DNA of 64,000 nt from assembly GCF_900112795.1 (NCBI RefSeq), contig NZ_FONA01000005.1:124001-188000 (forward strand). The letters are read 5' to 3'. Positions 1 through 64,000 of the stretch are shown here, in pieces. The DNA comes from Thermophagus xiamenensis. GTDB taxonomy: Bacteria > Bacteroidota > Bacteroidia > Bacteroidales > Marinilabiliaceae. The position numbers were made by a program, and so were the translations under genes. A model generated the notes under the pieces. The model searched no databases, was not told where the DNA came from, and was given only the letters and a program-made list of their open reading frames with translations. Every line of letters begins with the position of its first letter. Positions within the stretch are counted from its first letter, which is position 1.

Positions 1-157
1 GCTCCGTGCCCGAACCGGTTCGCTCACCGAAAAAGCATTTTGAATTTTGGTTTCAGAAAAAGAAATTGTTTATTTTAGAAGTATCCTATAAACGTTAAGT
101 TTTCATCCTGAATTAATCGCTAATATTCAATTTGAAGTTTAACTAAATACTAATCAA

Positions 158-775
158 ATGAAGAAATTATCTTTATTGTTATTCTTGACATTTCTTATAA
201 GTCCATTAACATTCGGACAAAAAATGTATGTATGGTGTCCAAAGGAACAAATGGTGCCCCAAAGAAAAGGTTTCCTCGCAAATCAAAAAATAGACTTAGT
301 TGTTTTTGATGCTAGAACTCTGACTCCTAAAAGTAAAATTGAATGTGAAAGCAAAGAAATTACCAACAATATTGCTCAATTAATTAAACAAACATATCCG
401 TCAGCATTGATAAACATACTTCCGAGTGAAAATTATTACCAAAACCCGAAAGATGGTATAATTACTATTAAAGTTTCAATCTCAGCATATCATGCTGCAT
501 TTGGTGCTAATGTTAAGGTTGGGATTGGAAGTATTGGAGGTGATTTTAGTTGGGGCGTCATCCCAGAAGGGAAATGGAATGCAGTGACAGGTTATAATAT
601 TAAAATCTATGATTATAGATCTGAAAATAAGAAAAAGGGCAATCATAATATTGGGAAACTAGCATCTAGGCCTAATACAGGAGGCTATAGAACAGCAAAG
701 AATATTTTGAATATTACTTATTTAGAAGCTAATCAGGAGTTATTCTCTTACATCGACAACTTTTTCATGGAATAA
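158..775 (+). CDS. Secreted protein of unknown function
   Basis: A 205-residue protein with a clear Sec signal peptide: two lysines after Met1, a leucine/phenylalanine-rich core, and probable cleavage after about residue 20 (LTFG-QK). There is no lipobox cysteine, so a periplasmic or secreted soluble product is likely. No domain was recognised. The middle (about residues 110-135) is rich in glycine (VKVGIGSIGGDFSWG), and residues 85-115 look like alternating beta strands. It stands alone, followed by transposase relics, which suggests an accessory gene. The ATG at 158 is chosen because the signal peptide starts there. No function is offered. Confidence 0.75.
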   Translation: MKKLSLLLFLTFLISPLTFGQKMYVWCPKEQMVPQRKGFLANQKIDLVVFDARTLTPKSKIECESKEITNNIAQLIKQTYPSALINILPSENYYQNPKDGIITIKVSISAYHAAFGANVKVGIGSIGGDFSWGVIPEGKWNAVTGYNIKIYDYRSENKKKGNHNIGKLASRPNTGGYRTAKNILNITYLEANQELFSYIDNFFME

Positions 776-929
776 ACAATGAATCGTCAAATAATAGCCT
801 GTATAACATAGAGGTAAAGTATTGTTACTTGTTCTAGTTTTAAGGTGATTTGACAGGAAAAAGTCACAGGATCGATTAATATTATATACCAATTGCGTTC
901 ATCAGTTTAAGCGGTTCCCGTTCAAGTGG

Positions 930-1270
930 TGTAGAGTATGTCTGGAAACAGCTATTAAGCGTTATGGTGCTCCGGAAATCTTAAATGCCGATCAAGGAAG
1001 TCAGTTTACGAGCCCGATTTTACCGAATACATTTCCTTACAAAAACTCACTAAATTTAGCATGGATGGCAAAGGCATAGTCATAAATAATACATTTATTG
1101 ATTGCTTTTGCAGAAACATAAAATATGGAGAAATCTATCCTCAGCCTTCAGATGATGGTTTAAAGTTATATGATAAAATAAAAGAGCATATGATGTTTTA
1201 TATGTGGAAAGAGGACATCAGTCTTTAAATTATAAAAGACCTGAGAAAGTGTTTGTGTCGGTTGTTTAGA
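930..1270 (+). pseudogene. Relic of an IS3-family transposase (OrfB, integrase core)
   Basis: Three successive reading frames must be joined to recover a typical IS3 OrfB C-terminal half. The first frame gives CLETAIKRYGAPEILNADQG then SQFTS, the second DFTEYISLQKLTKFSMDGKG and NNTFIDCFCRNIKYGEIY, and the third RGHQSLNYKRPEKVF before a stop. These match the DDE integrase core landmarks of the family: the NADQGSQFTS strand with the second Asp, the MDGKG...N.FIE region, and the HQSL.Y..P tail. The catalytic Glu region is altered to FIDCFCRNIKYGEIY. At least two frameshifts and the missing N-terminal half and OrfA make it non-functional. Confidence 0.85.
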
Positions 1271-1304
1271 TTTTCTTATCCGCCCACTTGAGAGGATAAG
1301 AAAA
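1271..1304. other. Perfect hairpin downstream of the IS3 relic
   Basis: TTTTCTTATCC (1271-1281) and GGATAAGAAAA (1294-1304) are exact reverse complements separated by a 12-base loop. No long T-run follows on either strand beyond the stem itself, so it is a weak intrinsic terminator at best. It lies directly after the last transposase codon and could be part of the old IS end. Confidence 0.5.
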
Positions 1305-1344
1305 TTTAACTTATAAAAGTAATGAAGTTGTATAAAAGAGGAGA

Positions 1345-1470
1345 GAATTTAACTACATTCAGAAAGCTTTACGATGGTTATTCCTAAAACGAAATAGTAA
1401 CCTCAGAGACTCAGCAAAAGAAAGATTAAATTTGGTACTTGAAATTAATTTTAATCATCCCGCTTTCTGA
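1345..1470 (+). pseudogene. Possible relic of an ISL3-like transposase
   Basis: One short frame reads NYIQKALRWLFLKRNSNL then RDSAKERLNLVLEINFNHP before a TGA at about 1468. The pattern of a WLFLKR segment followed by a polar helix and a LEIN.NHP stretch resembles the region of ISL3-family transposases just after the second catalytic residue (LLLKNPENL..E.KERLE.LL..NP). There is no start codon, and nothing recognisable lies on either side. The call rests on a short match and is tentative. Confidence 0.35.
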
Positions 1471-1600
1471 GGGCCAGCAACAAAGATTTGTCGCCCCCTC
1501 ATGCAAAAAAACTGTTTGCCGGTAAAGAAATCCGCAAACTGCCAAGGCTTTTACATCGGCTGTTGTCCATAAATATAAAAACGGAGGAGAATTAGGTAAA

Positions 1601-2446
1601 ATGGCAAAAATAAAACTACTACTGATAGTCTTTGCGGGACTTGTTTTAATTACGTACCCATCTTTGGCTTGTTCAGTGCTATACTATATCGATTCGGCAA
1701 CCGGAAAAATTTATGTGGTCAATAGTGAGGATTATTGGCTGGATGTTGATGCATATATTCAAATTGAACCCGGCACCAAAAAGAAGTATGCCCGCTTGTG
1801 GTATGGCTGGGACAATTTTGCGCAGGGCGGCATCAACGAAAAAGGACTGTTTTTTGATGCGGCTGTAACGCCGGAACAGCCCAAGATAAAAGGCTACGGA
1901 AACCCCAAAGACAATTTGGGCGACAAGATATTGGCATACTGCTCTACCGTTGAGGATGCTTTAATGTTTTTGGAAAAAGAGAAAATAGCCTTGACTAACA
2001 GTCATATGATGTTTGGAGATAAAACGGGAAATGCCGTGGTGGTAGAATGGGTCGACGGAGAAAGAAAACTCGTCCGGATAGAAAACCATAAGCTTCTCAT
2101 GACCAATTTTCTTTTAACCAGGCCGGAGACCGGAAACTACCCCTGCTATCGATACAAAAGTATAGAGGATAGAATTCAAGCCATGGAGAAAAGCGGCGAA
2201 GAGATTAACCTGTTAAAAGTGGGAAACACTTTCGGACAGGCGGTTCAGCCGCCACGTCAAAACGAAGAAGGTCGGGCAGGGGGCACGGTTTATACTTCCT
2301 TTATTAATATAACCGACAATAAATTTTTTCTGTCTTACCAACTCAGTAACGAAAATGTAATTAAACTTGATTTGAATAATGACTTTAAGAAAACAAGGCC
2401 TCAGAAAATTAAGCTGAACAAATTGACAACCAACGGCCGGGAATAA
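1601..2446 (+). CDS. Secreted Ntn-hydrolase of the linear amide / C45-like group
   Basis: A 281-residue protein with a signal peptide ending at about residue 23 (YPSLA-CSVLYYID). Cleavage there would expose Cys24 as the new N-terminus. That is the hallmark of N-terminal nucleophile amidohydrolases of the choloylglycine-hydrolase/acyl-CoA:6-APA acyltransferase type, which hydrolyse linear amide bonds. Supporting features are N41-S-E-D (NSEDY), the glycine-rich GGINEKGLFFDAA segment, and the MMFGDKTGNAVVVEW strand pair common in this fold. The start follows a good ribosome binding site, GGAGGAG, 12 bases upstream. The substrate is unknown; bile salt hydrolase or acyl-homoserine-lactone acylase activity should not be assumed. 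It is a lone gene between transposase relics and a dispersed repeat. Confidence 0.7.
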   Translation: MAKIKLLLIVFAGLVLITYPSLACSVLYYIDSATGKIYVVNSEDYWLDVDAYIQIEPGTKKKYARLWYGWDNFAQGGINEKGLFFDAAVTPEQPKIKGYGNPKDNLGDKILAYCSTVEDALMFLEKEKIALTNSHMMFGDKTGNAVVVEWVDGERKLVRIENHKLLMTNFLLTRPETGNYPCYRYKSIEDRIQAMEKSGEEINLLKVGNTFGQAVQPPRQNEEGRAGGTVYTSFINITDNKFFLSYQLSNENVIKLDLNNDFKKTRPQKIKLNKLTTNGRE

Positions 2447-2450
2447 AGAA

Positions 2451-2562
2451 GTGATTAGTCGTTAGTCAACAGTCATTAGTGTTAATGGACTAGTGACTAA
2501 TCACTAACCACTAAATACTAACTTTAAGTTCCATTCGACAAATAACCTAAGTAAATTTTAGA
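2451..2562 (+). repeat. Truncated copy of the dispersed hairpin repeat (TAGTCATTAGT module plus right arm)
   Basis: GTGATTAGTCGTTAGTCAAC opens a module with mirror ends (ACTAATCACTAACCACTAA) that also occurs near 10150, 10345 and 43870. It is followed by AAGTTCCATTCGACAAATAA, which matches the right arm of the hairpin element found at 10540 and 44050. The left arm is missing, so this is a partial copy between the convergent ends of the Ntn-hydrolase and GH97 genes. Confidence 0.75.
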
Positions 2563-2585
2563 CGGATTTATTTGGGAAACTCTCT

Positions 2586-4820
2586 TTAGTGGGAAATATA
2601 GAGCCAATGGGTTTCTTTTGAATTTTTAGATTCGATTGAGAGCAGGTAGCATCCTTCCGGAAGTGAGGATACATTCAGTGTGGTTTTTCCCTTTCTCCAA
2701 TTTAGATGCTTTGAGATTAATGCCTGTCCTTTACAGGAAAAAATCCGGACCAAAACATTTTGTCCCGATAGATGCGTGGCTTGCAAAGTAATGTAATTAT
2801 TTGCCGGGTTTGGGAATAAAAGTGTTTTTGGTGTTTTTGTGTCCTCTTCTATCCCTGTGGTACCCTCTAATTCTCTAAAAATGGCCACCTCACCACTGTT
2901 GGGTGCCAAGGCTACCTGTAAACCTTCCGGTGTAATTGTTCCATCGTTTTTTAAATTTTCAAGAGTTGTTACTGTTTTTTCTATGGTCGCGGAGTCTTTA
3001 TCGCGGTAGAATGTTACTTCATAGTCTGAATTTTGTTCTAGAAATGAAAGCGGGATTCTAACAACCCTTGATGTTTCATTGTTTATGGTCGCCAAAAACC
3101 ATTGGTCATCTTTTTTTCGTGCATACGAAACAAAGTTTCCCATTTCACCCTTGGCCAGAACAGACTGCTCCCAAACTGTCGGCAAAAAAGAGAATAGCTC
3201 AGTTTCAAGCGGAACCTTATAGTTCGAGGGTCTGCCATACCACATAATATGCTGTAATGGACTATAATTTATTACACTGAGAGCTAGTTGATGGCCTTTT
3301 GATGTTTTTAGCTTTGAAGGGTAATTTTCTTCACTTTCTTTAAAACAGATGGTATAGTCGGTTGCTCCGGTAAGCATACGGGTGTAGGGAATTAATGTGG
3401 TATGATTGCCCGAATGGGTAGAGGTATATTCATTTCCCCGCACCCCTTCGGCTGTCATAAGGTTTGGATACTTCCTTACAAGTCCTGTGGGTCGAAAGTT
3501 GTCATGAACGTTTACAATCATCCTTCGTTTCCCTGCCTCTTTTACAATGTCATATATCTTTTTTATTCCATAAGAAGAGTATCCGTCCATAAATCCTAAT
3601 TTCAATCCTTTGATTCCCCAACTTTCGTAAAGGTCAAACATGGCTCGATTGTCATAGTTATACCAGGCAACTTTGTTTATATACAATATGATACCAATAT
3701 TTTTTTCTTTTGCATAGTTGACCACAGTTGGCATGTCAATGTCGTCAATAACTTTCATAGGATTTGAAGCCGGATTGTCTTCGTTGTTTTTACCATACCC
3801 CAGACCATACCAACCGGCATCAAACATCATGTAGTCAATGTTTAATGCCGAACAGAAGTCAATAGCTTCGAGGGCCCCTTCCGTCGTTAATGTTACACAA
3901 CGAAATACGGTGCCCGGTTTAACCCATTCCCATTCCTGAGAATTATATGGGGTATTGTTTAATCCGTACAATAAATATTTATCCCTGACTAGTTTTTGGG
4001 TGTCTTCCGCAATTTGGATATAACGCCATGGAGTTTGAAAGGGCAGTTGATGGGTTTGGGTAGTGCCGGCTAAGTGGGTTTGAATAATTTGCCCATTTCC
4101 CGTTAGGGTTATTCTGGCATAATTGTCATTACCCGCTTCATTAATGACCAGTGCAAATTGGTCAGATGTTAAGGTTAAGGGAATTAAAGAACGTAAACCG
4201 TCTGTTGATGAAGGGGTATAGCCGCGCTCATTGTATGTTTCCTTCCATGCGGTATAGGGCTGATTCAGATGAAACTGCGTATTTTCTTTAGTTATCCGGA
4301 TAGTGGTTACAGTATTATCCTCAGGGAAGCGATACCTGAATCCGACTCCCTCATCATATACCCTGAATATTAGTTCAAAGCGTAGAGAATATTTGTTTTT
4401 CAGAGTCAATACAAATTCTTTATAATTATTTAATACTGTTTTTTGTTCTCCATAAGGGAGAACTAAATTTTCATGGATATTTTCGGTTTGATTTTTTTCA
4501 ATCGTTAAGCCGGTGCATAAATTACCGGAGCCTAAGGTGAGGTCCAATAACGACGGAGCAATAACGGTTTTATTCTCTTTATTTATTTCGTAGGTGATAC
4601 TATTGGATGAAACCATTACCTGCAAGTTTAATGTTTCGGAAGGGCTTTGAACCGATTTTGTAAAAAAAGGCCCCTCCTTTGTCTTGAATAATGGCACATC
4701 GACGACTTCGGCAGCGTTGTAAATGTCAACCGAATCGGAACGGAACGAAGTTAAGTCGCTAGTGTGGCTGAAGGTGATATGTGAAATCCATACTAAAATA
4801 AAAATGACTTTTATTCTCAT
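2586..4820 (-). CDS. GH97 glycoside hydrolase with type IX secretion sorting domain
   Basis: A 744-residue protein: signal peptide (residues 1-18), GH97 N-terminal beta-sandwich (about 30-290), catalytic TIM barrel (about 290-570), C-terminal sandwich (about 570-655), linker, then a type IX sorting domain (about 665-744) with the FPNPANNYITL start and a final LSIESKNSKETHWLYI strand. GH97 enzymes are alpha-glucosidases (inverting) or alpha-galactosidases (retaining). The segments MMFDAGWYG, NVHDNFRPTGL and EGVRGNEYTS resemble the retaining branch. However, where that branch normally has an Asp nucleophile in a K(V/I)DFM-like strand, this protein reads LKLGFMDG (about residues 405-412). The nucleophile may be the nearby Asp or absent. 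Secretion by the type IX pathway places it on the surface or outside the cell. Specificity is not assigned. Confidence 0.88.
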   Translation of the reverse strand: MRIKVIFILVWISHITFSHTSDLTSFRSDSVDIYNAAEVVDVPLFKTKEGPFFTKSVQSPSETLNLQVMVSSNSITYEINKENKTVIAPSLLDLTLGSGNLCTGLTIEKNQTENIHENLVLPYGEQKTVLNNYKEFVLTLKNKYSLRFELIFRVYDEGVGFRYRFPEDNTVTTIRITKENTQFHLNQPYTAWKETYNERGYTPSSTDGLRSLIPLTLTSDQFALVINEAGNDNYARITLTGNGQIIQTHLAGTTQTHQLPFQTPWRYIQIAEDTQKLVRDKYLLYGLNNTPYNSQEWEWVKPGTVFRCVTLTTEGALEAIDFCSALNIDYMMFDAGWYGLGYGKNNEDNPASNPMKVIDDIDMPTVVNYAKEKNIGIILYINKVAWYNYDNRAMFDLYESWGIKGLKLGFMDGYSSYGIKKIYDIVKEAGKRRMIVNVHDNFRPTGLVRKYPNLMTAEGVRGNEYTSTHSGNHTTLIPYTRMLTGATDYTICFKESEENYPSKLKTSKGHQLALSVINYSPLQHIMWYGRPSNYKVPLETELFSFLPTVWEQSVLAKGEMGNFVSYARKKDDQWFLATINNETSRVVRIPLSFLEQNSDYEVTFYRDKDSATIEKTVTTLENLKNDGTITPEGLQVALAPNSGEVAIFRELEGTTGIEEDTKTPKTLLFPNPANNYITLQATHLSGQNVLVRIFSCKGQALISKHLNWRKGKTTLNVSSLPEGCYLLSIESKNSKETHWLYISH

Positions 4821-5410
4821 ATGTACAAGGTGTGATAAAACATTGATTAATGAGACTATCTAATGGGATGGGCAAGTAATGATGGCAAGTCTGTATTAGG
4901 TTTATAAAAAAAAATATTTGTTGTTAATACGAAAATTTAATTAAGATGTTTTAAAAATGAGACTATACTTTCAAGTCTGTCTGTAAATGAAAAAATTAAC
5001 TTTAGAGATAATGCCCAAGAAATTTCAACTGCCGGAATCAGTTTATCCAATCAAATTTTTCTATGCCCGTTATCACTATCAAAAAAGGATGTGGTTCCTT
5101 TTGAATTCGATAACGATTTCACTTAGCCCAAATCTATTCAAGAAGGGCTAAGGGCATATACACCAGAGAAGCAATAGATTCATACGCTGCCGGATTTAAG
5201 AGGAAGATTTCCCTCGTATATCCAAATTCCAGATGACAAATATAATGACAGCAGTGTGCTATCCGGGCAAATTAAACTTCATATACGATTTGATAAAGGG
5301 GGTATCGATAGTTATTTATTATTGTTACTTTTGAAAGTATTGCCGGGAGAAAGCTAAAAGACTCTACTCTGCTGCAAAAATTAGAGCTTTATAATGATGC
5401 AGGAACGGAT
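4821..5410. other. 590-base AT-rich intergenic stretch without a gene
   Basis: No intact reading frame with recognisable content was found on either strand. Short open pieces on the plus strand (about 5130-5330, for example RGRFPSYIQIPDDKYND) are interrupted by stops and could be the worn remains of a gene, but no family was recognised. A TACTTTTG box at 5326-5333 fits the Bacteroidota -7 consensus TAnnTTTG and lies 78 bases before the next reading frame. Confidence 0.5.
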
Positions 5411-6499
5411 ATGCTAATATTAATTACCATATGTACAATATTGACTTTAATTGTTTCAATTTTACCCTTGTCGAAACATTCGCATTGGATGGTTAGGGCC
5501 ATGGACTTTCCCCGGCTACAAGTAATGGTCTTTTCATTAGCTTTGCTGATTGCCGGAATTCTTTTTCTCGATGTACGACAGCCCCTGACTTTAGTATTGA
5601 TTTCCACATTGACCCTTTGTTTTGCCTGGCATTTATGGTGGATTTTACCTTATACCCCTGTATGGCCCAAAGAGGTCAAGTTGTGTAATGAAGATAATCC
5701 CCGAAATAAGCTCAGTATCATAACATCTAATGTCCTTACACCAAATAAGAATGCGCAGGCTTTAATCGAACTGGTCAGAAAATACCGGCCGGATATTCTT
5801 ATAACCTTGGAATCGGATGGATGGTGGCAGGAGCAACTCCGGGTTTTGGAATCCGATATGCCATTTACGGTTAAATGCCCTCTCGACAATCTCTACGGCA
5901 TGCATCTCTATTCCAAATTGCCATTACATGACCGGGAAATTTCTTTTTTGGTTGAGAAGGATATCCCTTCAATACACGTGTCTATAGAATAACGGACAGG
6001 GGATAGGGTACGTGCACATTTTGTCCATCCGGCTCCCCCAAGTCTTACCGAAAATACCGAGTCGGCAGAGCGGGATGCTGAATTAATTATTGTTGCCAAA
6101 AGTATTAAAGAGAGCAACCAACCCGTTTTGGTGACGGGTGATCTCAATGACGTGGCATGGTCGTTAACTACGCGCTTATTCCGTAAAATTAGCGGTTTGT
6201 TGGACCCGCGTATAGGGCGGGGAATGTTCAATACTTTTCACGTGAAATATCCTCTTCTTAGATGGCCCTTAGACCATTTATTCCATAGTGAGCATTTTAC
6301 CTTAAATAGTATTAAGCGATTACCGTCAATTGGTTCAGACCATTTTCCTCTCTTAATATCGTTATCCTATAATCCTGTAAAGGGAGCTCATCAGAAAGGA
6401 CTTAAAGCTGACGATGAAGATTATGACAGGGCCAAAGAAATTTCAGATAAAAAGGGTGTAAGTAAGGAAGATGTGCCACAACCTAATGAAGAATATTAA
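5411..6499 (+). pseudogene. Endonuclease/exonuclease/phosphatase family membrane protein, broken by one in-frame stop
   Basis: One continuous frame of about 362 codons carries a single TAA at 5990-5992. Upstream (193 residues) are three hydrophobic segments (about 1-20, 35-55, 58-78) and the first EEP motifs (SIITSNVLTPNK, DILITLESDGWW). Downstream, in the same frame and without any shift, come HFVHPAPPSLTE, the metal/catalytic VTGDLNDVAW and the closing GSDHFPLL. Family members usually have a hydrophobic residue plus Arg at the stop position (SIEL-R-G-like), so TTA to TAA is the simplest change. The two halves are recognisable and otherwise uneroded, which implies a recent mutation or a base error. 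Family members of this shape (TM helices then EEP) are of unknown substrate. Confidence 0.8.
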
Positions 6500-6540
6500 T
6501 TTTTGTTTTGTGAAAACATAAATTCCCCTTCTGCCGGTGG

Positions 6541-6840
6541 ACTGACCAAAAGATGTTTAGATGATAGATATATGGATGCTAGATATATAGATGTAAGATG
6601 ATTAGATATAAGAAGCTCTATGCCATTCACCATCTAACCTTTCCACCCTTTTACCCTTCCACCATTCAGATTAAAAGATAGTTATATTAATAGATGTAAG
6701 ATCATTAGATTTAAGATATTAGATGCTTAATACACTATGCTCTGATCCCTAAGCCCCGTGCTCCTTGCCCCTTGCTCCATGCCCTGTGCCCTTTGCCTTC
6801 AAACGCAGAGACGCCAAGACGCAGAGGAGAAGGGGAGTCC
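6541..6840. repeat. Low-complexity intergenic repeats (TAGATnTAAGAT and CGCAGAGACGC types)
   Basis: 6550-6612 and 6670-6727 are built from degenerate TAGAT/AAGAT units (AGATATATAGATGTAAGATG and similar). 6745-6795 is a run of CCnTGCnCC words (CCTTGCCCCTTGCTCCATGC). 6803-6829 reads AACGCAGAGACGCCAAGACG-CAGAGG, a short tandem of CGCAGAGAC. A related TAGAT stretch, inverted, lies near 18945-18975. Reading frames across this region are repeat artefacts. The rest of 6500-7020 shows no gene. Confidence 0.7.
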
Positions 6841-6950
6841 CAACAACAATATATTTCCAATTATTTCTTTTTATATCCATCCTTTGCCCTCTGGCTTCTG
6901 ATTTCTGGCTTCCGGCTTCTGAATTACTCCGAAAGTTTTTTGAAAAAAAT

Positions 6951-6993
6951 AAAAGACAAAAGAGTCTTTTTATACAAAAAAGAGATATATTTG
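6951..6993 (+). promoter_or_regulatory. Putative ric promoter with an adjacent inverted repeat
   Basis: TATATTTG at 6986-6993 is a full match to the Bacteroidota -7 box TAnnTTTG and lies 28 bases before the ric ATG. Just upstream, AAAAGAC (6951-6957) and GTCTTTT (6964-6970) form an exact 7-6-7 inverted repeat, in the position where a repressor or activator of an NO-responsive promoter would bind. No clear -33 box is visible. Assignment of the palindrome to the Rrf2 regulator encoded next door is inference. Confidence 0.45.
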
Positions 6994-7021
6994 CCCCCAT
7001 CAACCAAAAAAAGAAAGAGCT

Positions 7022-7744
7022 ATGAAGATAGATGCAAAAACCATAGTGGGCAATATTGTCAAAGAAAACTATAAGGTTGCGCCGGTTTTAGAGGGGTACA
7101 ATATTGATTTTTGTTGTGGGGGTAATATTTCCCTGGCGGCAGCCTGTGAGCGGGCATCGGTGGAAGTTGATGAGCTGATTTCACGGCTGGAAGAAGTAAT
7201 GAAGGATGAGGATTTCGATGCCCGTTTTATCCGTAGTCTGGAGCTTGACCAGTTGGCCGATTACATTGAAAAGCGTCATCATGCCTATGTAAAGGAAAGA
7301 ATTCCCTTTTTAAAGGCTAAGCTGGAGAAACTGTGCAGTGTGCATGGCAGCCAGCATCCTGAGCTTTTTGAGGTGGAAGAATTATTCAATGAGAGTGCTC
7401 AAAACCTAAGTATGCATCTGATGAAGGAAGAGCTTATTCTGTTTCCTCTGATTCGTAAGCTGGTGAAAGCCTCAAAAGGAGAAGCGGTTGACCTGAGCGA
7501 TATGCATGGCGTGGAATCACCCATAAAAGTGATGCTGGCCGAACATGATGCCGAAGGCGAACGGTTCAAAACCATCTCTAAGCTGACCAAAGAGTACCAA
7601 ACCCCTGATGATGGCTGCAATACTTACGAAGTGACCATGCGTACCTTGCAGGAATTCGAAGAAGACCTTCATCGTCATATCCATCTGGAAAATAATATTC
7701 TCTTTCCGGAAGCGCTCATTTTGGAGGAGAAACTGGGAGAATAA
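7022..7744 (+). CDS. ric: Iron-sulfur cluster repair di-iron protein (RIC/ScdA/YtfE)
   Basis: A 240-residue cytoplasmic protein of normal family length. Residues 1-57 are the ScdA N-terminal domain with the hallmark NIDFCCGGNISL. Residues about 78-235 form a hemerythrin-like four-helix bundle with the expected iron ligands: H-H at KRHHAY, H in LSMHLMKEE, H-D-x-E in LAEHDAEG, and H...H..E in LHRHIHLENN. RIC proteins repair Fe-S clusters damaged by nitric oxide or peroxide, and YtfE can also reduce or release NO from iron. It is the first gene of an NO-defence group: an Rrf2 regulator follows after about 110 bases, and a quinol NO reductase lies 3 kb downstream. Expression under nitrosative stress is likely. 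Confidence 0.93.
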   Translation: MKIDAKTIVGNIVKENYKVAPVLEGYNIDFCCGGNISLAAACERASVEVDELISRLEEVMKDEDFDARFIRSLELDQLADYIEKRHHAYVKERIPFLKAKLEKLCSVHGSQHPELFEVEELFNESAQNLSMHLMKEELILFPLIRKLVKASKGEAVDLSDMHGVESPIKVMLAEHDAEGERFKTISKLTKEYQTPDDGCNTYEVTMRTLQEFEEDLHRHIHLENNILFPEALILEEKLGE

Positions 7745-7853
7745 GTCAAGTGCATGGGGCCGGGTACAAACGATTCTGTTCTGTGGTCGGGCCCTCTGCT
7801 CTTTGCCAAAAAGTAGTACTTTTGTACCACTTCAAAACCAAAGCATTAGTCAG

Positions 7854-8306
7854 ATGTTGTCAAAGAGTTCGGAATATGCCATAAGGGCCATGGTATCGGT
7901 ACAATTGCAAAACTGGGAAGACAAGCGTCCGGGGGTGGCCGATGTGGCCCATCACATCGAGGCACCGGTTGCTTTCACCGCCAAAATATTGCAGACCCTC
8001 ACCCGAAGCCGTCTGTTGCATTCGGCCAAAGGTCGGGGAGGTGGCTTCTTCTTTTCCGATGGTGATGACGATGTTACTCTTTTACAGATTATTAAAGTGA
8101 TTGAAGGAGAAGGAATATTCCACCGATGTGGCTTTGGTTTGAAGAATTGCAGCGACGATAACCCGTGTCCTTTGCACCATCAATATAAAGAAGTGCGCGA
8201 TGGCTTCGAGAAGATTGTAAAGAATGCCACCGTTCGTTCTCTGGCCGCCAAGATACGTGATGGAAAAGCGGTGCTGAATAGCCTGGAGCAGGACGATTGG
8301 GCATAA
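7854..8306 (+). CDS. Rrf2-family transcription regulator, probably Fe-S and NO-sensing
   Basis: The internal ATG at 7854 is chosen because Rrf2 proteins begin MLSKSSEYAIRAM. That gives 150 residues, and the reading frame upstream to 7803 is spare. The N-terminal winged helix (about 1-65) includes the recognition region VAFTAKILQTLTRSRLL and the wing SAKGRGGGFFF. The dimer/cofactor region has three cysteines, RCGFGLKNCSDDNPCPLHH (C..x6..C..x5..C), the arrangement that binds a [2Fe-2S] or [4Fe-4S] cluster in NsrR and IscR. Its position between ric and the NO reductase argues for an NsrR-like role repressing NO detoxification until the cluster is nitrosylated. That role is inference from motif and context, and IscR-like alternatives remain possible. 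Confidence 0.85.
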   Translation: MLSKSSEYAIRAMVSVQLQNWEDKRPGVADVAHHIEAPVAFTAKILQTLTRSRLLHSAKGRGGGFFFSDGDDDVTLLQIIKVIEGEGIFHRCGFGLKNCSDDNPCPLHHQYKEVRDGFEKIVKNATVRSLAAKIRDGKAVLNSLEQDDWA

Positions 8307-8492
8307 GGTATGGCGCTGAATCGGGTGGTAAGAATCTCAGGCAACGCGTTATAGTCATATTTTTTCCCCCGGCGGGGTGGTTCAAAAGGGTAACGTATGG
8401 CATGACCTGGCATCGCAAGGTCTTGTCTGCTGTGCACTTCTAACTTATTTCCTTACACAAAATCCATTGATAACGAAAAAATCACTTGTTGA

Positions 8493-10064
8493 ATGCCGCA
8501 AGGAAAACTATTCAAAAAATTACATCGCTGGCCGGGACTCATATTGTCATTTATCTTGCTGTATTACGGAGTAACCGGTATATTCCTGAATCACCGTGAA
8601 TGGATGGCTTCTCTGGATGTTCCCCGAACGGCCCTTCCTGACGTGTATAGCTATCAACACTGGGGCAACAGTGCCCTGAAGGGCAATGTGAACATTGGGC
8701 CCGACAGCATCCTGATTTATGGAGACATCGGTATCTGGGTGACCGACTCAACCTTTTCGCATTACCGACCATTGCATGCCGGCATCCCCCAGGGGGCCGA
8801 CAACCGCAAAGTCTTTGACCTGCATCGCGACAGTGCCGGTAATCTTTATGCCGCCACTCAGTTTGGACTGTTTGGGTACGATAATGCTACCTGTCAGTGG
8901 ACGAAGTTTCCTCTCAATGTCGACCTTAAGCGGTTTGTGGCCATCGAAACCGTTGGCGATTCCATCTATGTGCTCAATCGTTCCTATCTGTTTAAAGGCG
9001 TTGCCAACGGCGTGAATACCACCTTCAAAAAGGTGGAGTTGAAGGCGCCCGAACACTTCAAAAAAGAGGTGACCTTGCTGGAAACCATCTGGCAGATGCA
9101 CTCGGGCGAGATTCTGGGATTACCCGGACAGTTGTTCGTTGACCTGTTGGGTATTATAACCATTTTTCTATCCGTAACGGGTATTATCTATTTCTTTTTC
9201 CCCGACCGGATAAAACGACGAAAACGTAGGATGAAACCATACGAACGCCTGGTGCGCATAAATCGATGGTCGCTCAAATGGCACAACAAGGCCGGAGCCT
9301 GGTTCTGGATTTTTCTGATTTTTCTTTACTTCACAGGCATCTTTTTGCGTCCCCCTTTTCTGATTTTAATAGGTTATTCCAAAGTAGCACCCATAAAATA
9401 TTCGCATCTTGACCAGCCCAATCCGTGGTACGATAAGTTGCGTGATTTACGGTATGACCCCGGGAGCGGGTGTTTTTTCCTTTCCACTTCTGACGGTATG
9501 TTTACCCTTTCGCCGGACAACTGGAAGCCGCAACCCTGCAGGGTTCAACCGCCGGTGAGTGTGATGGGCATCACCGTTTTTGAGCCTTATCGTCCGGGTG
9601 CCTGGCTGGTGGGGTCGTTTAGCGGACTCTTTCTCTGGCATCCTGACAATCCGCGTATTATGGATTTTGTTAAGGGAGAACTATACCGTGGGGCACCCTC
9701 CGGTCGTCCCGTTGGAGTGAATAAGGTGACCGGGTTAATCCATACAGCCGATGGGAAACGATATATGGTCGATTACGACCGGGGTGTTGTTCCCCTCTAT
9801 CACCGGACGACCTTCCCCGATGCCCCTGAATCGTTGGTGCAACAAACACGGATGTCTCTCTGGAATCTGGCATTGGAAATTCATACCGGGCGTTTCTTCC
9901 AGTTCATGCTGGGCAGTTTCTATATCCTCATTGTCCCGCTGGTCGGACTTGCCGGAGTAATGGTGGTCATCAGCGGATATTTGATTTGGCGAAAACGGTT
10001 TAAACGACGGAAACGAAGAGGACAGAAGATTAGGCTGTTAGACCTTGATGTAGTGGTTGAATGA
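8493..10064 (+). CDS. PepSY-associated TM helix protein in the NO-defence group
   Basis: A 523-residue inner-membrane protein with four predicted membrane helices: about residues 12-30 (WPGLILSFILLYYGVTGIFL), 210-232, 260-282, and 468-494 followed by a very basic tail (KRFKRRKRRG). The first and third helices carry the PepSY-associated signature (LHRWPGLILSF; WHNKAGAWFWIFLIFLYFTG), with histidines that could bind haem. A large soluble part between helices 1 and 2 and another between 3 and 4 show beta-propeller-like repeats (TQFGLFGYDN; STSDGMFTLSPDNW). PepSY_TM proteins include ferric/flavin reductases and siderophore-uptake partners. Next to a quinol NO reductase, an electron-transfer or haem-related role is plausible but unproven. 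Its TGA stop overlaps the first bases of a dispersed repeat. Confidence 0.8.
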   Translation: MPQGKLFKKLHRWPGLILSFILLYYGVTGIFLNHREWMASLDVPRTALPDVYSYQHWGNSALKGNVNIGPDSILIYGDIGIWVTDSTFSHYRPLHAGIPQGADNRKVFDLHRDSAGNLYAATQFGLFGYDNATCQWTKFPLNVDLKRFVAIETVGDSIYVLNRSYLFKGVANGVNTTFKKVELKAPEHFKKEVTLLETIWQMHSGEILGLPGQLFVDLLGIITIFLSVTGIIYFFFPDRIKRRKRRMKPYERLVRINRWSLKWHNKAGAWFWIFLIFLYFTGIFLRPPFLILIGYSKVAPIKYSHLDQPNPWYDKLRDLRYDPGSGCFFLSTSDGMFTLSPDNWKPQPCRVQPPVSVMGITVFEPYRPGAWLVGSFSGLFLWHPDNPRIMDFVKGELYRGAPSGRPVGVNKVTGLIHTADGKRYMVDYDRGVVPLYHRTTFPDAPESLVQQTRMSLWNLALEIHTGRFFQFMLGSFYILIVPLVGLAGVMVVISGYLIWRKRFKRRKRRGQKIRLLDLDVVVE

Positions 10065-10590
10065 AACGAGCATGACCAACAAGATTGGTCACAACAAGAA
10101 CATGTATAAACGACAAAGGCAGAAGTGCACAGGCAGAAGGCAGAAGAAGTGATTAGTCATTAGTTAACAAGTGGTTAGTATAAAATAACTAATGACTAAC
10201 GACTAACCACTAACGACTACTTATAAGAAGCAATGTATCAACGAAGTAAGTAAAATTTATACGAATGAAACGAGCATGGCGGCTGTTGCTACAAAAGAAC
10301 ATGTATAAAAGACAAAGGCAGAAGTGCACAGGCAGAAGGCAGAAGAAGTCAATAGTCATTAGTGATTAGTCAATAGTCAACAGTCATTAGTGACTAGTGT
10401 TGATTAACTAATGACTAAGGACTAACCACTAATCACTACTTTTAAGAAGCAATATATCAATGAAGTAAGTAAAATTTATACTGATGAAACCAGCATGGCG
10501 GCTTTTTGCCACAAAAGAACATGTATAAATTTTATTAAGCCATGCGAGTTCCATTCGGCCAATGAGTTAAATAAATTATATACGAATGAA
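10061..10590 (+). repeat. Tandem cluster of three copies of the dispersed hairpin element
   Basis: The left-arm word ATGAAACGAGCATG recurs at 10061, 10265 and (with one change) 10484, giving periods of 204 and 219 bases. Each of the first two units runs through AGAACATGTATAAA, GGCAGAAGTGCACAGGCAG, a TAGTCATTAGT mirror module and AAGCAATATATCAATGAAGT to TTTATACnnATGAAAC. The third ends with the right arm CCATGCGAGTTCCATTCGGC and ATATACGAATGAAAAAG. The cluster starts on the stop codon of the PepSY gene. The remaining 10591-10838 is AT-rich leader before the NO reductase, with no gene and no confident promoter. Confidence 0.9.
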
Positions 10591-10838
10591 AAAGTAAATT
10601 ATCCCACAAAAAGAGATAAATAAATCCTTTTAAATAAAAATAAAAATAAAATAACAATAAAGCTGTTTAAAGCCCGACCGGCAGGTTCAGAATAAAGATA
10701 GTGGAACAGAAAATCCGAAGATGTGGGGGCTATAGGGTGTGCTTCCCTTTGCCGGACTGTTTGTAGAATAATAATAAATGCGAAAGAGTTAAGGTTTCGC
10801 CCCGGAGTATCATTAATTAACTTTAAACATTAATTACT

Positions 10839-13082
10839 ATGACAACACGAAAGCTATGGATTGGATTTATCCTGGTAATGGTCATCTCATTTGGCATATT
10901 GGGCTATTACGGTATAGAGATTTACCGGGAAGCTCCCCCAATTCCGGAAAAGGTGGTTACTACCGACGGGCAGGTGCTGATGACCGGTCAGGATATTAAA
11001 GATGGACAAAATGTATGGCAGTCAATTGGAGGACAGGAAGTAGGAACCATATGGGGCCACGGCGCCTACCAAGCACCCGACTGGAATGCCGACTGGTTGC
11101 ATCGGGAGGCCGTTTTTATCCTCAATCAATGGGCCGAGGCCGATTTTGGGACGGCCTTCGACCGGTTAAACGACGAACAGCAAGCCATGCTGAAGACCCG
11201 ATTACAAAAAGAATTGAGAACCAATACCTACGATGCGTCAACGGGGGTGCTCACCATTTCGCCCGTGCGGGCACGTGCCTATGCCGAATTAAGTCGTTAC
11301 TACAGCGGACTCTTCATGGACGACCCCTCGATGGACGGATTGCGCGATGCCTACAGTATCCCCGCCAATAGTATTAAAAGCGAGGACCGTATGGTTAGGA
11401 TGAATGCCTTCTTTTTCTGGTCTACCTGGGCAACCATTACTCATCGTCCCAACTCGGAGGTGACCTACACGAACAACTGGCCACCCGACGAGCTGGTCGG
11501 TAATAAGCCGGGAAGTTCATTAATTTTGTGGACCGGCTTTAGTGTTATCATTCTCTTGGCCGGTATTGGCCTGATGATATGGTATTATGCTTCCGGAAGA
11601 GAAGAGGAAAACGATGACATTCCCGACCACAATCCGTTGAGGCAGGTGCCTCAAACCCCATCCATGAAAGCCACACTGAAATATTTCTGGATTGTTACGG
11701 CACTCATCCTGGTACAGATTTCTATGGGTGTCATAACGGCCCATTATGGGGTGGAAGGTCAAGGCTTTTACGGTATTCCGCTATCACAGATTCTTCCTTA
11801 TTCCATTACCCGTACCTGGCATATCCAACTGGCCATATTCTGGATTGCCACCTCATGGTTGGCAACAGGTCTTTACCTGGCACCCGCCATTTCGGGTAAA
11901 GAACCAAAATTTCAAAAGTTGGGGGTTAACCTTCTTTTCGGGGCTTTGCTGGTCATCGTGGTGGGTTCCTTGCTGGGCCAGTGGATGGGCGTCATGCAAA
12001 AACTGAATCTGGTGGATAACTTCTGGTTTGGACACCAGGGATATGAATATGTAGACCTGGGTCGTTTCTGGCAACTGTTTTTGTTTGCAGGTCTTTTCAT
12101 CTGGCTGTTCCTGATGGGAAGGGCCTTAGTCCCTGCACTAAAAAGTCAAAAAGAAAACCGACATCTGCTGATTATGTTTCTGATAGCCTCCGTGGCCATC
12201 GCCTCATTTTACGGCGCCGGATTGATGTGGGGCCGTCAGACTCACCTGGCACTTGCCGAATACTGGCGCTGGTGGGTGGTGCACCTGTGGGTTGAAGGCT
12301 TTTTTGAAGTGTTTGCCACTGTGGCTATTGCCTTCTTGTTTGTCCGCATGAAACTTATCAAGGCATCTCTGGCAACCACCACGGTATTGTTCTCAACCAT
12401 CATATTTTTAACAGGGGGTATCCTCGGAACGTTCCACCATTTGTATTTTACCGGGACTCCGGTGGCGGTGATGGCCCTCGGTGCCAGTTTCAGTGCTTTG
12501 GAGGTGGTGCCCCTGGTGCTTATGGGTTACGAGGCCTATCATAATCTGGGTATTGCCCGGGCGCGTGAATGGGTTAAAACTTATCGATGGCCCATCTACT
12601 TCTTTGTGGCTGTGGCTTTCTGGAATTTTCTGGGGGCCGGCATCTTCGGATTTCTCATTAATCCCCCCATTGCCCTCTATTATATGCAGGGGCTTAATAC
12701 CACACCGGTACATGGACATACGGCCCTGTTCGGCGTTTACGGTATGTTGGGAATGGGACTTATGTTATTTGTTCTTCGTGAGATGAATCTGAACGTTACC
12801 TGGAAGGAAAAGCCTATCAAGATAGCTTTCTGGTCTATCAACATCGGGCTTTTGCTGATGGTGTTGATAAGTGTATTACCCATTGGATTGGCACAAACCT
12901 GGGTGAGTGTAAAACACGGCTTGTGGTATGCCCGTTCGGCAGAATTTCTGCAAACACCCGTCATGGAAACGCTGCGATGGCTGCGTGCCATAGGTGATAC
13001 CATCTTTGCTGTGGGGGTTGTATTCTTGGCCTGGTTCGTGTTTGGACTCAAAGGAGGATGGTCTGTTGAAAAGAAGGATTGA
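10839..13082 (+). CDS. norZ: Quinol-dependent nitric oxide reductase (qNOR)
   Basis: A 747-residue membrane protein, normal for single-subunit qNOR, which reduces 2 NO to N2O with electrons from quinol. Helix 1 (residues 7-27) is followed by the periplasmic extension replacing NorC, with the conserved GQDIKDGQNVWQSIGGQEVG and WGHGAYQAPDW motifs. The catalytic NorB-like part has about a dozen helices and the haem/non-haem iron ligands: TRTWHIQLAIFW, the WWVVHLWVEGFFE segment with His and the Glu residues of the FeB site, GTFHHLYFTG, and HGHTALFGVYG. There is no c-type CxxCH motif, as expected for the quinol form. The gene ends 40 bases before a strong terminator, so it closes the plus-strand NO-defence group. 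The preferred start ATG follows an AT-rich leader with no obvious Shine-Dalgarno, which is common in Bacteroidota. Confidence 0.95.
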   Translation: MTTRKLWIGFILVMVISFGILGYYGIEIYREAPPIPEKVVTTDGQVLMTGQDIKDGQNVWQSIGGQEVGTIWGHGAYQAPDWNADWLHREAVFILNQWAEADFGTAFDRLNDEQQAMLKTRLQKELRTNTYDASTGVLTISPVRARAYAELSRYYSGLFMDDPSMDGLRDAYSIPANSIKSEDRMVRMNAFFFWSTWATITHRPNSEVTYTNNWPPDELVGNKPGSSLILWTGFSVIILLAGIGLMIWYYASGREEENDDIPDHNPLRQVPQTPSMKATLKYFWIVTALILVQISMGVITAHYGVEGQGFYGIPLSQILPYSITRTWHIQLAIFWIATSWLATGLYLAPAISGKEPKFQKLGVNLLFGALLVIVVGSLLGQWMGVMQKLNLVDNFWFGHQGYEYVDLGRFWQLFLFAGLFIWLFLMGRALVPALKSQKENRHLLIMFLIASVAIASFYGAGLMWGRQTHLALAEYWRWWVVHLWVEGFFEVFATVAIAFLFVRMKLIKASLATTTVLFSTIIFLTGGILGTFHHLYFTGTPVAVMALGASFSALEVVPLVLMGYEAYHNLGIARAREWVKTYRWPIYFFVAVAFWNFLGAGIFGFLINPPIALYYMQGLNTTPVHGHTALFGVYGMLGMGLMLFVLREMNLNVTWKEKPIKIAFWSINIGLLLMVLISVLPIGLAQTWVSVKHGLWYARSAEFLQTPVMETLRWLRAIGDTIFAVGVVFLAWFVFGLKGGWSVEKKD

Positions 13083-13120
13083 TGTTGCCTGAACCAAATA
13101 GCTGAATTACCATAGGAAAA

Positions 13121-13154
13121 GAGAGGCTGCCCGACAAGAGGTAGCCTCTTTTTC
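13121..13154 (+). terminator. Intrinsic terminator after norZ
   Basis: AGAGGCTGCC (13122-13131) pairs with GGTAGCCTCT (13140-13149), with one G-T wobble and an 8-base loop. TTTTTCCTTTT follows. It sits 40 bases after the norZ stop. Confidence 0.85.
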
Positions 13155-13191
13155 CTTTTATGACCATTCCCAAAGCCTGAAACAGAACATT

Positions 13192-13367
13192 TGAAAGCCT
13201 TTTGCGCAATCCTTGGTAGCCCTAATCGAGAACCTTGAGAGCCGCTTCCGGAAACTATGAGAGCCGCTTCCAGGTACCTTGAGAGCTGCTTCCGGGAACT
13301 CTGAAAGCGGCTCTCGAAAACCTTGAAAGCCGCTTTCGAAAAGTTTGAAAGGCGCTAACCAATATCC
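13192..13367. repeat. Exact 22-bp minisatellite, eight units
   Basis: Eight consecutive 22-base units begin with TGA(A/G)AG(C/G)C or a close variant at 13192, 13214, 13236, 13258, 13280, 13302, 13324 and 13346, with no length change. The best-conserved units read TGAGAGCCGCTTCCGGAAAC-TA. The 6th unit has its core inverted (GCGGCTCTCG against GAGAGCCGC). Because 22 is not a multiple of three and stops occur, it is not a protein repeat. It lies between the norZ terminator and the convergent DUF1858-DUF2249 gene. Confidence 0.9.
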
Positions 13368-13524
13368 CAAAACCTTAAATGAAAATCCTTTTAAGACTGA
13401 AGAGTACCGGGATGGCCGGTTACTTTATTGATGGTGGTCGGGCAAACCATAAAATGTATGGTGGCGCCCCGGAAAGCGGCAGCCATTCACCGCCTGCTTT
13501 TGACCACCACCCTGATGTTTCGGG

Positions 13525-14049
13525 TTATTTTTTTATGAACCGTATCAGAAACAAATCTTCATTCTTTTGTTCCACCCAGTGGTCCAAACCTAGCCCCGAA
13601 GCTTTTTCAATTAAAGGGACTGTCAGTAATGGGGAGGTGATTTCATATATTTCATCTGCAGGAAGCGCCTTAAGGTCGGCCATAACCTGATGAATAGGCA
13701 TTTCTGCATCCTCGAGCATGGCACGAATGTCGAATCGTCGGGTTATTTTTGACGGGTCGAACCATTCGGGACAATCGTAATGAATATTCACCTCACCGGC
13801 TTCATTTTCAGAAATGGTATCCTGTCCCACCTCATGCCGCAAGCGGTTTACCAGGTCCTGAACCTTCACATTGCCTATGGCGGCCGCCTGCTGAAGGGTG
13901 GTGACCTTGGCTATGGTTTTGCGCAACAAGGGGTTTTTCAGCCTCTTAAAGGCCGGTGTTACACCTATTAAAATCTCTTCCAGCTCAGGATAAGTCTCTA
14001 TCAACTGGAGTATCTTTGTTTTTGGCGTAATGATTAGTTTATGTTCCAT
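13525..14049 (-). CDS. DUF1858-DUF2249 protein of the NO-defence group
   Basis: Starting at the internal ATG (14049), which has AGGGA eight bases upstream, the product is 174 residues; an upstream ATG at 14082 has no such site. Residues about 3-60 are a DUF1858 domain (ITPKTKILQLIETYPELEEI, then TPAFKRLKNPLLRKTIAKV TT). Residues about 105-172 are a DUF2249 domain (FDIRAMLEDAEMPIHQVMAD, ending LDHWVEQKNEDLFLIRF). DUF2249 proteins are small TusA/hemerythrin-associated proteins often found beside NO reductases, ric and hemerythrins; their biochemical role is not established. It is followed on the same strand (14231-15466, upstream in transcription) by a DUF438 protein, so the two probably form an operon with a 181-base gap that contains short repeats. 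Confidence 0.82.
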   Translation of the reverse strand: MEHKLIITPKTKILQLIETYPELEEILIGVTPAFKRLKNPLLRKTIAKVTTLQQAAAIGNVKVQDLVNRLRHEVGQDTISENEAGEVNIHYDCPEWFDPSKITRRFDIRAMLEDAEMPIHQVMADLKALPADEIYEITSPLLTVPLIEKASGLGLDHWVEQKNEDLFLIRFIKK

Positions 14050-14141
14050 AATATTATTCCCTGTAAAATTTATCTTCGTCATTGCCGGGATGGATTCTGC
14101 AATGAGGTTTTAGTTTATATTTTTTAATTTCCGGTTCCTCT

Positions 14142-14210
14142 CAGCCTAATCACCTATTGGCCTAATGACCTATTAGCCTAACAGCCTGTTGCCTAATGAC
14201 CTAATGGGCC
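14142..14210. repeat. Short degenerate GCCTAATnACCTATT repeat
   Basis: AGCCTAATCACCTATTGGCC-TAATGACCTATTAGCC-TAACAGCCTGTTGCC-TAATGACC is a run of about four degenerate 16-18-base units in the gap between the DUF438 and DUF1858-DUF2249 genes. A fragment of the same kind (GGCTATTAGGCC) lies at 18851. Confidence 0.65.
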
Positions 14211-14230
14211 AACCTCCTGCCATCTGAAGG

Positions 14231-15466
14231 CTATGACTGGTAATTAAGGATTCTCTGTTCACCTTTCAGTTTTCGTAATTCGGTGAGGTCTTGCGATACT
14301 TCCAGGGTTCCCAGGTAATTGCCGTCCTGGTCGCGCAGCGCAAAGTATTGGATATAAATAAATCGTCCCCGCATCTGAATCCAGAAGGGAGCATGATTCT
14401 GACGGCCACTACGGAAATCATCAAGGATTTTGTCCACAATATGAACGCTTGCCGGTGGATGACAATAGCGCACATCACGGTTGATGATGGCTCTGCTTCT
14501 GGTGAATATGCGGTGCGGACTTTGGGAGAAATATTTTACTTTATCATCCTTGTCCACAAAGGTGATATCTACCGGCAGTGTGTTGAAAATCTGAATTAAT
14601 TCCTGTAGCGATAAACTGCCGGAGGGCATCTGTATTCGCCCATCAATACTGGTGATGGCATCCTCTTCGGGGGTGTCATTCGATGTGTCCGGTTTCCATT
14701 CGGTTTGAGGGTCAATAAGGCAATAGCCTATTTCGAGGGTCTGTTTGTAAACCTGCCACCATTCGGCATCGGTGAGCTGGTCCAGCGCCATGGGGAAGAG
14801 TATTTCTTCTTCTTTGGTGACCATATCGGTGACATTGGATAGTGCCGCAGAAATGAGCATGTCGTACGAGGTCAGCAGGTCTTCCGGCGTCAAATCCCGG
14901 GTGTTCAGAATTTCAATAGAGCCTTTCAGTTGCTCACGCACCTCGTCATGTTTACCCCACATCACTTTGGGCGGGCCGGTGATGCCTTTCTTTTCCAGAA
15001 AGGGAAAGATGAGGTACTCTTTGCGTTGGTAATGTTTGTCCACATCCATGAGGTTATTGAAGATTTGTTTCAGCCCGAGCAGATTTTTTTGAAAGTTGGA
15101 TTCGCCTTCTTCCCGAATTCGGTCGAAGATTGCTCTTGCCTGATTACAGGTATTGGCCAGTTCCCGGTTTTCTTTAATAAAAGTATCCACGGGATGACCG
15201 GTCGGAATTTCTTTTGCAGCTGACAGGTCTACATTACCTTCCAGTACTTCGGAATGGACGTCACAGAGTCGTAATACTTCTTCCACAGGTAATCCCTCTT
15301 CAATGAGTTCCTGTTCCACTTCTACCACTTCGCCGTAAGGAATGCTTTTTAACGTTTGGGTTAACTCATTGCGCACCTGAATCGGGTCATTGCCCTGGTG
15401 CAGTTTCAGTATCAATTCCTTAAGTTTGGTTTTTCGAAAAAATGAGTTGTTCAGTAGTTCGCTCAT
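14231..15466 (-). CDS. DUF438 - hemerythrin - PAS protein
   Basis: A 411-residue cytoplasmic protein. Residues about 10-75 are DUF438 (LKELILKLHQGNDP...VEEVLRLCDVHSEV). Residues about 90-235 are a hemerythrin HHE domain with the ligand pattern GHPVDTFIKEN, KHYQRKEYLIFPFLE, MWGKHDEVREQ and TKEEEILFPMALD. Residues about 280-400 are a PAS domain of the type that ends DUF438 proteins (LPVDITFVDKDDKVKYFSQ, RYCHPPASVHIVDKILDDF, FIYIQYFALRDQDGNYLG). The architecture suggests an iron- or NO-binding sensor-like protein. No output domain is present, so it may act by storing or delivering NO/O2 or by partner binding. Its neighbours (DUF2249, qNOR, RIC) place it in nitrosative-stress defence. Confidence 0.9.
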   Translation of the reverse strand: MSELLNNSFFRKTKLKELILKLHQGNDPIQVRNELTQTLKSIPYGEVVEVEQELIEEGLPVEEVLRLCDVHSEVLEGNVDLSAAKEIPTGHPVDTFIKENRELANTCNQARAIFDRIREEGESNFQKNLLGLKQIFNNLMDVDKHYQRKEYLIFPFLEKKGITGPPKVMWGKHDEVREQLKGSIEILNTRDLTPEDLLTSYDMLISAALSNVTDMVTKEEEILFPMALDQLTDAEWWQVYKQTLEIGYCLIDPQTEWKPDTSNDTPEEDAITSIDGRIQMPSGSLSLQELIQIFNTLPVDITFVDKDDKVKYFSQSPHRIFTRSRAIINRDVRYCHPPASVHIVDKILDDFRSGRQNHAPFWIQMRGRFIYIQYFALRDQDGNYLGTLEVSQDLTELRKLKGEQRILNYQS

Positions 15467-15662
15467 GATTGATGTTTTTGTTGTTAATTAATTGAACTTT
15501 AGTTTTTCCCAATTTGCATCGAATAATTTGCTTTTATTTCATGTTTTTGTTTGCTCTTCTTTGATTTTCTTCTGAGAAGAACTGAAGCAACTGATTTGAC
15601 TGAGGTTTCGTTCCTGATATCCAGTTGAAATATCAAACAAAGGATAAATAGCTCTTTTTTTA

Positions 15663-15670
15663 CAAATATA
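15663..15670 (-). promoter_or_regulatory. Candidate -7 box upstream of the DUF438 gene
   Basis: The minus strand reads TATATTTG here, a full TAnnTTTG match. It lies about 200 bases from the DUF438 start, so the leader would be long. The 347-base gap between the divergent DUF438 and HD genes holds no other gene. Confidence 0.3.
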
Positions 15671-15732
15671 GATTTTTTTGGTTTCAGTAGCAGTCACCGG
15701 AAGAATAAAAAGGTAGAAGCCTAAAAAAATGG

Positions 15733-15740
15733 TAGTTTTG
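15733..15740 (+). promoter_or_regulatory. Candidate -7 box upstream of the HD phosphohydrolase
   Basis: TAGTTTTG matches TAnnTTTG and lies 73 bases before the ATG at 15814. No convincing -33 box is seen. Confidence 0.3.
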
Positions 15741-15813
15741 AAGGAGTCATCATCTGTGACTATGGATGATGATTTTAAGAAAATTAGTGTGAACAAAGTA
15801 AAATTCTTAATTG

Positions 15814-16467
15814 ATGGATAGCCGTGATGTTGTTGCCCAAACTGCTGAATATGTGAAAACCACCTTGCAGGGTGCTGAAGGTGGCCACGACTGGTGGCAT
15901 ACCCTTCGTGTATGGAAGATGGCGTGCCGGATAGCAAAGGAGGAATCGGCCGACGTACCGGTGGTGGAATTGGCTGCCTTGCTGCACGACATCGCCGATT
16001 CCAAGTTTTATGACGGCGATGAGGAAGTGGGGCCTCGCAAAGCGGTCGCTTTTCTTCGTCAATTGAAAGTTTCTGAGGATACTGTGAAGCATGTGGAGAT
16101 GATAATCCGGAACGTATCTTTCAAAGGAGGCAACGAAGCGTCCTCTTTTCATTCAAAGGAGCTGGATATTGTCCGGGATGCCGACCGTCTCGATGCCATG
16201 GGCGCTATCGGCATTGCCCGAACCTTTAACTACGGCGGATACAGAAACAGGGAGTTGTATAATCCCGGCGTTAAACCCAACCTGAATATGACCAGGGAAG
16301 AGTATAAAAAGAGTACTGCGCCCACCATCAACCACTTTTATGAAAAACTTCTGCGATTAAAAGAGCGGATGCAGACCAATACCGGCAGAGCCTTGGCCGA
16401 ACACCGGCACCGTTTCATGGAGCAGTTTCTCGATGAGTTTTTCAAAGAATGGGACGGGAAACTGTAA
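15814..16467 (+). CDS. HD-domain phosphohydrolase (YedJ-like)
   Basis: A 217-residue soluble protein beginning at the ATG of 15814; the codon before it is TTG and is not needed. The HD superfamily metal motif is complete: H in GGHDWWHTLRVW (about residues 27-34), HD in AALLHDIADSKF (about 58-63) and D in IVRDADRLDAMGAIG (about 119). This matches the YedJ/HD hydrolase group, which cleaves phosphate from nucleotides or other small substrates using a di-metal or single-metal centre. FNYGGYRNRELYNPG in the C-terminal half is typical of the group. The natural substrate is unknown. It stands alone between the NO-defence group and a GH97 gene. Confidence 0.88.
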   Translation: MDSRDVVAQTAEYVKTTLQGAEGGHDWWHTLRVWKMACRIAKEESADVPVVELAALLHDIADSKFYDGDEEVGPRKAVAFLRQLKVSEDTVKHVEMIIRNVSFKGGNEASSFHSKELDIVRDADRLDAMGAIGIARTFNYGGYRNRELYNPGVKPNLNMTREEYKKSTAPTINHFYEKLLRLKERMQTNTGRALAEHRHRFMEQFLDEFFKEWDGKL

Positions 16468-16665
16468 CTCTTTTTGAGTTTTTGGGTGAGATGCTTTCCG
16501 AAAACCTTTGCAGAAACTTAAGGTTACTTTTTTTAACAGTTTTTGGGGTGGGGGATAAGTTTTGTAATCATGGTAAATTATTGATTATTAGACGTGTATG
16601 GTTTTGATTAAAATCCGATTATTGGGAGTTTTATTTTGACATCCCGCTCATACTGTCTTTTTCGG

Positions 16666-16673
16666 TATCTTTG
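16666..16673 (+). promoter_or_regulatory. Candidate -7 box of the second GH97 gene
   Basis: TATCTTTG, a full TAnnTTTG match 48 bases before the ATG at 16722, with TTTTGACA about 27 bases further up. That spacing is wider than the usual 19-21, so the -33 assignment is weak. Confidence 0.4.
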
Positions 16674-16709
16674 ACTATTACTCTTTAATGGTTTTATGAA
16701 TAATCCTAA

Positions 16710-18821
<2,112 letters not shown>

Positions 18822-18875
18822 ACTTCAGGAAATTAGTCTATGAGACAAACAGGCTATTAGGCCTTAGAAAAACCG

Positions 18876-18916
18876 AAAGTGGGGTACACAGCAATGCTGA
18901 TACCCCACTTTTTTTA
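18876..18916 (+). terminator. Intrinsic terminator after the SusB-like gene
   Basis: AAAGTGGGGTA (18876-18886) and TACCCCACTTT (18901-18911) are exact complements around a 14-base loop, followed by further T residues. On the minus strand the A-run also gives a U-tract, so it could act in both directions. Confidence 0.9.
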
Positions 18917-18991
18917 ATTCTTAACTCTTCTGCATATATCCTAAATCTACAAATCTTAAATCTATAGATCTAACATTTAAAAATTTAACCA

Positions 18992-19888
18992 CTATAGTCC
19001 ACTGTGTCTTCGTGACCGTTTTTGTTTGCGCAATAATACTTTAAAGAAGGCCCAGAACCCGGAGGCTTTGACCAGCAGTTCCGAAATGGAGGCTTCATCC
19101 GGTACTGAGATGCGTTTTAAACGGAAGGGGTCGTCGTTTCTGCTGTTGTAGCCCACATCGAGGGTCACAGCGGCTTCGTAACCGGCTTTCTTACACAGGC
19201 GGATGTCGCGTTCGCAGTAATCGCCGTTGGGGAAGGAGAAGAAGCGACAAGGCTTACCGGTGAGTTCTTCTGTTTTCTTTTTCGAAAGTTGGATCTCTTC
19301 CAGGGCGGTGTTGTCATTACAGTGCGGTAATATGGGATGGAAGAGGGTGTGAGAGCCAAATTCCACCAATCCGGATGCCTGCATGTGGTGAATCTCTTCT
19401 CTGGAAAGAACAACTCGGTCATCAAATTCTTTTGTCTCGGTAAATCCCATTCGTTTCAGTGTGCTCACCCTGGTGGTGTTGGAAACCCTTTTCAATTCCT
19501 GTTTTTTCTGTTGGTTGGTAACTTCCGAAAACCAGGGATGCCGATGAGTATCTGCCATTCCTGCCATCAAAAAGATGGTGACAGGCACCTGATGTTTTTC
19601 GAGAACGGGCAGCAAAGCATAGTTTGAGGCCCATCCGTCGTCCAGTGTTATTATAAGCGGATAGGAGGGTAATGACCGTTCATCGGCCGGAATCGTATCC
19701 ATGAACCGGGATAGTGAAATGATATTGTATCGTTTTTTTAATGCTGTGATGGCTTTGTCAAAATATTCCGGAGATGGATGATGAAACATCAGGATGGTGA
19801 CCTTTTTTTTCTGAAAAAAATGGCGAAACAACCATGGAAGTCCCGAAAGATAAAGGTTCAGAGCATTGAGTTTACTCAGAAATGACAT
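18992..19888 (-). CDS. Polysaccharide deacetylase-family protein (NodB domain, CE4)
   Basis: A 298-residue protein whose NodB-like domain spans about residues 30-250. The conserved motifs are TLDDGWASN (metal and catalytic Asp), SHTLFHPIL (two metal His) and FSFPNGDYCERDI. The FMxHHP start (VTILMFHHPSPEYF) is typical of cell-envelope members of the family. A hydrophobic N-terminal helix (LYLSGLPWLFRHFF) is not a convincing signal peptide, and the C-terminus is very basic (LLRKQKRSRRH), which may hold it at the inner membrane. CE4 enzymes remove N- or O-acetyl groups from chitin, peptidoglycan or exopolysaccharide. The substrate here cannot be read from the context. Confidence 0.87.
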   Translation of the reverse strand: MSFLSKLNALNLYLSGLPWLFRHFFQKKKVTILMFHHPSPEYFDKAITALKKRYNIISLSRFMDTIPADERSLPSYPLIITLDDGWASNYALLPVLEKHQVPVTIFLMAGMADTHRHPWFSEVTNQQKKQELKRVSNTTRVSTLKRMGFTETKEFDDRVVLSREEIHHMQASGLVEFGSHTLFHPILPHCNDNTALEEIQLSKKKTEELTGKPCRFFSFPNGDYCERDIRLCKKAGYEAAVTLDVGYNSRNDDPFRLKRISVPDEASISELLVKASGFWAFFKVLLRKQKRSRRHSGL

Positions 19889-20052
19889 AATAGGAAATTG
19901 TTTTTATACACTGCAAAGATAGGAGGGTTTTTCCGAAATGTTTGAAAAAAACTATTCCATTATATTTAAACGCAATAAATAGCCACAGTGCTTATTTCGA
20001 ATAAAGTTTACTTAAGTAATAGACCGTAAGGAACTCGAATATCTCACATTGT

Positions 20053-20110
20053 CATGTTCGCTTCATATTCATTTTGTTTCTTGGTCTGATGGAACTTGGA
20101 TGAAGCAGAA
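20053..20110 (-). repeat. Two degraded pieces of the dispersed hairpin repeat
   Basis: GTCATGTTCGCTTCAT (from 20055) matches the end of the element in minus orientation, and TTGGTCTGATGGAACTTGG (20091-20109) matches its beginning, as at 53670. The pieces suggest two eroded copies. The rest of 19889-20270 shows no gene. Confidence 0.55.
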
Positions 20111-20271
20111 TTTTTAGTGACCCGTCCTAATTTTTAGTTTCTACCCATTTACTACAAGCCTAATGGCTTTCTGCATTGTTTACTGCACACATATTCATAT
20201 TGTGATAAAATTAGGGTTGTCCAATGATGTTTTATTGGATTCATTACTTAAAACATTGTCTTGAATTTGTT

Positions 20272-20308
20272 CGATAAAAGAAAAGAGGCTGCTTTCTATG
20301 GCAGCCTC
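20272..20308 (-). terminator. Intrinsic terminator after the fucosidase gene
   Basis: On the minus strand GAGGCTGC (20308-20301) pairs with GCAGCCTC (20292-20285) around an 8-base loop, then CTTTTCTTTTAT follows. It lies 38 bases past the fucosidase stop and closes the fucose operon. Confidence 0.85.
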
Positions 20309-20345
20309 AAAACTATCTAACATTAAGTTAAAGGGGTAAATGGCA

Positions 20346-21893
20346 TTATTTAAGTTGAATTTTGAAAGCGATGGCCATTTCATCAACGGGTTTTTCCGGC
20401 AGATTCAAAAGCAGTCCCTGATCGGTTAGTTGATAGTCAATTTTTCCGTCGTAGCCCAAAAGAGTTACATTTTCTATTTCTCCGGCATTTTTCCACTGGT
20501 CTTTTGCAAATGCTTCAAGCATTACTTGCGCATTGTTACCAGGCCATCCTAATGCCATGGCATATATTACATTGCTTTTAGTGGTATATCTGATGTCTTT
20601 GGCAGAATACTTGATTTTCAGGAATTTTTGGTGATTGCTAAAATGACCCTCCGGTTCTTTTGTCGGACCTTCCCCGTAGGTGTACCAAGGGCGGGTTTCG
20701 TATATGGCTTCACCATAATTGTTTAGCCATTGGCCAATGGACAGAAGAACGTCACGTTGATCTTGAGGAATGGTGCCGTCTGCTTTAGGTGAAATATTGA
20801 GGAGTAATACCCCATTCTTGCTTACAATATCAATCAGAACGTGAAGGACATCGGCGGCAGGTTTGATTTTGAGGTTTTTGGTATAACACCAGCTTCCGGT
20901 GCTTAATGTTTCATCCGTCATCCATGACTTATCTTCCAACCTGTTTTTTCTTGATTTTTCCAAGTCGTCCACACTGACATTGAGAGGCAAGTCGTTTTGT
21001 TTGCGGACGATTACCACTTCTTTATTTTCTTTTGCAGCGTGGTTAAGATAATATGCGCAAAATTTGATTCTGTATTCCTCGGGAATCTGATCGAGCCATG
21101 AATCAAACCAAATGATGTCGGGATCATATTTGTCGATTACTTCCTTTAATTTTCCAAACCAAACTTCTTCCACCCATTTGTCTTCCGGAATATTACCATA
21201 CAGATAATTCAGCTCGGGGTCATCTTTTGCAGGAGGAAGCCCTTTAAACAGAGGGTAATGGCTGTCCCAGAAAGCACTACCAAGGTTGTCTTTGTGTTTT
21301 GCAATTTCCTGTTCTTCTTTTCCCTTATAACGTTGAAGATTTCTGGCATGATGAAAGGTGGTGATAAACTTCATTCCCCGCTCTTTAATTGCTTTTCCCA
21401 GTTCACCGGTAATGTCTCGGTGTGGTCCTTTATCCATAGCATTCCAGGGGGTGATGTCACTGTCCCACATAGAGAAACCGTCGTGGTGTTCGGCTACCGG
21501 GCCGGCAAAGCGGGCTCCTGCTTTTTGGAACAGATCTGCCCAATCATCGGGGTCAAAATGTTCTGCTCTAAACATCGGCACAAATTTGCTGTAATCAAAT
21601 TCTGCCGGGTCACCATAGGTTTCAAGATGATGCTGATACTCTTTGGTCCCTTTAAAAAACATCCAGCGAGGGTACCATTCATTTCCGAATGCTGGGACCG
21701 AATATACTCCCCAGTGAAAATAAATTCCAAATTTGGCATCCTGGAACCAATCTGGTTGTTCGTTGTATTTGGCCAATGATTCCCATGATTCTTCATACCT
21801 GGGAGCCGTTTCCTGTTGTACTTTTTTCGGAGCTGTTCCGCAACTGCTTGCCACAAGCAATGCCAGGACAGAGCTGAAAATTAGTTTTTTCAT
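20346..21893 (-). CDS. Alpha-L-fucosidase lipoprotein (GH29)
   Basis: A 515-residue protein from the ATG at 21893 (MKKLIFSS); an ATG three codons earlier is possible. The signal peptide ends in a lipobox (LLVASSC), so the enzyme is a lipoprotein, probably outer-membrane anchored. The GH29 catalytic barrel spans about residues 35-370, with HWGVYSVPAFGNEWYPRWMF (family N-terminal motif), AEHHDGFSMWDSD (substrate-binding His pair) and DPDIIWFDSW, whose Asp (about residue 264) is the expected retaining nucleophile. A beta-sandwich C-terminal domain follows. GH29 releases L-fucose from glycans. Its place at the end of a fucose uptake and metabolism operon fits: released fucose would enter through FucP. 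Glycan source (mucin, plant xyloglucan or algal fucan) is not determined. Confidence 0.93.
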   Translation of the reverse strand: MKKLIFSSVLALLVASSCGTAPKKVQQETAPRYEESWESLAKYNEQPDWFQDAKFGIYFHWGVYSVPAFGNEWYPRWMFFKGTKEYQHHLETYGDPAEFDYSKFVPMFRAEHFDPDDWADLFQKAGARFAGPVAEHHDGFSMWDSDITPWNAMDKGPHRDITGELGKAIKERGMKFITTFHHARNLQRYKGKEEQEIAKHKDNLGSAFWDSHYPLFKGLPPAKDDPELNYLYGNIPEDKWVEEVWFGKLKEVIDKYDPDIIWFDSWLDQIPEEYRIKFCAYYLNHAAKENKEVVIVRKQNDLPLNVSVDDLEKSRKNRLEDKSWMTDETLSTGSWCYTKNLKIKPAADVLHVLIDIVSKNGVLLLNISPKADGTIPQDQRDVLLSIGQWLNNYGEAIYETRPWYTYGEGPTKEPEGHFSNHQKFLKIKYSAKDIRYTTKSNVIYAMALGWPGNNAQVMLEAFAKDQWKNAGEIENVTLLGYDGKIDYQLTDQGLLLNLPEKPVDEMAIAFKIQLK

Positions 21894-21936
21894 AGTACTC
21901 AAATTATTATTTCAGATTTTAAAAGATTATCGATTA

Positions 21937-22240
21937 TTATTCTGATTTTATTTTAGGTGAATTGATGCATTTATGGCATACTGTTAAATAGGTTATTTCA
22001 TCTGGATTAACCGGTTTTCCATCTCTTAGGATACCTTGTTGCGGGGTTTTATTCCTCAGATTGCCCCAGTAACTAAATCCGCCACCATAGAATCCGAACC
22101 AATCATCAAACCCTCTTAGGTTTGGCCAAAACTTTGGATGATCACCGGGGTGCCATTTCCCAATGGCACAAGTATGGCACCCGTTTTGCTTTAAAAAAAT
22201 CTGATATTAGCAACTGATCCAATGGAAGTCCGGCTTTAAT
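21937..22240 (-). pseudogene. Fragment of a formylglycine-type sulfatase
   Basis: Between the aldo/keto reductase and fucosidase genes the minus strand encodes, with one frameshift near 22190, AGLPLDQLLISDFFK and then CHTCAIGKWHPGDHPKFWPN, RGFDDWFGFYGGGFSYWGN, RNKTPQQGILRDGKPVNPDE and a stop at 21937. This is the region of type I sulfatases just after the CxPSR active site, including the conserved GKWHxG and RGFDxxFGFxGG motifs. The first ~80 residues with the formylglycine cysteine and the last ~300 residues are missing. It is a decayed sulfatase gene inside a fucose operon, which hints that the ancestral locus handled a sulfated fucose-containing glycan. Confidence 0.85.
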
Positions 22241-22248
22241 CCCTATTA

Positions 22249-23265
22249 CTATTGGGCTATCTTGCCATCCAAATCCCATAGATCTTCCCAACCTCTAGCT
22301 CCTTCCCATAAAAAGACCTGACCTTTTATTAAACGGGAGTTACAATCTACTTTTTTCATTTCCTCCATCTCTTCCTCAGTCAATGGGTCTTTAATAGCAT
22401 TGGCAAGGTTGCTGTAATATTTGGATCTGTGTACCGAGAAGGGAATCGGAATTTGTCCTCTTTGAATAGCCCATTTAATACAAACGATGGCAGGATGTAC
22501 GCTAAGTCTTTCAGCAATTTTTACAACAATTGGGTGTTCAATATCCACAGCATCCTGGTCAGTACGGTCTCTTTCCGGTCGTTTGGGCGATCCTATAGGA
22601 GAATAGCCAATAGGTTGCATTCCTTTCTCTACAACATAATTAAATAGTTCCGGTTGCTGAAAACATGGATGAAGTTCCATTTCATTTGCAGCAGGCAAAA
22701 TACGCATATGAGGAAGAGTGGCTTCAAATTTGGCAATTGTCATATTCGAAGTTCCGATGTTTTTTGTCAACCCTTTTTCCACCAGAGCTTCCATCTGTTT
22801 CCATGTATCCATGAATTCGTCCACGCTAAAGGGTTTCGAATCTGGATTTCGGGCATCGGGAGGTGCACCGGGAGCATGGTGGTTGGGGAAAGGCCAATGA
22901 ACCAAATAAAGGTCAAAATAGCCAATACCCAGATCTTCAAGAGATTTCCGGCAAGCCTTTTCAACTTCTCTATGATGGTTGTTCCATACTTTTCCGGTAA
23001 TCCACAAATCTTCCCTTTTAACAGTTCCCTCCTTTATCACCTCTGCAATTGCTTGCCCTATTTCCTTTTCATTCATGTATACTTCCGCACAGTCAATATG
23101 ACGGTAGCCGAGTCGAATTGCATCCTTTACAGCTTCCGCAATTTCTTCTTTGGAATAAAAATCGGAACCAAAAGTACCCAATCCTATTGCAGGAATTTCA
23201 TCTCCCGAACGAAGCTTTTTTTTGGGTACCAATTCAGGATTTATAGGTTCAAAATTTTCTGACAT
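22249..23265 (-). CDS. Aldo/keto reductase of the aldose-reductase group, in the fucose operon
   Basis: A 338-residue cytoplasmic oxidoreductase with the AKR barrel. The catalytic tetrad is visible: Asp in YRHIDCAEVYMNE (about 53), Tyr in the same motif (about 58), Lys in WITGKVWNNHH (about 92) and His in YLVHWPFPNHH (about 127). AKRs of this branch (AKR1-5) use NAD(P)H to reduce aldoses or oxidise polyols; VHRSKYYSNLANAI near residue 280 is the cofactor phosphate-binding region (usual KS...R.N), suggesting NADP(H) or mixed use. It sits 12 bases after the DUF6786-like gene and shares the operon with a zinc dehydrogenase. Reduction of L-fucose to L-fucitol, or of lactaldehyde to propanediol, are two candidate reactions; both are inference. 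Confidence 0.9.
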   Translation of the reverse strand: MSENFEPINPELVPKKKLRSGDEIPAIGLGTFGSDFYSKEEIAEAVKDAIRLGYRHIDCAEVYMNEKEIGQAIAEVIKEGTVKREDLWITGKVWNNHHREVEKACRKSLEDLGIGYFDLYLVHWPFPNHHAPGAPPDARNPDSKPFSVDEFMDTWKQMEALVEKGLTKNIGTSNMTIAKFEATLPHMRILPAANEMELHPCFQQPELFNYVVEKGMQPIGYSPIGSPKRPERDRTDQDAVDIEHPIVVKIAERLSVHPAIVCIKWAIQRGQIPIPFSVHRSKYYSNLANAIKDPLTEEEMEEMKKVDCNSRLIKGQVFLWEGARGWEDLWDLDGKIAQ

Positions 23266-23277
23266 ATCTAAAACAAT

Positions 23278-24411
23278 TTAAAATAAAAAAAATTCTGCAG
23301 GATCAACACCAAATATTTTTCGAGCTAAATCTTCCAAAACATTCAATTCTCCTTTAAAATGACAGGTAGCATGTTCATGTATCTTGGTTTGACCGGGCTT
23401 TAAATTGGCAGCAGCCGATGACGTTTCCAATTCATAAAATGGTCCCATAATTGTTCCGTCAGGCAAGGGCCCGTCGTTGTAAGAATTAACTACATCTCCA
23501 TAAAACGGATCATCCTGAAATTCCCACATGGAATTAATATAATCTGTTAACCCGGGTTCAAAAGTATACTTCACTACCGTAAGAGTGCTATTTACAGGGT
23601 CAAAACTACCCAAAACAGGTACTGCCCTTTTAGGGCCAATACCAATCTTGCCTCTTTTTTTACCGTCACCTTTAAACAATACGGCATGCGGTAAAACTTT
23701 TATCCTGTCATCATCTATTTTCCCGAAATAACGATCATTTACCACAGGCCCTTCGCCCTCCGGGTTAACAGGAATGATTACAGTATTTCTGTCCGACGGA
23801 AACAGTTGTCCCAAAATCCAAATCGATGGCATCCCGGTTTCTTTGTTCCACTCGAAATCTCCTTTGTTAGTCAGTTTATTTTCCGACTTAAAGCAAACGG
23901 ATTTTACACCATCAGGCAGGTCAACACCTAAATCGTCAGTTATCCTATTCGAGTCTAAAAGACGAACCACCCTTTCTGCATACATTTTGAACACATGTCC
24001 GGCATAATTTGGCATTTCAATTTCCTTATCTAACACCACGCTGGTATCTGAGGCTTCCACCAAATTCCAACTTTCGGTATCAATACATGGCGGAGTTTGC
24101 CAATTATCCAAGTTAAATTCACTGCCTTTTTTAAAGAAAAAAGAAAACTGTCCGCCTTCCGGACCTATCCAGAACCGATCTTCTCCCCCAAAATTATTGC
24201 AGTGAGGCAAAAACTTTCCCGATTGTATCAAATCATAATTAACCCAACCAAAGCTGTATCCGGCAGGACCTTCAGCAGAACTGGTAACCACCCTTCCCTG
24301 AAGGGAAGGGCTTATAACCAGTTTTGAATCGTCTTTTTTCAATTCAATGATTTGAACGTGATTTCTCAGGAAATCAACATCATAACCATAAGTTCCTTTA
24401 GGATATGACAT
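23278..24411 (-). CDS. DUF6786-like protein (aldose-mutarotase-like fold) in the fucose operon
   Basis: A 377-residue protein starting at the ATG of 24411; the two codons before it would need a TTG start. There is no signal peptide. The sequence is rich in beta strands (SPSLQGRVVTSSAEGPAGYS, NNFGGEDRFWIGPEGGQFSF, HATCHFKGEL) and resembles the DUF6786 family often annotated beside carbohydrate genes. The GGEDRFWIGPEGG segment recalls the sugar-binding face of galactose-mutarotase-like proteins. It is tightly packed: 10 bases after the zinc dehydrogenase and 12 before the aldo/keto reductase. FucU in the same operon already provides fucose mutarotation, so a different role such as an isomerase or lactonase step is possible. 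Function is unknown. Confidence 0.65.
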   Translation of the reverse strand: MSYPKGTYGYDVDFLRNHVQIIELKKDDSKLVISPSLQGRVVTSSAEGPAGYSFGWVNYDLIQSGKFLPHCNNFGGEDRFWIGPEGGQFSFFFKKGSEFNLDNWQTPPCIDTESWNLVEASDTSVVLDKEIEMPNYAGHVFKMYAERVVRLLDSNRITDDLGVDLPDGVKSVCFKSENKLTNKGDFEWNKETGMPSIWILGQLFPSDRNTVIIPVNPEGEGPVVNDRYFGKIDDDRIKVLPHAVLFKGDGKKRGKIGIGPKRAVPVLGSFDPVNSTLTVVKYTFEPGLTDYINSMWEFQDDPFYGDVVNSYNDGPLPDGTIMGPFYELETSSAAANLKPGQTKIHEHATCHFKGELNVLEDLARKIFGVDPAEFFLF

Positions 24412-24421
24412 AATCAATTAT

Positions 24422-25492
24422 TTATTTTATCTCTTCATCAAAAACCACGGCAACTTTTCCGCATTTTCCACTAGCCATCAATTCATAAGCTTTATCTGCC
24501 TGATCAAGAGTAAACCTATGAGTTACGAGATCTTCTGGATGAATACCCCAACGGACCAGGCGTTCAACCAGCTCCTCCATTCTCCAGGTAGATGTCACCC
24601 AACTACCGTAAATGGTAACCTGATCATGAATCATATCGGGTGAGGGATTCAACTCCATTGTGCCGCCTTCACCCACTAAGGCAACTTTACCCCATTTCCG
24701 GGCAGCTCTCACACATAACTGCCGGGCATGAGTATTTCCGGAACAGTCGATAGCTTTTTCATATCCAAAACCATTAGAAGCTGCCATTGCTTTTTCCAAA
24801 GCATCGGGCCCTGAAACAAAAACTTCATCAACAAGGCCTTTCTCTTTGGCTATTTTGCAACGCTCCTCACTGACATCTGTACCGACAACACGACTTGCTC
24901 CTAATGCTTTTGAAAGCATACAGGCGGCCAGTCCCACAGGCCCCAGCCCGGTAACCAACACTTGATCATTCCCTGAAATCCCTATTTTCTCAAGGCCTTC
25001 GTATACGGTACCGAAGCCACAAGCTACCTGGGCCCCGTCGGTATAGGTCAGTTGGTCCGGCAGATATATCAAATCCTTTTCGTCGGCCAACAGGTATTCA
25101 CACATACCACCATCTCTTTGCCATCCATAAGCAGCCCGATGTTCGCTGGTACAAGAAATCATATATCCGCGACGACAATCATTGCATACCCCACATCCCG
25201 ATATATGATAAACTATAACTCTATCACCTTCTTTAAAACGTTTCATCCCAGGGCCGCACTCGACAATTTGTCCGCATGGCTCATGCCCAGCCACAACATT
25301 TTGATAAGCTTCGGCACCTTTACCCAGATGTTCATGATAAATAGCACGAATATCCGAACCACAAATGGTAGATGATTTGACCTTAATAATTACCTGGCCG
25401 TGTCCCGGTGCAGGAATTTCAACATCTCTAAGTTCTACGGTGCTGTTGCCCGGCAAGAAAGCACCTTTTGTTTTTCGACTTTGTCCAGCCAT
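24422..25492 (-). CDS. Zinc-dependent medium-chain dehydrogenase in the fucose operon
   Basis: A 356-residue cytoplasmic MDR-family enzyme. Catalytic zinc ligands are Cys in STICGSDIR (about residue 44), His-Glu in AGHEPCG (about 69-70) and a further acidic residue. The structural zinc lobe has four cysteines in CGVCNDCRRGYMISC (about 100-114). The Rossmann motif GLGPVGLAAC (about 183) is followed by Asp at the end of strand 2 (VVGTDVSEER), which favours NAD+. The nearest functional types are sorbitol/threonine dehydrogenase-like enzymes acting on polyols or sugars. With FucP, FucU and an aldo/keto reductase it probably acts on L-fucose, L-fucitol or lactaldehyde. A 122-base gap separates it from fucP upstream. 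Confidence 0.88.
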   Translation of the reverse strand: MAGQSRKTKGAFLPGNSTVELRDVEIPAPGHGQVIIKVKSSTICGSDIRAIYHEHLGKGAEAYQNVVAGHEPCGQIVECGPGMKRFKEGDRVIVYHISGCGVCNDCRRGYMISCTSEHRAAYGWQRDGGMCEYLLADEKDLIYLPDQLTYTDGAQVACGFGTVYEGLEKIGISGNDQVLVTGLGPVGLAACMLSKALGASRVVGTDVSEERCKIAKEKGLVDEVFVSGPDALEKAMAASNGFGYEKAIDCSGNTHARQLCVRAARKWGKVALVGEGGTMELNPSPDMIHDQVTIYGSWVTSTWRMEELVERLVRWGIHPEDLVTHRFTLDQADKAYELMASGKCGKVAVVFDEEIK

Positions 25493-25614
25493 CTTTTTAA
25501 CTTATTGAAATTAAGTAATTGATTTTATATATCGAATTGTTTTTCCAATTCATAAAACAACAATTAAACCCGAAAGTCTCCTTCCTAAAAACTGAAAATA
25601 GTTTTTAAAGTGAA

Positions 25615-26961
25615 TTAACTTTTTGACATTAAATAATCATCTTTTAAATAGTATTTGTGAGAATAATAACTGTAAACAGCCACGACAATAAAGGAAACCA
25701 TAGGTAAAACAAATGAGAAATTAACTTCAGGAATATAACCGAACAAAAGGACGTCAGAAAACCCTTCTCCACCCAAATCGAGAATTAATCCTTGAAGGGG
25801 TGGCAATAAAGCACCTCCCACAATTGCCATTACCAAACCTGCGGATCCAAGTTTGGCCTCTTCCCCCATATCTTTTAAGGCAATCCCATAAATAGTTGGG
25901 AACATTAATGACATCATAACAGAAATGCCTACCAAACAGTATAATCCTCCCATATCAATAATAAATATGGTCCCAAGAGTCAAACCTATTGCGCCTAAAG
26001 CAAAATACATCATCAGTTTTCCCGGGCCTATATATTTAAGCAGGTAGGTACTTAATGCTCTTCCTGTCAAAAATGCTACCATGGCTGCCATATTATACCA
26101 GGTTGCTGTAAGTTGTGCATCGGCTGGTCGCGAAGCATTTAAATTATCTACATACTGAAAAATGAAAGTCCAACACATTATTTGAGCTCCCACATAAAAG
26201 GCCTGAGCAATTACACCGAAATAATACCTTTTATTTTTCATCAATACTCTGAAAGACTGACCTACGGGCAAATGTGCCTCTTCTTTCAACTTTGGCATTT
26301 TAGCTACAGCAATCAGGATGAACATAACCAACACCAGGCAACCCAGTCCGATATATGGCCAGCTAATTACACTAAGGTCATTACTTCTAATTGCTGCTTG
26401 TTCAGAAGCAGAAAGAGCATTATATTGGGCGGGCGTATAATCGTCCGACTGAAGTAAGTTGATAACAAACAGTTGTGCCAATAACATTCCCAGCAATGAT
26501 CCGGGAGGATTAAAGGTTTGAGAGAGATTCAAACGACGCGTAGCCGTTTCCTTGGCACCCATTGATAGGATAAAGGGATTAGATACGGTTTCCAGGAAGG
26601 CAAGGCCAAAAGTTAATACATACAGTGATGCCAGAAAAAATCCAAACTTCTCATAAGCTGCTGCGGGATAAAACAACAAAGCACCAGTTGCATACAATAA
26701 CAACCCAAGCAAAATTCCTTTTTTGTAAGAATATTTTCTAACAAATAGGGCTGCGGGGATAGCCATGGTAGCATAACCACCATAAAAAGCGAGCTGAACC
26801 AACGCTGCCTCAAAATTGGAAAGCTCAGGCATGACTTTCTTAAAGGCAGAAACCATAGGATTGGTTAAGTCATTGGCAATGCCCCACAAAAAAAAGAGAC
26901 TGGTAATTAAAATAAAGGAAACAAGATGTTGTTTTTCAACTACTTTACTTTTAGTTTCCAT
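25615..26961 (-). CDS. fucP: L-fucose:proton symporter
   Basis: A 448-residue inner-membrane transporter of the major facilitator superfamily, FHS family. It has about 12 hydrophobic segments. The N-terminal SFILITSLFFLWGIANDLTN, the EAALVQLAFYGGYATMAIPA segment and FLETVSNPFILSMGAKETA are signature stretches of FucP and its glucose/galactose (GluP) relatives, including the conserved Glu needed for proton coupling. A long loop around residues 170-195 is typical. Ten bases after fucU, with a fucosidase at the operon end, fucose is the likely substrate; glucose/galactose cannot be ruled out by sequence alone. Confidence 0.9.
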   Translation of the reverse strand: METKSKVVEKQHLVSFILITSLFFLWGIANDLTNPMVSAFKKVMPELSNFEAALVQLAFYGGYATMAIPAALFVRKYSYKKGILLGLLLYATGALLFYPAAAYEKFGFFLASLYVLTFGLAFLETVSNPFILSMGAKETATRRLNLSQTFNPPGSLLGMLLAQLFVINLLQSDDYTPAQYNALSASEQAAIRSNDLSVISWPYIGLGCLVLVMFILIAVAKMPKLKEEAHLPVGQSFRVLMKNKRYYFGVIAQAFYVGAQIMCWTFIFQYVDNLNASRPADAQLTATWYNMAAMVAFLTGRALSTYLLKYIGPGKLMMYFALGAIGLTLGTIFIIDMGGLYCLVGISVMMSLMFPTIYGIALKDMGEEAKLGSAGLVMAIVGGALLPPLQGLILDLGGEGFSDVLLFGYIPEVNFSFVLPMVSFIVVAVYSYYSHKYYLKDDYLMSKS

Positions 26962-26971
26962 AAAACTTTTT

Positions 26972-27409
26972 TTATTGGTTCACAGGAGTCAATCCTTTTT
27001 TCAAGATGATATTCCCGTATTTTGCTGTTTCACCAGTAACAACTACCGCATAGGCAGATTTGGTACGATTATAAAATTCGAATCGTTCAATTCGTCCAAC
27101 TTCTTTTATCTGAGGATTAGTTTTATGAATACTTTCCATATATTTCCTTTCTACTTCAGGATCAAGGGTGTCACCCTCAACCGCTTCCATCATTATTAAC
27201 GGATGAGGAACATAAGTATCCAGTTCAAACAATGGCAAAATACCTTCGAGCAGTGCCGGGATAGAAACTCCGTCAGCTCTTAATACTCGTGCATTTAAAC
27301 TTTCGGCCGGAAAATGCGCATCGGAAAGTACTATTTCATCCCCATGCCCCATAGCAGACAGTACTTTAAGCAAGTCCGGACTGATCACCGGTGAAATTCC
27401 TTTCAGCAT
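26972..27409 (-). CDS. fucU: L-fucose mutarotase
   Basis: A 145-residue RbsD/FucU-fold protein that interconverts the alpha and beta anomers of L-fucose. Family features are the start [20 protein letters not shown], the catalytic-site [19 protein letters not shown] (with His22 and the DxHFP motif), and the C-terminal [18 protein letters not shown] with Tyr at the subunit interface. Length is normal. It is the first gene after a probable promoter and the ROK regulator, with fucP ten bases behind. Of all genes here this one best identifies the sugar as L-fucose. Confidence 0.93.
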
Positions 27410-27429
27410 GATTTTACTTTTTAAAGTTA

Positions 27430-27437
27430 CAAAACTA
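27430..27437 (-). promoter_or_regulatory. Candidate -7 box before fucU
   Basis: The minus strand reads TAGTTTTG, fitting TAnnTTTG, 20 bases before the fucU start in the 46-base gap after the ROK gene. It would give the fucose genes a promoter separate from that of their regulator, or boost it. Confidence 0.4.
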
Positions 27438-27455
27438 AGTTTAAATTATTTTATA

Positions 27456-28670
27456 CTAAACATTTAACTCCAAAACCTCTCTTAAAATAAGAGAAACAGC
27501 CCCTTTTACAGCAGCTTCGTCCCCAAGGCGACTCTGAATTACTTTAATTTTGCGACTGGGTTGCTGTATAATCTCACGTTGAAATACTCTATTAATTCTT
27601 TCTATAAAGAAATTTCCTGCCTTTATCACTTTGCCGCCAAGCACAATAGCCTGAGGATTAAAAACATTCGCCATTGAAGCAATAGATATCCCCAACAAGT
27701 CTGCTGCCTGGTTAAAAAGCTGTAATGCCAGCTCATCCCCCCTCCTGGCATATTCGGCTATCACCTCCGTGGTTATTTCAGACACCCTTCCGAGTGCCGA
27801 ATCTTTATAATATTTTATCTTTTCTCTGGCCAATTCAGCAATTCCGCGTCCGGAAGAATAACACTCAAGACAATCCATCTTTCCACAAGCACATCTTAAT
27901 CCCCCTGCTGCAGGAGAAACAATTCGGTTATGTCCTATTTCACCAGCCATACCGTCATACCCGGTAAAGGACTTTCCTTCAACAATGATTCCTGCACCTA
28001 TCCCATACCCAACATTAATGAAAATAAAATCTTTACAATGATCCCCAATGCCATATAATAATTCGCCATGGGCCATTACACGAGAAACATTATCTACAAT
28101 CACAGGCACTCTAAAACGCTCGGCAAGAGGCTTCCTGATATCAACATTTTTCCATTTAAAATTAGGTGAATATTCAATTATGTCTGATTTTTTATTTATA
28201 AAACCCGCTGCAGCAACCCCTATTCCATGTAATTTCCTGGTATCTATTCCGGAGCCTTTTATTAGCTTTTCGATTAATCTAATGGCACTCTGCAGGTCCT
28301 CATCAAAATTGTCATTGCTTTCGGTTTGTACATCCAATTCCTCCAGGACATCACCATTCAAATTGGACAGAATCCCAAAAATATGAGTCCGCCCCCAATC
28401 AACACCTACCACATAACTATCTTCCCCATTAAAACGCACGATCATAGGCGGCCGTCCACCACTGGAAATTCCAACACCAACCTGCTCAACCAGTTTTTCA
28501 GCATTAATCAGATTGTCCACTATTCTAGTAACAGTTGGGGCACTCAACCCGGTTTTCTTCACAATTTCAGCTCTCGAAATCTCACCAGACTCCCGAATTA
28601 AGTTTAAAACCTGAATCTTATTCAAACGATTGATGTATTCTGCACTCCCTTTTGGTTGATCTTCTGGCAT
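27456..28670 (-). CDS. ROK-family transcription regulator (NagC/Mlc type) of the fucose operon
   Basis: A 404-residue protein with an N-terminal winged helix (about residues 12-75: NKIQVLNLIRESGEISRAEI, TGLSAPTVTRIVDNLI) followed by a ROK sugar-kinase-like domain (VGVDWGRTHIFGI, GYGIGAGIIVEGKSF TG). The zinc site is complete: GH in GEIGHNRI and CxCGxxxCxExxSS (CACGKMDCLECYSSG). The ATP-binding kinase motif is degraded relative to true ROK kinases, as in NagC/Mlc repressors. It lies first on the strand leading into fucU-fucP, which suggests it represses the operon and is released by L-fucose or a derivative. A direct kinase role is unlikely. Confidence 0.9.
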   Translation of the reverse strand: MPEDQPKGSAEYINRLNKIQVLNLIRESGEISRAEIVKKTGLSAPTVTRIVDNLINAEKLVEQVGVGISSGGRPPMIVRFNGEDSYVVGVDWGRTHIFGILSNLNGDVLEELDVQTESNDNFDEDLQSAIRLIEKLIKGSGIDTRKLHGIGVAAAGFINKKSDIIEYSPNFKWKNVDIRKPLAERFRVPVIVDNVSRVMAHGELLYGIGDHCKDFIFINVGYGIGAGIIVEGKSFTGYDGMAGEIGHNRIVSPAAGGLRCACGKMDCLECYSSGRGIAELAREKIKYYKDSALGRVSEITTEVIAEYARRGDELALQLFNQAADLLGISIASMANVFNPQAIVLGGKVIKAGNFFIERINRVFQREIIQQPSRKIKVIQSRLGDEAAVKGAVSLILREVLELNV

Positions 28671-28692
28671 ATAACAACTTTTTAATGCTGCA

Positions 28693-28700
28693 AAAATAAG
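28693..28700 (-). promoter_or_regulatory. Candidate -7 box of the ROK regulator gene
   Basis: The minus strand reads TATTTTTG, a TAnnTTTG match 22 bases before the ATG at 28670, within a very A/T-rich leader. Confidence 0.35.
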
Positions 28701-28830
28701 TTTTTCACAAAAAAAATATTTTTTTTAAACAAAACAAAAATTTAGTAGAATCTTCTGTCTCATATCAGAAAAAAGTTGATAAAAAATAGTGACCCATGGA
28801 ATCCATTTGGAACACCAAATATCAAACAAG

Positions 28831-29843
28831 CTGGAGTTTCCTCAAAAATTAATCAGGGAATAAAGTTAACTGGAATTGTTTGTGATGAGGACCAATTCGA
28901 TTTTTAAAATCAGCAATACCTTTCCTGCTATGTTTAAGAAGCTCATAAATACCATCGATCATAGCATAGTTAAAGAAAGTTGTAACACCAAAGAACCTTT
29001 TTGAGAGGATAAATATTTATTGTACCATAATTTTTAATTTCAATGATATTCCGATATAAATACTTGTAAAATAGGCAATACAATGGACAAGGACTGTAAT
29101 ATTCCGTATGGAATTGTAGCTTAATATCCTAATATCTTCCAGATTGTATGATTGTTTAATGTAACGGTAACATTCATTACATTTCCATCTTGTAAGATAA
29201 ATTTCGACTATTTGCCATAACTGTTTATTGTTTTGAAGATTCACCTCTTTATTTGTAAGCAACAGCAGCGGATGCTTTCCAAAACCTTTAACAATAACAA
29301 GAATATATTAGATATCAGGTTATTCAGGCAATGTAACTTTTACAACACCATATAGATAAATGTATAAATTTTTCCTTCCAATCTTTGGTTATAAAAAAAT
29401 GGGTTTTGTATGGCGTAGCTACATGATGTTGTATTCTTTCTGGTTTGATCTGGTGGTTGATGTTTCCTGCAAAATGGAGATATCGGCTCATTTTTTAACG
29501 TACTACAAAGTCGAGTTCTTCTCTGGTAAAACCTTTTTATATATCGATGTCATTCCCTTCTCGGTCAATAGCCCAAGTGCCTTTCGGTCCGATGTTTGAT
29601 TTCACCAAGTTCTTTTGTAATAAGTTCCTGAAAATTTAATACATTGCATTTTGAATAGGTCCTATAATAAAGAATTTGCGTCCATAAGCGTTCTACAGTT
29701 TAGTCTAATAGGGAAGATTGTAAAATGGACGCAATTTTTTTTAAGGAATCTTGCTTTAAAATGACTTTTCAGATTTCTTATCTTCTAAATAACTAAAAAG
29801 CTTAATGTTTTGTCTTTTTTGCGGGCTTTTGAGGAAACTCCAG
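28831..29843. mobile_element. Dead insertion sequence with perfect 17-bp terminal inverted repeats
   Basis: CTGGAGTTTCCTCAAAA at 28831-28847 and its exact reverse complement at 29827-29843 bound a 1013-base element containing a ruined transposase gene on the minus strand. Flanks (AAACAAG on the left, TAACCAG on the right) show no obvious target duplication, as expected for an old insertion. The element fills most of the otherwise gene-free stretch between the fucose operon and the histidine kinase. Confidence 0.85.
28849..29640 (-). pseudogene. IS4-like DDE transposase, multiply broken
   Basis: Reading the minus strand with several stops and frameshifts gives GPKGTWAIDREGNDIDI, EELDFVVR, a stop, then LTNKEVNLQNNKQLWQIVEI, YLTRWKCNECYRYIKQSYNL, EDIRILSYNSIRNITVLVHC, and finally FNYAMIDGIYELLKHSRKGI, with stop at 28849. 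The YLTRW...E.....K arrangement is the YREK-type signature around the catalytic Glu of IS4-family DDE transposases. The N-terminal part is poorly preserved and no single frame exceeds 81 residues. Confidence 0.8.
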
Positions 29844-30080
29844 TAACCAGAAAGAGAGCTTGAATTGCACACACTAAAATATTAAACACTACCTCGATGG
29901 TTAGTAGTTTAGTGACCGGAGGGACTAATGACTCGGGCCTTTTTGCTCATTGCCGGAAACATTGGGTGAAAAGACCCGTCCGGCGCACTTAAAACGCTAT
30001 TATTGGGGTTGTTGATTCCATTGGTCAGGAGATGGAACAGTGAGACAGAATAAGGTGGCTGTAAAAGGATAAAAAAGTTG

Positions 30081-31976
30081 TCAGTCGTTATTTAATACGG
30101 TTTGCTGTTTATCTAAGGGTAAGGCAACGGTAACGGTTGTTCCCTCCCCATAAGTAGAAGAAAGTTCAATGGTGCCGCCTAGCAGGAGAACAATCTCACG
30201 TGCATTGGTGAGGCCTATTCCGGCACCATCGTAAATTTTATCATTGGATTCAGCAAGTTTGTAGAATTTTTTAAAAACCAAATCGGTTTTTCCGTCAGGA
30301 ATACCAATCCCGCTGTCGGATACGCTTATCTCATAATGATAAGGGGTCTTCCGGCAAATTAAGGTTACACCGCCCGAATCGGTGAATTTGAATGCATTGT
30401 CCAGAAGATATCCAATTAGCCGCTCCAAAAGTTTCGGATCGGTATATAGTTGAATTTCACAGTTATCATTTAAGACGCGGAAGAAAAGATCAGGTTTTTC
30501 TTTCTTTCTTCGTTTTTCAAACTTTTCCTGAAGACTGCGTAAGACCTCCCTGGCCATGATGTTTTCTTTGTTGACCTGTGCCTGGCCTTTTTCCAGTTGT
30601 GAAAAGAGCAGAGTGTCTTCAATGAAACGAACTAACTTGTTACTGTTGTCGGCAATATGTTCAAAAAAATGTTGCCTTTCGGTTGAAGAGGACTGAGGGT
30701 CAGCCATTAATTCCGAGAAACCAACGATAGCCATAAGGGGAGTTCGTATTTCGTGACTTAAATTTTCCAAAAATGAGGATTTTAATTGATCCGATTCCTG
30801 AGCGCGTTCTTTTTCTATTGTCAGTTTTTTTTGTGCAATTTCCAGTTTTTTGAATGAATTTTCCATTGAATTCATCATTAAATTAAAGTGGTCTCCCAAT
30901 TCCTGCATTTCGTCGTTACTTGAGATATCCACTCTTATGCTTAAGTCACCGTCGGTTGCTTTTCTAAAGCTATTCAATAAAGCACTAATAGGCATAGTTA
31001 TGTATTTGCTGATATATAGCGCCAAAAAAAGAGCTACCCCAAAGCCACCTAATAGTACGAATGAAAGAGCTCTGATAAGTAAGTAAACATTTTGAAATAT
31101 TTCATCTTGAGCAACCACAAGCACTAACAGCCAACCATTTTTAAGACGTTCAAAAGCTAACGCAGATGATTGACCATCCATCTCTGCTTGGGTGAGAATA
31201 ATTTTATCGTTGTTTTTAACGGTGGAATCGAGCCAGACTTGAGGAATTTGATGGAGTTGATTACTGGCATTCCGGGGATAAACTAAGTTGTTTTGATCGT
31301 CAAGTAAGAGGATTTGGCCGGTATTAAATACCTGAATGGTATCGAGGTAATGACTAAGGCGGTCGAAATTGAAATCGGATCCGAGGCAGCCGATTAAAAG
31401 TGAGTCGACAAAAATGGCTTTGGAAAAGGAAATAACATTCATGTCCCAATCAGGCCAGTAGTATGGTGTTGTCCAGGTCTCACCCTTTTCTATGGCTTGT
31501 GTCCACCAGTGCATAGAGGGATGGTAAAGATCCTTTTGAGAAATACTGTATTCAGCACTTCGGGTGTACAGGCCGTTTTGATTTCGGGCAAAAAAACTGA
31601 TGGTATGGTCACCGTCAACATGTTGGGCATTAAAAACAAGCCAGATGCTCATGGGACGCATCAAGTGAAGTATTTCTTTAACGTGAGGAATCAGTTCATC
31701 TTCAAACTGGTCTAAGGCTTGATCGTTCTTAAAGTGCAATGAAGGATTAAAGGAGCTTCGAAAGGCCGCTTCCAAAGCAAGGGAAACTTCTTTAAGATGA
31801 AAGAATTGCTTTTCAATATCTTGGGTGATAATTTGCATCTGCAGTTCCATTTGCGTTATGGCATCCGCTCGGGCCTGTTGTCGGGCCAGATAGATGCCGG
31901 GCAAGCCTGCCAGAACCATGGCTATTAAAACCAGTGCTAACATTAGCACTGTTAGTTTTCGTCTGAAACCGTACAT
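30081..31976 (-). CDS. Membrane sensor histidine kinase (Cache-HAMP-HisKA-HATPase)
   Basis: A 631-residue protein. TM1 (about residues 9-29) and TM2 (about 297-318) enclose a large periplasmic domain of dCache type (about 32-295; note TRSAEYSISQKDLYHPSMHW, WTTPYYWPDWDMNVISFSKA). A HAMP domain follows (about 318-372: SKYITMPISALLNSFRKATD), then a coiled coil, the HisKA box SFLENLSHEIRTPLMAIVGF with the phosphorylated His at about 408, and the ATPase domain with N box (LLDNAFKF), G1 (DSGIGIPDG) and G2 (GAGIGLTNAREI). Small ligands such as organic acids or amino acids are the usual Cache signals. No receiver domain or response-regulator gene lies next to it, so it is an orphan kinase in this window. 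Confidence 0.92.
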   Translation of the reverse strand: MYGFRRKLTVLMLALVLIAMVLAGLPGIYLARQQARADAITQMELQMQIITQDIEKQFFHLKEVSLALEAAFRSSFNPSLHFKNDQALDQFEDELIPHVKEILHLMRPMSIWLVFNAQHVDGDHTISFFARNQNGLYTRSAEYSISQKDLYHPSMHWWTQAIEKGETWTTPYYWPDWDMNVISFSKAIFVDSLLIGCLGSDFNFDRLSHYLDTIQVFNTGQILLLDDQNNLVYPRNASNQLHQIPQVWLDSTVKNNDKIILTQAEMDGQSSALAFERLKNGWLLVLVVAQDEIFQNVYLLIRALSFVLLGGFGVALFLALYISKYITMPISALLNSFRKATDGDLSIRVDISSNDEMQELGDHFNLMMNSMENSFKKLEIAQKKLTIEKERAQESDQLKSSFLENLSHEIRTPLMAIVGFSELMADPQSSSTERQHFFEHIADNSNKLVRFIEDTLLFSQLEKGQAQVNKENIMAREVLRSLQEKFEKRRKKEKPDLFFRVLNDNCEIQLYTDPKLLERLIGYLLDNAFKFTDSGGVTLICRKTPYHYEISVSDSGIGIPDGKTDLVFKKFYKLAESNDKIYDGAGIGLTNAREIVLLLGGTIELSSTYGEGTTVTVALPLDKQQTVLNND

Positions 31977-32238
31977 GTGATCCTCCCCTGGGATTTAGTA
32001 TTAAAGAAATCCGGCTAATTGTATTACCCGAATTTTTAAATCGAGTGTTGCCTTTAATAGCTAATGTAACAAAATTTGTTTATGAATGCTACTATGAAAT
32101 CTAAATTATTTTACGAAAGATCAATATGTTAACATCTTGATTGGATGAAGCGGGCAGGGTATGAAAGGTTGGTCACTTTACGAAATAGTATAAATTTGAG
32201 CAATGCGTCTTCCCTCCATCCAATAACTTATTTAATAT

Positions 32239-32330
32239 TTATACTTTGAAACGAGCATGACCAGGAAAGCTTTCCACAAGAAGCATGTATGAACTTTTTG
32301 GTCATGCTGGTTTCATCAGTCCAATGAATT
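32239..32330 (+). repeat. Complete single copy of the dispersed hairpin element
   Basis: TTTATACTTTGAAACGAGCA-TGACCA (left arm), AGAAGCATGTATGAA (middle) and TGGTCATGCTGGTTTCATCA-GTCCAATGAAT (right arm). Left GAAACGAGCATGACCA and right TGGTCATGCTGGTTTC differ at a single pairing position, so the copy can fold into a near-perfect 16-bp stem. The rest of 31977-32439 holds no gene. Confidence 0.85.
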
Positions 32331-32439
32331 GGGAAGAACATATGCAGATAAAAATATGACCGGCTGGGGGGGGAGGTTAAGACGGTGAAATATGCAATGA
32401 ATAATTTGAATGTTTAAAACTTTTTATTGAATGGGTGTA

Positions 32440-33051
32440 TTATTTAGCTTCCTTGAAATGAAGTAGCCGGCTGATATATTTCCCCACAATGTCAAATTCG
32501 AGATTGACAATGGACCCTTCCTTAATTTGATGGAAGTTGGTGTGTGCATAGGTATAAGGAATAATGGCGACAGAGAATTGATTGTCGCGGCTATTAACAA
32601 CGGTTAAGCTAACACCGTTAACGCAAACAGAGCCTTTTTCAACGGTTATGTATCCCATTGCGGCCTTTTCTTTATCCGTTTCGTACCGAAAGGTATAATA
32701 CCAGCTACCATCGGCTTCTTTTACTTCAATACATTGAGCGGTTTGATCAACATGTCCCTGAACAATGTGGCCGTCGAGCCGACCATTAAGGAGCATACTT
32801 CTTTCAATGTTCACTTTGTCTCCTGCCTGTAACAACCCAAGGTTGGATTTCTCCAAGGTTTCACGGACGGCCGTTACCGTATAGGTGTCTCCTTCTTTTT
32901 TAACTACTGTAAGACATACTCCATTATGAGAAACGCTTTGGTCGATTTTTAATTCATTTGTAAAAGAGCATCTTAATGTTAGATGTACATTCCCTTTTTC
33001 CTTTTGTACGGCCACTACTGTAGCTGCTTCTTCAATGATTCCTGAAAACAT
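32440..33051 (-). CDS. ribE: Riboflavin synthase, alpha subunit
   Basis: A 203-residue cytoplasmic enzyme that dismutates two 6,7-dimethyl-8-ribityllumazine molecules to riboflavin and the pyrimidine donor. It is made of two similar lumazine-binding barrels (about residues 1-95 and 96-200). It begins with the invariant MFSGIIEE. Each half has its lumazine-binding segment: SHNGVCLTVV in the first and SVCVNGVSLTVV in the second, together with LNGRLDGHIVQGHVDQ. Length is normal. It is alone on its strand, divergent from the OsmC gene. No FMN riboswitch was seen in the 140-base gap. Confidence 0.95.
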   Translation of the reverse strand: MFSGIIEEAATVVAVQKEKGNVHLTLRCSFTNELKIDQSVSHNGVCLTVVKKEGDTYTVTAVRETLEKSNLGLLQAGDKVNIERSMLLNGRLDGHIVQGHVDQTAQCIEVKEADGSWYYTFRYETDKEKAAMGYITVEKGSVCVNGVSLTVVNSRDNQFSVAIIPYTYAHTNFHQIKEGSIVNLEFDIVGKYISRLLHFKEAK

Positions 33052-33191
33052 AATTTAAATTTTTTGTTTTAAATTGTTTGGGAAATATAGGATGTAAGAA
33101 ACATAATTTGAATTTCCCTGTTTTTTATATTTAGGAAATCGCTAAATTAGAAACAATTTTTGTAGAAGAACAATCTGATAAAACAATCTTT

Positions 33192-33599
33192 ATGCCGATA
33201 ACAGTAAAAAGTCGCTATCTGGGTAATTTGCGTGTGGAAAATACCCATCTGCAATCCGGTACCAAAATCATTACCGATGCGCCGGTCGACAACCGTGGGC
33301 AGGGCGAGTCGTTTTCTCCTACCGATTTGTTGGCCACCTCTCTGGGATGTTGCATTATGACAATCATGGGCATTGTGGCAAAAGATAATAATATCGATAT
33401 TGAAGGAACCGAGGTTGAAATCACCAAGATTATGTCGGAAAATCCCAGAAAGGTTAAGGAAGTAGTGGTAGAGTTCTTCTTTCCGAAAAATGCGTATTCA
33501 GAAAAGGAAAGAAAAATAATTGAGGGTGTTGCCGGTACCAGTCCGGTTCCTCTTAGCCTTTCCTCTGAGTTAAAACAAACGATTCGGTTTAATTGGTAG
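33192..33599 (+). CDS. OsmC/Ohr-family protein
   Basis: A 135-residue soluble protein of the OsmC fold. The motif ESFSPTDLLATSLGCCIMTI carries the first conserved cysteine (in the GCC pair, about residues 53-54), on the helix that bears the catalytic thiol in Ohr/OsmC peroxidases. The second family cysteine, usually about 60 residues later, is not seen (the C-terminal half reads GTSPVPLSLSSELKQTIRF). It therefore belongs to a YhfA-like single-site branch, and peroxidase activity is uncertain. It lies 20 bases before the SDR gene, so the OsmC, SDR and PBP1A genes may be cotranscribed. Confidence 0.87.
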   Translation: MPITVKSRYLGNLRVENTHLQSGTKIITDAPVDNRGQGESFSPTDLLATSLGCCIMTIMGIVAKDNNIDIEGTEVEITKIMSENPRKVKEVVVEFFFPKNAYSEKERKIIEGVAGTSPVPLSLSSELKQTIRFNW

Positions 33600-33618
33600 A
33601 ACATTAATTGTTTATGAT

Positions 33619-34629
33619 ATGATATTGCTGACGGGAGCAACAGGATTGGTTGGAACGCACATCCTGTTTTCGTTGACCTCTAAAGGATTTAAAGTAAGGG
33701 CTGCCAAAAGAAGTAGCAGTGATTTAAAGCATGTTGAAAATATTTTTGTTTACTATGCCGGTGATAAAGGCCTTTCGTTATTGCAAATGGTGGAATGGGT
33801 TGATACCGATTTGGAGGATTATTTTTCGTTAGAAGAAGCATTAGAAGGTGTTGATTATGTGATTCATGGTGCGGCCAAAGTGTCTTTTAATCCGTTAGAG
33901 GCCGGCAGGATGCTAAAGGTAAACGCCGGCGGAACGGCTAATTTGGTTAATGCCTGCTTGAATAAAGGGGTGAAAAAATTGATTTATGTTAGTTCAATAT
34001 CCAGTTTGGGACGGCACCCCGACGGAAAAGAAGTGGATGAAAATGTGGAGTGGCAGCCCGATGAAAACCGCTCGGCATATTCGCACAGTAAGTTTCGCGC
34101 CGAAATGGAAGTATGGAGGGCATCCAAAGAAGGATTGCCGGTTGTTATTGTTAATCCGTCAGTGGTTATTGGTCCTGTTGATTGGCGGCGAAGTAGCGGT
34201 CGACTCTTTTATTCGGTCCGTAAGGGGATGCCCTTTTACACTTATGGGGTAACAGGTTTCGTAGATGTTCGGGATGTGGCAGAAAGTATTTTTCTATTAC
34301 TGAGAAGCGACGTGGTTAACGAACGATTTATTCTGAATGGCGAGAATCTTTCATTTAAAGAGTTCTTTACCAAGGTGGCACATGCTTTGGGCAAGCGGCC
34401 CCCCTTTATTAATGCTACGCCGTGGATGGCCGAAATAGGATGGCGGCTGAACCATTTTTTCTGCTTACTGGTGGGTAAGGCGCCGGCAATTACCAAGGAT
34501 ACCGCCCATGCTGCACATAACAAATCCTATTATTCTGCTGCCAAGTTTTCCCAAAAATTTAATTTTTCTTTCCGTTCCATTGATGATGCCATTGAAAATA
34601 CAGTAAAATGGTATAATACCAGACAATAG
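33619..34629 (+). CDS. Extended short-chain dehydrogenase / NAD-dependent epimerase family protein
   Basis: A 336-residue cytoplasmic protein with a Rossmann N-terminus (ILLTGATGLVGTHI, residues 2-15), the Asp of WVDTDLEDYFSL, the HGAAKVSF motif, Ser in YVSSISSLG, and catalytic Tyr-Lys in RSAYSHSKFRAE (Tyr at about 154). C-terminal substrate-binding features (VNPSVVIGP, FVDVRDVAES) place it near dihydroflavonol-reductase-like and 3-beta-HSD-like SDRs rather than sugar-nucleotide epimerases. The substrate is not identifiable. It ends four bases before the PBP1A start, which suggests translational coupling. Confidence 0.88.
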   Translation: MILLTGATGLVGTHILFSLTSKGFKVRAAKRSSSDLKHVENIFVYYAGDKGLSLLQMVEWVDTDLEDYFSLEEALEGVDYVIHGAAKVSFNPLEAGRMLKVNAGGTANLVNACLNKGVKKLIYVSSISSLGRHPDGKEVDENVEWQPDENRSAYSHSKFRAEMEVWRASKEGLPVVIVNPSVVIGPVDWRRSSGRLFYSVRKGMPFYTYGVTGFVDVRDVAESIFLLLRSDVVNERFILNGENLSFKEFFTKVAHALGKRPPFINATPWMAEIGWRLNHFFCLLVGKAPAITKDTAHAAHNKSYYSAAKFSQKFNFSFRSIDDAIENTVKWYNTRQ

Positions 34630-34633
34630 ATAT

Positions 34634-36997
34634 ATGAGTCGCATAAACCATTCTAAACAAAAAAAGGACAATTCGAAGAAGGGATCCATTCGCTTAAGCA
34701 ACTGGTTGCTGAAGGCCGCACTCAAACTGTTCTCGGCAGGTGTGGCTTTTTTGGCCGCCTTGTTGCTTCTGGTTTATTTGGGCTTTTTTGGCCCAATTCC
34801 TTCGAAAGAAGAGTTGAAGCGCATATCCAATCATACAGCTTCCGAGGTTTACTCGGCCGACGGGGAGATGATTGGTAAATTTTTTATCGAAAACAGGAGG
34901 CATATCGAAAATAAGGATATTTCCCAACATGTTATTCATGCGCTTATTGCCACCGAAGATAGTCGTTTTTTTGAGCATAAAGGGCTGGACTATATCAGCA
35001 TGGGCAGGGTGTTTCTGCATTCGTTGTTGTTGGGCGACAGGCGACAGGGTGGCGGCAGTACTATTAGCCAGCAGCTGGCTAAAAATCTTTATCCCCGTCG
35101 CAGCTATAAACTTCTGTCAATATTGATAAATAAGTCGCGTGAGATGTTTATTGCGGCTCGGCTTGAAGAGGTATATACTAAAGCTGAAATTCTCAATCTT
35201 TATCTTAACACCGTTCCTTTCGGGGAGAACATTTACGGCATAGAGGTCGCTGCCAATCGTTTTTTTAGTAAGTCGTCGGCGCAGCTGCAACCTCACGAAG
35301 CCGCCACCCTTATAGGTATGCTTGCGGCAAATACGCTTTACAACCCTCGGTTGCATCCGGATAAAAGTTTACAAAGGCGAAATACCGTTTTAGACAGAAT
35401 GGTTGCCCAAGAGTTTCTTTCAAATGAGGAAGGTCAAAAATACAAAGAGATGCCCCTGGGTATTAAATATCGCGTACTTGATCATGATGACGGACCCGCA
35501 CCTTATTTTGTTGAATATATCCGTCGGCAAGCCGATAGAATTCTGAAGGAAAAATTCAATGATTCAATCAATTTATATGCAGATGGATTGAAGATTTTTA
35601 CTACGCTTGATTCCCGTCTTCAGAGCTTTGCCAATGAAGCGGTGGATCAACGAATGGTTCGTCTGCAAAAAGAGTTTGATAATCATTGGAAGAGCCGCAA
35701 ACCTTGGGAAGGGCGTCCTGAAATCTATGTCTCGGCATTAAAAAACGCTCAACGGTATAAACAGATGCTAAAAAAGGGCATGTCGGAAGATGATATAATG
35801 AAGGTGATGGAAAAGCCTATCAATATGGTTATAATGCAGGACGGGCAGGAGAAGAAGGTGAAAATGTCACCGGCCGACTCTGTTGCCTGGGCAATACAGC
35901 AGCTTCAGGTTGGATTCTTGGCGGTTGACCCTGTAAACGGGCATGTGCTGGCTTGGGTGGGAGGAACCAATTATAAATTTTTTCAATACGATCATGTATT
36001 GTCGAAACGGCAAGTAGGAAGTACTTTTAAACCTTTTGTGTATGCTACCGCTTTGGAAGAGGGATATGACCCTTGTGATTATATCAGTAATGAACGTAGA
36101 GTTTATAAACGGTATGATGACTGGTCGCCTGCCAACAGTGATGGGAATCATGATGGGTATTATTCACTTCAGGGGGCGCTGATTCATTCTGTCAATACCA
36201 TAACAGCAGAGCTTACAGTGGATGTGGGAGCACATGATGTGGCTGACCTGGCTCATAAGGCTGGCATTGAGAGTGCTTTGCCGGATGTTCCCTCACTGGG
36301 TTTGGGGACAGCCAATTTGTCACTGTTTGAGATGGTACAAGCTTATACCGCTTTTGCCAATTATGGCAACGGAACTGAGTTGCAGAGTCTATTGCGCATT
36401 GAAGATGCCAATGGTCGGGTGCTGTATGAGGCACAACCTGTGCGGATGCGAGATGCCGCTTTTGAAGAGCGAACAGCCCGGCTGATGGTACATATGCTCC
36501 AGGGTGTTGTGGAAAGGGGTACCGCCCGGTCGCTTAAAGAGGTTTTTGGGATAAAGACTCAACTGGCAGGGAAGACGGGGACAACGCAAAACAATGCCGA
36601 CGGATGGTTTATTGGTTTTAGTCCAGGTCTCGTCGCCGGTGCTTGGGTGGGTGCAGATAACCCTGGTATCCGGTTTCGGAGTATGGCATTGGGACAAGGA
36701 GCCCATACGGCTCTCCCCATTTTTGGACGTTTTATGCAAAGAATAGAACAATCTTCATTTTACCGGGGTATAGGGCGGCGTAGTTTTTATCCGTTACCGG
36801 ATGAATTAATCTCGAAAACCGATTGTCCCGATTATTCTTTGGAAGATCCGGATCAGAATTTTTTTGAACGCTTATTTGGAGGTAAAGATAAAAAAGAAGA
36901 ACGGGAAGCTACTCCCGGGAATCAATCAGAAAAGGATGAAAAAGGAAAATCTCTGTTGGAAAAGATGAAAGATCTGTTCAGAAAAAAGGACCAATAG
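34634..36997 (+). CDS. Class A penicillin-binding protein (PBP1A type)
   Basis: A 787-residue bifunctional peptidoglycan synthase. Cytoplasmic basic start, TM helix (about residues 33-57), then the GT51 glycosyltransferase with catalytic Glu in ATEDSRFFEHKGLD and the GGGSTISQQLAKNLY motif. The transpeptidase follows, with SxxK in VGSTFKPFVYA (Ser at about 460), SxN in HSVNTITAE and KTG in [15 protein letters not shown]. The C-terminal tail (about 745-787) is highly charged (EKDEKGKSLLEKMKDLFRKK). It follows the SDR gene closely. A second class A PBP is cut by the right end of the window. Confidence 0.95.
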   Translation: MSRINHSKQKKDNSKKGSIRLSNWLLKAALKLFSAGVAFLAALLLLVYLGFFGPIPSKEELKRISNHTASEVYSADGEMIGKFFIENRRHIENKDISQHVIHALIATEDSRFFEHKGLDYISMGRVFLHSLLLGDRRQGGGSTISQQLAKNLYPRRSYKLLSILINKSREMFIAARLEEVYTKAEILNLYLNTVPFGENIYGIEVAANRFFSKSSAQLQPHEAATLIGMLAANTLYNPRLHPDKSLQRRNTVLDRMVAQEFLSNEEGQKYKEMPLGIKYRVLDHDDGPAPYFVEYIRRQADRILKEKFNDSINLYADGLKIFTTLDSRLQSFANEAVDQRMVRLQKEFDNHWKSRKPWEGRPEIYVSALKNAQRYKQMLKKGMSEDDIMKVMEKPINMVIMQDGQEKKVKMSPADSVAWAIQQLQVGFLAVDPVNGHVLAWVGGTNYKFFQYDHVLSKRQVGSTFKPFVYATALEEGYDPCDYISNERRVYKRYDDWSPANSDGNHDGYYSLQGALIHSVNTITAELTVDVGAHDVADLAHKAGIESALPDVPSLGLGTANLSLFEMVQAYTAFANYGNGTELQSLLRIEDANGRVLYEAQPVRMRDAAFEERTARLMVHMLQGVVERGTARSLKEVFGIKTQLAGKTGTTQNNADGWFIGFSPGLVAGAWVGADNPGIRFRSMALGQGAHTALPIFGRFMQRIEQSSFYRGIGRRSFYPLPDELISKTDCPDYSLEDPDQNFFERLFGGKDKKEEREATPGNQSEKDEKGKSLLEKMKDLFRKKDQ

Positions 36998-37005
36998 CAG
37001 AAAAA

Positions 37006-37359
37006 TCACAGATTGTTAATTTCTTCCCGTTCCTTTTTGGTCATACTTTTTACTACCAGTTCATAAGATTCTTTTATCCATTGTTTTAATAAATCATCAG
37101 GAATTGAACCATCGATGTCGATGGTGTTCCAATGTTTTTTGTTCATATGATAACCGGGACGTACGGCAGGGTATCGTTCGCGTAAATCAACAGCCTTTTC
37201 CGGATCGCATTTTAAATTGATCCAAAATGGTCCTTCCAAACTAGTTAAAACAAACATCTTGCGACCTACTTTAAAAACCAGAGCTGTTTCATCAAATGGC
37301 AAATCTTCCGAAGTGGCAGGAAGTGACAGACAAAAATTCCTGAGCTCTTCAATATTCAT
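37006..37359 (-). CDS. MmcQ/YjbR-family protein
   Basis: The start is taken at 37359 (MNIEELRNFCLSLPATSEDL), giving 117 residues, the usual family length. A longer open frame to 37641 overlaps yraN and has no family match. Conserved features are the acidic LPFDETALVFKVGRKMFVL region, WINLKCDPEKA, the VRPGYHMNKKHWNTI motif and a C-terminal helix. The fold resembles the DNA-binding CyaY-like domain, and the family is annotated as DNA-binding, but its function is not established. It converges on PBP1A with only 8 bases between stops. Confidence 0.88.
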   Translation of the reverse strand: MNIEELRNFCLSLPATSEDLPFDETALVFKVGRKMFVLTSLEGPFWINLKCDPEKAVDLRERYPAVRPGYHMNKKHWNTIDIDGSIPDDLLKQWIKESYELVVKSMTKKEREEINNL

Positions 37360-37420
37360 ATCTGTAAATTTTATTTGATTGGTTGGTATAATGACATCCT
37401 TGCTTGCAAAAATAAGAAAA

Positions 37421-37789
37421 CTAAGGTGTGGGTCTAAATGCATCAACGATATGTTCCATTTGCCAATCATCGTCATTTTCGTGAGGAATCCAACAAATGA
37501 CATCGAAACGAGTCTGGCAGTCCAGTTCATGTTCCAGTATATATGTTTCGGTTGCGGCAATGATGGAATTGATTTTGGCTGTTGAGATGGTATCTCTTGG
37601 GTGTTCATGATTTTCAGATGTACGTGTTCGTACTTCAACAATTACCAGTTCATCATGGTCCCACGCGATGATGTCTATTTCATGATGGAGGTATCGATAA
37701 TTACGGGCCACGATAATATACCCTTTTTCGAGTAAATATGCGGCAGCTTTATCTTCGCCTTTTTTGCCCAAATCAATATGTTTTGCCAT
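37421..37789 (-). CDS. YraN/UPF0102 family endonuclease-like protein
   Basis: A 122-residue protein. The N-terminal GKKGEDKAAAYLLEKGY followed by RNYRYLHHEIDIIAWDHDEL and VIVEVRTR gives the E...D...ExK-like nuclease core of the Holliday-junction-resolvase-like UPF0102 family; in the last motif the usual Lys is replaced (EVRTR). A role in DNA processing is suggested for the family, but activity has not been generally shown. It lies between ldcA and mmcQ on the same strand with gaps of about 60 bases. Confidence 0.9.
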   Translation of the reverse strand: MAKHIDLGKKGEDKAAAYLLEKGYIIVARNYRYLHHEIDIIAWDHDELVIVEVRTRTSENHEHPRDTISTAKINSIIAATETYILEHELDCQTRFDVICWIPHENDDDWQMEHIVDAFRPTP

Positions 37790-37849
37790 AAAAGATGAGC
37801 TTTTAAGCTGGTAGTTGAAGAATAAAAATGTTTTTGTTGAAATTTATTG

Positions 37850-38764
37850 TTAAGGATAGGCGACAACCCCACCGTTATTTGATACCTGGATATGCAATTG
37901 AGCTCCCATGAGCAGTGGTTCATTGGGGGATTCATGCCCGGAAGGAAAATCAAATAATACGGGGTAGTCATAATGGTCTACAGCCTTTCGGATAACCTCC
38001 TGCGCAGAACAACCAAAAGGTGTTGAGCCATCTTTCATGTCGGTCAGGTGTCCAATAATAAGCCCTGAAAGATGTTCCAGTTTTTTGCTAAGTTTTAGAT
38101 GATGCATCATACGGTCTAAATGGTAAATCTGCTCATCTACTTCTTCAATAAAAAGAATTTTACCACGGGGATCAAAATCATAGTTGGTCCCTATCAGTGC
38201 AGATAACAATGACAAATTTCCGCCAATCAGCTGGCCGGCAGCAGTTCCCTGTCTGTTAAAAGGATTTGGGTTGGTACGGTAAATAATCTCATGTCCCTGA
38301 AGTAAATCCAGTAAATGTTTCCATTCTCCACCCAAAATTTTATTGTTATTCGGCAAATTTACAGGCATAGGGCCATGAACCGAGATCATGTTATAATTAT
38401 TTTGTAAGGCAGCATGAATGACGGTTATGTCACTAAAGCCAATCATCCATTTGGGGTGGGCGATCATTCCCAAAAAATCCAATTCTTCAACAATACGAAT
38501 AGTTCCATATCCACCTCTGCAGCACCAGATGACATCAATTTCGGGATCATCCATCATCGATTGTAAATCTTTTTTACGTTGGTCATCGGTCCCAGAAAAT
38601 TGATAATAATTTTCAGTGGTGTAATTTCCTTTTAGACATCGAAACCCATTGGCTTCGAGAAATTTTTCCGTTTTAGGGATAATGAGCGGATCAATTTTCC
38701 CGGCCGGAGAAACAAGTCCGAAAGTAGCACCTTTTTTTATAAAGGGTGGTTGTATAGTCGACAT
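37850..38764 (-). CDS. ldcA: LD-carboxypeptidase, peptidase family S66
   Basis: A 304-residue protein without a signal peptide. Family S66 enzymes remove the terminal D-Ala from murein tetrapeptides during peptidoglycan recycling in the cytoplasm. The catalytic triad is visible: Ser in IGFSDITVIH (about residue 111), Glu in LFIEEVDEQIYH (about 208) and His in SGHESPNEPLLMG (about 283). WCCRGGYGTIRI upstream is also conserved. The product probably works with the PBP and muropeptide salvage; the neighbouring PBP1A gene is consistent but not proof. Confidence 0.92.
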   Translation of the reverse strand: MSTIQPPFIKKGATFGLVSPAGKIDPLIIPKTEKFLEANGFRCLKGNYTTENYYQFSGTDDQRKKDLQSMMDDPEIDVIWCCRGGYGTIRIVEELDFLGMIAHPKWMIGFSDITVIHAALQNNYNMISVHGPMPVNLPNNNKILGGEWKHLLDLLQGHEIIYRTNPNPFNRQGTAAGQLIGGNLSLLSALIGTNYDFDPRGKILFIEEVDEQIYHLDRMMHHLKLSKKLEHLSGLIIGHLTDMKDGSTPFGCSAQEVIRKAVDHYDYPVLFDFPSGHESPNEPLLMGAQLHIQVSNNGGVVAYP

Positions 38765-38803
38765 ATCTTATTGCTTTGAGAACAAGATTCTAACATCTTT
38801 AGT

Positions 38804-38811
38804 TATCTTTG
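38804..38811 (+). promoter_or_regulatory. Candidate -7 box upstream of metG
   Basis: TATCTTTG fits TAnnTTTG, with TTTG about 25 bases further up (38775-38778). It is 110 bases before the ATG, so a leader would remain. The divergent gap between ldcA and metG holds no other gene. Confidence 0.35.
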
Positions 38812-38920
38812 TGAAGTTAAATAAAACTTGGCGTTTTTGCTCGGTTTTCTTCGTATTTTGTGGTAGAAGAAAATTTAAATAATTGAAAATTAATCTTATA
38901 ATAAGGTCAGAAACAATATT

Positions 38921-40954
38921 ATGAAGAAATTTAAACGAACGCTTGTTACCACTGCCCTTCCCTATGCCAACGGTCCGGTTCATATTGGTCACTTGGCCGG
39001 GGTGTATGTTCCCGCTGATATATATGTAAGATATCTGAGGCTGAAAGGAGAGGATGTCTTGCACATCGGAGGATCTGACGAACATGGTGTTCCTATTACG
39101 TTGAAAGCAAGAAAAGAAGGTGTAAGCCCTCAGGATGTGGTAGATAAATACCATACACTTATCAAAGAATCTTTTGAGAAATTTGGAATTAGCTTTGATA
39201 TTTATTCTCGTACATCCAATCCAACACACCATAAAACGGCTGCCGACTTTTTTAAAAAGTTATATGAAAAAGGGGTATTTGTAGAGAAAGAGAGTGACCA
39301 GTATTATGATGAAGAAGTTGGCCAATTTCTGGCCGACAGGTATATTACGGGAACCTGTCCGCATTGTAGTAATCCTTCTGCGTATGGTGATCAATGTGAA
39401 AGTTGTGGTACTTCCCTCAATGCTACCGATTTAATTAATCCCCGGTCGATGATTTCAGGGAGTACGCCCGTGCTACGTAAAACCAAACACTGGTATTTAC
39501 CACTTGATCGTTATCAGGAGTTCTTGGAAAAGTGGATTCTGGAAGACCATAAAGAATGGAAACCCAATGTTTATGGGCAATGTAAATCATGGCTTGACCT
39601 TGGTCTTCAGCCGCGTGCCGTGAGTCGTGATTTGGACTGGGGGGTTCCCGTTCCTGTTGAGGGTGCTGAAGGAAAAGTGTTGTATGTATGGTTCGATGCA
39701 CCAATAGGTTATATCTCAGCTACACGGGAATTAACACCTGAATGGGAAAAATACTGGAAAGATCCCGAAACACGACTGATACATTTTATTGGAAAAGATA
39801 ATATAGTTTTTCATTGTATTGTTTTTCCCACAATGTTGAAAGCCGAGGGTTCCTTTATTTTACCTGATAATGTGCCTGCCAATGAATTTCTTAATCTGGA
39901 GGGTGATAAAATTTCAACCTCGCGCAACTGGGCTGTTTGGTTGCATGAATATTTGGTTGATTTTGAAGGTAAGCAGGATGTGCTTCGTTATGTTTTAACC
40001 GCCAACGCTCCTGAAACCAAAGATAATGATTTCACATGGCGAGATTTTCAGGCCAGGAATAACAATGAGCTTGTTGCTATCTTAGGAAATTTTGTAAATC
40101 GGGCGGTAGTGTTAACCCATAAATATTTTGATGGGAAAGTTCCTGCAAAAGGTAAAACAGAGCCATTTGATACAGAAACATTGGATGCCATTCCTGATAT
40201 TGTAGAGCGTGTAAGTACTCATCTGGAGCAATTTAAGTTTAGAGAAGCCCTGCGCGAGGCAATGAATTTGTCAAGACTAGGTAATAAATATCTGGCCGAT
40301 ACTGAGCCATGGAAGTTGATCAAAACAGATCCAGAACGGGTTAAAACAATTTTAAATGTTTCGCTTCAAATTACGGCCAATTTAGCCGTAGTGATGGAAC
40401 CGTTTCTCCCGTTTACAGCTCAAAAAATGCGGGATATGCTTAATATGAGCGAGCCCAGGTGGCAGGATGCAGGCAATACGGAGTTGCTAAATGCTTCCCA
40501 TAATATAAATGAAGCAAGACTGTTATTTGAAAAAATTGAGGATGCCAAAATTCAGGAACAATTAGACCGTCTGGCTCAAACCAAAGTGAATAACGAATTA
40601 GAAACTAAAGATGTAGAGCCTTCGAAAGAAGACATAACCTTCGAGGAATTTTCTAAAATGGATGTTAGAGTTGGAACCATCCTGGAAGCAGAAAAAGTGC
40701 CAAAAACTAAAAAACTTTTGAAACTCAAAATTGATACCGGAATTGATCATAGAACTGTTGTTTCCGGAATTGCGGAATATTTTGAACCGGAAAAGGTTAT
40801 TGGGCAGCAGGTATGTATATTAGTGAATCTGGCACCGAGAAAAATTCGGGGAATTGAATCTCAAGGAATGATCCTAATGGCCGAAGATGCCGATGGTCGT
40901 CTCGAATTTGTGACACCTGCTTCAAAGATAAAGCCTGGCTCCAAAATCAGCTAA
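38921..40954 (+). CDS. metG: Methionyl-tRNA synthetase
   Basis: A 677-residue class I synthetase charging tRNA-Met. The HIGH motif appears as [15 protein letters not shown] (residues about 13-24), the four-cysteine zinc knuckle as [18 protein letters not shown] (about 146-163), and KMSKS as KISTS in [15 protein letters not shown] (about 330). The anticodon-binding helical domain follows. Residues about 575-677 are a C-terminal tRNA-binding EMAP-like domain ([35 protein letters not shown]), found in dimeric MetRS. Length is normal for the long form. Confidence 0.97.
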
Positions 40955-41058
40955 ATGGTGTTCTTTAAGGCAGTGGGGTTTGGGTGGTTTTACTCAATTC
41001 GCCGCCCCTTTTGTGAATCTTTAATATTGAACCGGGAAGAAATGGTTTAATTAATAAC

Positions 41059-41110
41059 ATGCGCATGAAGCTCCGAGTCGATGCTTATCGAACGAGAATT
41101 TCATGCGCAT
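41059..41110. other. Long hairpin after metG
   Basis: ATGCGCATGAA (41059-41069) and TTCATGCGCAT (41100-41110) are exact complements. Inside them, CTC/GAG and TCGAT/ATCGA extend the pairing to a four-base loop GCTT. CTTTTTGTGATTTT follows, so it may end metG transcription. CATGCGCAAGAA recurs at 41168, pointing to a local repeat. The rest of 40955-41397 shows no gene. Confidence 0.65.
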
Positions 41111-41397
41111 CTTTTTGTGATTTTATCCGCATGTTTTTGCATTTCATGCCTATGAAATATTCAAATCATGCGCAAGAATTTTTTGTTCGAAAAGCACAAA
41201 TTCAAATCTGTTTTTTATGCTTTTTCAAACCAGCCAATTAACAATCCCTAAATTAAACTTAATGTATTATAGGAGAGCCAATCATATAGCTACCATTGGG
41301 GAAGGAATTGATGCTTTTTGAATATTTCTTTTTTCGGGATGCCGGAAATTTGTGAAAACCAGAATCCGGACATTCTCGATATCCGGATTGGAATAAT

Positions 41398-42357
41398 TTA
41401 TTTTTGGCTCAGCAACCAAATACTCTTAAATAGTTCTTTTTTTCGTAATTCCAATAATCTGTTCAAAGCTTTATCCCTATTGTGGTACGCCTCCAAAGTG
41501 ACTCTGTAACGTCCGTTTTCACCAAGAATAATAGAAGCATCCGAAAAGCCTTGCGTTTTTAGTTGCTTAACAGATTGTTGTGCGGGTGTTTCATCCTTAA
41601 AACTTGCAACAATTAAATGGAATGTTTTGTCTGCAGTTCCGGTCTCAATATTGGTTGGCACCATTGCCGCCTGATCCGGGAAATTTTCTTGCGCATCATT
41701 GAGGTTGCCGGCAGGCTGTTCAATAATGGCTTCCGATATACTTTCATTATTGGGATGGGATTCCGTTACAGCCGAAATAATATGCCCTGTATTGATTTGT
41801 TGTTCCGGCATCTTAAGTTCCGGAGTAAAGAGGAATAAACCAGCAATAACGGCAGCTACAGAACTCCAATATCTTGGTGATCGACTTCGTAATAAACGCT
41901 TGACAGGTTCTTCGTGTTTTTGACGGATAGCAACATTTTGAATGGGTTCAAAATGAAATTCAAAAAGGCCGTATGCGTCGGGCAAAAGCTGATTCCTATA
42001 ATTCGGAGTAAATTGCAGGTTATTAAGGGCGTCGGTCCTGAATGAACCGATGCCTTCAAACACAATTGTTTCACCCTTTTTAATTTTCGATTGGAAATTC
42101 TCAACAAACATTTTGATCTGCTCGTTGCTTTCATCCCAACTTAGTTTTTCGATACGGCAAATATGATTTGCCAGCAGTCCGTCATTGTGTGACAAGCTTC
42201 GGTTAAAACCGATTTCCTTTTTGGGTGGTTGAAAAAGATTACGTTCTTCAATGATGACCGCAGGTTTGTAATTGGCTACAAATCCACCTAATCCTGGAAC
42301 TATAACACAGTCGTGCTGTGTTAAAAGGTACAATATATGTTTTTCTATCCTTGCCAT
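41398..42357 (-). CDS. HU-domain and SPOR-domain membrane protein
   Basis: A 319-residue protein typical of Bacteroidota. Residues 1-130 hold the paired CCDC81-like HU domains (MARIEKHILYLLTQHDCVIV, VPGLGGFVANYKPAVI; FEGIGSFRTDALNNLQF). A single membrane helix follows (about 163-182, YWSSVAAVIAGLFLFTPEL). The region beyond is low-complexity and acidic, then a SPOR domain (about 242-319: KTFHLIVASFKDETPAQQSV, ASIILGENGRYRVTLEAY). SPOR domains bind denuded glycan strands at the division site. The cytoplasmic HU part and periplasmic SPOR part suggest a link between nucleoid and septal peptidoglycan, which is inference. Length is as usual. Confidence 0.9.
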   Translation of the reverse strand: MARIEKHILYLLTQHDCVIVPGLGGFVANYKPAVIIEERNLFQPPKKEIGFNRSLSHNDGLLANHICRIEKLSWDESNEQIKMFVENFQSKIKKGETIVFEGIGSFRTDALNNLQFTPNYRNQLLPDAYGLFEFHFEPIQNVAIRQKHEEPVKRLLRSRSPRYWSSVAAVIAGLFLFTPELKMPEQQINTGHIISAVTESHPNNESISEAIIEQPAGNLNDAQENFPDQAAMVPTNIETGTADKTFHLIVASFKDETPAQQSVKQLKTQGFSDASIILGENGRYRVTLEAYHNRDKALNRLLELRKKELFKSIWLLSQK

Positions 42358-42614
42358 ACTGCAAATTTAAATAATTTATACGCCAATTGCATAAAATTGT
42401 TTTTAACACCTGTTGATACATTGTTAATAACTTAATCTCTTTTTGATTGAGACCTGATCAAAGGTTTCCATTTATTTCTGTAAATGTTTTAATTGTGATA
42501 CCCTTCCAGCCTCACTTTTTGTTCGTTGCTACTCCTACCTGTGTATATTCGAAAATTTTTTTGGCCAGGAGACTTAATGCGGATTTAAGATGAATGTATT
42601 AATTAAAACTTTTG

Positions 42615-42693
42615 AGGCCATTGGTTATGGGGTGACTATAGTAACCTCAATATCTTTTGTGTTGCTCCTATTTTGTCATGCTCGTTTCATTTT
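42615..42693 (-). repeat. Degraded copy of the dispersed hairpin element
   Basis: GTCATGCTCGTTTCAT (42675-42690) is the end of the element in minus orientation. CATTGGTTATGGGGTGAC (from 42617) is a worn match to its beginning (compare TTATTGGTCGGATGGAACTC at 53669). The remainder of 42358-42761 has no gene. Confidence 0.55.
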
Positions 42694-42761
42694 CTTATTT
42701 TTACCAGCAATGAATATGTTTTGGAAGTATTGAAAAATAAAGTTATAAAAACAAATTACTA

Positions 42762-43790
42762 ATGAGTAAACAAATATTAGTTACTGGCGGGACTGGTTAC
42801 ATTGGTTCCCATACTGTGGTAGAACTTCAAAATGAGGGTTTTGATGTAGTAGTGGTTGATGATTTGTCTAATTCACGCATAGAGGTATTGGATGCTATTG
42901 AAAAGATTACCGGACAGCGTCCGAAATTTGAGAAATTTAACCTTACGGACAGGGAAAAAACCAATGCCCTTTTTAAAAAATATCCCAATATAGAAGCCAT
43001 TATTCATTTTGCAGCCTATAAGGCAGTAGGAGAATCGGTGGAAAAGCCACTTGAATATTATCGCAATAATTTGGTGTCGTTAATGAACCTTTTGGAAAAC
43101 ATGAAGGAACATAACGTCCCAAATATGGTTTTCAGCTCCAGCTGTACTGTTTACGGACAACCTGATAAGTTGCCGGTTACGGAAGATACTCCACGAAAAC
43201 CGGCAGAATCTCCATATGGCAATACCAAAGCCATTTCAGAAGATATTATGCGCGATTTTTCTAAAGCTACGAAAGGTATAAATTGTATTGCACTTCGTTA
43301 TTTTAATCCTATAGGCGCCCATCCTTCTGCTCTTATTGGTGAATTGCCAGTTGGTGTGCCCAATAATTTAGTTCCTTTTATAACACAAACCGCAGCAGGG
43401 TTACGTGATGAACTCAAAATTTTTGGCGATGATTATGATACACCTGACGGAACAGCTATCCGCGATTACATTAATGTGGTCGATTTGGCTAAGGCTCATG
43501 TGGTGGCCATTGACCGACTGTTAAACAACAAACAAAAAAAATCTTTTGAATTTTTTAATGTTGGAACAGGCGAAGGATATTCGGTTATGCAATTGGTGAA
43601 AACTTTTATTAAAGTTACCGGCGTGAACTTAAAGTATTCAATAACCGGTAGGCGAGCAGGTGATATTGAAAAGATTTGGGCAGATACATCTTATGCCAAT
43701 AATGAATTAGGCTGGAAAGCCGAAAAAAGTCTTGAAGAGACCCTTCTTAGTGCCTGGGAATGGGAAAAGCATGTTAGAAATATAAAATAA
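42762..43790 (+). CDS. galE: UDP-glucose 4-epimerase
   Basis: A 342-residue extended SDR that interconverts UDP-glucose and UDP-galactose using bound NAD. Seen are the Rossmann motif LVTGGTGYIGSHT (residues 5-17), Asp of VVVDDLSNS, IHFAAYKAVGESVEKPLEYY, Ser/Thr of SSSCTVYGQP (about 128-132) and the catalytic Tyr-Lys in ESPYGNTKAISE (Tyr about 151). YFNPIGAHPSALIGE and RDYINVVDLAKAHV are GalE-specific. It stands beside rfbB, both supplying nucleotide sugars for surface polysaccharide. Its stop codon touches the start of a dispersed repeat. Confidence 0.95.
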   Translation: MSKQILVTGGTGYIGSHTVVELQNEGFDVVVVDDLSNSRIEVLDAIEKITGQRPKFEKFNLTDREKTNALFKKYPNIEAIIHFAAYKAVGESVEKPLEYYRNNLVSLMNLLENMKEHNVPNMVFSSSCTVYGQPDKLPVTEDTPRKPAESPYGNTKAISEDIMRDFSKATKGINCIALRYFNPIGAHPSALIGELPVGVPNNLVPFITQTAAGLRDELKIFGDDYDTPDGTAIRDYINVVDLAKAHVVAIDRLLNNKQKKSFEFFNVGTGEGYSVMQLVKTFIKVTGVNLKYSITGRRAGDIEKIWADTSYANNELGWKAEKSLEETLLSAWEWEKHVRNIK

Positions 43791-44094
43791 TGTCAGGTAA
43801 GCATGACACAAAAGGTTTGCAATAACAAGAACATGTTTAAAGGCAGAAGTGCACAGGCAGAAGGCAGAAGAAGTGATTAGTCATTAGTCAACAAGTGGTT
43901 AGTGTTAAATAACTAGTGATTAACGACTAATCACTGATGACTACTTTTAAGAACCAATATTTCAATGAAGTAAGTAAATTTTATACGGATGAAACGAGCA
44001 TGACAATGAGAGATTTTCACAAAAGAGAATGTATAAAACTCTTTGTCATGCGAGTTCCATCAGGTCAATGAATTAGATAAATTTTATACTGATG
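43790..44094 (+). repeat. Compound repeat filling the whole galE-rfbB gap
   Basis: It opens at the last base of galE with TGTCAGGTAAGCATGAC, passes through AACATGTTTAAAGGCAGAAG, GTGCACAGGCAGAAGGCAG, a TAGTCATTAGT mirror module and ATTTCAATGAAGTAAGTAAA, then contains a full hairpin copy: GGATGAAACGAGCATGAC (43987-44004), AGAGAATGTATAAA, GTCATGCGAGTTCCATCAGG (44045-44064), and AATTTTATACTGATGAAA at 44080-44097. The ATG of that last word is the rfbB start codon. No unique sequence remains between the two genes. Confidence 0.9.
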
Positions 44095-45147
44095 AAAAAA
44101 ACAATATTGATAACCGGTGGTGCAGGATTTATAGGATCACATGTGGTTCGACTTATGGTTACCAAATATCCTGATTACAGGATTATCAATCTGGATGCGC
44201 TTACCTATGCCGGGAATCTTGAAAATCTTCGGGATATTGAAGATAGGCCCAATTATACTTTTATAAAGGGTGATATTACCGATGAAAAAGCCCTTCATCA
44301 ATTGTTTGAAACTTACCGGCCCGATGGAGTTATTCACCTGGCTGCCGAGTCGCATGTTGACCGTTCCATAAGTGATCCTCTTTCTTTTATTAGGACCAAT
44401 ATTATAGGGACCGTTAATTTATTGAATGCTGCTCGTGATTTATGGGGTAGCGACCTTAACGGGAAACGATTTTATCATATTTCAACGGATGAGGTTTATG
44501 GTTCTTTAGGTTCTACCGGCTATTTTACTGAAGAAACAGCTTATGATCCACGCAGTCCTTATTCTGCATCTAAAGCCAGTAGTGATCATATGGTGAGAGC
44601 ATGGTATCATACTTACAAATTACCGGTAGTGATTTCGAACTGCTCCAATAATTATGGTCCCAATCAGTTCCCAGAAAAGTTAATTCCTTTAGCTATTAAT
44701 AATATACGTAATAAAAAGCCCATTCCGGTTTACGGAAAAGGAGATAATATTCGAGACTGGCTTTACGTAGAAGACCATGCAAATGCCATAGATCTTATTT
44801 TTCATACAGGTAAAATAGGTGAAACTTATAATATTGGGGGAAATAATGAGTGGACCAATATAGCCCTTATCCGTAAATTGTGTCAAATTATGGATAAAGC
44901 GTTAAATCGGAAACCCGGCGAATCGGAAAAATTAATCACCTTTGTAAAAGATCGTGCCGGTCATGATAAACGCTATGCTATCGATTCTTCCAAGTTGATG
45001 AATGAGTTGGGTTGGAAGCCTTCGTTGCAGTTTGAAGAGGGGTTGGAAAAAACGGTTAATTGGTATCTCAACAATGAAGAATGGCTTAACAATATTATTT
45101 CCGGTGATTATGCCAAATATTATGCGCAGCAGTATGATAATAGGTAA
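44092..45147 (+). CDS. rfbB: dTDP-glucose 4,6-dehydratase
   Basis: A 351-residue SDR enzyme converting dTDP-glucose to dTDP-4-keto-6-deoxyglucose, on the path to dTDP-rhamnose and related deoxysugars. Seen are ILITGGAGFIGSHVVRL (residues 4-20), HLAAESHVDRSISDPLSFI, the active-site HISTDEVYGSLG (Thr-Asp-Glu, about 133-136), YxxxK in RSPYSASKASSDH (Tyr about 161), and NCSNNYGPNQFPEKLIPL. Length is typical. The rfbA, rfbC and rfbD genes are not in the window. The start codon lies inside the conserved end of a dispersed repeat, so the ribosome-binding region is repeat-derived. Confidence 0.95.
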   Translation: MKKTILITGGAGFIGSHVVRLMVTKYPDYRIINLDALTYAGNLENLRDIEDRPNYTFIKGDITDEKALHQLFETYRPDGVIHLAAESHVDRSISDPLSFIRTNIIGTVNLLNAARDLWGSDLNGKRFYHISTDEVYGSLGSTGYFTEETAYDPRSPYSASKASSDHMVRAWYHTYKLPVVISNCSNNYGPNQFPEKLIPLAINNIRNKKPIPVYGKGDNIRDWLYVEDHANAIDLIFHTGKIGETYNIGGNNEWTNIALIRKLCQIMDKALNRKPGESEKLITFVKDRAGHDKRYAIDSSKLMNELGWKPSLQFEEGLEKTVNWYLNNEEWLNNIISGDYAKYYAQQYDNR

Positions 45148-45171
45148 AAAATAGATTAGGCATTAAAAATT

Positions 45172-45211
45172 ACAGACCGACAAATAGAGTTTTACTTCTT
45201 TGTCGGTCTGT
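45172..45211. terminator. Bidirectional terminator between rfbB and glmS
   Basis: ACAGACCGACAAA (45172-45184) and TTTGTCGGTCTGT (45199-45211) are exact complements. TTATTTTT follows on the plus strand and AATTTTTAATG on the minus strand, so it can serve the convergent rfbB and glmS genes. Confidence 0.9.
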
Positions 45212-45256
45212 TTATTTTTAGCCAATTAGTTAGGATTTTTCAGCAGCTAAAAAGGA

Positions 45257-47095
45257 TTATTCTACTGTAACCGATTTGGCAAGATTTCTGGGTTGGTCCA
45301 CATTGCATCCTCTTTTAACAGCTATCTGGTAAGAAATAATTTGTAATGGAACAACTGCAAGGAGAGGTGCTAAAGAACGATGACAAGCCGGAATTTCAAT
45401 GACATGGTTGGCCATTTTTTTAATGGTTTTTTCCCCTTGAGTGACTATTGCAACTATTTTCCCATTTCGGGCTTTCACTTCCTGAATATTGCTGACAATT
45501 TTATCGTATGAGTCATCTTTAACAGCCAGAACAAACACCGGCATATTTTCGTCAATGAGAGCGATAGGTCCATGTTTCATTTCTGCAGCAGGATAACCCT
45601 CTGCATGGATATAAGAGATTTCCTTTAATTTAAGAGCTCCTTCCAATGCCACCGGATATAAAAGTCCACGGCCCATATATAAGGCATTGGTCACATCGGT
45701 ATATTGGTTGGCAACATCTTTAATAAAACCTTCGTTTTTAATGATTTCCCTCATTTTGTCAGGTATCTCGGTGAGTGCATTAACCAATTCCAGGTAATCG
45801 GAATCCGGAATAAGTTTTTTTCTATGGCCGATGAGGAATGCCATCATGGTAAGAACGGTAATTTGTGCTGTGAAGGCTTTTGTAGAGGCTACACCAATTT
45901 CAATGCCGGCATGAGTGTAAACTCCGGCATCGGTTTCACGGGCAATGGATGAACCGGCCACATTGCAGATGCCTAATATGGTTGCATCGCTTAATTTTCT
46001 TACCAGTCGTATGGCGGCCAAGGTATCGGCTGTTTCACCGCTCTGGGATATGGCAATAACTACATCGTCAGGATATATAATAGGTTTTCGGTATCGAAAT
46101 TCGGAAGCATATTCGACTTCTACCGGAATCTTGGCATATTCTTCCAAAAGATATTCACCCACTAGTCCGGCGTGCCAGGATGTTCCGCAAGCAACGATAA
46201 TGATTCGTCGTGCATTAATCAGCTTTGGCAGGACATCTAAAATGCCACCCAGAAATATTTTACTATGGTCCATCGAAATTCTTCCGCGAAAGGTATCTTC
46301 GATAGAGGTTGGTTGGTCGTGAATTTCTTTAAGCATATAATGCTCATAATCCCCTTTATCAATTTCATCAATACTTAATTCAATTTTATGAATTTGTGGG
46401 GTTTTAGCGTCATTGTGCAAATTTTTTAGCTCCAAATGCTCGGTGTCAATAACAGCAACTTCTTCGTCGTTGAGAAATACCACCTTGTCAGTGTATTCTA
46501 TAATCGGGGTAGCATCTGAAGCCATGAAGTATTCGTTGTCTCCGATTCCAATAACCAAGGGGCTTCCTTTTCTGGCAGCAATTAGTTGGCCAGGCTCATC
46601 CGAGCAATAAATGACTAACCCATAGGCGCCTACCACTTTAGTTAAGGCCAGTCGGACCGCCAATTCGGCAGGTACTTTCTTTTCCAAATAGATGTTTTCA
46701 ATAAGATTGGCTAAAACTTCGGTATCGGTATCACTTTTAAAAGAAAAGCCACGGTTAATAAGTTCCTTTTTAAGATGACTGTAGTTTTCGATAATACCGT
46801 TATGAACGATAATAAATTTGCCATTTTGTGACTGATGAGGATGGGCATTTATATCGTTGGGTTCACCATGGGTGGCCCATCTGGTGTGGCCTAATCCTAT
46901 AGACCCAGATATTTCTTTACCTTTAACAATATTTTCAAGATCTTTTACTTTCCCTTTACACTTATATAAATAGGTTTCGTTGTTGATAAGGGCTATCCCG
47001 GCAGAGTCGTATCCACGATATTCAAGTCGTTTCAGTCCTTTAATTAAAATGGGATAAGCTGTTCTTTCTCCTACATAGGCTACAATACCACACAT
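45257..47095 (-). CDS. glmS: Glutamine--fructose-6-phosphate aminotransferase
   Basis: A 612-residue cytoplasmic enzyme making glucosamine-6-phosphate from fructose-6-phosphate and glutamine, the first step of UDP-GlcNAc synthesis. Residues 1-220 form the class II glutaminase domain with Cys2 as nucleophile (MCGIVAYVG), and GHTRWATHGEPNDINAHPH. Two SIS isomerase domains follow (about 290-420: CGTSWHAGLVGEYLLEEYAK, AISQSGETADTLAA; about 460-600: GRGLLYPVALEGALKLKEIS). The C-terminal tail DQPRNLAKSVTVE is the conserved lid. Length is normal. No glmS ribozyme core was recognised upstream, where only 28 bases separate it from the DUF4954 gene. Confidence 0.97.
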   Translation of the reverse strand: MCGIVAYVGERTAYPILIKGLKRLEYRGYDSAGIALINNETYLYKCKGKVKDLENIVKGKEISGSIGLGHTRWATHGEPNDINAHPHQSQNGKFIIVHNGIIENYSHLKKELINRGFSFKSDTDTEVLANLIENIYLEKKVPAELAVRLALTKVVGAYGLVIYCSDEPGQLIAARKGSPLVIGIGDNEYFMASDATPIIEYTDKVVFLNDEEVAVIDTEHLELKNLHNDAKTPQIHKIELSIDEIDKGDYEHYMLKEIHDQPTSIEDTFRGRISMDHSKIFLGGILDVLPKLINARRIIIVACGTSWHAGLVGEYLLEEYAKIPVEVEYASEFRYRKPIIYPDDVVIAISQSGETADTLAAIRLVRKLSDATILGICNVAGSSIARETDAGVYTHAGIEIGVASTKAFTAQITVLTMMAFLIGHRKKLIPDSDYLELVNALTEIPDKMREIIKNEGFIKDVANQYTDVTNALYMGRGLLYPVALEGALKLKEISYIHAEGYPAAEMKHGPIALIDENMPVFVLAVKDDSYDKIVSNIQEVKARNGKIVAIVTQGEKTIKKMANHVIEIPACHRSLAPLLAVVPLQIISYQIAVKRGCNVDQPRNLAKSVTVE

Positions 47096-47123
47096 AATTT
47101 TCTGATATTTAAGAATTAAAATT

Positions 47124-49109
47124 TTAAAGAGATTCTATTTTTTTTGAAATTTCAGCTGCCAGCTTTTTCTTTTTTTCAATATGTTCCAAAATATCGCAAA
47201 CGGTGGGGTGTTTTTCAAAGGCACCCCGCACTTGTTCGAAATCGATGTTGCGCACATCATCTTCACCATCCAGTCCGAAGCCTGTTTGTGCTTTCAGTGT
47301 GAACTCTTTGCGGGCATCCTCAAACATCATTTTATCCAGGCTAACCACTGCGTTTTCCCATTTTTGGATAAAGTCCAGTAGTTGCTTTTTGGTTATACTA
47401 GCTAAGTCAATGTTTAGAGCAGATTTAAATATTGAATAACTTCGGTTCCATGCCCAGGTGTAATAATTGTCATGCCATTCTTTAAAGATGGCATTCATAG
47501 CGTGAAAATTCTGAATTTGTCCTTGTTCAATTTTTTCGGCCAGATGCAAAACTTTTTCCTTAGGTACGATTAGACCAGCCATATCAATCCATTCACCTTT
47601 TCCAGTATCCGATTCTGGTTTCAGGGTTTGACGTAATTCTTCCAATGAGGAAAAAGAAGCCAGTTCTATCTTCTTTAATAAACCATTACCAAGAAATTTA
47701 ACAATACCAATATCGTATAAATGTATGCCACGTTCAAGTGCTTTGGCCTCAATTTTAACGCTATTATACATGAAGTAATCAGAAGTGACGCCGGATATCT
47801 TTTTTAGTTTGATGAGCGTCTCTTTTCCTTTGATCATTTTGTCCACCAAATAGGGGCTCAATAAATTGAACGTAATATAATCAAGCTTGCGGGGATCACG
47901 CCGTTTATCACGAGTTGGCCATTTGCGGGCATCACGCATGGTTCCTACGCTACGAAGGTTAACGCCCGGGGCCAGATAACTTTCGTCCTTATTTTCTATC
48001 AGATATGAGAAGGGGAAGTTAGAGGTATCAGGATTTCGGTAGTGGCGTCCCATTACTAAAGAGAAAGCACCTATTTTAGCAGGCCACAGTAGGTAAGAGT
48101 CGCTGGTTGTTTTACTGCCGCGTTCAACCACGCCCTGGTGTACCGGTCCTAATTTATACATGTGGTTACTTTGATTCGAACCACTCCCGGCATTTAAAAA
48201 GGAATAATAACCGGCAATCAGAAGTGTTGATTTATGATGCGATACAGTGTATGGGCCGGCAAAAATAGAACAGGCCTCCCCATGAAATCCCTGGCAATTG
48301 GCGAAGAAGACAGAATTTTCGGCGGAATAGTGTTTCCCCAGGATGCAGCCCTGACCAACAAAACATTTTGATATTAAGGTGGCATCGGTCACTGTAGCAC
48401 CGCTAGCGGCTATAAAATCTTCGGCAATAACTCCCGGACCAAAGTAGGTAGGATGCTCGTGACAACTGTTGATTGTGCCGTTGACAAGTCTGTAGATGCC
48501 TTCTACAATAGCATGAGGACCAATATTAACATTTAGTATGGTTCTTGAGTTAAGCACACGGGCACCGGTTTTAACGGAACCTTTATCAGAACAGATTTGC
48601 CTGCAGTAGTCATCTACCATTTTATTCAACATATCAATTAACCCAGGCCGATGACGGTAAAAAGCTAACAGATATGCTGTTTGTGCCGAAAGTTCATTAA
48701 ATATTGGAACTTCCCGGCCACCTGCTTCATTGAGAACAGCTATTTTTTGACCGTTGCCAAAACAAGTTTCGCCTTCGGTAGTCAGAGAATCAACGTTTTC
48801 AATTATAACATTACTTTCGATATGGTAATTCGCTATTTGATTTCTGATCTGATTGATGTAAACATCATCTTCAATCACCGAATTGTGAATGGTCGCATTA
48901 AAAATTCCTGAGTGTTTGGAAACCCCGCCGGCAAAATTAAATGTACGTTGAAAACTGCCTAAAAAATTTTCTCCTGAAAAATGTGATTGTCGGACAAATT
49001 TAGGGTCGAAGTTTTGGGTGACTTTTATTTTTCCCCAATTATCACAAAAGCATCCTTGTTGTTCGAGTTGTTTTATTTCGTTAGTTGTTAATGACCGGTA
49101 TTTTGTCAT
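47124..49109 (-). CDS. DUF4954 family protein with left-handed beta-helix
   Basis: A 661-residue cytoplasmic protein of a Bacteroidota-associated family. The central part (about residues 60-350) shows the hexapeptide rhythm of a left-handed beta-helix (SGIFNATIHNSVIEDDVYIN, GARVLNSRTILNVNIGPHAI, GATVTDATLISKCFVGQGCI, ENSVFFANCQGFHGEACSIF), as in acyl- and nucleotidyltransferases. Residues about 400-650 are helical and probably specific to the family. Its closeness to glmS (28 bases downstream) suggests a link with UDP-amino-sugar metabolism, and a nucleotidyl- or acyltransferase-like role is possible, but no activity is established. The gene is not part of the V-ATPase operon, because a terminator lies between them. 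Confidence 0.85.
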   Translation of the reverse strand: MTKYRSLTTNEIKQLEQQGCFCDNWGKIKVTQNFDPKFVRQSHFSGENFLGSFQRTFNFAGGVSKHSGIFNATIHNSVIEDDVYINQIRNQIANYHIESNVIIENVDSLTTEGETCFGNGQKIAVLNEAGGREVPIFNELSAQTAYLLAFYRHRPGLIDMLNKMVDDYCRQICSDKGSVKTGARVLNSRTILNVNIGPHAIVEGIYRLVNGTINSCHEHPTYFGPGVIAEDFIAASGATVTDATLISKCFVGQGCILGKHYSAENSVFFANCQGFHGEACSIFAGPYTVSHHKSTLLIAGYYSFLNAGSGSNQSNHMYKLGPVHQGVVERGSKTTSDSYLLWPAKIGAFSLVMGRHYRNPDTSNFPFSYLIENKDESYLAPGVNLRSVGTMRDARKWPTRDKRRDPRKLDYITFNLLSPYLVDKMIKGKETLIKLKKISGVTSDYFMYNSVKIEAKALERGIHLYDIGIVKFLGNGLLKKIELASFSSLEELRQTLKPESDTGKGEWIDMAGLIVPKEKVLHLAEKIEQGQIQNFHAMNAIFKEWHDNYYTWAWNRSYSIFKSALNIDLASITKKQLLDFIQKWENAVVSLDKMMFEDARKEFTLKAQTGFGLDGEDDVRNIDFEQVRGAFEKHPTVCDILEHIEKKKKLAAEISKKIESL

Positions 49110-49281
49110 ACTTAATTTCTTTTCGGGTATTAGGTAAAATGGTATCTTTATTATTTACTGAATTGGGTTAAGCCCTAGCATCAATTAGTCATACATCTTA
49201 CAAAAGAATATATAACTTACTGTTATTGCCGAATTTAGCAATAAAAAATAATAGTTGCTTAAAAATTTTTTGAATCCTCAT

Positions 49282-49318
49282 AAAAAAAGGTTGCCCCATC
49301 AGGGACAACCTTTTTTTG
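49282..49318. terminator. Strong terminator after the V-ATPase operon
   Basis: AAAAAAAGGTTG-CCCC and GGGACAACCTTTTTTT form a stem of about 15 pairs with an ATCA loop and T-runs on both strands. It lies 18 bases past the subunit K stop. Confidence 0.9.
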
Positions 49319-49335
49319 GAAATAAAAATCCTTAA

Positions 49336-49806
<471 letters not shown>

Positions 49807-49817
49807 TTATTAAACGT

Positions 49818-51647
49818 TTAACGAATTTTCTGAAAGGGTTTATATTCTTTGCCGCCGCCAATAAAGCCGGCGTTCTTGTAAAATTCAACAAAGGTCAGAC
49901 GTAAAGGATGGACAAAGGAACCTAATCCAGACATGAATATATTAATTCCGTGGCCAATCAGCAAAATCAATAAGGTAATAATAACCCCCAAAACCGGAAT
50001 ATCCGGTTTAAGTTCAAATGCCAGCTGATTAAATACCAGTCCTAATATGGCACTTGATAAACCTAAGGCAAAAAGACGAATGTAAGATAAAAGGTCGCCT
50101 ATTACCCCGGTAATCATATTGTATGCATCCCATATTCCCAGTCCTATATTAATGAAAACATTACGTTTGGGATTATTAAAAACAAAAATTCCCAAAAGAG
50201 CTATTCCGGTTATAATTTGATGCGGAAGATTCCACATAATAGATGCTTCCGGATTTTGTTTATCCATCATGTAAAAAATACCGAAAGAGGTAATGAGTAG
50301 AAACCATCCCCATGTGGCGAGAGAATAGGCAAAGCCATTTTGTTTTATTTGATTGATTCCTTTTAGAATCATCCCAAATAATATTTGTATTCCGCCCAGA
50401 ATCAGTGAGAGGGTAAACATCTGATCATTATTCAGAAACATTTCTCTGATACGGGATAACCATGGAATTGATAAATTACTAAGTTGAATGCCAAATAAAG
50501 TTCCTGTAATTGCCCCGAACAGAACAGTGGCTATCCCTAACCATTGAACCAGCGAAAGCAACGTTTTCTGACTTTTTTCTGCTTTTCGTTTGAGCAATGT
50601 TGCAATGATAATAAATAACAATCCGTATCCCGCATCCCCTAAACAAAAACCAAAAAACATCATAAAAAAGGGCGCAAAGAAAGGTGTTAAGTCGAGCTCT
50701 CCGTATGCAGGAAGTGAAAACAATTTCCCTACCGGTTCGAATAAGCGTGCATATGAATTATTTTTTAGCAAAATTGGCGGTTTTTCTTCTCTAGAGGCTT
50801 CTTCTTTTATATAATAAATATTTTGCTGGTCAAGCCATTTTTCCAGATAAACCGCTTTGTCGGCTGGTACCCAGCCTTCCACTAATCGGACTTTTCCTTC
50901 TGCTTCCTCTATGGTTTGATGTTTTACATTTAGGTTGTTGAGCTGGTCTTCTAAGCTTAATTTATAATCATTTAAAAGTTCATAACCATAAAAAGCTATC
51001 AAGTCCAGCTCTTTATTTAATTCCCGGATTTGATTTTGAACTTCCTGAATTTTTTTACGAATATCAGCGAGTTCGGTGGTCGGTCTTCCAACTTCATCTA
51101 TTTGGGCCGCTTCTTCCAAAAATTGGGCATAAAGCGTTCCGTCGTCGATTAATACGAAATATCGATATCCAGCGGCATCTGAAATGTTGTAAATGGGGTA
51201 TTTTTCAATCCATGACTGTTCAAACTTACGGATAGGACAAACCAGAAACCGAAAAGAAAGATTAGTAGCCTCTTCCAATCTTGAAAGGTTATCCAGTGAG
51301 AATTCTCCCCAAGGTTCAGATAGCTTTTCCTCTTTAAGGAGAGCAGATTGTTTTTGGTGTAGCAGTTCTAGTTTTTCGTGGATTTGGTCAATTCGTTGAG
51401 ATAACTCCTCCCCGGATTTTGCTGAGAGCCTTTCGGTAGGCTGGGGCACACCTTTTTTGCGATTTTTAAGTCCTTTAATCGTTTTGGATAAATCGCTGAT
51501 GTGCCGGTATAATTCCTGCATTTCCAGTGATGGTTCTTCCTGGTGTTCCACAATATGAACAACACCCAGTTCTTTTAGATGTTCCAAAAATCCGGTGTAT
51601 TCGGCATGGAAAACCAGGTATGAATATTTAAACATGGGTACAATCAT
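49818..51647 (-). CDS. atpI: V-type ATP synthase/ATPase subunit I (stator a-subunit homologue)
   Basis: A 609-residue protein: a cytoplasmic N-terminal half (residues 1-310) with long coiled-coil arms (about 50-110 and 195-270), then seven or eight membrane helices (about 330-600). The membrane part has the conserved FMMFFGFCLGDAGYGLLFII segment and, near the end, DLLSYIRLFALGLSSAILGL with the key Arg facing the rotor ring, plus GHGINIFMSGLGSFVHPLRL. It forms the ion half-channels and anchors the peripheral stalks. Its start overlaps the subunit D stop by four bases (ATGA), so the two are translationally coupled. Confidence 0.94.
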   Translation of the reverse strand: MIVPMFKYSYLVFHAEYTGFLEHLKELGVVHIVEHQEEPSLEMQELYRHISDLSKTIKGLKNRKKGVPQPTERLSAKSGEELSQRIDQIHEKLELLHQKQSALLKEEKLSEPWGEFSLDNLSRLEEATNLSFRFLVCPIRKFEQSWIEKYPIYNISDAAGYRYFVLIDDGTLYAQFLEEAAQIDEVGRPTTELADIRKKIQEVQNQIRELNKELDLIAFYGYELLNDYKLSLEDQLNNLNVKHQTIEEAEGKVRLVEGWVPADKAVYLEKWLDQQNIYYIKEEASREEKPPILLKNNSYARLFEPVGKLFSLPAYGELDLTPFFAPFFMMFFGFCLGDAGYGLLFIIIATLLKRKAEKSQKTLLSLVQWLGIATVLFGAITGTLFGIQLSNLSIPWLSRIREMFLNNDQMFTLSLILGGIQILFGMILKGINQIKQNGFAYSLATWGWFLLITSFGIFYMMDKQNPEASIMWNLPHQIITGIALLGIFVFNNPKRNVFINIGLGIWDAYNMITGVIGDLLSYIRLFALGLSSAILGLVFNQLAFELKPDIPVLGVIITLLILLIGHGINIFMSGLGSFVHPLRLTFVEFYKNAGFIGGGKEYKPFQKIR

Positions 51648-52246
51648 AATTCCGCCTCCGCTTTTTGTTGCCGGTTTTTTACGATTTTCTGAGCTGCTTT
51701 GGACAGATTTTCCTCATCTTCGAGGAATCGCTTGATTTTCCGTATGGCATCCTGAAATCCCGGAATTTGCACCTTTTCATAAAGATTAACTTTTTGCGTT
51801 GTTTTTTTACGTGCAAAATCGAGCAAACTCATTTTTTGTTCAAAAATTTCTTTTTCAATAGCCAGTGTTGCCAATTGTTTCAGAATGCTTATACCGTCGG
51901 GAAACCAGGCCGGTGCCTCGAACATGTTATAGTCGCTCACTTCAAATAATACCTCTTCTAATACAGGGGTAAGAACACCTGCAATTTTTTTTGATGTGAG
52001 TCTAACCTCTTTGATTCGTAACAGAGTTGGATCAAATTCACTCCAAAGGCTCATTATATCATCGTAAGCCTTCAGTTTTTTATCCAACTCTTGCTGGAGT
52101 TGATGTGCACGATCTTTGGCATTTTTCACCTCAAGTCGCAAGGCCGCTTCTTTGTTTTTGAGCGTTGGTAAGGCCCGTTCTCTAATTTGCAATTGCTTGG
52201 CAAGGGCTTGCTGAGAAGTCTTGTTATATTGAAATTTTATGGCCAC
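51644..52246 (-). CDS. atpD: V-type ATP synthase/ATPase subunit D (central stalk)
   Basis: A 200-residue protein that forms the central rotor shaft inside the A3B3 head. It is nearly all helical with long N- and C-terminal coiled coils. It begins IKFQYNKTSQQALAKQLQIR, and the C-terminal half includes VNLYEKVQIPGFQDAIRKIK (family motif). The start is GTG at 52246, with a good AAGGAG site five bases upstream; no ATG fits as well. A small hairpin (CACTAT-AAAA-ATAGTG) lies in the 75-base gap after subunit B. No separate subunit F gene was seen in the operon. Confidence 0.92.
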   Translation of the reverse strand: MAIKFQYNKTSQQALAKQLQIRERALPTLKNKEAALRLEVKNAKDRAHQLQQELDKKLKAYDDIMSLWSEFDPTLLRIKEVRLTSKKIAGVLTPVLEEVLFEVSDYNMFEAPAWFPDGISILKQLATLAIEKEIFEQKMSLLDFARKKTTQKVNLYEKVQIPGFQDAIRKIKRFLEDEENLSKAAQKIVKNRQQKAEAEL

Positions 52247-52321
52247 GGCTACTCCTTGGTTTTTAATTTTAATTCACTATAAAAATAGTGGGTGTTTACT
52301 TTAGAAAAGAAAATACCTGAA

Positions 52322-53647
52322 CTAAGCATTTTCTTTCCAATATTTATCAACAAGGTCTTTACGGATACCGACTTCTGCTTTTGAGAAATATTTTGCAAAA
52401 AGTTCCCATGCAATATCGAGCATGGTGTCGGTGTCAACGTTAACATCGATCGCAAGAAGTTTATCGGAATAATCCCGAGCAAAGTTCAAAGCTCTTTCAT
52501 CATAATCCGTAAGGTCGAAACCATTTTCCAGTTTGGTTCGGGCATTGGCAGCATCGGCATAAAGTCGAACTGCTGTGTTCATCACCTGAGGATGGTCTTC
52601 ACGGGTTTGCTTACCTATAACAAGCTGTTTGAGCCGGGAGAGTGACCTAAAGGGATCAATGATAACTTTTCCAATTTCTGTGTCACGTCTCAAAAATAGC
52701 TGCCCTTCTGTAATATAACCTGTATTGTCGGGGATGGCATGCGTAATATCGCCACCAGACAAAGTTGTTACGGCTATAATGGTGATAGACCCACCGGTGG
52801 GAAACTGAACCGCTTTCTCATATATTCGTGCTAAGTCAGAATATAAAGACCCGGGCATGCTATCTTTAGAAGGAATTTGATCCATCCGGTTGGATACAAT
52901 ACTGAGGGCATCGGCATACAAGGTCATATCGGTAAGAAGAACCAATACACTCTCATTTTTATCTACAGCAAAATATTCAGCAGCTGTAAGGGCCATATCG
53001 GGTACCAGAAGACGCTCTACCGGAGGATCTTCAGTCGTATTTACAAAGCTTATGATACGATCAAGTGCCCCGGCATTATCAAATACTTGTTTGAAATAGA
53101 GGTAGTCGTCATTGGACAATCCCATTCCCCCAAGTATAATTTTGTCGGCTTTAGCTCTTAACGCTACATTGGCCATCACCTGATTATAGGGTTGGTCACT
53201 ATCTGCAAAAAAAGGTATTTTCTGGCCGGAAACAAGGCTGTTATTAAGGTCTATTCCAGCAATACCTGTAGCAATTAGCTGTGAAGGCTGTTCCCGCCGA
53301 ACCGGATTTACCGAAGGACCACCAATATCACGAATTTCACCGTCTATTTCGGGACCTCCGTCAATGGGTTGTCCATAAGCATTAAAAAACCTTCCGGCCA
53401 ATTCATCACTAACTTTAATTTGAGGAGGATTGCCCAGGAACGTAATTTCTGCATTGGTTGGGATACCTTCTGTTCCTGAAAAAACCTGAAGAACAACCTG
53501 ATCACCCATGATTTTAACCACTTGGGCCATTCGACCATTGACAATGGCCATTTCATCATATCCAACACCTTTTGCAGTAAGGGATACAGTGGCTTTGGTG
53601 ATGTTGTCCAATTTGGTATATACTTTTTGAAATGCTTGGCTTTTCAT
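52322..53647 (-). CDS. atpB: V-type ATP synthase/ATPase subunit B (non-catalytic head)
   Basis: A 441-residue subunit that alternates with A in the hexameric head. It has the N-terminal barrel (about residues 10-75), a nucleotide-fold domain without a functional P-loop (the equivalent position reads PFFADSDQPYNQ), VERLLVPDMALTAAEYFA, the DMTLYADALSIVSNRMDQIP motif, and the SGGDITHAIPDNTGYITEGQ segment typical of B. Length is normal. The start ATG lies in the conserved end of a dispersed repeat (TTTATACGGATGAAA), with 244 bases of repeat separating it from subunit A. Confidence 0.95.
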   Translation of the reverse strand: MKSQAFQKVYTKLDNITKATVSLTAKGVGYDEMAIVNGRMAQVVKIMGDQVVLQVFSGTEGIPTNAEITFLGNPPQIKVSDELAGRFFNAYGQPIDGGPEIDGEIRDIGGPSVNPVRREQPSQLIATGIAGIDLNNSLVSGQKIPFFADSDQPYNQVMANVALRAKADKIILGGMGLSNDDYLYFKQVFDNAGALDRIISFVNTTEDPPVERLLVPDMALTAAEYFAVDKNESVLVLLTDMTLYADALSIVSNRMDQIPSKDSMPGSLYSDLARIYEKAVQFPTGGSITIIAVTTLSGGDITHAIPDNTGYITEGQLFLRRDTEIGKVIIDPFRSLSRLKQLVIGKQTREDHPQVMNTAVRLYADAANARTKLENGFDLTDYDERALNFARDYSDKLLAIDVNVDTDTMLDIAWELFAKYFSKAEVGIRKDLVDKYWKENA

Positions 53648-53855
53648 CCGTATAAATTTTAGTTAAGTTATTGGTCGGATGGAACTCGCATGACCCTATG
53701 TTTATACACGTTCTTTGTTGTGGCAATTACAGGTCATACTCGTTTCATTCGTCGTATAATTATTTTTTTAGTTATTGGTCGAATGGATCTTGCATGGCTT
53801 AAATCATTGTATTCATCATTTGCTTGACTTGTTTACCATGCTTGGTTTCATATTT
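53644..53855 (-). repeat. Two hairpin elements inside the V-ATPase operon, between A and B
   Basis: Read on the minus strand, the nearer copy (53765-53644) runs ACGAATGAAACGAGTATGAC, AAAGAACGTGTATAAA, GGGTCATGCGAGTTCCATCC, GACCAATAACTTAACTAAAA and TTTATACGGATGAAA, whose ATG starts the B subunit gene. A second, more diverged copy (53855-53768) precedes it: ATGAAACCAAGCATGG, ... AAGCCATGCAAGATCCATTC-GACCAATAAC. They occupy nearly the whole 244-base gap in an otherwise tightly packed operon. Confidence 0.88.
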
Positions 53856-53891
53856 TGAAAATAGGTTGTTAATTTTTTTATTAAATGGGAA

Positions 53892-55688
53892 TTAAGCCGT
53901 TGCTTGTTGGGTTTCTTCTGCTTCAATGCTAAATTCATTCAATATGTCATCCAATTCTTTTTCAAAGTTGTTGAATTGTTCCGATTTAAATTCGGAATAG
54001 TTCATTTGTTTTAGCTGGTTAATAACCCGCTTAAAAAAGTTTCCAACTTCTTCGAAATGGTTAAAATTAAATTGAGCATCAACAATACTAAGGACTTTTT
54101 CAAGCATATATTTTTGTCGTTCCAGTGGGGTTGATGCATCTATCTGGTCAAAGGCATCTTGCTGAAGAATAACAAAGTCAATGAGTTCTGCCTTCCAGAA
54201 CCGTTCATGGAAGTCGATAGGAACGCCGTCATCGCCAAGAATGTTGATTTGTTCATTAGCTTCGCGCCCTCTTAAAAGAACATCTTTGGCCTTTAGCACA
54301 TTACTGAGCCATTGTTCACCTAAAGTTTTACTGAGAGTTTCCTGTAGTTCGGGATATTCCAGGTATTTGGAATAACTGTCTATGGGATCAATGGCCGGGT
54401 AGCGTTTACTGTCGGCACGATCTTGTGACAAGCCATAAAAACAACGTGCAGCCTTTCGAGTATTTTCGGTTACCGGCTCTTTTAAGTTTCCGCCGGCGGG
54501 TGAAACGGTACCAATAAAAGTGATGGAGCCGGTTTTTCCATTATTAAGACGAACGAAGCCTGCTCGTGAATAGAAGTTAGAAATAATGGCAGAAAGGTCC
54601 ATTGGAAAGGCATCGGGCCCGGGTAACTCTTCCATCCGGTTCGACATTTCGCGAAGGGCTTGAGCCCACCGTGATGTAGAGTCGGCCATCAGGAGGACTT
54701 TTAGTCCCATTGTTCGGTAATATTCTCCCAGTGTCATGGCAGTATAAACGGATGCTTCACGAGCCGCTACCGGCATGTTGGAAGTATTTGCTACAATAAT
54801 TGTTCTTTCAATCAGTTTTTTCCCTGTTCTGGGGTCGTCCAGCTCCGGGAATTCTTTAAAAATTTCAACTACTTCGTTGGCCCTTTCGCCACATGCAGCC
54901 ATAATTACAATGTCTGCTTCAGCTTGTTTGGAAATAGCGTGCTGCAAAACTGTTTTTCCGGTACCAAAAGGGCCGGGAATAAAGCCGGTTCCTCCTTCGG
55001 TAATAGGATTTAATGTATCGATGCAACGCACACCTGTTTCCAGCAGTTTAAAGGGACGGGGTTTTTCTTTGTAAGTTTTGATAGGTATTTTAACCGGCCA
55101 TTTTTGGACCATATTTACCGAAATGGATTCCCCGTTTGTTGATTCAATGACGGCTATTTCATCGTCAACAGTATAGTCACCCTCTTTGGCAACCGATTTA
55201 ACGATATATGATCCTTGAAGTTTAAATGGGACCATAATACGATGTGGCATACCATTTTCTTCCACTTCTCCGAGCCAATCACCTGCAATAACCTCGTCAC
55301 CTTCCGATGCAAGGGGTATAAAATGCCACTTCTTCTCGCGATCAAGAGGGTCGGTATATTCACCTCGTTTGAGGAAAACACCCTCCATTTTATCCAGGTC
55401 ATTTTGTAGACCATCATAATTGCGCGATAACATTCCCGGTCCTAATGTTACCTCAAGCATGTGACCTTCAAATTCCACCTTGCTTCCAGGTTTCAGTCCG
55501 CGTGTGTTTTCAAAAACTTGCACATAGGCCTGCTTTTCGGTGATTTTAATGACCTCAGCCATCAAACGCTCTTGGTTGTGAAGGATGTAACAGATTTCAT
55601 TTTGTCCTACAGGACCATTCACATCCACAACGACAAGGTTGGCAATGATTCCGGTAACAGTTCCGGTTGTTTTATCGTTTTTTTCCAT
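53892..55688 (-). CDS. atpA: V-type ATP synthase/ATPase subunit A (catalytic)
   Basis: A 598-residue catalytic subunit. Features in order: the N-terminal barrel (residues 10-75), the V/A-type bulge domain (about 110-190), the P-loop GPFGTGKTVLQ (about 235), catalytic Glu in AACGERANEVVEIFKEFPEL, the ADSTSRWAQALREMSNRMEE motif, GYRT-region equivalents, and a helical C-terminus. ATP hydrolysis or synthesis takes place at the A-B interfaces. The start overlaps the end of the DUF2764 gene by 17 bases, so translation is probably coupled. The gene name follows V/A-type usage and should not be confused with F-type alpha. Confidence 0.96.
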   Translation of the reverse strand: MEKNDKTTGTVTGIIANLVVVDVNGPVGQNEICYILHNQERLMAEVIKITEKQAYVQVFENTRGLKPGSKVEFEGHMLEVTLGPGMLSRNYDGLQNDLDKMEGVFLKRGEYTDPLDREKKWHFIPLASEGDEVIAGDWLGEVEENGMPHRIMVPFKLQGSYIVKSVAKEGDYTVDDEIAVIESTNGESISVNMVQKWPVKIPIKTYKEKPRPFKLLETGVRCIDTLNPITEGGTGFIPGPFGTGKTVLQHAISKQAEADIVIMAACGERANEVVEIFKEFPELDDPRTGKKLIERTIIVANTSNMPVAAREASVYTAMTLGEYYRTMGLKVLLMADSTSRWAQALREMSNRMEELPGPDAFPMDLSAIISNFYSRAGFVRLNNGKTGSITFIGTVSPAGGNLKEPVTENTRKAARCFYGLSQDRADSKRYPAIDPIDSYSKYLEYPELQETLSKTLGEQWLSNVLKAKDVLLRGREANEQINILGDDGVPIDFHERFWKAELIDFVILQQDAFDQIDASTPLERQKYMLEKVLSIVDAQFNFNHFEEVGNFFKRVINQLKQMNYSEFKSEQFNNFEKELDDILNEFSIEAEETQQATA

Positions 55689-56550
55689 AGGTCAAAGTGT
55701 ATTCTTCGGGGAATTTAAAACCCGTCTTAATTTGAGTAAAAATTTTTTCAAACATTTCACGCCCTTTTTGCGGATTCAGTTCAATCCATCGTTCCGCAAT
55801 AAAGAGTTTCATCAAAAAAGCCAAAATACGTTCTATTGAGAAATAATTGAAAAAAGTAGTGTTTTCAATGAAATCCCAAAGCTGCATATCGAGCCTTAGC
55901 TCTCTATCCCTAAGATTGTCGATCTCAAAAATCTGTATGAGTTCTTCTATAAAATCAACTTCAGTGGCAAGACCAAAATCTCGTACTCTACTTTTTTTTA
56001 AGGCATCTGAAATTTCGTCATCGCCAATGAATGCATTTTCTGCTTTAATTTGATGTTTACGAATATTTAATGCAGTAATGATATTGTTTCGAATTCGTAA
56101 AAAATGACTTGTTTCCCTTACGAATGAATTATTGGAAGATTCCAAAAGCTTATAATATCCGGCTGTTAGCATTCTTGAGGCTTCAACTTTTTGTGTTGGA
56201 GGCTCTTCCGAATGCATTAGAAAGATGAATTGTTGAAAATAATCTGGAAATCCGGAAAAATCGAACAAGTCCAATTCTTTTCGGTCAGTAAGGGGCTCTA
56301 GGTCTTCTTTAGAAAAATTCCCTCTTTGATCCCAAATTATGTCATCGGCCTTCCCATTTGTATGAAAGAAAAGGTTCAATATATTTTTGTGGTCAAAGCG
56401 AAAAAATAATTGACGTACTAATGCGAAATCACTAGGATCTAGCTCTTCCTTAAGCTGTTCACGAAATTGAATGGAAGAAAAAGGCAATTTTTTTTCTTCA
56501 GGAACTATTTCGGGTAAGCCGGCAACAAGACAGTAGTAATTTTTATACAT
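55672..56550 (-). CDS. DUF2764 protein, probable V-ATPase subunit C equivalent
   Basis: A 292-residue mostly helical soluble protein beginning MYKNYYCLVAGLPEIVPEEK, the hallmark of DUF2764. It sits between the E and A genes (2-base gap and 17-base overlap) in the place where subunit C lies in other V/A-type operons. Family members are therefore thought to replace subunit C, connecting the central shaft to the rotor ring; this is inference from context and not proven here. No other C-like gene occurs in the operon. Confidence 0.88.
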   Translation of the reverse strand: MYKNYYCLVAGLPEIVPEEKKLPFSSIQFREQLKEELDPSDFALVRQLFFRFDHKNILNLFFHTNGKADDIIWDQRGNFSKEDLEPLTDRKELDLFDFSGFPDYFQQFIFLMHSEEPPTQKVEASRMLTAGYYKLLESSNNSFVRETSHFLRIRNNIITALNIRKHQIKAENAFIGDDEISDALKKSRVRDFGLATEVDFIEELIQIFEIDNLRDRELRLDMQLWDFIENTTFFNYFSIERILAFLMKLFIAERWIELNPQKGREMFEKIFTQIKTGFKFPEEYTLTYGKKR

Positions 56551-56552
56551 AG

Positions 56553-57164
56553 CTATTTTTCTTCAAACAGCAATTCATTGGTTTTCGGTCGTAGATAGGC
56601 TTTAAAGAAGTTATTGAAGTCTTCATCGGTAAAGCTAATTACATAACTACCATCGGAAGGACCTATTTTAAATCCTGTCTTCAAGTTTTTTGAAAAAGAA
56701 AGAGTCAATCCTTTATTTAACTGGTCAGCCAGTTGATTTTTAAAATATTTTTCCATGGTGTTGCGTTCGCTTTCAGGAAGGATAACGGTCAAATCCATAC
56801 TTTCATTTTTCGTCCACCCTTCAACCGACTTAATAATTAATTCACTGAGAAATTTTTTGTCAGCGAACAATTCCCTGGTAGCAGGTTCTATGGCCTGCAT
56901 GGTAACAAGATTGGTGATGTTTTGCTTTAAGGCAGTAATTGCCTGTTTTACGGCCATTTTCATTTCGGCTTCTACGTGCTTTTTCGTTTCTTCAGCCTTG
57001 TTAATAGCTTCGGAAACGATTTTTTCCGCTTTTTTATTTGCTTCTTCTTCAATGGCAGCAGCATTCTTTTCTGCTTCTTTTAATATTTTTTCGGCCTCAT
57101 TTTTTGCTTTCTGAACGCCTTCGTTATAAATTTTTTCGGTCAGCTCCTGAAGTTTTTGTGTCAT
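56553..57164 (-). CDS. atpE: V-type ATP synthase/ATPase subunit E (peripheral stalk)
   Basis: A 203-residue protein: residues 1-95 form an alanine/lysine/glutamate-rich coiled coil (EAEKILKEAEKNAAAIEEEA), and residues about 100-200 a globular domain that caps the A3B3 head. It forms the peripheral stalk, usually with subunit G/H, whose gene was not recognised here. It is the first gene of the operon; its leader (57165-57300) is A/T-rich with no confident promoter. Confidence 0.9.
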   Translation of the reverse strand: MTQKLQELTEKIYNEGVQKAKNEAEKILKEAEKNAAAIEEEANKKAEKIVSEAINKAEETKKHVEAEMKMAVKQAITALKQNITNLVTMQAIEPATRELFADKKFLSELIIKSVEGWTKNESMDLTVILPESERNTMEKYFKNQLADQLNKGLTLSFSKNLKTGFKIGPSDGSYVISFTDEDFNNFFKAYLRPKTNELLFEEK

Positions 57165-57628
57165 TGGTCCAGATTTTATCGGGTAGAAAATTTTTCTGAA
57201 ATAGTGGCCCTAAATTAAGTTTTTTGTAATTACCAAGCAAAAAATTAAATTTTCAGATTTGTTGAATTTTTATGAGTTTATGTTTGTGAAGTCAAATTTT
57301 TCTTTATATTTCAGTGAGTTATGTGTTTTAGGATACTAAGGTCCTTATACGATCCTTTTTCCTGGAATGTAGAAATTGGATGCTGAAATGAACTTGGTAA
57401 ATATTTCTGTGGGAATTAAGTACAAGGGGAAGTGATGGTAGGAAAGCATTATTTCTTGTTGAGGATAAAAATTTTTGGGAAAAGCCAGGTGTTTAGGATG
57501 ACTATTAAATTTTTCAAAGAAGCTTTTTGTGTTGAAAAGCCTCCTTTATTCTATAATGTTTAGTCATTGTTTAATGGTGTTAAGTTTCAGCTGGGTCTTC
57601 TGGTAATGGGGCAATAATACAAAAAACT

Positions 57629-57748
57629 GAGAGTGCCTAAAAAGTTATTTTTCCTAAATTAAGGTTGATAACGGCTGAGAGGAATTTTTTGAAATTAAGC
57701 TAAAATAAAAAAGCAGGTAAGTATTCTTTTGGCTTTTTAGACACTCTC
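57629..57748. mobile_element. 120-bp MITE-like element with 16-bp inverted ends
   Basis: GAGAGTGCCTAAAAAG (57629-57644) and CTTTTTAGACACTCTC (57733-57748) are reverse complements with one mismatch. The 88 bases between contain no coding sequence. The end sequence GAGAGTGTCTAAAAAG looks like the terminus of a full-size IS, so this would be a non-autonomous derivative. It lies 24 bases past the stop of the DUF4270 gene. The rest of the 608-base gap (57165-57772) has no gene. Confidence 0.7.
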
Positions 57749-57772
57749 TTTGAATTTTTTTAGAAAGACTTC

Positions 57773-59254
57773 CTATTCGTCTTTCGATATGAAAACGTAT
57801 TTGATTCTTAGCGCAGGTCTGGCGTTTTCATCGGCTGATGCTTGATTTTTAAGGATTACTCTCCAGGGGAAACTTGAAGAACTATAAGGGGCTAAGTAAT
57901 ATGGACCTCTCAATTCAGGCTTTTCTACCATCATTCGGAAAGTTTCACCGCTGAATCGGAATCGATATTCACCTGTTTCAGAATTGTAATAACCATCTTC
58001 AAACCCGGTCGACCAATCTTCTTTGTAATCTTCAATATTGTTGTCTTTAGCAATATCTTCACTCAAATAATTGTAAGTGGGAACCTCCAGTTTACCTTCT
58101 TCATTTATGATATTAAGAGATAATGACTGCGGAATAGGTGAGTAAAAATCTTCATATTGGTTTTGAGCGGTGGTGTCAACTCTAAAATAAATATCAACTG
58201 CGCTGATTCCGTAATACATATCCGGATCTCCCAATAGCTTTTCCTCCCAGATGCTGAACAACTTATTTCCTTCGGGACCTGTTTCGATGTCGTTAAAGTC
58301 AACCTTTATGTAACTTCCTGCCATTCCCTGGACAATAAATTGGTCGGCGTCAGGAGTCGAAAAATCTATAATTCCTTCATGGTCGTGATTAAAACGATTG
58401 ATGCGAACACACTCTTTATTGATCGGGAAAGTATAGGATGAATGCATCGTTGTATCTATTTCACTAGTGGTAGAGTCAAGCACATGGTAGGAATAGAAAA
58501 GTTCCAGATTTGATTCGGAAGCCAGCAGGTTTAATCTAATTAAGGAGCCTTTGGTGTCAGTATCCAATAACTCAGACTTAATGAATAGAGCACCGAAATT
58601 ACTGATGAAATCTTCTCGTGAATTCATCAGGTCATCCGAATAATTAAATATTTCTTCCGCTAGTTCGTCACTCAATTTAATTTTCCATTGATGGATATAA
58701 TCATCATCCTCCCAGACTGAATCAGGAAGTGCGTCCCAGGCACTACTGATTCTTTCACCAATAGGCGTGGGGTCGTAAAGCCCTTCCACCGCCATATCTG
58801 AAAAATAGTCTTCCGAAAAAAATAATGGTGTATTGACCCTATAGACTTGAATCAAATGTCGAGCATTTTTATCACCGAACCATGAATTTTCATTATAAGC
58901 CAGGTTCAAAACCAAGGAATCAACAAAATATTGATGAGTAGAATCACTTTTATTTAGGCTCCCGTTAAGTGTTCCCAGATTTACTTGAGTAATAAAAGAG
59001 GCTTCGGTTTTCCCGGCCACAGGATCGTCTACACTTCCGATTAAAGCATAATCGATATCGTCAGATTGGAGCTTCGCTGGTTTTTCATTGCTGACGGGCA
59101 AATACATTATCGTATCGGTGCCGGAGAATAGTTCATCAGGAGGAAGTACTTCCAGACCTAATGTTCCTGTTTCATTGTTGCAGGAAACATTTATCAAAAG
59201 AAATGGTACTACTAATAAAGGCCAAAAAAATTTTCTTTCCACATTGGTAATCAT
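57773..59254 (-). CDS. DUF4270 family lipoprotein
   Basis: A 493-residue protein with a signal peptide ending in a lipobox (LLINVSC, Cys at about residue 25). It begins after the lipobox with NNETGTLGLEVLPPDELFSG, the conserved N-terminus of DUF4270, a Bacteroidota family of envelope proteins rich in beta strands. The C-terminus (about 440-490) has SSSFPWRVILKNQASADENA-RPALRIKY, also conserved. The function is unknown. Together with the short glycogen synthase 43 bases upstream it forms a pair that recurs in this phylum next to panC, by recollection of the usual gene order. Confidence 0.87.
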   Translation of the reverse strand: MITNVERKFFWPLLVVPFLLINVSCNNETGTLGLEVLPPDELFSGTDTIMYLPVSNEKPAKLQSDDIDYALIGSVDDPVAGKTEASFITQVNLGTLNGSLNKSDSTHQYFVDSLVLNLAYNENSWFGDKNARHLIQVYRVNTPLFFSEDYFSDMAVEGLYDPTPIGERISSAWDALPDSVWEDDDYIHQWKIKLSDELAEEIFNYSDDLMNSREDFISNFGALFIKSELLDTDTKGSLIRLNLLASESNLELFYSYHVLDSTTSEIDTTMHSSYTFPINKECVRINRFNHDHEGIIDFSTPDADQFIVQGMAGSYIKVDFNDIETGPEGNKLFSIWEEKLLGDPDMYYGISAVDIYFRVDTTAQNQYEDFYSPIPQSLSLNIINEEGKLEVPTYNYLSEDIAKDNNIEDYKEDWSTGFEDGYYNSETGEYRFRFSGETFRMMVEKPELRGPYYLAPYSSSSFPWRVILKNQASADENARPALRIKYVFISKDE

Positions 59255-59297
59255 AGAATTCCATTAAAATTAGTTCGTTCCCCGGTAAAACGATTGC

Positions 59298-60098
59298 CTA
59301 CAAACTGTCATAAAATTCATTGTAGGCATCTATGTATTTTTCTTCTGGTTGATATTCCAAAAAAGGCTTGCCTGATTCTTTAATGTATTTTTCAATTTCA
59401 CTATTAATCTTTTCAGATCCCTGGATAATTCCATCGGAGTTATCTATGGCTAACTTTGTCAAATTGATATGGTTGGCGGGATTTAGTACTTTTAAATCAT
59501 CGTCATTGATGCCTTCTATTTTTGCTTTATCACGAATCCCGTCATTTAAATCCACTGTAAATTCATCATCAAAAACTGAATAGACAACCTTAGAATCGGC
59601 AAAATATGGATCGTCATTCATAGCTTTCTTGATGTATAGAGGCGCCAAGGCAGTAAACCATCCCAAACAATGAACCACATCTGGTGCCCATCTTAATTTT
59701 TTTGTGGTTTCAAGGACCCCTCGCGCAAAAAATATAATGCGTTCATCGTTATCTTCAAATTCTTTGCCATTATCATCGGCGATAGTAAACTTTCGGGAAA
59801 AATAATCTTCATTGTCGATAAAATAAACCTGCATACGCGCTGCTTGTATCGAAGCAACCTTTATAATTAGTGGGTGGTCTGTGTCATCGATAATAAGATT
59901 CATCCCCGATAGGCGAATAACTTCATGCAATTGATTCCGCCGTTCGTTAATGTTCCCAAAGCGGGGCATGAAAGTTCTGATTTGTTTGCCTTTTTCCTGA
60001 ATGCCCTGGGGAAGTTTCCTGCAAAGAAGTGATTTGGGATTTTCGGGTAGATAAGGTGTAATTTCCTGTGAGATGAATAAGACCTTGTTATTTTCCAT
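59298..60098 (-). CDS. Short glycogen/starch synthase (GT5 N-terminal domain only)
   Basis: A 266-residue cytoplasmic protein equivalent to only the N-terminal Rossmann half of GT5 glycogen synthases (full-length GlgA is about 480). It starts NKVLFISQEITPYLPEN, then KGKQIRTFMPRFGNINERRN, YFIDNEDYFSRKF, and RWAPDVVHCLGWFTALAPLY (the DVVHxHDW-like strand). The usual KTGGLADV glucose-binding motif is missing (here NPKSLLCRKLPQGI), and the C-terminal half with the catalytic EX7E site is absent. Such short forms are standard in Bacteroidota; whether they make glycogen is doubtful, and a regulatory or different sugar-binding role is possible. Confidence 0.85.
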   Translation of the reverse strand: MENNKVLFISQEITPYLPENPKSLLCRKLPQGIQEKGKQIRTFMPRFGNINERRNQLHEVIRLSGMNLIIDDTDHPLIIKVASIQAARMQVYFIDNEDYFSRKFTIADDNGKEFEDNDERIIFFARGVLETTKKLRWAPDVVHCLGWFTALAPLYIKKAMNDDPYFADSKVVYSVFDDEFTVDLNDGIRDKAKIEGINDDDLKVLNPANHINLTKLAIDNSDGIIQGSEKINSEIEKYIKESGKPFLEYQPEEKYIDAYNEFYDSL

Positions 60099-60729
60099 TT
60101 TTCAAGGATATATTAAGATAATATGTTGCACAAAATTACGAAAAATATGCCATCTATACAAAGATTGTATTTTTATGCCGTGTTTCATCGGTTTGATTTT
60201 GAATGTTTGGGCCTAACAAAGAAATTTTTATACAATCCAACGAATTTGGCCAGGAAAGATTGTCTTATAAGGCATATGTTCAGATTGTGCGAGTTCAGTT
60301 CAATCAACGTTAGTAGTGTTTTTACTGTCTTCAGTAAGACACTACATGGCTAAATAAGTTAGGGGGCAGAACAGATAGGTGTGGGAGTTAGGGGTTGAGG
60401 TTGTTTCGAAATTCTTTTCCATTGTGAGAATTATTTTTTTATTTTGTCGCGATTTAGAACAGCCTATATATATTATTCTAAATGGTAAAAAGGGAATTTA
60501 ATTTGCAAAATTCCTTTGAAAATGGATTTGGGTATTTAATCAGGGTTTTGGATAGAGGAGGGCAAAAAAAATCGTTAAAATTGAACAGTTTAAGCTATGC
60601 GAATCAAATAAACCAGGTTAATTTGAAAGAATTTCGAAGCGATTTGTTTGGCGGTCAACTGGAGGTTTTAATTTTGTGTTTGTTTGTCCTTAAGGATGAA
60701 ATTTGAACTATTGATTTTTTATTAAAATT
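60099..60729. other. 631-base divergent intergenic region before panC
   Basis: An imperfect hairpin at about 60312-60344 (TAGTGTTTTTACTG against CAGTAAGACACTA) is the only clear structure. A 74-codon frame at 60482-60706 has no family features and is not called. The region is A/T-rich and presumably holds the promoters for panC and the divergent glycogen-synthase-like gene; no box could be assigned. Confidence 0.45.
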
Positions 60730-61578
60730 ATGCATATAGTTAGAACTAGAGAAGAGCTTGATGAAAAGTTATCAGCTCTTAAAAAATCTGGAATCGTTGG
60801 TTTTGTCCCCACTATGGGTGCCCTTCATGAAGGGCACTTGTCATTGGTAAGACAAGCCAGAAGAGCGTGTGACATTGTTGTTGTCAGCATTTTTGTTAAT
60901 CCCACTCAATTTAACGATCCAAAGGATTTGGAGAGGTATCCCCGAAATTTGGAGGAAGATATTCGTTTATTGAAAACCGTTTCGTGTGAACTTCTTTTTG
61001 CGCCGACTGTTGAGGAGGTATATCCTGAACCTGATACTCGAGTATTTGATTTTGGACAGCTTGATAAGGTGATGGAAGGGCAACATCGACCGGGTCATTT
61101 TAATGGGGTTGCACAGGTGCTTAGTCGGTTTTTTGATATGATTAAGCCCGATAAGGCCTTTTTTGGCCAAAAGGATTTTCAACAGTTAGTAATAGTTCGC
61201 CATTTGGTAAGGCAGTTGAAAATGGATATAGAGATAGTCGGGTGTCCCATCGTTAGGGAGCCTGATGGTTTGGCTATGAGTTCCAGAAATAGGCTACTAA
61301 CCGAAAAACAAAGAAAAAGTGCACCCTTAATTGCTAAAACGTTAATTGAATCTTGTAATTTTGCAAAAAATAATACTGTTGAAGATACCATTAACTTTGT
61401 CAGTGATACGATAAAAAGAAATGAAGATCTGAAACTTGAGTACTTTCAGATTGTAAATGGGAACACCTTGCAGCCGGTTGACAATTGGGACGAAAGTAGT
61501 TATATTGTAGGGTGCATAGCTGTGTTTGTTGGAGAAATTAGACTTATTGACAATGTCATTTATAAGGATGAATCCTAA
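60730..61578 (+). CDS. panC: Pantothenate synthetase
   Basis: A 282-residue cytoplasmic enzyme that joins pantoate and beta-alanine with ATP to form pantothenate for coenzyme A. The nucleotidyltransferase signature PTMGALHEGHLSLVRQA is at residues 26-42 with the HxGH-type motif. Other conserved stretches are VVSIFVNPTQFNDPKDLERY, RPGHFNGVAQVLSRFFDM, FFGQKDFQQL and DGLAMSSRNRLL (the second ATP-binding loop). Length is normal. It is followed after 99 bases by panD, which makes its beta-alanine substrate, so the two steps sit together. Confidence 0.96.
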   Translation: MHIVRTREELDEKLSALKKSGIVGFVPTMGALHEGHLSLVRQARRACDIVVVSIFVNPTQFNDPKDLERYPRNLEEDIRLLKTVSCELLFAPTVEEVYPEPDTRVFDFGQLDKVMEGQHRPGHFNGVAQVLSRFFDMIKPDKAFFGQKDFQQLVIVRHLVRQLKMDIEIVGCPIVREPDGLAMSSRNRLLTEKQRKSAPLIAKTLIESCNFAKNNTVEDTINFVSDTIKRNEDLKLEYFQIVNGNTLQPVDNWDESSYIVGCIAVFVGEIRLIDNVIYKDES

Positions 61579-61680
61579 GTACACATGGCATTTGTTTCAG
61601 ATTGGAATAAGAGTATGATTTAAAGATTCTTGTCATGCAAATTCCATCAGACCAATGAATATGTAAATTATATACTGATG
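61566..61680 (+). repeat. Hairpin element between panC and panD, supplying the panD start codon
   Basis: GGATGAATCC at the panC stop resembles the left boundary. The right half is well conserved: CTTGTCATGCAAATTCCATC-AGACCAATGAAT and ATATACTGATGAA at 61671-61683, where ATG 61678 starts panD. The left arm (ACATGGCATTTGTTTCAG) is diverged. Confidence 0.8.
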
Positions 61681-62028
61681 AATATAGAAGTTGTAAAATC
61701 TAAGTTGCATAACGTAAGAGTCACCGAAGCAAATCTAAATTACGTTGGTAGCATTACTATTGATGCCGAATTGATGGAAGCTGCCAACATTATTGAAAAT
61801 GAAAAGGTGCAGGTGGTTAATAATAACAATGGAGAACGTTTTGAGACCTATGTTATAAAAGGCGAACCTGGTTCCGGAGTGATTTGTTTAAACGGTGCTG
61901 CTGCAAGAAAAGCGGCCGTGGGAGATACTGTTATCATCATAAGCTATGCATCGATGCCTATAGAAGAGGCAAAGAAGTTTAAGCCTGTTTTTGTTTTTCC
62001 AGATACAGCAACCAATAAGCTGGTGTAG
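61678..62028 (+). CDS. panD: Aspartate 1-decarboxylase precursor
   Basis: A 116-residue pyruvoyl enzyme that forms beta-alanine from aspartate. The start is set at 61678 ([20 protein letters not shown]) by family alignment; an in-frame ATG 16 codons earlier would put the N-terminus inside a repeat. Self-cleavage between Gly24 and Ser25 in [13 protein letters not shown] gives the pyruvoyl group. Also seen are [20 protein letters not shown] and [10 protein letters not shown]. Length is typical. It follows panC and ends before a terminator. Confidence 0.96.
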
Positions 62029-62056
62029 AAGGTTTATAGATTAGAACGTTTAAAAT

Positions 62057-62082
62057 GCTCCGGTTCTTCCGGGGCTTTTTTT
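62057..62082 (+). terminator. Intrinsic terminator after panD
   Basis: GCTCCGG (62057-62063) pairs with CCGGGGC (62069-62075), including one wobble, around TTCTT, followed by seven T residues. Confidence 0.8.
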
Positions 62083-62092
62083 GTGCTTTACA

Positions 62093-62178
62093 TTGGTCGG
62101 ATTCTTCTCGCATGGTTCAATTCATGATTTTTGTTGGAACAATAATTTCTGAGCATGCTCGTCTCATTCAGTATACTA
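62093..62178 (-). repeat. Hairpin element before radA, minus orientation
   Basis: ATTGGTCGGATTCTTCTCGC-ATGGTTCAA at the left and GAGCATGCTCGTCTCATTCA-GTATAC at the right correspond to the two arms, read backwards, of the element at 53650. The copy is moderately diverged. Confidence 0.75.
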
Positions 62179-62193
62179 AAAATAGAAAAATGC

Positions 62194-62201
62194 TAAGTTT
62201 G
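62194..62201 (+). promoter_or_regulatory. Candidate -7 box of radA
   Basis: TAAGTTTG fits TAnnTTTG, 27 bases before the radA ATG, immediately after the repeat at 62093-62178. No clear -33 box. Confidence 0.45.
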
Positions 62202-62228
62202 TAGTTGTTTAGACATTAATACTTTATC

Positions 62229-63599
62229 ATGGCTAAAAGTAAAACAATATATGTTTGTCAAAATTGTGGTGCCGAGTTCCCAAAATGGATGGGAAAATGT
62301 AGTGCTTGCGGTGAATGGAATACCCTTACCGAAGAGGTGACCATAACAGGTAAGAATAAAACTTCCGGACGTATAGCTACACATTCAACAGGAAGACATA
62401 AACCATTACCGGTTTCATCGGTTAGCGTAGAGGATGTGCCACGTATCGATACTTGTATAGGGGAATTAAATCGTGTGCTTGGCGGAGGGCTGGTTCCAGG
62501 CTCTTTAGTTCTGCTGGGAGGTGAACCTGGAATCGGAAAATCCACCTTGGTGCTTCAAATGGCACTGAAACTCTTTAGCAAAAAAATTCTTTATGTCTCG
62601 GGCGAGGAAAGTCCAAGACAAATTAAATTGAGAGCTGAAAGGTTAAGTAATGTCGATGGTGATCATTGTTTTCTTGTTGGTGAAACCTCTCTTGAGCAGA
62701 CCATTGTACATATCGAGAATATAAATCCAGACCTGGTCATTATTGATAGTATTCAGACAATGGAACGGGAAGCCTTAGAATCGATTCCCGGTAGTGTTTC
62801 TCAAATTAGAGAATGTACAGTATCAATTTTAAGAGTAGCAAAAGAAAAAAATATACCTGTATTATTAATTGGTCATATTAATAAAGAAGGTAGTTTGGCA
62901 GGCCCTAAAGTGTTGGAACATATTGTAGATGTGGTATTGCAATTTGAGGGAGATGGACAAAATATGTATCGGATTTTGAGGGCTATAAAAAATCGGTTTG
63001 GGTCTACTTCCGAAATTGGGATTTTTGAAATGCACGGCGAGGGTTTGAGAGAGGTGATCAATCCCTCGGAAATGTTGTTGGGGCATCACGAGGAAGAATT
63101 GAGCGGTATTGCCATTGCTGCTGCATTGGAGGGAATACGTCCCTTTTTAATTGAAGTGCAGGCTTTGGCCAGTACGGCAGCTTACGGCACACCTCAACGT
63201 ACTTCTACAGGTTTTGACCTTCGACGGTTGAACATGTTGCTGGCAGTGCTGGAAAAACGTGCCGGGTTTAAATTGGCCGCAAAAGATGTATTTTTAAATA
63301 TAGCCGGCGGTTTTAAAGTGAGTGATCCAGCGGTTGATTTGGCTGTGGTAGCCTCAATTTTATCATCCAATACCGACTTAGTTATTCCCCATAAAATTTG
63401 TTTAACGGGAGAAGTTGGTCTTTCTGGAGAAATTAGGCCCGTGGGCCGTATAGAACAGCGTGTTACCGAAGCAGAAAAACTGGGATTTGAGTCCATTGTG
63501 GTGCCGAGATATCAGCGCGGTGTGAATTTTGAAAAATTTAATATTAAAGTTATCCAGACGGCTAAAATCGAAGAAGCTTTTCGCTTTTTATTTTCCTAG
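62229..63599 (+). CDS. radA: DNA repair protein RadA
   Basis: A 456-residue RecA-like ATPase that helps process recombination intermediates. It starts with the four-cysteine zinc finger CQNCGAEFPKWMGKCSACGEW (residues 9-29). The RecA core includes Walker A GGEPGIGKSTLVLQM (about 96-110), VSGEESPRQIKLRAERL, Walker B LVIIDSIQTM and the RadA-specific KNRFGS motif (about 256). The C-terminal Lon-protease-like domain (about 280-456) has FDLRRLNMLLAVLEKRAG and GEVGLSGEIRPVGRIEQRV but lacks protease activity in this family. Length is normal. Confidence 0.97.
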   Translation: MAKSKTIYVCQNCGAEFPKWMGKCSACGEWNTLTEEVTITGKNKTSGRIATHSTGRHKPLPVSSVSVEDVPRIDTCIGELNRVLGGGLVPGSLVLLGGEPGIGKSTLVLQMALKLFSKKILYVSGEESPRQIKLRAERLSNVDGDHCFLVGETSLEQTIVHIENINPDLVIIDSIQTMEREALESIPGSVSQIRECTVSILRVAKEKNIPVLLIGHINKEGSLAGPKVLEHIVDVVLQFEGDGQNMYRILRAIKNRFGSTSEIGIFEMHGEGLREVINPSEMLLGHHEEELSGIAIAAALEGIRPFLIEVQALASTAAYGTPQRTSTGFDLRRLNMLLAVLEKRAGFKLAAKDVFLNIAGGFKVSDPAVDLAVVASILSSNTDLVIPHKICLTGEVGLSGEIRPVGRIEQRVTEAEKLGFESIVVPRYQRGVNFEKFNIKVIQTAKIEEAFRFLFS

Positions 63600-63627
63600 T
63601 CGTTTCGTATGGGCATTAAGATTCTTA

Positions 63628-64000
63628 TTAAAAAAATTCATCCTCATAAAATTCCTGGTCGCCACCTTCAAGTTGTTCTTCGTTGGCCGGGATGTTTTCG
63701 TCCGGACATTCAAGGTTTATATTAAAATTGGCTGGTTCCTCAAATCTATCTTCTTCCGTTATTAAAATTTTCTCGTCTTCGTATACTTGTTTCATATAAA
63801 GTGCCCAAATTGGCAAGGCCATGTTAGCACCCTGCCCGTAATAAAGATTGTCGAAATGTATATCCCGATCTTCGCCGCCAACCCATACTCCTGTAACCAA
63901 ATGGGGGGTAAGGCCAATAAACCATCCGTCAGAGTGGTTTTGCGTGGTACCAGTTTTGCCGCCTATCTGAGCATTAAAACGATATTTTAATCTTAGGCGA
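63628..64000 (-). CDS. Class A penicillin-binding protein, C-terminal part (cut by window end)
   Basis: The frame runs off the right edge; about 123 residues are visible. They begin [20 protein letters not shown], containing the KTG triad of the transpeptidase, then [20 protein letters not shown] and [20 protein letters not shown], ending with a highly acidic tail ([20 protein letters not shown]). This is the end of a PBP1A/PBP1C-like transpeptidase, a second class A PBP besides 34634-36997. It converges on radA with 28 bases between stops. Confidence 0.92.

Follow-up and report, generated by a model that had tools for sequence, protein, structure and literature searches.

In mucus and brown algae, L-fucose ranks among the main sugars, and gut and marine communities are affected by whether it is turned into lactate, 1,2-propanediol or other compounds. 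Phosphorylative breakdown of fucose, as of rhamnose, yields L-lactaldehyde, and the first enzyme of the Xanthomonas-type oxidative L-fucose pathway is an SDR. In fungi, xylose reductase, an aldo-keto reductase (AKR), works with xylitol dehydrogenase, a medium-chain dehydrogenase (MDR). Excerpts of a 2026 review (PMC13406643) list two L-fucose degradation routes and describe the oxidative one as starting from one L-fucose anomer through an NAD-dependent dehydrogenase, and a fucose route proposed for Bifidobacterium ends, in excerpts of its description, in pyruvate, lactaldehyde and 1,2-propanediol (PMC6817895).

The 64,000-nucleotide stretch of the Thermophagus xiamenensis genome analysed here (the window) carries what is apparently an L-fucose operon of undescribed type, in which an MDR-AKR pair would replace isomerase, kinase and aldolase; no description of this operon was found in open-licence PMC papers. 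It shares FucU, FucP and a fucosidase with the phosphorylative FucI-FucK-FucA pathway, but its genome (99.99% complete) gave no match in a profile search for FucI using Fucose_iso_N2 (PF07882), that FucI domain alone, and no kinase or aldolase gene is linked to it. Like the oxidative pathway of Xanthomonas, Burkholderia and Campylobacter, it would employ an NAD-dependent dehydrogenase acting on one anomer, together with a permease and a mutarotase, whereas the lactonase, dehydratase, KDF dehydrogenase and FAH hydrolase of that pathway are absent from the window locus, the genome holding one short FAH-family protein (203-212 aa), unlinked and on another contig. The fungal pair likewise joins an AKR to an MDR; the present pair differs in that its MDR lacks the Glu of polyol dehydrogenases, in its mutarotase partners, and in the presence of FucI in some pair gene runs. 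The overall chemistry and redox balance proposed below are those of the Bifidobacterium 2-keto-3-deoxyfuconate aldolase route to 1,2-propanediol, as far as excerpts describe it (PMC6817895), but the window operon has neither a dehydratase nor an aldolase gene, and the proposed reductase is an AKR.

Gene content of the fucose locus and of its genome

The first-pass annotation had taken fucU, fucP, a GH29 gene and a ROK gene as marks of an L-fucose locus from which fucI, fucK and fucA are absent, and this is borne out, all seven genes lying on the minus strand (Table 1). Its label "DUF6786-like" named the right family but was too weak for what its score marks as a true member.

Table 1. Genes of the L-fucose operon in the window, from its first gene onwards
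Feature	Coordinates	Strand	Profile evidence
ROK-family transcriptional regulator	27456..28670	-	PF00480, 218.9 bits; N-terminal winged HTH
fucU, L-fucose mutarotase	26972..27409	-	NF011949 (curated FucU family), 211 bits, above cut-off 141
fucP, L-fucose:H+ symporter	25615..26961	-	TIGR00885, 496.8 bits, cut-off 280.4
YphC-type zinc-dependent MDR	24422..25492	-	PF08240 and PF00107
DUF6786 protein without signal peptide	23278..24417	-	PF20583, 492 bits, cut-off 27
Aldose/aldehyde-reductase-type AKR	22249..23265	-	PF00248, 174.9 bits
GH29 alpha-L-fucosidase	20346..21902	-	PF01120, 342 bits; PF16757

From these coordinates, the intergenic gaps are 46 bp (ROK-fucU), 10 bp (fucU-fucP), 122 bp (fucP-MDR), 4 bp (MDR-DUF6786), 12 bp (DUF6786-AKR) and 346 bp (AKR-GH29). 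The GH29 gene is listed with a TTG start; an ATG three codons in is the likelier one, and the N-terminus reads as lipoprotein-like. Promoter and terminator scans gave about what was expected from shuffling (33 versus 27.6 and 11 versus 9.0, respectively), and the strongest terminator-like site, a hairpin with a T-rich tail at 20308-20285, lies directly past GH29.

Elsewhere, the genome encodes three FGGY kinases, one XylB-like (below its cut-off), one AraB (over its cut-off) and one within the rhaA operon, which is on a different contig from the fucose operon. Three class II aldolase genes, all outside the fucose locus, comprise AraD in an araA-aldolase-kinase operon, a tandem-domain, FucA-like gene (below the FucA cut-offs) adjoining a true L-rhamnose isomerase gene, and one close to a GH28; none of these kinases and aldolases reaches the FucK or FucA cut-offs. 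On these genome-wide searches, the absence of fucI noted for the locus thus extends to the genome, whereas an unlinked kinase and aldolase that might accept L-fuculose are present as candidates. As for L-fuconate dehydratase, the enolase superfamily is represented by ManD (over its cut-off), an Ala/Glu-epimerase-like protein (below its cut-offs) and two proteins that we read as MenC and enolase, and the three other than ManD are unlikely candidates.

The MDR-AKR pair across Bacteroidota

Sampling 393 genomes of the order turned up close relatives of the MDR (at least 67% identity; 17 loci seen) in 12, and sampling 395 of the phylum did so in 3, with the host genome included in both counts; those from the 11 other genomes of the order are 72-78% identical. 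In 16 of the 17 loci, which come from several families, the gene run of the MDR also holds an AKR of this type, adjacent or one gene off, so the association is more than chance; the exception, L054, is a 4.5-kb contig on which no AKR was seen. This recurrence upholds the first-pass view of the two enzymes as a coupled redox pair.

Fucose markers (FucP, FucU, FucI, GH29 or GH95) are found in 12 of the 16 pair loci (the window, L052, L053, L180-L190, L240 and L241), with GH29 or GH95 also in L052, L053, L185, L188 and L189. FucI lies within the pair gene run in three (L183, L184 and L186), the run of L186 comprising a RhaB-like kinase (below its cut-off), FucI, FucU, AKR, MDR and FucP, and L182 has a second MDR, of the threonine/idonate-dehydrogenase type and with an EPL motif, between FucP and AKR. 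No fucose genes are in view around the pair in four loci (L181, L187, L240 and L241), L181 and L241 sitting at contig ends and L241 near arabinan-type hydrolases. A ROK or LacI regulator gene is present in 7 of the 16, and in L180 and L190 the pair operon begins with a relative of the window ROK protein (51% and 69% identity).

FucI had no match in 5 of the 13 other pair genomes searched, one of these five being a 2.0-Mb MAG of unstated completeness (the genomes of L240 and L241 lie outside the sample). G524, 99% complete and carrying the pair with FucU, FucP and GH29, has neither a FucI match nor a class II aldolase match, and G712 has a single class II aldolase match, of AraD length. Queries for FAH, GD_AH, Amidohydro_2, MR_MLE, ManD and SMP-30 found no homologue in the 16 pair loci, which, for all these families but ManD, led us to reject a Xanthomonas-type oxidative pathway nearby; a UxuA-type protein in L053 is the sole dehydratase in view among them. 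None of the 17 loci has a recognisable rhamnose operon around the pair.

The two nearest MDR relatives seen outside Bacteroidota are an E. coli zinc-binding dehydrogenase, presumably YphC (52-53% identical over 99% of the query, with shared motifs), and a Neorhizobium protein. An aldose 1-epimerase gene directly follows the former; the latter is followed by a FucU-family mutarotase (scoring 71 bits where the L-fucose mutarotase family requires 141), an SMP-30 lactonase, a GntR regulator, an enolase-superfamily protein and an SDR, which rather than the MDR could be the 1-dehydrogenase there, and no AKR is annotated with the Neorhizobium relative. Because alditols have no anomers, the epimerase and mutarotase adjoining these relatives suggest, by analogy, a reducing sugar as the MDR substrate. 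Among five plasmid relatives viewed, three, which share about 38% identity, have neither a mutarotase nor an aldose-epimerase gene annotated next to them.

At the third zinc-ligand position, the window MDR has Cys (CGFGT), as do the E. coli, Neorhizobium and R. leguminosarum relatives though not the Agrobacterium one; three solved sorbitol and threonine dehydrogenases in the alignment have Glu (EPL), which we take to be the third catalytic zinc ligand in polyol dehydrogenases, so that the window MDR lacks the residue by which the sorbitol type is recognised. The Rossmann fold has an Asp where beta 2 ends, which we read as an NAD-type feature, and the scyllo-inosose 3-dehydrogenase profile scores the protein at 158 bits, below its cut-off of 450. 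The best solved relatives of the AKR are aldehyde reductases. All 14 aligned sequences keep Asp (H[IL]DC), Tyr (VY), Lys ([GS]KVWN) and His ([VI]HWPF), presumably the catalytic tetrad of aldose and aldehyde reductases, and in 14 of 14 relatives IPFS replaces IPKS (Lys to Phe), which we take to be the NADPH site; the AKR is likely NADH-linked.

DUF6786 and other proposed ring-form helpers

In its AF2 model (pLDDT 95.8, pTM 0.94), the DUF6786 protein has a galactose-mutarotase fold. The best Foldseek match is 3nre (E 4.8e-11), identical in sequence to the epimerase adjoining the E. coli MDR relative, and the model aligns with 3nre (VIA) at Z 21.4 and rmsd 3.3 over 256 aligned, and with 3k25 at Z 22.5 and rmsd 2.9 over 251. 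The fold search alone found a relative; comparing the sequence with solved structures gave none (best E 0.2, unrelated). The first-pass annotation had this protein act on a pathway intermediate, but the mutarotase-like fold makes it more probable that the protein is a cytoplasmic ring-form helper than that it catalyses a separate catabolic step.

DUF6786 lies next to the MDR in the window, L052, L053 and L054, and none of these four copies has a signal peptide. A genome scan for the family matched at least 593 stretches, of which 576 passed confirmation and the 80 best are considered here; the closest among the matches listed came from Rikenellaceae, Cytophagales and Alistipes MAGs. Exported members beside FucI or FucP in several phyla share the family (46-52% identity) but differ in carrying a hydrophobic leader, present in 71 of 75 intact copies of the best 80 loci of the longer list; among these 80, FucI occurs at 66-69% identity in 8 and a FucP-like protein at 41% or more in 9. 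Since FucI, DUF6786 and the cupin discussed below each occur beside the pair, DUF6786 was considered as a substitute for L-fucose isomerase, an idea dropped because the exported form also stands beside FucI. A role as general MDR partner was ruled out as well: the MDR lies within 1.5 kb either side in 1 of 50 DUF6786 loci checked, the window's own, and in the pair genomes G588, G524 and G768 DUF6786 is encoded away from the pair. The open-licence PMC literature yielded no paper on DUF6786.

Genes for ring-form helpers (FucU, RhaM type, DUF6786 or cupin) are present in 9 of the 16 pair loci. An AllA/DUF4867 cupin follows the MDR in L181, L185 and L190, so that the order of MDR then helper recurs with DUF6786, with the cupin, with the E. 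coli aldose 1-epimerase and with the Neorhizobium FucU-family protein. DUF4867 proteins are proposed as mutarotases or ring isomerases in excerpts of PMC11968277, which assign them no isomerase activity, and a sulfoquinovose-type isomerase role for the cupin was set aside.

Possible roles of the pair in fucose use

Homology establishes the co-occurrence of a predicted fucosidase, fucose permease and fucose mutarotase with a recurrent MDR-AKR pair in a genome without a FucI match. We tentatively favour, at well below even confidence, the MDR as an L-fucose 1-dehydrogenase and the AKR as an NADH-recycling reductase. L-Fucose would be released by GH29, imported via FucP and held by FucU and cytoplasmic DUF6786 in the ring form needed by the MDR, which would oxidise it with NAD+, presumably at C1, to L-fucono-lactone. 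The lactone would hydrolyse to L-fuconate, which may then be dehydrated and cleaved by enzymes as yet unlocated, the products probably being pyruvate and L-lactaldehyde, as in the proposed bifidobacterial route, and the AKR would reduce L-lactaldehyde, its putative substrate, to 1,2-propanediol and thereby re-oxidise the NADH made by the MDR. Several observations count against this reading: the queries found no oxidative-pathway homologues in the 16 pair loci, 7 of which show no ring-form helper, the host genome holds a single short FAH protein, the Neorhizobium mutarotase scores below the L-fucose cut-off and the SDR there could be the 1-dehydrogenase, three of the five plasmid relatives lack an annotated mutarotase, the strict AKR-MDR pairing would also suit an oxidoreductive isomerase, DUF6786 is usually not with the MDR, and L187, L240 and L241 have no fucose genes in view.

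That isomerase is the route suggested by the first-pass annotation, in which the AKR reduces L-fucose to L-fucitol, which the MDR then oxidises to L-fuculose. Another ketose could also be the product, and an unlinked kinase and aldolase, such as the rhamnose-operon kinase and the tandem aldolase, would follow. The annotation was right about the L-fucose locus, the classical enzymes missing from it and the coupled pair, and its route draws on the AKR's aldehyde/aldose reductase class, the coupling in 16 of 17 loci, the FucI-less genomes, the kinase and FucA-like tandem aldolase beside RhaA, and the EPL-bearing second MDR of L182. We nevertheless consider it possible but not favoured: where FucI is already in the gene run, L-fuculose could be made without the pair; class II aldolase matches are lacking in G524 and limited to an AraD-length one in G712; the Cys at the third zinc-ligand position is unlike sorbitol dehydrogenase; and mutarotase partners make little sense beside an alditol dehydrogenase. 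A search on L-fucitol, dehydrogenase and fucose found nothing relevant among open-licence PMC papers. An improbable alternative leaves fucose degradation to genes elsewhere and has the pair interconvert L-lactaldehyde, 1,2-propanediol and acetol. The phosphorylative routes do supply that aldehyde, and the pair would be downstream in L186, but one aldehyde needs no two separate redox enzymes, a rhamnose operon, which would give the same product, was recognised beside the pair in none of the 17 loci, and with no FucI match the upstream route in the host genome would still lack an explanation; a lactaldehyde-only role is thus disfavoured.

Even less probable is that the pair epimerises a sugar, the MDR making a keto-sugar from ring-form L-fucose or L-fuculose and the AKR reducing that to an epimer; L-fuculose, for instance, could be linked in this way at C4 to L-rhamnulose and so to the rhamnose pathway. 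This would suit the co-occurrence with FucI in three gene runs, the rhamnose operon of the host and the profile kinship of the MDR to scyllo-inosose 3-dehydrogenase, an oxidiser of a ring carbon. Against it, the lack of a class II aldolase match in G524 means that RhaD of this family is missing there, the AKR belongs with the aldehyde reductases, and we know of no precedent for such a pair. It is very unlikely indeed that the pair is an aldehyde/alcohol module of broad specificity that travels with sugar loci by coincidence and has no part in fucose catabolism: the four loci without fucose genes in view, two of them at contig ends, would fit this, whereas the fucose markers in 12 of 16 pair loci and the regulator genes in 7 count against it.

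The recurrence of a redox pair in place of the usual enzymes points to an undescribed use of this common gut and seaweed sugar. A third L-fucose route across Bacteroidota, in which a YphC-type MDR and an AKR, often with a mutarotase-fold or cupin helper, replace FucI, FucK and FucA outside the classical oxidative cluster, is a real possibility, though we place it somewhat short of even. T. xiamenensis and the FucI-less pair relatives would be scored as fucose non-users in genome surveys based on FucI, FucK and FucA or on the Xanthomonas-type cluster. The module also supplies a first hypothesis for DUF6786, for the neighbouring AllA/DUF4867-type cupins and for the enzymes of what is presumably the E. 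coli yph operon, on whose substrate nothing was found in open-licence PMC papers; if the third route is true, that substrate would be a reducing sugar taken as one ring form. The yph cluster resembles the window operon in its MDR and in the DUF6786-type fold of the epimerase directly after it, but has no AKR, FucU, FucP or fucosidase annotated and an ABC transporter instead. A ROK-family gene is present in both, yet the two ROK proteins are 23% identical.

The fucose operon and its recurrence

All seven minus-strand genes of the window operon, in the order ROK regulator, fucU, fucP, YphC-type zinc-dependent medium-chain dehydrogenase (MDR), DUF6786 protein (PF20583), aldo-keto reductase of the aldose/aldehyde-reductase type (AKR) and GH29, were confirmed in place, as the first-pass annotation had observed in describing a fucose-type locus with MDR, DUF6786 and AKR. 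FucU scores above the curated threshold for an L-fucose mutarotase and FucP above that for an L-fucose:H+ symporter, and the GH29 protein is a clear alpha-L-fucosidase. The MDR, DUF6786 and AKR genes are nearly contiguous (gaps of 4 bp and 12 bp), which makes it likely that they share one transcript. The ROK gene is separated from a histidine kinase gene by a 1.4-kb stretch with no ORF longer than 81 aa, well beyond the length needed for an operon promoter.

The locus belongs to a recurrent L-fucose operon type that is apparently undescribed; a search of open-licence literature found no description of an MDR-AKR fucose operon type. MDR protein searches recovered the enzyme from 12 of 393 order genomes (E 1e-100) and 3 of 395 phylum-sample genomes (E 1e-80), own genome included in both, and the 11 other relatives in the order are all 72-78% identical to the window protein. 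An AKR of 59-73% identity adjoins MDR or lies one gene off in all 11 order neighbourhoods (L180-L190), and the two also occur together in the phylum loci L240 and L241 and, among the DUF6786 matches listed, in the MAG loci L052 (Rikenellaceae) and L053 (labelled Cytophagales). The pairing thus holds in 16 of 17 MDR loci, window included; in L054, on a 4.5-kb contig of an Alistipes MAG, MDR directly precedes DUF6786 and AKR is not in view. DUF6786 itself occurs in 19/395 phylum genomes and 31/393 order genomes (own genome counted in both), and of 50 DUF6786 loci checked within 1.5 kb, only that of the window has MDR and AKR. The part that is conserved is the MDR-AKR pair rather than DUF6786.

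Fucose markers (FucP, FucU, FucI, GH29 or GH95) accompany 12 of the 16 pair loci, the others being L181 (at a contig start), L187, L240 and L241 (at a contig end). In L241 the pair lies near GH43, GH3 and arabinofuranosidase genes and in L240 near a pectate lyase, so that it may also serve sugars other than fucose.

Putative ring-form helpers and relatives of the dehydrogenase

The AF2 model of the window DUF6786 protein (pLDDT 95.8, pTM 0.94) has a galactose-mutarotase fold, with PDB 3nre as top Foldseek match (E 4.8e-11) and VIA Z scores of 21.4 to 3nre and 22.5 to 3k25. Among the best 80 loci of a longer list, a hydrophobic leader is found on 71 of 75 intact homologues, and of these 71, 53 also have a lipobox. 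The four leaderless copies are those of L052, L053 and L054, each of which immediately follows MDR, and that of L107, which begins at a contig end; the window protein likewise has no leader. This distribution indicates that a predicted cytoplasmic form became the MDR partner, the common form being putatively exported and located in some loci near FucI or FucP. Three DUF6786 matches occur in G768, a genome of the window's own family.

Pair loci also encode other candidate ring-form helpers: FucU in the window, L180, L185, L186, L188 and L190, a RhaM-type protein in L053, and an AllA/DUF4867-type cupin in L181, L185 and L190, the latter two being 79% and 84% identical to the L181 cupin. One study (PMC11968277) proposes DUF4867 proteins as mutarotases or ring isomerases. 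At least one helper gene is present in 9 of the 16 pair loci.

The window MDR shares 52-53% identity with a zinc-binding dehydrogenase of E. coli, which we take to be YphC (in the series YphA to YphH). The next E. coli gene encodes an aldose 1-epimerase with the same sequence as 3nre; around the two lie genes for an ABC transporter and a DUF5107 protein as well as a ROK gene, in a record filed as plasmid. The yph operon resembles the window in its MDR, the epimerase-fold gene directly after it and its ROK gene, although the ROK proteins are only 23% identical; this likeness suggests that the two enzymes of this orphan operon act on a reducing sugar. Five of 50 matching plasmid records were examined. 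On a Neorhizobium plasmid, a 41% identical relative is followed by a FucU-family mutarotase, SMP-30 lactonase, GntR regulator, enolase-superfamily protein and SDR, arranged as in an oxidative aldose pathway; the mutarotase scores below the L-fucose cut-off. Three further plasmid relatives of about 38% identity (two Rhizobium, one Agrobacterium) are located in sugar loci for which an incomplete gene table lists no mutarotase. Cys occupies the third zinc-ligand position of the window, E. coli, Neorhizobium and R. leguminosarum enzymes but not of the Agrobacterium one, whereas the aligned sorbitol and threonine dehydrogenases have Glu there.

Coordinates of features in the window and in other neighbourhoods (L numbers)
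Feature	Position	Remark
ORF-poor stretch	window 28671-30080	
AllA/DUF4867-type cupin	L181:2135-2698	directly after MDR, where window has DUF6786
AllA/DUF4867-type cupin	L185:10624-11127	directly after MDR, where window has DUF6786
AllA/DUF4867-type cupin	L190:10803-11303	directly after MDR, where window has DUF6786
DUF6786 copy	L148 (G768:C24:85500-86606)	reads through in-frame TAG
E. coli yph operon	L233:712-10952	
Pair and glycosidase genes	L241:126-8093	
Pair and pectate lyase	L240:5812-9099	
Second zinc dehydrogenase, threonine/idonate-dehydrogenase type	L182:1242-2288	between FucP and AKR; pair locus also with YphC-type MDR
PfkB-family kinase	L180:10154-11233	
PfkB-family kinase	L053:12592-13671	
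L-rhamnose isomerase run	L046:6640-10613	own genome, contig C26
Mixed fucose gene run	L027:7748-17408	Bacteroidota

Known fucose routes and the proposed chemistry

The own assembly (3.9 Mb, 99.99% complete) was searched for the FucI domain, FGGY kinases, class II aldolases, FAH hydrolases and the enolase superfamily. For L-fucose isomerase, the search was made with its second N-terminal domain and gave no match. The assembly contains three FGGY kinases (AraB over its cut-off, a XylB-like protein under its own, and one next to L-rhamnose isomerase); three class II aldolase genes (AraD, a tandem-domain FucA-like gene beside L-rhamnose isomerase and one near GH28); a single short FAH protein; and four members of the enolase superfamily, namely ManD, an Ala/Glu-epimerase-like protein and two more interpreted as MenC and enolase. 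Within these families, neither a complete FucI-type pathway nor any sign of the Xanthomonas-type pathway was found, although an unlinked kinase and aldolase are present. In the L-rhamnose isomerase run, the genes after the isomerase encode an FGGY_C_2 kinase and a 430-aa protein in which two class II aldolase domains stand in tandem; frames of 433-444 aa in G500, G599, G650 and G768 show this architecture as well.

FucI is present in 8 of 13 other pair genomes searched and absent from 5, a count that leaves out the genomes of L240 and L241; among nine of stated high quality it is missing in four (G535, G768, G712 and G524), and the L054 genome also gave no FucI match. It lies in the same gene run as the pair in L183, L184 and L186, the last with a RhaB-like kinase as well. 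At least one class II aldolase occurs in 11 of 12 pair genomes searched, G712 having a single one of AraD length. No match was obtained in G524 (99% complete), which makes it unlikely, as far as the assembly shows, that the route there runs via L-fuculose-1-phosphate and an aldolase of class II. The polyol route through L-fucitol, proposed in the first-pass annotation, is the chief rival: it would explain both the strict AKR-MDR pairing and the genomes that lack FucI, but it does not account for the presence of FucI alongside the pair in one gene run, for the aldolase-free G524 or for the mutarotase partners. It is possible but not favoured. The reading tentatively favoured is MDR as an L-fucose 1-dehydrogenase with AKR as an NADH-recycling reductase. 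Since the helpers act on anomers or ring forms, MDR would take a reducing sugar, most simply oxidised at C1; the beta-anomer is the starting point of the known oxidative pathway, according to PMC13406643.

Phe replaces the NADPH-binding Lys of aldehyde reductases in all 14 AKR sequences, so AKR likely uses NADH and the pair may be redox-neutral. Reduction of lactaldehyde to 1,2-propanediol by AKR would balance the NADH from the first step, as PMC6817895 proposes of a reductive end step in bifidobacteria. The weak point of the favoured route is its middle steps; the pair loci hold no homologues of the FAH, GD_AH, Amidohydro_2, MR_MLE, ManD and SMP-30 query sequences. Parts of both known fucose routes occur together in L027, where FucI, a lipoprotein-like DUF6786, a DUF2961 protein and the oxidative-type SDR, Amidohydro_2, FAH and GD_AH lie side by side. 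A PfkB-family kinase, 78% identical between L180 and L053, is encoded near the operon in each; the L053 copy comes after a UxuA-type mannonate dehydratase, and these two probably serve mannonate.
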